A stretch of DNA of 28,110 nucleotides. Origin: a virus. Below are positions 1-28,110 of the stretch, in pieces. Numbering within the stretch: the stretch's first letter is position 1; each line of letters opens with the position of its first letter. The position numbers and the translations under genes were made by a program. The DNA is taken from positions 1-28,110 of IMG/VR virus record IMGVR_UViG_3300020596_000090; one strand, 5' to 3'. Under the pieces are notes generated by a model, which did no database searches, was not told where the DNA came from, and saw only the letters and a program-made list of their open reading frames with translations.

Positions 1-1854
1 CTCGATGCTCCCGCCGCCGACCCGCCGCACGTTGTCAAAGACGACCATGCGCCGGCCCTCGAGCGCGATGGCAAGGAGCGTCTTGCGCATCTCGTCTTCG
101 TTGTCGATCGGCGCCATGACTGATGCCCTTCGCCCGCGACCGATGATACTCGCCGCCTTAGCCAGCAGGGTTTTGCCGCTCCCGCGGGTGTTGGCATCCA
201 TGGCGAACAGCGGCGCCGCCCCTTCGAAGGCGTAGCGAGCAAACAGCGACAGCACACACGCAAGCCACGAGGAGCGGTGCCCGGGTGAGGCAAAGGGGAA
301 GTCGGACACGGCGTCAAGGAGGAGCTCGGCGGCCGCCCTCGCGTCGGCCTGCGTCGGGCTTGCCGGCACGGCGACGTGCGCGAGCGGTCGGTAGACGACC
401 TGGGTCGCGGTGTCGTAGCCGGGCACGTCGACGACCGTGCCGTCGGGGCGAAGCACCGGGACCTCGACGACCGAGCTTACGTGCCGGATCCCGGGCCACT
501 CGCCACACGAGACGATGGCGCGAGCGATCTCCGCTGGCGGAGTAACATCGCGGATCCGTCCGTCCGGACCGTGAGCCGTCCAGCGCGCCGCGTCCGACAG
601 GAGTACGCGGAGCCAGTCGACGCCAACGGCCACCAGGCGGGGCTCGTTGCGCGCGGCATCGCCGCCCGTGGCGTCAGAGACGACATGCATGAGCACGCCG
701 CCCGACTGGTAGATCTCCGTGCCTTCGGCTAGCGCCTCGATTGCCTGGTCGACCACCGACCGCATGTCCGCATCGACGGCAATCTCGCGCGTCTCGCGCC
801 CACGCTGGGGCTCGTCGTCCGCCCCCTCGTCCGGCTTGAGCGGCATCGGCGCGATGCGAAGCGGCGGCAGGTAGTCGAGGCTGCGCAAAAACTCGCCGAT
901 GTCCTGGAAGCCTGATTCGCTCGCATCGACGTCGAGGGAATCGACGAGCCACCCATTCTTGGTCTTGCGCCCTCCGCCCGTGTGGCCCGCCGAGAAACAG
1001 AACGCCTTGCCCTCGCTGCCGATAGCCCCGAAGCACTCGTTGTGCTTGCAGATGGGGCATGTGCCCGTGCCGGCCCTCGGCCACTTGCGCGGGTTGTCGC
1101 GGTTGTACTTCTCGATGGCGCTCTCGCGGTCGAAGCGAGGGCGAGCGCGTGGACGCGGTGCGGGTTGTTCGGGCTCTTTGATGCCAGCCCATGCGCGGAG
1201 CGACTCGCCGAGGGGGCCAGTGATCTGGGCGATGGCCTGGGGATCACCTGCGATCTGATAGGCCGCCTCCACCGGGTAGCCGTTCGCATACAGCGCCGAC
1301 GCCGCAGCCAGCTTGCGCACTGCCGAGGCGAGCTCGTCGCGGCCAACGCGGGCGGGCCGCTCGTCGCTCATCCAGTCGATGGGCTGGCCGCTGACATGGA
1401 CCGAGCCCGGGAACACGGTCTGACCCGAGGCGCGCAGCTCGACGAGCGTCATCGACCCGCCATCAGCGGTACGCATGGCGTACTTCGTCGACTCGGACCC
1501 TTCGGCAACGTACAACCAGTGCGCCTCGGGTGTGCTCGACTTGCCGAACCGCGCCTTGGTCGGAGGCAAGCATCGCGGCGCAAGCTCGATGGCCTGATCG
1601 CTGTCAAGGTCGACGTCGACAAGCCAGCCGGATGCTTCCCCCAGCAAGATGCCGATGTTGTTGTCGGCACGGAACGCACCAAGGATGTCGTCGGTGCCGA
1701 GGCGCTGCGTCTGCCAGCGGTTACCAACAGGTTTTTTGCCGCGCGGCATCACAGGGACAGGGGACCAGCCGCGTGCGTGATAGCGGAGGGCGGTAGCGAC
1801 AGGATCGCCGAGTTTCCCTGTGAGGATGTCTTCGCCGCGCACGTCGATGGTCAC
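1..1854 (-). CDS. Primase-polymerase/helicase, 5' 618 codons (C-terminus outside window)
   Basis: Replication protein expected to prime and unwind phage DNA. The N-terminus reads as an archaeo-eukaryotic-type bifunctional primase-polymerase (PrimPol) domain. It has a YHARGWSPVPV segment then GKKPVGNRWQ, the acidic metal site VDVDLD (residues 79-84), and a basic/His motif GKSSTPEAH (104-112) followed by ELRASGQ near 139. A zinc ribbon follows, CPIC at 266-269, C274, and FCFSAGH at 285-291. The C-terminal part carries a Walker A, ANTRGSGKT (554-562), and a Walker B-like MVVFDN (603-608), so an ATPase/helicase domain begins near residue 500. The gene is open to the left edge. The GTG start at 1854 overlaps the TGA of the upstream gene (GTGA) and has a GGGGG ribosome site about 8 nt upstream. 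PrimPol assignment is firm from motifs. The helicase superfamily cannot be settled from this fragment. Confidence 0.88.
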   Translation of the reverse strand, partial: MTIDVRGEDILTGKLGDPVATALRYHARGWSPVPVMPRGKKPVGNRWQTQRLGTDDILGAFRADNNIGILLGEASGWLVDVDLDSDQAIELAPRCLPPTKARFGKSSTPEAHWLYVAEGSESTKYAMRTADGGSMTLVELRASGQTVFPGSVHVSGQPIDWMSDERPARVGRDELASAVRKLAAASALYANGYPVEAAYQIAGDPQAIAQITGPLGESLRAWAGIKEPEQPAPRPRARPRFDRESAIEKYNRDNPRKWPRAGTGTCPICKHNECFGAIGSEGKAFCFSAGHTGGGRKTKNGWLVDSLDVDASESGFQDIGEFLRSLDYLPPLRIAPMPLKPDEGADDEPQRGRETREIAVDADMRSVVDQAIEALAEGTEIYQSGGVLMHVVSDATGGDAARNEPRLVAVGVDWLRVLLSDAARWTAHGPDGRIRDVTPPAEIARAIVSCGEWPGIRHVSSVVEVPVLRPDGTVVDVPGYDTATQVVYRPLAHVAVPASPTQADARAAAELLLDAVSDFPFASPGHRSSWLACVLSLFARYAFEGAAPLFAMDANTRGSGKTLLAKAASIIGRGRRASVMAPIDNEDEMRKTLLAIALEGRRMVVFDNVRRVGGGSIE

Positions 1855-2177
1855 CTGAGTACCCCCTTGTTAATAAACCCCGGAGAACGGATGTGCCCGG
1901 AGCGCCGGGCGTCATAGAAATCGAGAATGTCCTGCACCGTGCCGCCATCGAGTGTCCGCACGAGCGACCAGAGAGAGACCTTGCCGTCGAGGTAGTCTTC
2001 TGCTTGCTTGACCACAAAGACTGGGTATTGCTTCCCGTCGACCCACATCGTCGGCATGCGGTGTCCGAGGTCTGCCTGAGTCTGCAGGCGATGGCCCCGG
2101 GCTAGGAGGTCCTGCCTGCAGAGGGCGGCCTCGGCGCGAAGCTTCGCCAGCGTCGCTGGGTTTCTCGGCGCATTCAA
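1851..2177 (-). CDS. Hypothetical protein, 108 aa, upstream of the primase
   Basis: Not recognised. It is a soluble, charged protein with a predicted helical N-terminus, a central DGKQYPVFVVKQ strand-like segment and a helical stretch, VSLWSLVRTLDGGTVQDILD, near residues 67-86. That stretch faintly resembles the helix-turn-helix of DUF433-type antitoxin-like proteins, but this is a guess. The TTG start at 2177 overlaps the TGA of the 23-codon ORF before it (TTGA), and its own TGA overlaps the primase GTG (GTGA). It is therefore probably translated by coupling within the replication operon, and a replication accessory role is inferred from position only. Confidence 0.7.
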   Translation of the reverse strand: MNAPRNPATLAKLRAEAALCRQDLLARGHRLQTQADLGHRMPTMWVDGKQYPVFVVKQAEDYLDGKVSLWSLVRTLDGGTVQDILDFYDARRSGHIRSPGFINKGVLR

Positions 2178-2245
2178 ACGCCACCGCGCAGCGCGTTATG
2201 GCGGATCCCCGCGCCGACTGGCACGCTGTCTGTAATGGCGGACAT
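2174..2245 (-). CDS. Micro-ORF, 23 aa, in the replication operon
   Basis: A short ATG ORF begins 4 nt after the TAG of the HTH-like gene and ends in a TGA overlapping the TTG of the next gene (TTGA). It starts MSAITDSVPVG and ends LRGGV. No domain can be seen. The same 4-nt overlap is used throughout this phage, which is the main argument that it is translated. It may serve only to deliver ribosomes to the following gene, whose own ribosome site is poor. Confidence 0.4.
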   Translation of the reverse strand: MSAITDSVPVGAGIRHNALRGGV

Positions 2246-2249
2246 GCAA

Positions 2250-2618
2250 CTAGCTCGTTTTCTTGGGAGTCTTTGCTTTGCCACGCGGACGCGGTTTCGA
2301 GCTTTGGCGGCGACAGACAAAACACACTCCACGCGGATGGTGGTCCGCGGTAGCAGTCAGCGAAACCTCCCACTCGTGCCACTGGGCCGGCGTACAGAGG
2401 CCGCCCGAGATCTCCTTCAGGGCCTCCTTGTAGGCCGCATCGGGCGAACGCTTACCGGTGGTCCACAGCGAGACCTGCATGGCCGAGGCCGGGCTCCCGT
2501 GTTGCGCGAGGGCGCGGACGATATAGGCCTGGGTGGCGCGCTCGGGGGCGCGCTGCTTCAGCCAGGCAAGATAGGTGGCAAGCGGCGTGACAACGGTCAC
2601 AGCGTGTTTTGTGGGCAT
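2250..2618 (-). CDS. HTH-like protein, possible repressor, 122 aa
   Basis: Probable DNA-binding protein. The region VSLWTTGKRSPDAAYKEAL (about residues 49-67) resembles the recognition helix and following loop of XRE/Cro-like regulators, which often read W-x-x-G-K-R-x-P. The N-terminal 45 residues are helical (LATYLAWLKQR..., AYIVRALAQHG). The C-terminal tail is very basic (KPRPRGKAKTPKK) and two cysteines lie in a CFVC motif. The ATG at 2618 is chosen over a GTG at 2627 because AGGTG lies 7 nt upstream of it. The gene is first in the leftward operon and divergent from the strong early promoter at 2668-2697, a typical position for a switch regulator. Function is inferred from the motif and position. 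Confidence 0.6.
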   Translation of the reverse strand: MPTKHAVTVVTPLATYLAWLKQRAPERATQAYIVRALAQHGSPASAMQVSLWTTGKRSPDAAYKEALKEISGGLCTPAQWHEWEVSLTATADHHPRGVCFVCRRQSSKPRPRGKAKTPKKTS

Positions 2619-2667
2619 GAACGACACCTACACGATACGCTTATTTCTCTGCAAGGATTATTTTTTA

Positions 2668-2697
2668 TTGACACAGATTAAACGCATCGTTTATAAA
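2668..2697 (+). promoter_or_regulatory. Sigma70-type promoter for the rightward early operon
   Basis: A perfect -35 box TTGACA (2668-2673) is followed by TTATAA (2691-2696, 17-nt spacer) or TATAAA (2692-2697, 18-nt spacer). It lies in the only markedly AT-rich stretch between the divergent operons. Expected transcription start is about 2703-2705, just before the first early gene. This is the clearest promoter in the window. No equally good leftward promoter was found in the same gap. Confidence 0.75.
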
Positions 2698-2698
2698 T

Positions 2699-2726
2699 CG
2701 GGTGTCGCCAACGGAGGGCGCACCCG
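2699..2726. repeat. Inverted repeat across the early transcription start, flush with the start codon
   Basis: The left arm CGGGTG-T-CGCC (2699-2709) pairs with GGCG-CACCCG (2717-2726). This gives ten pairs, one bulged T and the loop AACGGAG, and it ends directly before the ATG at 2727. As DNA it would be an operator over the transcription start. As RNA it would hold the GGAG ribosome-site core in its loop, although the predicted start site would remove part of the left arm. Confidence 0.6.
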
Positions 2727-2930
2727 ATGCTTTGCTTTAGCCATGGTTCACGTCCGATCTACTTCAGCGGCACTTACCTGGACTGCCCCCTGTGCGCTGC
2801 TGCCGCCGCTCGTAAGGCAGCAAAGGCCGCCGCCTTGATCTTAGACAAGGCCGTCGACCGGATGTTCGAGGAACCAGCGCCGACGGCCGAGGCGCCCACC
2901 GCCACCGCGCCCCCCCTGGCGGTGCGCTAA
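2727..2930 (+). CDS. Small early protein, 67 aa
   Basis: First gene of the rightward early operon. Not recognised. It has one CPLC pair (residues 20-23), then an Ala/Lys-rich helix and a Pro/Ala/Thr-rich tail. A single CxxC cannot form a full zinc site alone, so any zinc binding would need the nearby His/Cys or a dimer. GGAGGG lies about 9 nt before the ATG, inside the hairpin loop described above. Its TAA shares one base with the next ATG (TAATG). Confidence 0.6.
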   Translation: MLCFSHGSRPIYFSGTYLDCPLCAAAAARKAAKAAALILDKAVDRMFEEPAPTAEAPTATAPPLAVR

Positions 2931-3604
2931 TGGACGCGCCCGCCACCTACTGCGCGCTCCTGCTCGAGCGCGAACAATTCTTAAATCACCACTGCGTCAC
3001 CGGCCACGCCCCGAGTATCGACGCGCTCTGGCGCCTCGAATTGCTTTTGGCCGCCGAGTCGCCGACCCCCGAGCTGGTCGCCGAGTGGGCCGACCGGGCG
3101 ATTGAGACGCTAACGTGGTCCCGCTCCGCGGCCCGCGTCACGGCCGGCACCGACAGTGGTAGCGGAGGCAAGCCGCGATTGCGCACAGGCACGGCAACGG
3201 TGTGCCGCCCACGAGCGTGTGCTTCGCTCATTTTTTGGGAAGGGGGCGTAGCGATGACCGTCCAACTTTTGTCGGCAGCCGATGGCTACAGAGTCACGGT
3301 CCGCAAGACGAGCACCGAACGGCTCTATGGCTACAGAGTCACGGTCCGCAAGACGAGCACCGAACGGCTCTTTGCGTCTGTCGACGCTGCGTACGCCGAA
3401 TACATGGACCGCTGCTCGCAGGGTCAGCGCGCGACCCTGTGGGCCTGGATGGACGCCACCGACGACTACGACGCCGGGTGGGAGCCGCTCGCGACGTGGC
3501 TTGACTACGACGACCTGCGCGACGAGGCGGCGCGTCGAGGCGATGAGCCGAATCCGCGCGAGGGTGACGATGACGAAGCCCGCGACACGGCGGCGCCGCG
3601 ATGA
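2930..3604 (+). CDS. Early hypothetical protein, 224 aa, with an internal tandem duplication
   Basis: Not recognised. The N-terminal 65 residues look like a helical domain (ALLLEREQFLNHH, IDALWRLELLLAAE). Residues 66-108 are low-complexity and resemble translated non-coding DNA. A second, better-supported start is an in-frame ATG at 3254, preceded by GAAGGGGG, giving a 116-aa protein that starts MTVQLLSAADGYRVTV. The C-terminal part has a 15-residue tandem repeat (GYRVTVRKTSTERL, twice) and an acidic tail. Two readings are possible: one 224-aa protein, or an upstream gene that lost its stop and now reads into a second gene. The stop overlaps the next ATG (ATGA). Confidence 0.55.
   Translation: MDAPATYCALLLEREQFLNHHCVTGHAPSIDALWRLELLLAAESPTPELVAEWADRAIETLTWSRSAARVTAGTDSGSGGKPRLRTGTATVCRPRACASLIFWEGGVAMTVQLLSAADGYRVTVRKTSTERLYGYRVTVRKTSTERLFASVDAAYAEYMDRCSQGQRATLWAWMDATDDYDAGWEPLATWLDYDDLRDEAARRGDEPNPREGDDDEARDTAAPR
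3282..3371 (+). repeat. Exact 45-bp tandem duplication inside an early gene
   Basis: Two identical 45-bp units (3282-3326 and 3327-3371) lie head to tail with no mismatch. The period is a multiple of three, so the frame is kept and 15 residues are doubled. Perfect identity suggests a recent event. Confidence 0.95.
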
Positions 3605-3663
3605 GCGCCCCCGAGATGCGCCGCATGGGGTCGTTCGACGCGAAGACCGGGGCGCTGCTGTGA
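3601..3663 (+). CDS. Micro-ORF, 20 aa
   Basis: An ATG at 3601 overlaps the preceding TGA (ATGA), and its own TGA overlaps the next GTG (GTGA). The 20-codon product starts MSAPEMRRMGS and has no visible domain. Without it the chain of coupled genes would be broken, which supports translation. It has no independent ribosome site. Confidence 0.45.
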   Translation: MSAPEMRRMGSFDAKTGALL

Positions 3664-3812
3664 CACACAGATTCCTTGCCCGAGCTGTCGGCCGTCCTAT
3701 CGCTACGATCGACCGCAGTGCGCGAAGGCGGATGGCGGGCGAGCCGCTGATTCTGATTTTAACTGCAATCTTTCTCGCGTCCGCTATTGCGTACGCATTG
3801 GTGGTCCTTTGA
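3660..3812 (+). CDS. Small single-pass membrane protein, 50 aa
   Basis: The N-terminal half is basic (RFLARAVGRP, RSARRRM). It is followed by one hydrophobic segment near residues 28-50 (PLILILTAIFLASAIAYAL) reaching the C-terminus, so an inner-membrane protein with a cytoplasmic N-terminus is expected. The GTG start overlaps the previous TGA (GTGA), and its TGA overlaps the next TTG (TTGA). Function is unknown. Early position fits host takeover or exclusion, which is inference. Confidence 0.55.
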   Translation: MTHRFLARAVGRPIATIDRSARRRMAGEPLILILTAIFLASAIAYALVVL

Positions 3813-3973
3813 TCCAGTCCCTTTTGCTCTCGATGATGCTCTCGGCCTTTGGCGCCACCTGCCCGGTTGACTCCATGCAGGCCTACTTCACCGGACGCAC
3901 GCAGACGATGTCCGGTCGGCTGATGTACGAGTACCGTTGCCCGAGCGGTCACACGTTCCTGGTGCGCCAGTGA
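3809..3973 (+). CDS. Small early protein, 54 aa
   Basis: Not recognised. The N-terminus is hydrophobic (IQSLLLSMMLSAFGA), possibly a signal or membrane segment. The C-terminal part contains YRCPSGHTF, and with the earlier Cys in ATCPVD this gives two Cys and one His. TTG at 3809 overlaps the upstream TGA (TTGA) and follows GGTGG. An in-frame ATG at 3833 is the alternative start. Its TGA overlaps the next GTG (GTGA). Confidence 0.5.
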   Translation: MIQSLLLSMMLSAFGATCPVDSMQAYFTGRTQTMSGRLMYEYRCPSGHTFLVRQ

Positions 3974-4263
3974 GCGTCACCACCGACCTGGACCAAGCCC
4001 TGATCAAGTGCGATAGCTGCCCGTCCGCAATAGCGGCAACCCGCGACGAAGCAATCTTCGAGCAGGACTGGAGCTACTGCCGAGAGGCGTGCCTCTGGAC
4101 CTGCCCGTGTTGCGAGACCATGGAGCGCGACCAGATGCGGCGCGAATATGGCCATCTTGCTGCTGTTGTGCGCCAAAACAGACAGCTGCACGAAGACGGG
4201 GAGCATGAGTCGGCGCGGGCGTTGGCGTATGTGCACGGTGTGATCGATCAGTCGGAAGAATAA
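3970..4263 (+). CDS. Cysteine-rich early protein, 97 aa, probable zinc binder
   Basis: Seven cysteines lie in the N-terminal half: CDSC (14-17), then CREAC and CPCC between about residues 41 and 54. They are spaced as in zinc-finger or treble-clef-like small phage proteins. The C-terminal half is helical and charged. The GTG at 3970 is taken as the start because it overlaps the previous TGA (GTGA). A longer reading from 3937 would overlap the previous gene further without a better ribosome site. Last gene of the small-gene chain. Function unknown. Confidence 0.6.
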   Translation: MSVTTDLDQALIKCDSCPSAIAATRDEAIFEQDWSYCREACLWTCPCCETMERDQMRREYGHLAAVVRQNRQLHEDGEHESARALAYVHGVIDQSEE

Positions 4264-4307
4264 CGCGCGAACCCGCTCAAGGACCAATCGAAGATTTAAC
4301 CCCGGTG

Positions 4308-4326
4308 GCCGCGACCGTATCGCGGC
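4308..4326 (+). other. Hairpin directly before the Sak4-like gene's ribosome site
   Basis: GCCGCGA (4308-4314) and TCGCGGC (4320-4326) form a 7-bp stem with loop CCGTA. The stem ends right before AAGGAG (4327-4332). There is no T-run, so a terminator is unlikely. It may stabilise the message or shape access to the ribosome site. Confidence 0.5.
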
Positions 4327-4340
4327 AAGGAGATTTGCAA

Positions 4341-5198
4341 TTGGCTAGAGAACTACGAGGCAAAAAACCCGAGGAGCACAACCCGAGGCTGAAGCTGCTA
4401 CTGGCTGGTATCGCAGGGGCAGGCAAGACGACGGCCGCGATACAGATGCCGCGCCCCTACGTAATCGACTGCGAGAACGGAGCAGCCCACTACGGTAAGC
4501 TGATCGAAGACAAGGGCGGCGTGGTTTTTAACACAACGTCACTTGAGGATGTGATCGAGGAGGTCCGCACGCTGCTGGCGACAGACCATCCGTATTTGAC
4601 GCTGGTGATCGACCCGTTCACCACGCTCTACGACGCGGAGGTTGACCGGTGTGAGAAGGATGTTGGCAGCGAGTTTGGGCGCCATTACGGCGCGGCAAAC
4701 AAGACTTCTAAGCGTCTTTACAGTTTGCTGACGCAACTGGATATGAACGTGATCGTCACGACGCACGCTAAAGCGGAGTACGGAGCGGACATGAAGCTTA
4801 TCGGCCGCACGTTCGAGGGCTGGAAGAAGCTCGACTACTTGTTCGATCTCTTCCTCTTCCTCGACCGTGACGCAACCGGCGCTCGGTACGCGACCGTTAA
4901 GAAGACGCGGCTTGCGGGCTTCGAAGATCAATCCAAGTTTGCTTGGTCCTACGAGGCTCTCGCCGACCGCTATGGTCGGGAGAAGATCGAGCGCACGCCG
5001 ACACGTGTTGAGCTTGCGGACCCTGCAACGATTGCCGCCTTCAAGGCGGCATACGCGCAGCTCGGCGAGGTCGAAGTGAGGCGGTTGAAAATCGACAAGG
5101 TGGTGACGTCGCTTGACGACGTTGCCGACCTTCCACGCTCACGAATCGAGAAGGGTCTCGAAGTTATCCGTAATCACCTTTCAATCAACGCATCCTAA
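4341..5198 (+). CDS. Sak4-like RecA-fold ATPase, phage recombination protein, 285 aa
   Basis: Nucleotide-binding protein of the AAA_24/Sak4 type, known in phages to promote single-strand annealing or recombination together with an SSB. It has the short RecA-core layout: Walker A GIAGAGKTT (residues 23-31), an IDCENG strand, Walker B TLVIDPF, then VIVTTHAK, a sensor-like strand. There is no RecA N-terminal domain. The TTG at 4341 is preferred, with AAGGAG 8 nt upstream. A GTG at 4305 has no ribosome site and its codons fall in a hairpin. The next gene, 12 nt away, is an SSB-like protein, the usual partner. Confidence 0.82.
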   Translation: MARELRGKKPEEHNPRLKLLLAGIAGAGKTTAAIQMPRPYVIDCENGAAHYGKLIEDKGGVVFNTTSLEDVIEEVRTLLATDHPYLTLVIDPFTTLYDAEVDRCEKDVGSEFGRHYGAANKTSKRLYSLLTQLDMNVIVTTHAKAEYGADMKLIGRTFEGWKKLDYLFDLFLFLDRDATGARYATVKKTRLAGFEDQSKFAWSYEALADRYGREKIERTPTRVELADPATIAAFKAAYAQLGEVEVRRLKIDKVVTSLDDVADLPRSRIEKGLEVIRNHLSINAS

Positions 5199-5210
5199 GG
5201 GACAACGACC

Positions 5211-5636
5211 ATGCCTCTTTCTTACACACCAGATCTTCTTGCCAGCTCAACCACCCGTGATCCGTTGCTCCCAGGAACCTACGTGTTCAAAGTCGACCGG
5301 GCGGAGGAGAAGACCTTTAGCACCGGCGCTCGGGGGTTGTCGGTGAAGCTTCTCGTCGACTTCAAGGGCCGGGATGTCCCGTGCTTTACAAACCTTTTCT
5401 ACGACAAAGTGACCTGGAAGCTGAAGTCGTTCCTCGGGTGCGTGGGTCTCGACTACGGCAGTCCGCCCGAGCTTTTTGAGATCGAAGGGCGGTTCGGCGA
5501 GGCGAAGTTTGTGATCAAGGACAACTACTTCGAGGTCGCAACCTTCCTAAGTGGCGTCGACAAGGCGTTGAAGCCCAAGGCGCCTTCGGCCGGGAACGGC
5601 AAGGCGCACATAAAAGAAGACGACGTTCCGTTCTGA
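5211..5636 (+). CDS. SSB-like protein (DUF669 type) with acidic C-terminal tip
   Basis: Likely phage single-strand DNA-binding protein. The core reads LLPGTYVFKVDRAEEK (near residue 20), then SVKLLVDF and WKLKSFLGCVGL, a pattern seen in the DUF669 family of phage OB-fold-like proteins. A disordered Pro/Ala/Gly linker leads to EDDVPF at the very end, matching the acidic, Phe-ended peptide by which bacterial SSB recruits replication and repair proteins. The ATG follows AAGGGA. It is paired with the Sak4-like ATPase, and the two probably act together in recombination-dependent replication. A strong stem just after the stop closes the operon. Confidence 0.8.
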   Translation: MPLSYTPDLLASSTTRDPLLPGTYVFKVDRAEEKTFSTGARGLSVKLLVDFKGRDVPCFTNLFYDKVTWKLKSFLGCVGLDYGSPPELFEIEGRFGEAKFVIKDNYFEVATFLSGVDKALKPKAPSAGNGKAHIKEDDVPF

Positions 5637-5644
5637 TTGAGATC

Positions 5645-5680
5645 GTTCAGGGCCCCGCCGCAAAAGACGGGGCCCTGAAC
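5645..5680 (+). terminator. Perfect 13-bp stem-loop after the early operon
   Basis: GTTCAGGGCCCCG (5645-5657) and CGGGGCCCTGAAC (5668-5680) are perfect complements around a 10-nt loop. No T-run follows, as is common for terminators in GC-rich genomes. It begins 8 nt after the SSB-like stop. Confidence 0.75.
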
Positions 5681-5790
5681 CCTCGGTTGCAACAGGGACC
5701 TGACGCACCGCGCGTTCCTGGAAATCTCGTTATCCTCGCGTATCATCGCTTAGGCCGACAGCGGCAAATCCCCAACAACGGAGACGGACC

Positions 5791-6213
5791 TTGAAGCTTC
5801 TAGGCTTGATGGCAGCGGTGTGTGCGGCAACAGCGTGTGGCAGTAGCGACCCGGAGGACTGCGCCGACATTGCGCCGTCAGGCACGTACAAGCTGCACTA
5901 CGACGAAAAGAGCGGCAATTGTGATCTGGACCTTCCTGATTCGCTCGTCAGCCTGAGCTCCATCCAGGCCGAGCCCGACGCTGGATGCACCGTGATTTCA
6001 TCGTCCGAGAGCGCCAACGAATGCCGTGTCGACTTCGACATCGACTGCGCCCTCCAGGCCGACAACGTACGCCTACGGGAGACGGGCTATCTCGAGATCC
6101 AGGACGACAAGGGCGAAGAAATCAGCGGCACCATAACATTTATTGCACGGCGTCTCGATAACAATAGCCCAATTTGCACGGGCACTTACGAGGTTACGCT
6201 CACCAAGCAGTAG
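5791..6213 (+). CDS. Secreted lipoprotein, 140 aa
   Basis: The signal peptide MKLLGLMAAVCAATAC has a lipobox-like ATAC, so Cys16 would be the lipidated residue. The +2 residue is Gly rather than Asp, which in enterobacteria favours the outer membrane. The mature part is acidic, with several cysteines likely to form disulfides, and ends in a beta-rich segment (SGTITFIARR...GTYEVTLTKQ). TTG is the start, with GGAG about 8 nt upstream. It stands alone, after the early terminator and before integrase remnants, as expected for a moron gene expressed from the prophage or acquired from a host. A weak TATCAT -10-like hexamer lies at 5741. The exact role, such as exclusion or surface change, is not known. 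Confidence 0.72.
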   Translation: MKLLGLMAAVCAATACGSSDPEDCADIAPSGTYKLHYDEKSGNCDLDLPDSLVSLSSIQAEPDAGCTVISSSESANECRVDFDIDCALQADNVRLRETGYLEIQDDKGEEISGTITFIARRLDNNSPICTGTYEVTLTKQ

Positions 6214-6214
6214 C

Positions 6215-6310
6215 GAGACGTTCACCACCGCCGGCGCAAGTTATATCGAGAGGCTCGGCGCCATCGAGGCCGCCAAGGCCGACCTTGTGAAGCACGTGGA
6301 GGGCCGATGA
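6215..6310 (+). pseudogene. 3' remnant of a gene coupled to the integrase
   Basis: A reading frame ending in TGA at 6308-6310 encodes a coding-like helical tail (ERLGAIEAAKADLVKHVEGR), and its stop overlaps the next ATG (ATGA), as do true gene ends elsewhere here. There is no usable start codon before it, and it runs back into the lipoprotein gene in another frame. It is read as the tail of a gene whose front was replaced, perhaps when the lipoprotein gene arrived. Confidence 0.35.
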
Positions 6311-6603
6311 GACGCTCCTACCCCACCAACGTCATCCCGCGCGGCGCCAAGCTGTACATCAAGGTGCGCATGCCTGACGGCCGGTGGAAGCAGGCCGCAA
6401 CCGGCCTCGGGCTCGACCAGGGGGACGCCGCCGGCGAGCTTCAGCGACGCACGCAGGTGATCGCGAATACGAAGGCGGTCATCATAGACCGTCGTTATGG
6501 TGGCTCGGCGAGTGGGCAACGAAGTGGCTGAAGCGGCGCGAGGACGACGCCCTCCAAGGCACTGCGCTCGCCCCGCTTTTGCGGAAAGCCGGGCCAGGTC
6601 GAG
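6307..6603 (+). pseudogene. Tyrosine integrase remnant (N-terminal part, frameshifted and truncated)
   Basis: The frame from 6307 encodes a segment like the arm-type N-terminal domain of tyrosine integrases: LYIKVRMPDGRWKQAATGLG, then a helix with alternating Ala/Arg. It ends at 6531 in meaningless sequence. From about 6505 another frame reads LGEWATKWLKRRED, which is what normally follows as the start of the core-binding domain. A -1 type frameshift near 6495-6510 therefore separates the two halves. The core-binding and catalytic domains (R..HxxR..Y) are absent, because the opposing late operon ends at 6606. A small CCGC-TTTT-GCGG hairpin lies at 6573-6584. Identification is from pattern recognition, without a search. 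Confidence 0.6.
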
Positions 6604-6605
6604 GG

Positions 6606-6845
6606 CTAGCGCGCCGCAAGCACCAACGCGAGCAGCGCTATAGCCGTGAAGGCCACCGCAAAGACGACGGCCAACCACTTCCACTCTTCGCCCCGTCGTT
6701 TCGTCACAATCAACTCCTGATGGATTTCACCAAGCTCGTCCGCAATCCGCGCGTGAGCGTCGCGCAATTTTGCTACTTCACAGGTCGTGTCGATATCGAC
6801 AACGGTGTGCCGCCCGTACTCGCTGCGCAGCCAGTCGTCCGTCAT
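6606..6845 (-). CDS. Coil plus C-terminal membrane segment protein, 79 aa
   Basis: Last gene of the late operon. It has an N-terminal soluble part, a helical heptad-rich middle (EVAKLRDAHARIADELGEIHQELI), a basic KRRGEEWKW patch and one C-terminal hydrophobic segment (LAVVFAVAFTAIALLALVL). This arrangement suggests a tail-anchored inner-membrane protein. It follows the endolysin, so a lysis accessory role is plausible but unproven. The ATG at 6845 overlaps the previous TGA (ATGA), which is why the longer reading to 6914 is not used. Confidence 0.6.
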   Translation of the reverse strand: MTDDWLRSEYGRHTVVDIDTTCEVAKLRDAHARIADELGEIHQELIVTKRRGEEWKWLAVVFAVAFTAIALLALVLAAR

Positions 6846-7114
6846 CCCAGCACCGCACACGCCGCAAGCAGCGTCGCAATCGTCGCCAGGGCTACACCCG
6901 CCGTCGAGCGCCAACGCCCCTCGAGGTAGCGGTTGCGATCAACTAAGCGCTCGCGGTCGACACGGAGGTATTCAACCTCGCCAGCAAGAGACGCGATCTG
7001 CCTGTCTGCCGCCGCCAGCTGCTTGCTCCGCAACACCAGAAGCTGATCGATCTCGTTGGCGATCGTAACGTCCCACGAGCTCGGGAGCTCACGGTCGCAA
7101 GACAAGGCGGTCAC
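6842..7114 (-). CDS. Coil plus C-terminal membrane segment protein, 90 aa
   Basis: A helical, charged coiled-coil region covers about residues 18-68 (EIDQLLVLRSKQLAAADRQ, EVEYLRVDRERLVDRNRY). One hydrophobic C-terminal segment follows (GVALATIATLLAACAVLG). The layout matches the neighbour at 6606, so the two may form a pair. The GTG at 7114 overlaps the endolysin TGA (GTGA). Function unknown. Lysis or superinfection roles are guesses from position. Confidence 0.6.
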   Translation of the reverse strand: MTALSCDRELPSSWDVTIANEIDQLLVLRSKQLAAADRQIASLAGEVEYLRVDRERLVDRNRYLEGRWRSTAGVALATIATLLAACAVLG

Positions 7115-7566
7115 GTGATTCCTGCGACTATCTTTAAGAGGATTAGGCCCTCAAGAAACGTCCAGTGCCACGGCTCGCTTCGAACGTCGTTAACCCACCC
7201 GTACGTCGACGCGTTCGCCTGCAACCACCTGTCCGTCGTGCCGTCCGCGATACCGTTGTTGGTATGGTCGGTATCGGCGCGGTTGATATCCACCGACACG
7301 CCGCTCTGGTGAGTTGAGCGCCCCGGCAAAGCAACCGCTTTGTACTTGCGGCCATACGCAATAGCGGTTTGTCGCAACGACCACTCCCGTCGCTGCTCGA
7401 GCATCGACCGAAACGCGGAGTTGACGCGCAAGATAACGCCATCGCTGCGGGCCGCTTCCGCCATCAGCAGGAACGCCATTGCAGCGGGGCGGTGCAATGA
7501 ATGCCCGTTGCCGATAGGCACGAGATCGAGCGCAACAGCTCTTCCTAAAATCCAACCGCCGGCCAT
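7111..7566 (-). CDS. M15-type peptidoglycan peptidase (endolysin), 151 aa
   Basis: Zinc peptidase of the VanY/D-Ala-D-Ala carboxypeptidase (M15, LAS) type, expected to cut peptide bonds in peptidoglycan at lysis. The zinc and catalytic residues are all visible: SAFR (50-53, substrate-side Arg), S84-x-H86-x2-G89-x3-D93 (STHQSGVSVD), and E131-P-W-H134. No signal peptide is evident, so it would need a holin. The ATG at 7566 is 1 nt after the upstream TGA and has GGAG about 8 nt before it. The ORF could open at 7644, but that would overlap the previous gene in a poor sequence context. Confidence 0.85.
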   Translation of the reverse strand: MAGGWILGRAVALDLVPIGNGHSLHRPAAMAFLLMAEAARSDGVILRVNSAFRSMLEQRREWSLRQTAIAYGRKYKAVALPGRSTHQSGVSVDINRADTDHTNNGIADGTTDRWLQANASTYGWVNDVRSEPWHWTFLEGLILLKIVAGIT

Positions 7567-7567
7567 C

Positions 7568-7780
7568 TCAGAACTCCGCTCGCACGCCGGCGATCGCCCC
7601 GACGCTATTGATCTGACTGATGCGCTGCGCGTAGCCCTCCGCAAAAACGGATAGCACCTTGTTGATGCGCGCCTCCGCCGTCAGCGACGCGCCAAACCCC
7701 TGGCTCGACACGTAGCCACCAAGGTCGACCCGCGTTCGACCAACCGGGAGCATTGCCACACGGTCCAGCCCCGTACGCAC
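7568..7780 (-). CDS. Small protein with outer-membrane-barrel-like C-terminus, about 70 aa
   Basis: The last half has alternating residues typical of beta strands (RVDLGGYVSSQGFGASLTAE, VLSVFAEGYAQR) and ends GVRAEF. A terminal Phe after a strand is the usual insertion signal of outer-membrane beta-barrels, yet the protein is far too short for a full barrel. Coding-like sequence (ALDAIGGLTTAAIV) continues upstream of the GTG at 7780 to the previous stop at 7828, without an ATG, GTG or TTG. Either the true start is non-canonical or the 5' end has decayed. It lies directly before the endolysin. Function unknown. Confidence 0.45.
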   Translation of the reverse strand: MRTGLDRVAMLPVGRTRVDLGGYVSSQGFGASLTAEARINKVLSVFAEGYAQRISQINSVGAIAGVRAEF

Positions 7781-7827
7781 GATGGCCGCCGTGGTGAGCC
7801 CACCAATGGCGTCCAGTGCGGCCGGAG

Positions 7828-8154
7828 CTATTGAGGGTTTTGGTTCACGGTCACCGATGCGCTTGGCATAGCGTTCGCGCCTTGAGCCTGTGCAACCGCG
7901 ATAGCCGCCGCGCCGTTCGCCGTGGTGCGCTTTAGTAGACCGCGGTCGACGATATAGGCCACCGCTGTCGCAGCCGCTGCGAGGATCGCATAGGCCACCG
8001 TGTCATGCGGTATGAGGTGCAGGAGCGCCGGCAGAATTGCACCAACGATAGTCAGTGCGGTCACGATGAAGCTTGAGCTCGCAAACGCGTTGCCGGTGAC
8101 CGGTGAAGCCGGGTCGATTGCCAAATTCGGTGCTGCTTCTTTGGTGTCCGTCAT
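7828..8154 (-). CDS. Holin-like protein, two membrane segments, 108 aa
   Basis: Residues about 28-78 hold two hydrophobic helices (SFIVTALTIVGAILPALLHL and TVAYAILAAAATAVAYIV) separated by a short IPHD turn, flanked by an acidic N-terminus and a basic KRTT. This is the usual class II holin topology with both ends in the cytoplasm. The C-terminal 35 residues are Ala/Gln-rich. The start at 8154 is 1 nt after the previous TGA. A longer reading to 8202 overlaps that gene. It lies two genes before the endolysin. The holin call rests on topology and position only. Confidence 0.6.
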   Translation of the reverse strand: MTDTKEAAPNLAIDPASPVTGNAFASSSFIVTALTIVGAILPALLHLIPHDTVAYAILAAAATAVAYIVDRGLLKRTTANGAAAIAVAQAQGANAMPSASVTVNQNPQ

Positions 8155-8155
8155 T

Positions 8156-8389
8156 TCAGGGTTCCTTTGGTCCGCTATCGCGGGCCTGTGTAACTTTTCC
8201 AACTACATCGATCCAAGCCCAACGGACATCCATCTGCCCGCAATGGCGGCACCATTCCAGGGGAACAAGGCCACCGGTTTCGGAAAACATGTTGGAGCGA
8301 AACAGCCACTCAGCACCGCATGCTGCGCAGTGCGCCGACAGCCACGAGCCGGCGATATCGGCCAGCTGCTTGTGGGTGCGGCGCGGCAT
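8156..8389 (-). CDS. Zinc-ribbon-like small protein, 77 aa
   Basis: Two CxxC knuckles, CAAC (residues 21-24) and CRHC (about 47-50), are separated by about 22 residues with aromatic and Gly positions, consistent with a zinc ribbon. A Trp-rich strand follows (VRWAWIDVVG). The ATG at 8389 is 1 nt after the upstream TAA. Such proteins are frequent among phage small genes. No specific function is assigned. Confidence 0.6.
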   Translation of the reverse strand: MPRRTHKQLADIAGSWLSAHCAACGAEWLFRSNMFSETGGLVPLEWCRHCGQMDVRWAWIDVVGKVTQARDSGPKEP

Positions 8390-8390
8390 G

Positions 8391-8585
8391 TTACCCGCCC
8401 TCGCTGCGCATCAGACGGTGGAGCATTTCTTTGGCCGCGATCAGATTCCAATTAAGGTCGTTGATTGCAACGGTCAGCTTCTCGTGCTCGGCTACCGTGC
8501 GGCGAAGCGCTGCCTCGACCGTGTTGATACGCGTAAGTAGCGCCTGACCCATCCCCGGTGCGATGCTGATGACAGACTTCTTCAC
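8391..8585 (-). CDS. Small coiled-coil protein, 64 aa
   Basis: After a short head (KKSVISIAPGMG) it is one continuous helix with heptad-like hydrophobic spacing (LLTRINTVEAALRRTVAEHE, AINDLNWNLIAAKEMLHRL). No membrane segment. The ATG overlaps the upstream TGA (ATGA). It may bind the coil of the preceding membrane protein. This is inference. Confidence 0.55.
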   Translation of the reverse strand: MKKSVISIAPGMGQALLTRINTVEAALRRTVAEHEKLTVAINDLNWNLIAAKEMLHRLMRSEGG

Positions 8586-8842
8586 CGGCGACGCTCGACA
8601 ATAGAAAGGATCCGGCCGACCTTTTCCTCTACCGCGGCGCCGTGTTCAGTCATGACCGCCAGCTGCCGACGGAGCTCGGAAATAGTTTCGTGGTCGGCGG
8701 CCTGGGAGATCTCAAGGCGACGCACGTGTTCTGCCGATCCCTGCCAGATATACACGCCCAACGACGAGACAAGCCCGAGCAACCATAGCGACAGCTTGGC
8801 TAGCCCCGGGTTCGCCGTCGTGATTGGGGAGTCGTCGCTCAT
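8582..8842 (-). CDS. Membrane-anchored coiled-coil protein, possible inner spanin, 86 aa
   Basis: An N-terminal membrane segment (about residues 16-33, KLSLWLLGLVSSLGVYIW) is followed by a long charged helix (HVRRLEIS, ETISELRRQLAVMTEHG, KVGRILSIVERRR). This is the shape of inner-membrane spanins (Rz) and of DUF2730-like phage proteins. No matching outer-membrane lipoprotein spanin lies embedded or adjacent. The ATG at 8842 overlaps the previous TGA (ATGA), so the longer reading to 8926 is rejected. Spanin is one option only. Confidence 0.5.
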   Translation of the reverse strand: MSDDSPITTANPGLAKLSLWLLGLVSSLGVYIWQGSAEHVRRLEISQAADHETISELRRQLAVMTEHGAAVEEKVGRILSIVERRR

Positions 8843-9285
8843 TGCATAAATCTCGCCATCATCCACCACACGAGCCACCTGGGCGCGGGATAGACGTAGA
8901 GCCGCGAACAAATAGCGTCGACACACGCGTCCGCGCTGCGTCCGTAGTGCTCGGCCTCGTGCGCGTAAGCCTCCGCCTCAAACCACGCGCGCGCTGGAGC
9001 CAAGAACGGGATTGGTAGCAGCACGTAGAGCAGTAAAAACAGCGGCCACGACAGCCTCGCTTGCTGGCGCACGTGCACGGCCTCGTGCGCGAGTGTCGAA
9101 TCGTAGCGGCTGCCGTGTGCTGCAACCTGCTCGGCCGACAGCGCAAGCGGCGGATAGATAACACCGTTGATCGTAGTCCACGCCTTGTTGGTCCAGGGCG
9201 CGAAGCGAAGGAGCCACGACGATGCGCGGTCTCGGACGTCGAGCTCGAGGGTGCCGTGGCCGCGAAGGTTTGCCATAAACCTCAT
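8839..9285 (-). CDS. HExxH-motif membrane protein, putative metallopeptidase, 148 aa
   Basis: Residues 65-73 read LAHEAVHVR, a zincin HExxH (H67, E68, H71). EAEAY (103-107) lies about 32 residues later and supplies a Glu as third ligand, as in gluzincins. Between them is a hydrophobic segment (LFLLLYVLLPIPFLAPA), and the C-terminus is Trp-rich (RWLVWWMMARF). A basal DSTLAHE strand-helix context and a YPPLALSAEQ stretch before it look like other small phage and bacterial HExxH proteins of unknown role. It begins with ATG overlapping the LamG stop (ATGA). Substrate unknown. Position before the lysis genes suggests an envelope or virion-maturation task. Confidence 0.62.
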   Translation of the reverse strand: MRFMANLRGHGTLELDVRDRASSWLLRFAPWTNKAWTTINGVIYPPLALSAEQVAAHGSRYDSTLAHEAVHVRQQARLSWPLFLLLYVLLPIPFLAPARAWFEAEAYAHEAEHYGRSADACVDAICSRLYVYPAPRWLVWWMMARFMQ

Positions 9286-10114
9286 CGGCGCCGAACCCCG
9301 TACATCTCGTTGACGGTCGTTAGCGTCGGGCCGTTTCGCGGCGTGCAGGTGTCGTTTTTAACGGTCTCAATGCACGCGCTCTGCAGGGGCCAGCGTCGGT
9401 GTAGTCCGCGCGTTACAGAGTCGCGACCACGTAGCGCGTAGATGTCGTAAATCTCTTGAGCACTTAGGTTTGCAAGATACAGCCGACAATCCGCAAAAGT
9501 GCCGGACGTCCAGTTAAACCACGTGCCGCCGTTCTTACGCTCGGCGCCGATTGCCAGGGTGTTCGCAAAGTTTGCCACCGTCCCTAGGCCGTCGCTGTAG
9601 GGCTTGGTCCATGTCGTTTTCGCGACGCCGTCCTGATACCAGACGATCGCCTTTGAGGCATTGCTGCCAGCTCCCGACCCGTCCGCAACAACGGACACCG
9701 CGTGGTGGTGCAACACGTTGTCGCTGACAGTGCCGGCGCCAAGCTCCTGATGCCAGAGCACGCCGGTGTCGGTGTAGTCGCCGAAATTGATCAGCACGTG
9801 GTCGGCATTGTTAGCGATATCGCTCGTGTAGCCAGCGAGCGAAAACCAAATCGACTGATTCGCCGCGCTTACCGCGCCCTGTGCGCCCGTCGTAAACGAT
9901 GCCATGATTGTCGCGACGCTCGACTGCGACGTCTTGACCCAGCACATCATCGTCCAGCCGGCGGACGCTTTGATCGACGAGCCGAACGATCCCATGGTCC
10001 CGATGTCGACGCGATCGTTGGTGCCGTCGAGTGTGTAGCCAGCGTGCGCCGGGACGGGCGCAAGCAAAGCAACGATTAGCCCGAGGGCTAAATTTAGTCG
10101 TCGGGCTAACTTCA

Positions 10115-10115
<1 letters not shown>
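9282..10115 (-). CDS. LamG/concanavalin-like tail-appendage protein with signal peptide, 277 aa
   Basis: The N-terminus is a textbook Sec signal (basic MKLARR, hydrophobic LALGLIVALLA, then PAHA with likely cleavage after residue 25). The mature part reads as a LamG-type jelly roll: YTLDGTNDRVDIG, WTMMCWVKT, HHHAVSVVADG, KAIVWYQDG, NTLAIGAERK, GTFADCRLYLANLSAQEI. In phages such domains bind glycans on tail tips or capsids. The ATG shares one base with the fibre's stop (TGATG). A virion protein normally stays in the cytoplasm, so the signal peptide is odd. Alternatively it is a secreted surface protein. Confidence 0.75.
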
Positions 10116-13032
<2,917 letters not shown>

Positions 13033-13033
<1 letters not shown>

Positions 13034-15303
13034 TAGTTGTCACCTTCCTGTTCGACCATCTGTGTTGGTTGGCGTAGATCTGGCTGCTGTTGGGCGTCGG
13101 TGCTCATCTCGTCAACACCCTTCAGGCCGAGCGTCGATAACGCGCTTGCAGCCGCACGGATCGCGGCCTCCGTGATAGGCTTGCCGGTCTTGCCGTCGAG
13201 GATAAGATTTAGCGCCTTGTTAGTGGCCTCGATCCCCTCGCGCGTGCTGATCGCTTCAGCGGCCACAGCCGCGTTGCCGGTGATGGCCTCGAGGTGGCGC
13301 CGAACAAGCTGCAGCGCTGCCGCGGTGTAGCCGTTGCCAGACGCAAGCTTGTCGAGTGCTCCGCCGCCGAGCTCGGCGAACGCGTCAGCGATTTGTGGTT
13401 GCGTCGTTGAGCCCCTGATGTTCGGACCGAAGCCAACACGCTGCATTAGGTCGCCCATCCGACTCAGACCAAGCAGCGCCCTTGAATCGCCATGAAACGC
13501 TGCCTGGAGCTTCGGGCCGTATCCCCTGGCGCTAAACAGGCGCAGAATAATGCCGGGCTGTACGCGGTCGATGCCCGCTGCGCCTGACGCGGCAGACGTC
13601 GCGGTGGGCTTACCGCCCTCTACGAGCACCTCCTCAAGCATTTGAGCGCGGAGGTTTGCCGCGTCAGCGGGGGATTGCTTGGCGAGCACCTCGAAGACGC
13701 TTCGGATTTGTCCTGGCTCGGAGTTTAAAAGCCGGCGCGGAATGCTCCCGACAGCATCGCCATCGGCAACCGTGAGCATTCGCTCGATGGTATTGGTGAC
13801 CACCTCCGCGTGAGCTTCGGTGCCCCTGCGCCACGCGGCATTGGCCTGGCGCCAAAGGGCTGCAGCCCCGGCGCTCGCTGTTGCCTCGGCGCCGTCAAAC
13901 GACGCGTCGATCGTTTGGAGCAGACGACCGGCTATCGCTTCCTCGGTTTTCTTCGGCACGGCGTTACCGAGTAGCGACTCTTTGCCGTGCGTAATCGAGA
14001 GGAGTTTTGAGCGGACAGAGTTGAGCTCCTGGAGGGACAACCCGCCGCCAGCGCCTGTGATTTCGAGTTTGCCGTAAAGGCTGCCAACCAGCCCTGTGAT
14101 CTGATTCGGCTTCAGGTTGTAGTCTTGGATCTCCTTTTGGAACGCCGCACGGATCGGAGCGTAATCAACACCACCGCCAGCCTGCTCGGCTGCCTGGTAG
14201 AGCGGGCGAGCCACCGCGGAGCGCTTCAAGAGCAGCCCCTCTGCGTAATTCGACACGGCCTGGGCTGCTTGCTTTGCAACGCGCGGATCACCAATCAGCT
14301 TGGGGTTTGCGGCAATTCCCTCGACATACTTGTCCGCAATACGCGCGGCGGTCTCGAGCTGCGAAGTTTCAAATTTCTGGGCCTCGTCCATCGTTGCCGG
14401 ATTCTGGCGGAGGCGGAGCTCGCGCAGCGCTTGTGCACGACTGCCAGAGGCTTGCGCCGGTGTGAGCGGGAGTTTCTCGCCCATCGCCTCCCATTCGGCT
14501 GCCAGCGCGCGCGACTTTTCGAGATTGGTCTGTACCGTGGCGTTGCTGGTGCCGATTGCGGACGGCTTCGCCGCATTCGAGGCAACGGTCTCCGCTGACT
14601 CTCGCGCCGCATCCTGAACGCGCGAGCGCACTCCGATCTTATCCAAAGCCCAACGCCCCGCTGCCCCAACACCCTTGGCGAGTCCGTACCCGAGCGCGCC
14701 AGCACCGGCGCCGACACCGGCGCCGATCGCTGTGTCCTTGGTTGCGCCGGCAATATCGCCTTGGGTTAGATCTGCGTTTGAGCTACCAAGTCCGGAAGCC
14801 GCGCCAATCTTTGCGCCAAGCAGCACAGTGCCGCCAAGCGTGCGTGCGCCACCCATTACGGGTGACGTTGCGATGCCGCCACCGATTTCGCCAGACAGAT
14901 ACGCACCGCCGTGCGCCTTCTGCGCGCGCTCGTTGGCTGCTCGAGCGGCGTCTCGTTCGATTCGGTAATCCTCCGCGAATGTCGGCGGATCCTGCTCGTC
15001 CGCGTGGTAGCCCATGACCTTGTTACCGATCGCCTGGACGACGCCCTGGGCCTCATCGCCAAAGCGCATCGTCGCGCCTTGGGCGACACCTCGGCCAAAA
15101 GCCTCGTCCGCAGCAGCGTCCGGCAGCACCTCGCCCTCGGGGGCCTCTACACCGGTCTGCTTGACGAGACGGTGTGACGCGCGCCAGTCGGCAGAGCCGA
15201 CGGGCTTAAGCATGACGCGGTTTAGCGCTTCGCGTGGATCGAGTCCGTCTTCGCGGACCAGGCGCGCAAACTCTGCCCGTTGTTGCTCGGTCGGACCAGC
15301 CAT
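13033..15303 (-). CDS. Large internal virion (ejection-type) protein, 756 aa
   Basis: A large soluble, helical protein. Its N-terminus has an EQQRAEFARLVREDGLDPREALNRVM motif, an adaptor-like helical pair. Residues about 130-215 are Gly/Ala-rich and hydrophobic (GGAYLSGEIGGGIATSP, TAIGAGVGAGAGALGYGLAK), likely to insert into or cross membranes. The remainder is long helices. By order (after tail hub and needle-region genes, before the fibre) and composition it corresponds to P22 gp16/gp20-type proteins ejected with the DNA. No lytic motif could be seen with confidence. Stop and fibre start share one base (TAATG). Confidence 0.65.
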
Positions 15304-16451
15304 TACTGACCGCCCTGGAGCAGCGAATCCATCAGCGCGTCGGTCTCGTTGCTGCGGTAGGTCGGCACAGGTTTGCCCTGGCCAGGCACACGGTAGCCTG
15401 CTTGATCAAAATTGCCCTTGCGGTCGCTAAGCTTGCGACGCAACTGCGCCCGCATGTTGTCAGCTTTGCGTTTTGCCGTGTCGGGCGAGTCGCCGGGCTG
15501 TGGCAGCATCCTTTTGTAGCGCTGTAGGTCGGTCTCAGTGAGCTTGCCGCCCTCGAGGATGGTGCCGATTGACTGCGCTGCGACGTCCGCGTTGTTTTGG
15601 TACTGCGACGTAGTCGTGTTCGGCACGAGCGACGTGAGCCGGGCGCCTAGCTGGTCGCCGGTGCCCTTGTTCGGGACGGTCGCGATATAGTCCTTCGTGA
15701 GCTGATCGACCGAGCCGATTGCAGTGTCGAGATCTGAGAGCTCGGCAACCGCCGCCGTTCCAAGTATCTTGCCGCCGACGCTGACATTCGTTGCGCCGGC
15801 CTTGCGCAGGCGAACCTTCCACGCGTCGAACGCCTGGCCCCAACCGCGTTGTCCTGGCGTCAGTCCCGACGTGCGCGCAAACTCGCGCTCGTCCTCGCTG
15901 AGCTTCGCGAGCGGATCTTCGGTGCCGGCCATGCGCTGGCCGATTGCGATCTGCTTTTCGGTGGGCAAAACCTGCGGGCCAGCTTGGCCTTCCGGCAGCC
16001 ACGTCTGTGCCGACTCTTCGCCAGGCAGCGGGAAGTGATCGATTACGCCGCCTTGCACAAGCTGGTCGCGACGCTCGCGCACCATATCAGCGGCGCCCGG
16101 GTCGGCCTTCAGGGTGTCGGTCAGTAGACGTTGGGCGTTTTGTGTTGAGGCCGTGCGCTTGTCGCCGATCTCTTGAGTGGCCTTGGCCATATCCAACTGA
16201 GACTTCCGGACGCCAAGCTGCTGTTCTTGCATTTGCGACCACGCAACGGGGTCGGATCTTCGCGCGGCTTCAGCGTCATCGTTTTGCAACGCCTCGTTGA
16301 AGGCACGACGCTTGTCGCGAGCCTCGTACAGCGAGTCGAGCCGAAACCGATGCTCCTCGGCGGCTAACTTGTTTTGCTGCATGCCCTGGATCATCTGAAA
16401 CGTCCGCGCCCAATCAACGGGCTGGATGCTGTCGCTCACAAGCCGCGTCAT
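15303..16451 (-). CDS. Internal virion protein, 382 aa
   Basis: A charged, helical, Gln-rich N-terminal third (FQMIQGMQQNKLAAEEHRFR, KSQLDMAKATQEIGDKR) suggests a coiled coil. The middle is Pro/Gly-rich (HFPLPGEESAQTWLPEG). A C-terminal region has TKDYIATVPNKGTGDQLGAR and ETDLQRYKRMLPQPGDSP, which is also the style of phage ejection and tail-tape-like proteins. The ATG at 16451 is preferred over the GTG at 16454 because of GGAG 7 nt upstream. It shares a base with the previous stop (TGATG). Function inferred from order. No enzymatic motif seen. Confidence 0.6.
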   Translation of the reverse strand: MTRLVSDSIQPVDWARTFQMIQGMQQNKLAAEEHRFRLDSLYEARDKRRAFNEALQNDDAEAARRSDPVAWSQMQEQQLGVRKSQLDMAKATQEIGDKRTASTQNAQRLLTDTLKADPGAADMVRERRDQLVQGGVIDHFPLPGEESAQTWLPEGQAGPQVLPTEKQIAIGQRMAGTEDPLAKLSEDEREFARTSGLTPGQRGWGQAFDAWKVRLRKAGATNVSVGGKILGTAAVAELSDLDTAIGSVDQLTKDYIATVPNKGTGDQLGARLTSLVPNTTTSQYQNNADVAAQSIGTILEGGKLTETDLQRYKRMLPQPGDSPDTAKRKADNMRAQLRRKLSDRKGNFDQAGYRVPGQGKPVPTYRSNETDALMDSLLQGGQ

Positions 16452-16720
16452 CACCGAGCTCCGTACAGCGACGCGAGGTCCAACCCCGGGACCTGCATTG
16501 GAGCAATCTCTGGCTCACCAACTTGCACGCTGTACTGCGGAGGCATCTGCGGTGCGCCCACGTCGACGCTGTATGCCGTCGGTGACCCCATCTCGACGTT
16601 GCCTTGCGGTGCCGGTTGGCGAGGCTCGCGCATGATGGCACGAAGGACCTGGAGCTGCTCAGGGCTTAAGCGCACAAGCGTGCCCGTATCAGAGCCGCGA
16701 CGCTTCACTTCGTCCGCCAT
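16451..16720 (-). CDS. Small virion-region protein, 89 aa
   Basis: Not recognised. There is a helical N-terminus with a QLQVLRAIMREPRQ segment, a Pro-rich middle with a repeated YSVDVG.P / YSVQVGEP pattern, and an end LDLASLYGAR. The ending resembles motifs in its neighbour at 16720 (DLASMYAPS and NLPALYKAG). It sits between two ejection-type genes, so a small virion component is likely. Overlaps by one base on both sides. Confidence 0.5.
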   Translation of the reverse strand: MADEVKRRGSDTGTLVRLSPEQLQVLRAIMREPRQPAPQGNVEMGSPTAYSVDVGAPQMPPQYSVQVGEPEIAPMQVPGLDLASLYGAR

Positions 16721-17139
16721 TACAGACCTGCCTTGTAGAGTGCCGGTAAATTCATCGACGGCGCCGCAGCCATCGGTTGCGCGAACTGGCCGCCAGCAAA
16801 GACGCCACGGTCGGCAGCCATCTTTTGTGCGGCGCTCATCGCTTGGCGGTCGCGAAAATCCTGGAGCAGCTGCATCGATTCAGGGGACAGCTGCGCATCC
16901 GGGTGGCCAGGGATGCCGCTCGCTGATGCGGGGACCCGCTGGTAGCTTTGATGGGGGGGCGCGGCGTTCTGTAAGTTGTTGTTGCCAGCCACCTGATGGC
17001 GCGGCGCAGCCGCTTGCCCGAACGCGTGCGCGGCCTGGTTGGCAGCGGGGCTGTACGCTGGAGCGGATGGCGCAGCCGCTTGCCCGAACGACGGCGCGTA
17101 CATGCTGGCGAGATCGGTGCGGCGTTTCAGCATCATCAT
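16720..17139 (-). CDS. Ala/Gln/Pro-rich virion-region protein, 139 aa
   Basis: Not recognised. A low-complexity protein with two FGQAAAP repeats (near 18-25 and 40-47), a helical segment SPESMQLLQDFRDRQAMSAA and short LxxLY-like ends (DLASMYAPS at 9-17, NLPALYKAG near the C-terminus). It starts with three ATG codons in a row at 17139, overlapping the previous TGA (ATGA). Probably an accessory to the ejection proteins. Confidence 0.5.
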   Translation of the reverse strand: MMMLKRRTDLASMYAPSFGQAAAPSAPAYSPAANQAAHAFGQAAAPRHQVAGNNNLQNAAPPHQSYQRVPASASGIPGHPDAQLSPESMQLLQDFRDRQAMSAAQKMAADRGVFAGGQFAQPMAAAPSMNLPALYKAGL

Positions 17140-18536
17140 GGGTAGGCTCCGTAATTAAAGTTGCTCTGCAGCTGCATGCCGCCGCCAGCTGCGCCACCGG
17201 CGGCACCCGCTGCTGCGCCACCGCCCCTAAACGCGCCGCCGCCGTAGAGCATCGCGCCGAGTTGCATCGCTTGGTTTGCGGAGTTCGCAACAGCGGCCTG
17301 GTTCTGCCCTGCGTACGGGACCATGCTCGCGTTGTTTTGCATTGCAGCGCCCGTCATGCCGGCAGCCGCGTTGGCGCCGGCCATTGAGTTCTGGCCCATC
17401 TGCTGCGCCAAGCCCTGGTTTAAGTTCGCAAGGCTGCCGTAGTAGTCCTGCGTCATGCCGCCGAGCGCCGCGCCTGCTGTTGCTGCCTGGCTGCCGAGCT
17501 GCGAGCCTGTGTTGCCGTAGATGCTTGCGAGCTGTGATGCGCCCTGGCCGTAGATGTTTGCGCCAGCCTGGCCCGCGCCATACGCCATCTGGCCGGCCTG
17601 TGATGCGGCGTTGCCAAAAAGGCCTGCAACAGACTGGCCGTTCTGGTTTTGGATCCCGGCGGCAGCCTGGCCGGCGCCATACGCCATATTTCCGGCTTGC
17701 GATGCCGCGTTGCCGTAGAGCCCTGCAAGCTGGCTCTGCGCGCCTAGCGACTGCGCGTCGGCACCGGATGCCGCGCCGTACTCCGAAAGCCTGCGTTGGG
17801 CTGCGTTGTTGTACTCGTTCGATGCGAAATTCTGGCCGTACTCGACAAGTGCTTTCTGAGCCGCTCCGCCAAAGCGGCCACCCTGGGCAGCTTGCGCGGA
17901 GCGCAGAGCGGTCTCGCCTTGGTCAAAGCGAAACTGAAAGCCGGGGTCATTCTGCAGGTTGCCGTACAGACCACCTTGCTGGTCGAGCAGTGTACCGCTG
18001 CGATCGGTGCGACCACCGATGGCGTTGACTCCAGACTGGAGGCCGCTGTTGACCGCACCGATTCCTTGCGCCGCACCACCACCAAGGGACGACAGCGCGC
18101 CAGACTGGCCCTGACCGATAGCGCCAACGCCTGATTCCAGGCCGCTGTTGACCGCGTTGATGCCGTTCGTTGCACCACCGTAGAGCTGCTCAAGACCCGC
18201 ACTCTGGCCTTGACCAATGGCGCCAGCCGCGAGCTGGCCCCCATTGGCGATATCCGCGCGCTGCTGGCCGTATCCCTGGGTCGCAAAGTCTGTCGCGCCG
18301 GCGTAGCCTTGGCCGAGCAAGCCCTGGGTGACCGGCATGGCGCCATACAGCATGCCGTTGGCGAGCTGGGCCGAGCCGGTTTGGTTGTCGATCTGCTGTT
18401 GGATAAGCGCGGCGTTTTGTTCCTGAGCGGCCTTCGCCTCATCCTTCTGCGCGTTATTCGCGTCCATCGTGGCGCCGATGCCGAGACCGAACACACCGCC
18501 TGCGGCCGCACCCAAACCAGACATCAACCAACTCAT
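17136..18536 (-). CDS. Gly/Ala/Gln-rich ejection-type protein with 33-residue repeats, 466 aa
   Basis: A hydrophobic, Gly-rich N-terminus (MSWLMSGLGAAAGGVFGLGIG) could insert into membrane, followed by a helical AQKDEAKAAQEQNAALIQQQ. Two families of 33-residue repeats follow: GAIGQGQS..SGV (two copies near residues 116-181) and AGLYGNAASQAG.MAYGAGQA (two copies plus a partial one, near 260-345). The period is 99 nt in both. 33 = 3 x 11, the hendecad period of membrane-active helices. Position matches P22 gp7/gp20-type ejection proteins. ATG overlaps the collar stop (ATGA). Function is inferred. Confidence 0.65.
   Translation of the reverse strand: MSWLMSGLGAAAGGVFGLGIGATMDANNAQKDEAKAAQEQNAALIQQQIDNQTGSAQLANGMLYGAMPVTQGLLGQGYAGATDFATQGYGQQRADIANGGQLAAGAIGQGQSAGLEQLYGGATNGINAVNSGLESGVGAIGQGQSGALSSLGGGAAQGIGAVNSGLQSGVNAIGGRTDRSGTLLDQQGGLYGNLQNDPGFQFRFDQGETALRSAQAAQGGRFGGAAQKALVEYGQNFASNEYNNAAQRRLSEYGAASGADAQSLGAQSQLAGLYGNAASQAGNMAYGAGQAAAGIQNQNGQSVAGLFGNAASQAGQMAYGAGQAGANIYGQGASQLASIYGNTGSQLGSQAATAGAALGGMTQDYYGSLANLNQGLAQQMGQNSMAGANAAAGMTGAAMQNNASMVPYAGQNQAAVANSANQAMQLGAMLYGGGAFRGGGAAAGAAGGAAGGGMQLQSNFNYGAYP
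17562..17735 (-). repeat. 99-nt repeat pair in the ejection-type gene
   Basis: Copies at about 17562-17637 and 17661-17735 are 99 nt apart, with roughly one mismatch in four. A second pair in the same gene (for example GCCGCTGTTGACCGC at 18042 and 18141) has the same 99-nt period. Confidence 0.8.
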
Positions 18537-18862
18537 GAGACCCTCACAAAAAAGTAGACGCCCGCCATAACGGTCGCCATATTCGGAAGCGCGAACGTGG
18601 TGACGCCGTCACCGGCGCCGAAGGTTGTGCCGACGATCGCAAACAGCTGCGCATAGGTTGTGCGCGAGACGTTGGAGCCGTCGGCGAGAAGCTCGCCGGG
18701 GCGCGGCGCCGCGATGGTGGAGACACGAAAGTCGCCCGGTTGCGGCGCCGTCTTATCGACGACCGCAACAAGCGAGCGCAGCCATTCGAGGAAGCGATCG
18801 CTAAACGTAGCGTCACGCCCTGCTAGCGCCGAGAGGCGCTGATCGAAGACCTCGGTTCTCAC
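18533..18862 (-). CDS. Phage tail collar-domain protein, 109 aa
   Basis: Residues about 49-95 read APRPGELLADGSNVSR, TYAQLFAIVGTTFGAGDG and TTFALPNM. This is the Phage_Tail_Collar pattern (Pro-Gly-x2-LxxDGxxxxRxxYxxLFxxIGxxxGxGDGxxTFxLPN). Such domains cap or shape tail tips and fibres. The first 48 residues are a helix that could dock to the tail hub. In P22 the needle gene occupies this slot after gp10, so this may be the tail-tip plug, by position only. GTG overlaps the gp10-like stop (GTGA). Confidence 0.8.
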   Translation of the reverse strand: MRTEVFDQRLSALAGRDATFSDRFLEWLRSLVAVVDKTAPQPGDFRVSTIAAPRPGELLADGSNVSRTTYAQLFAIVGTTFGAGDGVTTFALPNMATVMAGVYFFVRVS

Positions 18863-20289
18863 AACCCCATCTCCAGACGCGCGCGAATGCTTTCCAGCGC
18901 GACGCGACCAGTGGAGAGGAATGTCAGCCTACGCGTGCGTCGGTGGAACGAGCCGCAACGGTGGAAGCGCTTGCGCTGGTCCGACATCGGGCGCGTGCCG
19001 TGCGAGTAAAACGTCACACCGCCGTCATCGCTGGTTTCGTACTCAACCGTGGGGACCGGAGTGAGATCGCCGAAATCGATTCCGTAGATAGCAGTTGCTG
19101 CGACAAGCTCGAGCTCGAACTCAAAGAGGCGATGACCGCCGCCGTCCTGGGGGGGCAGCACAATGGTGCGCGGGAGGCTAACGGCATTGCCGCCGACTGT
19201 CTCTCCAGTAAGAAACGTATCACCTGAGAGCCCCGACAGCCCCGACGTAAGCCCAGTGGTGCCTATGTAGTTTACGCCAACCCAGACCTGGTCGGTATGA
19301 CTGATCGGATTTGTGAGATTGCCACCACCAACAATGTTGATCGAGCCAGCAAGGGCGGGAGTGAGGCGATGCCACGCGCCGTTGGTGATCGAGTAAACGA
19401 GCTGGCGCGTGCTCTGGTTTGTATGCGGCACGTAGAACGTCTGTCCGCGGTAGAAGTACGTGGTTCCGAACGATGAGTTTTTATTCAGCGCCCCCAGGTC
19501 GCGCTCAACCCAGTCGGACGAAATAAGCTGGGCCTGGTAGCCAACAAGGGCATAGACGCGACCGGCTTTGCCTACGAAATAGGCGACACCATCGACGTCT
19601 GCGACACACCCCATGACGCCGACCTTTTCAACGCCAGGCGACGAACGAACAAACGGGAACGCCGCGGCGCCTGCGTTGTACCAAAACTCTATGTGATCGC
19701 GCCCAAACAGCACGAGCTTCTGGCCAATCGACTTCACGTCGTAGAGCTCGTCAGGCATCGCGTCGAACGTGCTGTAGTTTAGAGCCCCCCACGTGGTCGC
19801 GTCATCGAGGTCGGAGACGTAAAACTCGTCGGTACCAGGTCGGATCGCTATAACGTACCCGTCCTGCGACGTGCAGCGGCCGAGTGTTTGGGGAGTCGTG
19901 ACTGAGGTCACCGCTGACGTTGTCGCGACGTAGTGGCTGCCGGCGCCGTTGCACAAAAAGATCCGACCAGGGCCTGCGCCCGTCATGTACCAGAATCCCG
20001 AAGAAACGTTGCCAATGCTGATGGCCGAGTTTTGGCCGTCGAAGGCGTAAAGGGTCGCGTTGCGAACGTACCAAACCAGGCCGCTGTGGATGACGACACC
20101 GGTGATTTGACCAGAGCCCCCGGAGAGCGCCCCGGTGGGCATCAACGCGTTTTCAATATAAAACGGCCTCACCGATCCCGGCGGCGATTTCACGACCATC
20201 AGGTTCACGAGCTCGACGTCTGAGATAAACGGCGTGCGGGCCTCGCCAGCCGAGACACTGAGCGGCAACTCTGTGTAGTTGTCGCTCAT
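18859..20289 (-). CDS. P22 gp10-like tail hub (packaged DNA stabilisation), 476 aa
   Basis: Closely matches the P22 gp10 family in length (about 470 residues) and character. It has an N-terminal strand TELPLSVSAGEARTPF, then IENALMPTGAL and a beta-propeller-like repeat of W/Y-rich strands, with IGQKLVLFGRDHIEFWYNAG followed by PFVRSSPGVEKVGVMG near residue 220. In P22 this protein, with gp4, forms the tail hub and seals the packaged DNA. The following collar gene and preceding gp4-like gene support the role. It starts with ATG sharing a base with the previous stop (TGATG). Confidence 0.85.
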   Translation of the reverse strand: MSDNYTELPLSVSAGEARTPFISDVELVNLMVVKSPPGSVRPFYIENALMPTGALSGGSGQITGVVIHSGLVWYVRNATLYAFDGQNSAISIGNVSSGFWYMTGAGPGRIFLCNGAGSHYVATTSAVTSVTTPQTLGRCTSQDGYVIAIRPGTDEFYVSDLDDATTWGALNYSTFDAMPDELYDVKSIGQKLVLFGRDHIEFWYNAGAAAFPFVRSSPGVEKVGVMGCVADVDGVAYFVGKAGRVYALVGYQAQLISSDWVERDLGALNKNSSFGTTYFYRGQTFYVPHTNQSTRQLVYSITNGAWHRLTPALAGSINIVGGGNLTNPISHTDQVWVGVNYIGTTGLTSGLSGLSGDTFLTGETVGGNAVSLPRTIVLPPQDGGGHRLFEFELELVAATAIYGIDFGDLTPVPTVEYETSDDGGVTFYSHGTRPMSDQRKRFHRCGSFHRRTRRLTFLSTGRVALESIRARLEMGL

Positions 20290-20642
20290 CAGTAGTACGT
20301 CGCTCGAACCGGATCTTCGCCACGTCGACCGCTGTACTGACGGTTGAGATCAAACTCGGCACGCCGCTGCGCGCGCTCGAAATCAACGCGTCGCTCGAGC
20401 GAGAGGCCAAACGCCGGGCACAAATAAAACGCGACGTAATCGCGCAGCTGTTGCTGCGCCTCATCGGGAATGCTGCCGATATCAAACGGGGCGAGACTGA
20501 TCTTCGATAGGCGCAGGTATGCGCGATCGATCTCAGCCTCCGCCAAAGACTGGTCCGCCGCTGCTGGCGTCTGCGAGGCAGCGACAACCGAGAGATACCT
20601 GAGCACCTCTGTGGCCAGCTGTGCCTTGGTCATATCCGCCAT
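20289..20642 (-). CDS. P22 gp4-like tail accessory (head-tail adaptor), 117 aa
   Basis: A helical protein with the adaptor pattern TKAQLATEVLRYLSVV, then EAEIDRAYLRLSKISL, IPDEAQQQLRDYVAFYLCPAFG and a basic C-terminal helix. P22 gp4 is longer (about 166 residues) but has the same layout of helices around IP and LA..pefG. It should bind beneath the portal ring and receive the gp10-like hub. GGGGGT precedes the ATG. It is 18 nt downstream of the AT-hook gene. Function assigned by family resemblance and neighbour. Confidence 0.75.
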   Translation of the reverse strand: MADMTKAQLATEVLRYLSVVAASQTPAAADQSLAEAEIDRAYLRLSKISLAPFDIGSIPDEAQQQLRDYVAFYLCPAFGLSLERRVDFERAQRRAEFDLNRQYSGRRGEDPVRATYY

Positions 20643-20660
20643 CGCAGACCCCCAAACGGA

Positions 20661-21206
20661 TTACAGCTTGCGCGGACGACCCGGCCCGCGCTTCACGGCC
20701 ACATCGAGCCTTGGAACGACGTTGCCAAAGTCGTCGACATCGGCGTCGTCATCATCGGACGCGAGCGCCTCGGGGGCCGCGACCCCTTCGACCTCTTCGA
20801 ACGACGGCAAACAGCGCAGCTTGTGCGCAAGCTCTGGGCTGTCGACAAACACGACCTGCCCCGTCCAAAAAGTCTTGCCCCACAACGTACGACTGTCAGG
20901 ACTCGGCACCGCAACAACCGTCGGCGGACCGCCCATCTGTGTGCGCCCATCCATCGTCAGCTCGGGCGCATTGGGGTTCTCGTGGACCAGCTCACCCGAG
21001 GCGTCGACGACTGCCTCGCCGTTTGCGCCGATTGAGGCAACGTTGCGGCCCTTTCGCAGAATGGTGGGATGATGCTCAAAAAACACATCGGTGCCGAGAT
21101 AGCGAAACGAGCCAGGACCCTTTTTGTACCGTGCAACACGGCCCTTCCGGGACTTGTTTTCGTCGTCGCGATTAAGGATCGGACCTTGAGCGTAATAAAT
21201 CATCAT
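20661..21206 (-). CDS. Hypothetical protein with C-terminal AT-hook, 181 aa
   Basis: Not recognised as a family. A basic N-terminus (ENKSRKGRVARYKKGPG) leads to a beta-rich middle (EHHPTILRKGRNVASIGANG, PTVVAVPSPD, GKTFWTGQVVFVD). An acidic stretch DDDDADVDD then precedes a final KRGPGRPRKL, whose GRPRK core matches the AT-hook minor-groove motif. It sits between the coat and the tail adaptor. A capsid-interior DNA contact is one possibility. AGGTGGG gives starts at either of two tandem ATGs (21206 or 21203). Function unknown. Confidence 0.6.
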   Translation of the reverse strand: MMIYYAQGPILNRDDENKSRKGRVARYKKGPGSFRYLGTDVFFEHHPTILRKGRNVASIGANGEAVVDASGELVHENPNAPELTMDGRTQMGGPPTVVAVPSPDSRTLWGKTFWTGQVVFVDSPELAHKLRCLPSFEEVEGVAAPEALASDDDDADVDDFGNVVPRLDVAVKRGPGRPRKL

Positions 21207-21224
21207 CCCACCTAATTCTGTTGG

Positions 21225-22331
21225 TTAGTCAGCGGCAGCGGACACGAAGACCGTGCCGGTGCCGATCTGGACGCTGTTGAACGAAGCCTTTGCGCAACCC
21301 CGAATCTCGGCAACGGCAACGCCGCGACGATTTTCGTAGTCGAACTCGTCCGTCTTAACTTTCATACGGTCGCCCCAGGCCAAAAACAGCGACTGCGCGC
21401 CGACCAAGAACGCAGCTTCGACCGGGGTCGTGCCGCTTGCGCCGACATTGCCGAGATGCGCGCCGCCACTTGCGACAGCGCGGTCAAGCTCGGGGACTTC
21501 CTTGCAGATCACATTGCCGATCTTAAGGTCATCAGCCGAGAAGATCGGGTTGTCATCGCCACGCATACCAGCGCTGGCCTGCACGGTTTCAAAGTTTGCA
21601 GACAGGTCCCGGAAAGGAAGCGAGCCCATGAGCAGGACAAACTGCTCCGAGCCTGCGCGCGAACCCTTCGACACCAACGGCCGCATATTCGGCGACGCCG
21701 ACTGACATACACGCTTGATCAAGCGCACGATGTTTTGATGCATATCGTCGTTGGTGCCGTCGATGGTCGCAAGGTCCGTCGCGTGAACGCCGGAGTAGTT
21801 GGACTTCGCCGTACCGTAAAGGATCCGCTCATTCGTCGTCGCTGGGTTATTGGCGGCCGCCCACGCATTGCGCTCGGTGGCCGTTGCGGCAGCGTAAGTC
21901 GTGGTGCCGTCAACGTGGGGCGAGAGCCAGCGCGCGATAAACAAGTCGCGCAACTTTTCCATGTTCCACTGCCGAAGCATGACACGAGCGGCTTGCAACA
22001 GGTCGATCTTCGTCTTGATCTTCTCAAAGCGGCCGACAATGACGGCGTTTCGGATCTGATCGACGAAGACTTTTTGCCCGTAGTTGCCGAGGGCCTCCTC
22101 GTTACCCGTCAGGGTCGAATCACCCGTGACACCGTTACCGGTGAGGCGAGTGACAAACGAGAAGGTGACCGAATCACCGGCCTCCTTCATCAGCTCTTCT
22201 TTGACCTGGATGGCCGCGTTTGCGTCCGTGCCCATTAGCGCCTTGAACGGATTCATACGAACATACTCGTAGAATTCGTCGTCAGCCCACTGCGAAACTC
22301 GATTCGTTGTATGTACCGCTATATCTGCCAT
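21225..22331 (-). CDS. Major capsid protein, N4-gp56/DUF4043 type, 368 aa
   Basis: Coat protein of the HK97 fold in the DUF4043/N4-gp56 group. Marks include NPFKALMG, an EELMKEAGDSVTFSFV strand, LTGNEEALGNYGQKVFVDQIRNAV (residues about 74-97), RQWNMEKLRD and a C-terminal FDYENRRGVAV. Length is typical. It is directly downstream of the scaffold, as usual. AGAGG lies about 8 nt before the ATG, inside a hairpin loop. It pairs with P22-like portal and hub proteins rather than a P22-type coat. Confidence 0.88.
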   Translation of the reverse strand: MADIAVHTTNRVSQWADDEFYEYVRMNPFKALMGTDANAAIQVKEELMKEAGDSVTFSFVTRLTGNGVTGDSTLTGNEEALGNYGQKVFVDQIRNAVIVGRFEKIKTKIDLLQAARVMLRQWNMEKLRDLFIARWLSPHVDGTTTYAAATATERNAWAAANNPATTNERILYGTAKSNYSGVHATDLATIDGTNDDMHQNIVRLIKRVCQSASPNMRPLVSKGSRAGSEQFVLLMGSLPFRDLSANFETVQASAGMRGDDNPIFSADDLKIGNVICKEVPELDRAVASGGAHLGNVGASGTTPVEAAFLVGAQSLFLAWGDRMKVKTDEFDYENRRGVAVAEIRGCAKASFNSVQIGTGTVFVSAAAD

Positions 22332-22333
22332 AA

Positions 22334-22349
22334 CCGACCTCTTTGTCGG
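22334..22349 (-). other. Hairpin with the coat gene's ribosome site in its loop
   Basis: On the minus strand CCGAC-AAAGAG-GTCGG-TT-ATG forms a 5-bp stem whose loop holds most of the AGAGG ribosome site, 2 nt before the start. Confidence 0.5.
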
Positions 22350-22362
22350 CGATAGCGGACAC

Positions 22363-23244
22363 TCAGCCTAGGATTTCGTCCATGGACCGAGGACCCGCAA
22401 ACGCCGCTCTGCTCGCCGCTCCGCCGCTTCCGCGACTGCTTGCGATGGATTTGGGTGTTTGGGTCGGTCGCGCGGAAGGTCCATCGCCACTCTGGCCAGA
22501 CTGCTCTGCTTCCCACTTTGCCCGTAGCTGCTTTTCGAAGTCGTCGAGACTCGACACACCCTGCAGACGCTTGGCCGTACGGGCCGTTTCGGCTGCAAAG
22601 AGTACCGGGTTGCGATAACTAGGATGACGGCCGTCCGCGATAGCGTTAAACTCGGCAACAAGTTGCGGGTTCTGTTGGGCCAATTGGCCAAACAGAGCAA
22701 GCAGCTCTTTGCCGTCTTCGTGCGCTGCCTCGTACGACTCTTGAGCGTCTGCGATCCGTTCACGTCGGAACATCACGCGTTGCTCTTCGAGCCTCGCCTC
22801 GACCGTCTTGCCGCGCTCGTCAGCTACGCGTCGCGCGTAGGCCGCCGGGTCAGCATAAAAGTCAGCCGAGTCGTCCTTCGGGGTGTCGATGGGTGCTGGA
22901 ACTGCAGGCCGTTGCTGCATGGCCTGCATCTGGCCGGTGAGCTGGGCGAGTTGCCTCTCGAGCTCCCGACTACGCTTATCGCGCTCACGTGCCTCTTTGC
23001 GAGACGCACCTAGCGCTTTACGGAGGCCTGCCGTGTTCAGCTCGGCGGGTTCGTTGTCTTGGTCGACCCCATCGTCGTGTTCCATCCCGGAACGGGCGGT
23101 CGTGCTTTGCTCAAGTCGCTCATCAGAAACGTCAAGCTTTTCGGCCGATGTGGCGTCGGGCTTTTCGCTGGACTGAGGGGCATCCTCGAGGGTGGGCCTC
23201 GACTTGATGGGTGAATCGCTCAAAATCGAATCCATCGATCTCAC
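22363..23244 (-). CDS. Capsid scaffolding protein, 293 aa
   Basis: A highly charged, disordered N-terminal 70 residues precede a long coiled coil (LRKALGASRKEARERDKRSR, LERQLAQLTGQMQ). A helical middle and a Ser/Gly-rich tail follow, ending RSMDEILG. This is the profile of phage scaffolds, which assemble the coat and are then lost. It lies directly upstream of the coat. N- and C-termini carry near-copies of one motif, RSMD[SE]IL. The GTG at 23244 has GGAGAGG 7 nt upstream; an in-frame ATG at 23235 is possible. First gene of the late minus operon. Confidence 0.78.
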   Translation of the reverse strand: MRSMDSILSDSPIKSRPTLEDAPQSSEKPDATSAEKLDVSDERLEQSTTARSGMEHDDGVDQDNEPAELNTAGLRKALGASRKEARERDKRSRELERQLAQLTGQMQAMQQRPAVPAPIDTPKDDSADFYADPAAYARRVADERGKTVEARLEEQRVMFRRERIADAQESYEAAHEDGKELLALFGQLAQQNPQLVAEFNAIADGRHPSYRNPVLFAAETARTAKRLQGVSSLDDFEKQLRAKWEAEQSGQSGDGPSARPTQTPKSIASSRGSGGAASRAAFAGPRSMDEILG

Positions 23245-23322
23245 GCGGTTACCTCTCCAAAACGCCCATCACGGGCGGCGCATCGGTTTTTATCCATCAC
23301 ACGCGCAACGGACAGCTGATGC

Positions 23323-23342
23323 ATGTCAACAAGTGTTGACAT
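23323..23342. promoter_or_regulatory. Palindrome 1 in the portal/scaffold divergent gap
   Basis: ATGTCAACA-AG-TGTTGACAT is a perfect inverted repeat (9-bp arms, 2-nt spacer). It holds TTGACA on both strands, but no matching -10 box is in place. Best read as an operator for a dimeric regulator. Confidence 0.7.
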
Positions 23343-23356
23343 ATGGTACGGACGAC

Positions 23357-23374
23357 TGTCAACAAACGTTGACA
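23357..23374. promoter_or_regulatory. Palindrome 2 in the portal/scaffold divergent gap
   Basis: TGTCAAC-AAAC-GTTGACA is a perfect inverted repeat (7-bp arms) with the same half-site TGTCAAC as the first. Centres are 33 bp apart, about three helical turns, so both sites face the same side of the DNA. It lies 21 bp before the portal start. Confidence 0.75.
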
Positions 23375-23395
23375 ACTTCCGTTGGGGGGTTACGC

Positions 23396-25627
23396 ATGGC
23401 GTCAATGTACGTTTCTGAGTCTGAGCCTCAAAAACCCGACGCCATCGACGCCTACGAAAAAGTCCCCGACGTCGACCACCCTGAGTTGTCGGACGTGGTT
23501 GCCTGGGTCGACGAATGGGAGGAGGACACCGCGACGCCGCGCGAGCTCGCACGCCAGGACCGCGACTACTACGACGGCAACCAGCTCACGCAGGAGGAGC
23601 TTGACGATCTTGAGAATCGCGGTCAGCCGGCCATTATCAAAAACCGTATCGCCCGCAAGGTGAACACGGTCTTAGGCGACGAGATCGACAAGCGCGTTGA
23701 CCCTGTCGCTCGCCCGCGCACGCCTCAGCACACCGATTCCGCCCGCGCTGTAACCGACGGGTTGCGCTACGTTGCCGACGAGCAGGAGTTCAACCGTGTT
23801 CGAACGGCCGTCTTCAAAAACATTCTCGTCGAGGGAATGGGCGGGGCGCTGAAGTCCGTCGACGACGACGGCAAGCACGTGCTGACGCACATCGAGTGGG
23901 ACAGACTTATCTATGACCCTAAGAGCCGGCGCGCCGACTTCAAGGACGCAAAGTTTTTAGGGATCTTGCTGTGGCAGGACTTAGACGATGCGATCGCCGA
24001 CAACCCGGACGCAGATCCTAACGACCTAAACTCAGCCGTCGCAAACGATCAAATCACGTCCTCCGCCGAAACGACCGAAGATACGCCGCGCGGCGCCTGG
24101 GCCGACCGGCGCCGCCAGCGGGTGAAGATTGCCGAGATCTATTATCGAATCGGCCGCAACTACTACTGGTGCCGCTTTACGAAGGGCGCGTGGCTGGTTG
24201 AGCCGACCCGCACCGCGATCCTTGATGAGAAAAATAAGTACTCAGTCAACCCGCTCCTCCTAACCAGCTGCTACGTCGACCGCAACGGCGCACGTCGCGG
24301 CATCGTCCGCGATCTTATCAGCCCCCAGGACGAGGTTAATAAGCGCGCATCAAAGGCGCTGCACTTGCTCAACGTCCGCTCCGTTATCGCGGAGCACGAC
24401 GTCGTTGCCGACCCTGACAAGTTTATGGAGCAGATCGCAAAGCCAGACGGCTTTGCAGAGGTCGAAGCCGGCGCCCTGCAGGAGCAGCGGATCTTAATCC
24501 ACGACGGCTCAGCGCTTGCCGCCCCGCACGTCCAGCTGATGCAGATGGCCATGAGCGATATCGACACCATCGGCCCGTCGGCGTCGAACCTTCCGGACCT
24601 TCCGCAGGCCGCGTCTGGACGGGCTATTCTTGCTCGCACAAAGGCGGCTGCCAAGGAGATCCAACCCGTCTACGACGCCCTCGAGATGTGGACTCTCGCC
24701 GTCTACACGATCGACTGGCTCTGCATTCGCTCCGCGTGGACCGAGGAAAAATGGCTCCGCGTCACTGACGACAACGAGCTTGAGGGTTATCGCTTCACTG
24801 GTCTTAATCGCCGGCTGACCCGCGCCGCACGCTTACAAGAGCTGCTCGAAAAGCAACCGCCTGTGCCGCTCCCCAAGGCGCTCGAGACAGCGGCAGGCGA
24901 GTTTGCCCCCCTCGTGCTCGCCCAAGCCCAGGCGTTGCTCGCGCAACAGCATCCGCCGCAGCCTGTGCCCGGGCAACCACCGCCCGACCCCCAGCAGGCT
25001 ATCGTCGGGCTCGTGCTGCAAAACCCGCTGATGCAGCAAGACGTCACCGTCGACCAGGTTGATCAGATCCTCGTTGATATTATTCTCGACACAACTCCCA
25101 ACACCGCTGTGATCGAGCAGGAGGAGTTCGAGCAATGGGCGCAGCTTGCGCCGTCGCTTGTCCAGGGCGGACTCGACCCGCGCGAAGCCGCTAAGCTTAC
25201 GGTTCAGCTGTCGCAGTTCCGAGACAAAAACAAGGTCCTCGAGATGCTCAACAAGCAGCCACCGCCCCAGGTACAACAGCAACAGCAAATGATACAGCAG
25301 CTGCAGCAGCAGATGGCCCAAGTCGAGCTGCAGCTTAAGCAGTCCGAGGTGGCCAAAAACCAGGCCGACACCCAGCTGTCGGCCGCTCGTGCCCAGGCCG
25401 AGATGGCAATGCTTGGCCAGCCACACCAGGCGTCGCCGGTTGACCAGGCCCGGGCCCAGCGCGAGCTGGTGAAGACCCAGCTCGACGTCGAGCGCACACA
25501 GGCTCAGGTCGGACGCGACCACGCGGCAACCCAGCGCGACGTCGCGGCAGCCGAAACACACCGCGTCGACCAGGTCATCAAAATCCAGCGGGCAAACCAG
25601 CCCCCCGAGGTGCCCTTTGTCCCGTAG
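23396..25627 (+). CDS. Portal protein, P22-like, 743 aa
   Basis: Dodecameric ring at the packaging vertex, by family. Residues 30-100 read like the start of P22-type portals (ELARQDRDYYDGNQLTQEELDDLENRGQPAIIKNRIARKVNTVLGDE), followed by PVARPRTPQHTD..A and a beta-rich wing with WDRLIYDPKSRRADFKDAKF. The C-terminal part, from about residue 622, is a Gln-rich coiled coil (QQQQQMIQQLQQQMAQ), as in long P22-type portals with a barrel. Length is close to P22's 725. The ATG at 23396 has a GGGGGG ribosome site about 7 nt before it; the frame stays open to 23192, but that would cross both operators. It is on the strand opposite to terminase, scaffold and coat. Confidence 0.88.
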   Translation: MASMYVSESEPQKPDAIDAYEKVPDVDHPELSDVVAWVDEWEEDTATPRELARQDRDYYDGNQLTQEELDDLENRGQPAIIKNRIARKVNTVLGDEIDKRVDPVARPRTPQHTDSARAVTDGLRYVADEQEFNRVRTAVFKNILVEGMGGALKSVDDDGKHVLTHIEWDRLIYDPKSRRADFKDAKFLGILLWQDLDDAIADNPDADPNDLNSAVANDQITSSAETTEDTPRGAWADRRRQRVKIAEIYYRIGRNYYWCRFTKGAWLVEPTRTAILDEKNKYSVNPLLLTSCYVDRNGARRGIVRDLISPQDEVNKRASKALHLLNVRSVIAEHDVVADPDKFMEQIAKPDGFAEVEAGALQEQRILIHDGSALAAPHVQLMQMAMSDIDTIGPSASNLPDLPQAASGRAILARTKAAAKEIQPVYDALEMWTLAVYTIDWLCIRSAWTEEKWLRVTDDNELEGYRFTGLNRRLTRAARLQELLEKQPPVPLPKALETAAGEFAPLVLAQAQALLAQQHPPQPVPGQPPPDPQQAIVGLVLQNPLMQQDVTVDQVDQILVDIILDTTPNTAVIEQEEFEQWAQLAPSLVQGGLDPREAAKLTVQLSQFRDKNKVLEMLNKQPPPQVQQQQQMIQQLQQQMAQVELQLKQSEVAKNQADTQLSAARAQAEMAMLGQPHQASPVDQARAQRELVKTQLDVERTQAQVGRDHAATQRDVAAAETHRVDQVIKIQRANQPPEVPFVP

Positions 25628-25949
25628 AGCTCCACCACGTAAGCGCGGTGTCCTGGCGCAAAGCCCGCCGCTTGGATGTTTGGACGCAAGCCCGGACGAA
25701 GTCACCTCGGCTGTTGCCGCGTGTGCCGTGATCTCGGGCGTCTATCCCGGGCGCGGCGGCGAGTACGACCGCCAGCGCGACTGCTATGTCATCACCGGCA
25801 AAGACTTAAACCGTGTGAAGATTGTCGACTTCGTCATCCAGGGCTCCGATGTTGCCGGGGCCATCCATGTCGCGCGCGCCCTGTGGGGCAAGCGCTACGA
25901 GCGCGGAGATGCCGAGCCTGGCAGCTTCCTGATGCCGATACCAGTCTAA
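25617..25949 (+). CDS. Small hypothetical protein after the portal, 110 aa
   Basis: Not recognised. It has a basic N-terminus, then DASPDEVTSAVAACAVISG, a charged GEYDRQRDCYVITGK strand and an Ala-rich helix (SDVAGAIHVARALWGKRYE). The TTG at 25617 has GAGG 6 nt upstream and overlaps the portal end by 11 nt. A TTG at 25680 is an alternative with a poorer ribosome site. It may be a portal-adjacent morphogenesis factor. This is inference. Confidence 0.5.
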   Translation: MSRRAPPRKRGVLAQSPPLGCLDASPDEVTSAVAACAVISGVYPGRGGEYDRQRDCYVITGKDLNRVKIVDFVIQGSDVAGAIHVARALWGKRYERGDAEPGSFLMPIPV

Positions 25950-25965
25950 GTCGCAACAACGCGAG

Positions 25966-25977
25966 CCGCTTTAGCGG
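25966..25977 (+). other. Small hairpin before the 153-aa gene's ribosome site
   Basis: CCGCT-TT-AGCGG, followed after 3 nt by GGGGAG and then ATG. Too small to act as a terminator. Confidence 0.3.
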
Positions 25978-25993
25978 TCAGGGGAGATTTGCT

Positions 25994-26455
25994 ATGTCTA
26001 AAAAAGACAAGGCGGACAAAGACGCGCCAGTGGCGAGCGGCAACGTTGCACCGTCGAGCGGTGTTGGTGACAAGTTCGGAGCCGACGCGTCGACAGATCC
26101 TGTTGAGAGTGCAAAGGACACCTTGCGCAAGGCTGACCACGGCGCTGCCGGCGGTGACCGCGCAACGTCCGGCAACGTGTCGGACTACGGTGGCGGCAAG
26201 CTCGAGCGCGATGTGGCCGAGCCAGAAAGCGCCGCTGAACGCAAGACGCGTTACAGCAAGCTTGCCCAGGCAGGGATCAAAATGGACGGGACGAGCGCGT
26301 ACGAAGAGTACGAGGTCTACAAGCGCAACGTCAACGCGCTGCGTGACGAAGGCAAGGAGATCGATCTTGCAACCATCGAGCGCCTCTCAAAGCTTAAAGA
26401 AGCCGCCAAGGCTGAGGTTGAAAAGCACGGTCTTGATCCTAAGTTGATCCACTAG
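25994..26455 (+). CDS. Charged hypothetical protein, 153 aa
   Basis: Not recognised. An acidic/basic, Gly- and Ser-rich disordered N-terminal 85 residues (SKKDKADKDAPVASGN) precede a helical C-terminal half: ERKTRYSKLAQAGIKMDG, AYEEYEVYKRNVNALRDE, TIERLSKLKEAAKAEVEKHG. The half resembles a helical bundle of a small structural or assembly factor. GGGGAG lies 7 nt before the ATG, so this start is taken rather than the longer open frame from 25676. It ends 14 nt before the convergent terminator. Confidence 0.6.
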   Translation: MSKKDKADKDAPVASGNVAPSSGVGDKFGADASTDPVESAKDTLRKADHGAAGGDRATSGNVSDYGGGKLERDVAEPESAAERKTRYSKLAQAGIKMDGTSAYEEYEVYKRNVNALRDEGKEIDLATIERLSKLKEAAKAEVEKHGLDPKLIH

Positions 26456-26468
26456 TTTACACAGGGGA

Positions 26469-26498
26469 GCGACGCGGGCAGGCATCGTGCCGCGTCGC
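26469..26498. terminator. Stem-loop between convergent operons
   Basis: GCGACGCGG (26469-26477) pairs with CCGCGTCGC (26490-26498), 9 bp with a 12-nt loop. It lies between the plus-strand 153-aa gene and the minus-strand terminase end, so it could end both. No T-run. Confidence 0.7.
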
Positions 26499-26503
26499 AC
26501 TCA

Positions 26504-27790
26504 CTACGCCGTCTTCCAACTTATGCGCCTCTTCTCACGCTCGTTGCCGTAGTCGGGGGGCTTGGGCGGTGGCTTGTTTGCGCCCTTGTGCGGCTTGCCT
26601 GACTGGATAACGCGGCAGAGCGCGTAGCGGATCGCATCAAAGCAGTGATCGTTGCCGTCCTGAAGCACCGGCAACACGAGTCCGCTATTGCGGTCGGTCT
26701 TGTAGCTCCACAGCTTGGCTTCGCGCGCTGTGTTTACGCACCGCGGGTGGATAACGATCCGCTCGTAGCTGCGCAGGTGCTCGACCCCATCGTCTACACT
26801 CCCCGGCCACTTCGATGCAGGCAGCACGCGTGGGTATCCGTTGCGCCGAAGATAGCTGATTGTTTCGGGGCGCGCCGAATCCGCATACATCGCGTGCGTG
26901 CGGGCGCCCGGGAGGCGGTCAAGCAGGATGGGCGTATCGTCGACATCCACGCCAACGCCGCACGCCTCGTGCTCGACGTAGAGCGTGCGCGTTGAGCGAC
27001 GCGAGCCGTCCTTGTTTTCCACCACCTCGATCCAGGCCTTCACAGCGGCGGTGGGGTCTGTTGCGAAACCAAAGTCCAAGCCGTAAAGCGGCGACCAGCT
27101 CTCCTCTGGCGTAAAGTCGCAAATCACCCAGCGACCCCGAAGCACTTGGGCGTCGGACACACGCCGGAGCTCGCCGCCCCAGGTGTGGGATGCGGCTTCG
27201 GGGTCTGTTGCGTAGGCGTGGAGCATCTCGGCGCGCAATACCTCGGGAAACCACTGGTTTTCGGTGTGGTTGACAACAACGTCGAGACAGTCCGGTCCGC
27301 GGTTAACGACGAGTCGCTGATAGGTTGCGTCCTCTTCCTGGTCCGGGTTCCAGGTGCAAATAATGCGGCTCCCCTCTTTACGGATCGTTGGCGTGAGCAG
27401 CTCCCACGAGCGTGGGCTCATCGTCTGGGCTTCCTCGCACCAGCACACGTCGATCCCCTCGAGGCCCTTGAGGGACTGTACGTTATTGCGGAGCCCGGAG
27501 AATATAAATTCGCTCCCGTTGCGGCCGACGATTGTCGTTTGCTGGACAGCGAAGAACGCCGACAGGCCGAGGGCGTCGACCTGTTCGGCGAGCAGCTTGT
27601 GGACGCTGTCCTGAATGCTGTTTTGAAACTCACGCGCACAGAGGACGCGCATCTTTTGGGCTGATGCTTGGATCAAGAGGGCTCGGGCGACAGCCCAGCT
27701 TTTTCCGCTGCCGCGACCGCCGCGCAAGGAGATCAGGCGATTGGGCCTCCAGAGGACACGCGCCCAGGAGGGGAACTGGGCGGTTGTCAG
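26504..27790 (-). CDS. Terminase large subunit (PBSX-like), 428 aa
   Basis: DNA packaging motor with N-terminal ATPase and C-terminal nuclease. Walker A RGGRGSGKS (residues 23-31); Walker B-type IDVCWCEEA near 113-121; ATPase coupling TWNPDQ. The nuclease part has GLDFGFATDPTAAV, YADSARPETISYL and CFDAIRYAL, the expected acidic set. The conventional start is TTG at 27727, but that would place Walker A at residues 2-10 and omit the usual strand before it. Coding-like FPSWARVLWRPNRLISL continues upstream to a CTG at 27790 that overlaps the previous TGA (CTGA) and has GGGGGAGAAGG upstream. The CTG start is therefore chosen. Confidence 0.88.
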   Translation of the reverse strand: MTTAQFPSWARVLWRPNRLISLRGGRGSGKSWAVARALLIQASAQKMRVLCAREFQNSIQDSVHKLLAEQVDALGLSAFFAVQQTTIVGRNGSEFIFSGLRNNVQSLKGLEGIDVCWCEEAQTMSPRSWELLTPTIRKEGSRIICTWNPDQEEDATYQRLVVNRGPDCLDVVVNHTENQWFPEVLRAEMLHAYATDPEAASHTWGGELRRVSDAQVLRGRWVICDFTPEESWSPLYGLDFGFATDPTAAVKAWIEVVENKDGSRRSTRTLYVEHEACGVGVDVDDTPILLDRLPGARTHAMYADSARPETISYLRRNGYPRVLPASKWPGSVDDGVEHLRSYERIVIHPRCVNTAREAKLWSYKTDRNSGLVLPVLQDGNDHCFDAIRYALCRVIQSGKPHKGANKPPPKPPDYGNEREKRRISWKTA

Positions 27791-28110
27791 CTGCCTTCTC
27801 CCCCGGGATTTTGGCTGCCTTCTCCTACAAACTCGACGCGCAGGTTCAGCGACTCGCCGTTGGCGCTCGCGTGCTCGATTGCCTGGACGGCTTTCCCGAG
27901 GTTGCGGTCAAGCACAACGCACGCCGCTTGGCAGCGGATCTTCTCGTCGACGGACTCCAGGAGCTCGCCCAGGACCTGGACGGCCCTGGGGGTGAGCGCC
28001 TCGAGAGCGCGGCGGATCTCGGGGTCAATGGCCTTCTTACCGTTCGGGTTGCCGCTAACACCTTTGCCGTCAGGGCCTTTGGCCCAGTTGGGGTTGCCGC
28101 GTTTGCCGGG
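27787..28110 (-). CDS. Small-terminase-like protein, C-terminal 107 aa (5' end outside window)
   Basis: Directly upstream of the large terminase. It starts mid-gene at the window edge with repeats GNPN (GKRGNPNWAKGPDGK and SGNPNGKK), the basic Gly/Asn/Pro signature of DUF5681-like N-termini. These often lie beside terminase genes. It then has a helical segment EIRRALEALTPRAVQVLGELL and IRCQAACVVLDRNLGKAVQA, and a Gly-rich end. A DNA-recognition role in packaging is likely from position and composition, but not proved. Its TGA overlaps the next CTG. Confidence 0.6.
   Translation of the reverse strand, partial: PGKRGNPNWAKGPDGKGVSGNPNGKKAIDPEIRRALEALTPRAVQVLGELLESVDEKIRCQAACVVLDRNLGKAVQAIEHASANGESLNLRVEFVGEGSQNPGGEGS

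Follow-up and report, generated by a model that had tools for sequence, protein, structure and literature searches.

Gene content and layout of the locus

The window analysed here comprises all 28110 bases of its virus record. Another record, IMGVR_UViG_3300020057_000173 (L008/L009), is ~99.9% identical to it and overlaps both of its ends, and together the two close a circle of ~30.8 kb. The 2.7 kb absent from the window encode an XRE and a VRR-NUC protein and contain the beginning of the primase gene. Within the window, the gap at 23245-23395 separates the divergent scaffold and portal genes (Table 1). The first-pass annotation took this gap for a leader and for the sole intergenic gap serving the portal and the whole late operon; being flanked by divergent genes, however, it is no leader running in a single direction, and the terminase genes lie outside it.

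The divergent arrangement is common to the uncultured relatives L268, L269 and L270, whose capsid and portal proteins are 60–64% and 48–51% identical to those of the window phage (60% and 50% in L270), and it is therefore a feature of the clade rather than a peculiarity of the window. L268 and L270 have two or three extra genes between portal and scaffold. The scaffold protein shows 27–32% identity to those of L235, L236, L268 and L269. In the Pseudanabaena phages Pam5, Pam1 and Pan3 and in CBW1004C-Prop1, whose portals match at 34–39%, the terminase, portal and capsid genes share one orientation with the scaffold gene (or with an unnamed gene that stands in for it). Capsid homologues from Pseudomonadota reach 38% identity at most, and no phage record matched when the 2.5 kb surrounding the palindromes described below served as nucleotide query.

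Table 1. Coordinates of genes and sequence features around the scaffold–portal gap
Feature	Position	Strand	Sequence	Location or role	Basis
Major capsid gene	21225..22331	-			PF13252, E 4e-42; PHROG 334
Scaffold gene	22363..23244	-		First in leftward head/tail operon	PHROG 648, E 5e-5
Hairpin	23263..23277	-	CGCCC-GTGAT-GGGCG	Scaffold leader, 5' of ribosome-binding site	RNA folds
Palindrome 1 (O1)	23324-23341		TGTCAACAAGTGTTGACA	Putative scaffold promoter, about -10/+1	18/18 copy in L270
Putative -10 of scaffold/capsid promoter	23343..23348	-	TACCAT		Comparison with relatives, by eye
Palindrome 2 (O2)	23357-23374		TGTCAACAAACGTTGACA	Over the place of the scaffold -35, 21 bp before portal ATG	
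Portal gene	23396..25627	+		First in rightward unit	PF16510 P22_portal, E 4e-89

Similar hairpins to that in the scaffold leader, compared by eye, occupy the same place just before the scaffold start codon in L235/L236 (CGGC-GTGAT-GCCG and CGGC-GCGAT-GCCG). With a GTGAT/GCGAT loop and stem letters that vary among the relatives, this is possibly a translation-control element.

Twin palindromes in the gap

The gap holds two perfect palindromes built on the half-site TGTCAAC, both of them where the first-pass annotation had placed them. On the + strand palindrome 1 reads TGTCAACA-AG-TGTTGACA, its arms extending to 9 bp if the flanking A/T at 23323/23342 is included, and palindrome 2 reads TGTCAAC-AAAC-GTTGACA. 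They are spaced 33 bp start to start, which is approximately three helical turns, with 15 bp in between. The motif TGTCAAC-N4-GTTGACA has no further copy in the window with up to three mismatches allowed, and none in the 2.7 kb that complete the circle; a search of the remainder of the phage, as had been proposed, thus leaves the two palindromes as the only copies in ~30.8 kb. Four of the eight TGTCAA/TTGACA hexamers of the 28 kb fall within the 51-bp palindrome stretch. When twin pairs are defined as perfect inverted repeats with the same 7-bp arm within 60 bp, the window contains one, and no twin palindromes with identical arms arose in 300 dinucleotide shuffles of it. A scan of viral contigs for the twin site returned a sole match, the second contig of the same virus. 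Both palindromes are thus dyad-symmetric, near-identical copies present above chance, as in the operator pair of a transcription factor. The hexamer TTGACA had been noted to lack a matching -10, and none was found 16–18 bp from any of its four occurrences in this stretch; we therefore reject a sigma-70 promoter built on TTGACA.

Comparison of scaffold promoters

As a MAFFT alignment of the scaffold leaders was uninformative, we compared the promoters by eye. The scaffold gene is preceded by TTGCAA-17-TACCAT in L236 and L269, by TTGCAA-18-TAACAT in L235 and by TTGACA-17-AACCAT in L268, and the palindrome is absent from all four. Promoters of the TTGCAA/TTGACA-17/18-TAcCAT type serve these relatives with neither palindrome present, which lends no support to the earlier suggestion of phage-specific late promoter elements. 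In L268 the -35 lies within a different palindrome, TTGACAATTTGTCAA, and a similar palindrome is found 62 bp upstream. Taken together, the six promoter regions of the clade contain 11 perfect palindromes whose arms are 6 bp or longer, where mononucleotide shuffles would predict ~1.5.

In the fifth relative with a readable scaffold promoter, L270, positions 7118-7135 (TGTCAACACTTGTTGACA) match palindrome 1 at 18 of 18 letters on the scaffold strand and in the same orientation. This site follows directly on TAACAT (7112-7117), 60 bp before the scaffold start codon; in the window TACCAT (23348 to 23343) is followed by one base and then by palindrome 1. Within ~1000 positions, all 14 fixed bases would be matched by chance with a probability of about 1e-6. 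The first-pass annotation had looked to related phages for conservation of both palindromes: palindrome 1 is retained, as a single copy, in this one of the five relatives, and palindrome 2 in none.

When the promoters of the relatives are aligned with the window, the predicted scaffold transcript starts at palindrome 1, and its -35 region coincides with palindrome 2. The main weakness of this assignment is that no recognisable -35 was found in the window at 16–18 bp from TACCAT, which means that the promoter could be elsewhere.

Occurrence of the motif in other phages and in cellular genomes

All 18 letters of palindrome 1 recur in two phage contigs, 30 bp (L196) and 43 bp (L205) upstream of helix-turn-helix (HTH) genes. 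The L205 gene matches HTH_3 (E 7e-6); that of L196, which has an integrase nearby, gives a weak HTH_26 match under the cut-off. The 18 letters of palindrome 2 precede the XRE gene of L204 (HTH_3, E 5e-11) by ~25 nt, and they also occur inside a gene in L139/L144. L196, L204 and L205 represent phages unrelated to that of the window. In L196, L205 and L130 the TTGACA of the palindrome serves as a -35 with a fitting -10. Among the viral sites, 43 of 81 distinct ones are intragenic, which indicates that single sites are often due to chance and that few are linked to regulators.

A scan of cellular genomes for two sites 5–35 bp apart yielded at least 119 places. At least ~100 of them are in Actinobacteria (L011-L128, e.g. 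L017:2209-2493), where the palindromes stand in tandem 27–29 bp apart, typically 2–3 bp before a gene for an HTH-like protein of 70–78 aa that is followed by a gene for a Clp_N protein. In the three actinobacterial genomes tested the twin TGTCAAC-N4-GTTGACA sites are the only two copies, and the arrangement looks like a conserved autoregulatory operator. Other twin places adjoin TetR/SDR genes (Roseovarius, Nioella) and MarR-type genes (Zeimonas and another member of the Pseudomonadota); in an Archaeoglobi genome the neighbouring gene is penicillinase-repressor-like. Of nine genomes tested, eight have no copies beyond the twin sites; the exception is the Archaeoglobi genome, with 17. These 17 TGTCAAC-N4-GTTGACA sites of Archaeoglobi archaeon JdFR-42 (G012; L010, L111) may constitute a regulon. 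It appears that unrelated regulators arrived by convergence at a palindrome with the -35 hexamer in its half-site, and the motif therefore supports the reading as an operator and names no protein.

Among 398 Pseudomonadota genomes TGTCAACAWNTGTTGACA was found in one, the probe Roseovarius itself, and no host regulon was found in this set, though the phylum of the host may be a different one. A search of the literature for the palindrome found no phage operator.

A putative operator pair at the predicted divergent structural promoter

We interpret the two palindromes as a putative operator pair at a predicted divergent structural promoter. The protein that they serve would most likely be a repressor, and we assign this reading a probability of roughly 0.6. 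The first-pass annotation had already offered operators as one explanation, and two results favour it, namely the identical site at the equivalent promoter of L270 and the same 18-mers beside HTH repressor-like genes in other phages. Under this reading O1 and O2 would be bound by a dimeric HTH repressor of the promoter region between the scaffold/capsid/tail genes and the portal gene. O1 would cover about -10/+1 of the scaffold promoter, and O2 would present itself on the same face of the DNA three turns away, over the scaffold -35 region and immediately upstream of the portal gene. Two bound dimers, probably cooperating, would block transcription to the left, and probably also that to the right into the portal gene, until the repressor leaves. 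A repressor that switches structural genes off in this way would be an ordinary type of switch.

As to the protein that binds, the only clear HTH regulator of the phage is an XRE protein (L009:1253-1642, in the 2.7 kb outside the window), and the same 18-mers adjoin HTH genes in other phages. This XRE might accordingly be the repressor and prevent a lysogen from expressing its early as well as its structural genes; we regard this as unlikely, since its own promoter lacks the motif (the best match has at least 6 mismatches in 14) and since no match to it was found in the relatives, including L270, which shares the site. L270 encodes a different small XRE, whose upstream region also lacks the motif. 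Two homologues of the phage XRE are preceded instead by GTTTA-N8-TAAAC palindromes, a small sample in that start codons could be placed in only part of the homologues. Moreover, a probable early promoter on the + strand (2668-2697; TTGACA-17-TTATAA), upstream of the early + strand genes, carries in its spacer TAAACGCATCGTTTA, i.e. TAAACG-CAT-CGTTTA (2679-2693). The palindromes of the early promoter and of the XRE homologues point to a separate operator of the early region. Divergent from the early promoter lies a gene for a 125-aa protein (2250-2627) that is Cro-like by eye and that the first-pass annotation had put forward as the HTH-like binder. This proposal is not borne out: the protein matches no Pfam or PHROGs family, the motif is absent from its promoter, and the palindrome there is a different one. 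Both the XRE and the Cro-like protein are thus unlikely binders. A temperate-phage immunity operator would recur in front of the repressor gene of the phage itself, and no such copy was found. With the motif absent from both promoters and no homologue of this XRE in L270, the likeliest binder is a host repressor or an unrecognised phage protein. It is conceivable, at rather low odds, that a host-encoded repressor directly silences capsid, scaffold and portal, and that the window phage and L270 share no regulator of their own for the site.

The remaining explanations differ from the repressor reading in the sign or the nature of the control. The TACCAT without a -35 in the window is what an activator-dependent promoter would display, and O2 lies upstream of the predicted start; an activator of host or phage origin could thus bind the palindromes and turn on weak divergent structural promoters late in infection. 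Against this, O1 would overlap the start site in both the window and L270, which suits repression, and the relatives have -35 elements and no sites. On balance we consider activation improbable. Control at the level of RNA, by hairpins acting in translation or attenuation, is very improbable: each palindrome alone can fold into a 7-bp stem with a 4-nt loop at -7.3 kcal/mol, but the predicted scaffold transcript starts inside O1, the minimum-energy fold of the + strand pairs both palindromes with each other instead, and perfection of both arms is usual for DNA dyads. No T run follows either palindrome, and neither is among the terminator matches, for which reason an intrinsic terminator is rejected as well. 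Palindromes also mark packaging, replication and recombination sites in phages. Such a signal here, or mere chance, has hardly any likelihood, given that no twin appeared in the shuffles, that L270 preserves both where the site lies and how it is oriented with respect to the scaffold promoter, and that the site is absent from relatives sharing the head genes.

Comparison with known systems and implications

The OR/OL operator arrays of lambda, 434 and P22 consist of several near-identical, helically phased dyads on a divergent promoter. The dyads described here are likewise near-identical, helically phased and situated at a predicted divergent promoter; they differ in facing scaffold/capsid and portal rather than early genes, in having no adjoining repressor gene, and in that the palindrome of the early promoter is different. 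The uncharacterised twin sites of Actinobacteria (small HTH) and Pseudomonadota (TetR, MarR) share the same 14 fixed bases and are also paired, but there a regulator gene adjoins the site, and the spacing is 27–29 bp in Actinobacteria and 43–47 bp in the Pseudomonadota matches as against 33 bp here.

Sites of PpsR/CrtJ are often paired. Both palindromes fit the TGT-N12-ACA pattern of these sites (PMC4344238), whose half-sites are loose in comparison with the perfect 7–8 bp arms found here; the link to photosynthesis genes is also missing, and we reject this assignment. The BirA boxes of δ-proteobacteria, TTGTcAACC-N14-GGTTgACAA (PMC545781), resemble the palindromes in the half-site TTGTCAAC/GTTGACAA, but their half-sites stand 14–15 bp apart (N14/N15) versus 4 bp here and no biotin genes are present, so that these too are rejected.

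If the repressor reading is right, this clade of small P22-like phages controls its structural genes through direct repression at a local divergent promoter, unlike P22, which employs a single late promoter with antitermination. Were the repressor that of the host, host physiology would time the virion genes, apart from the early XRE/Cro circuit of the phage. The recurrence of a palindrome containing the -35 hexamer at regulator-linked sites in unrelated phages and in at least ~100 bacterial genomes also means that the motif alone cannot name its regulator.

Other features of the window

Two overlapping frames at 6307-6929 (+ strand) resemble, by eye, a broken N-terminal part of a tyrosine integrase and have no Pfam match. 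At 3282-3371, within the open frame 2930-3604, there is a perfect 45-bp tandem duplication (LYGYRVTVRKTSTER repeated).
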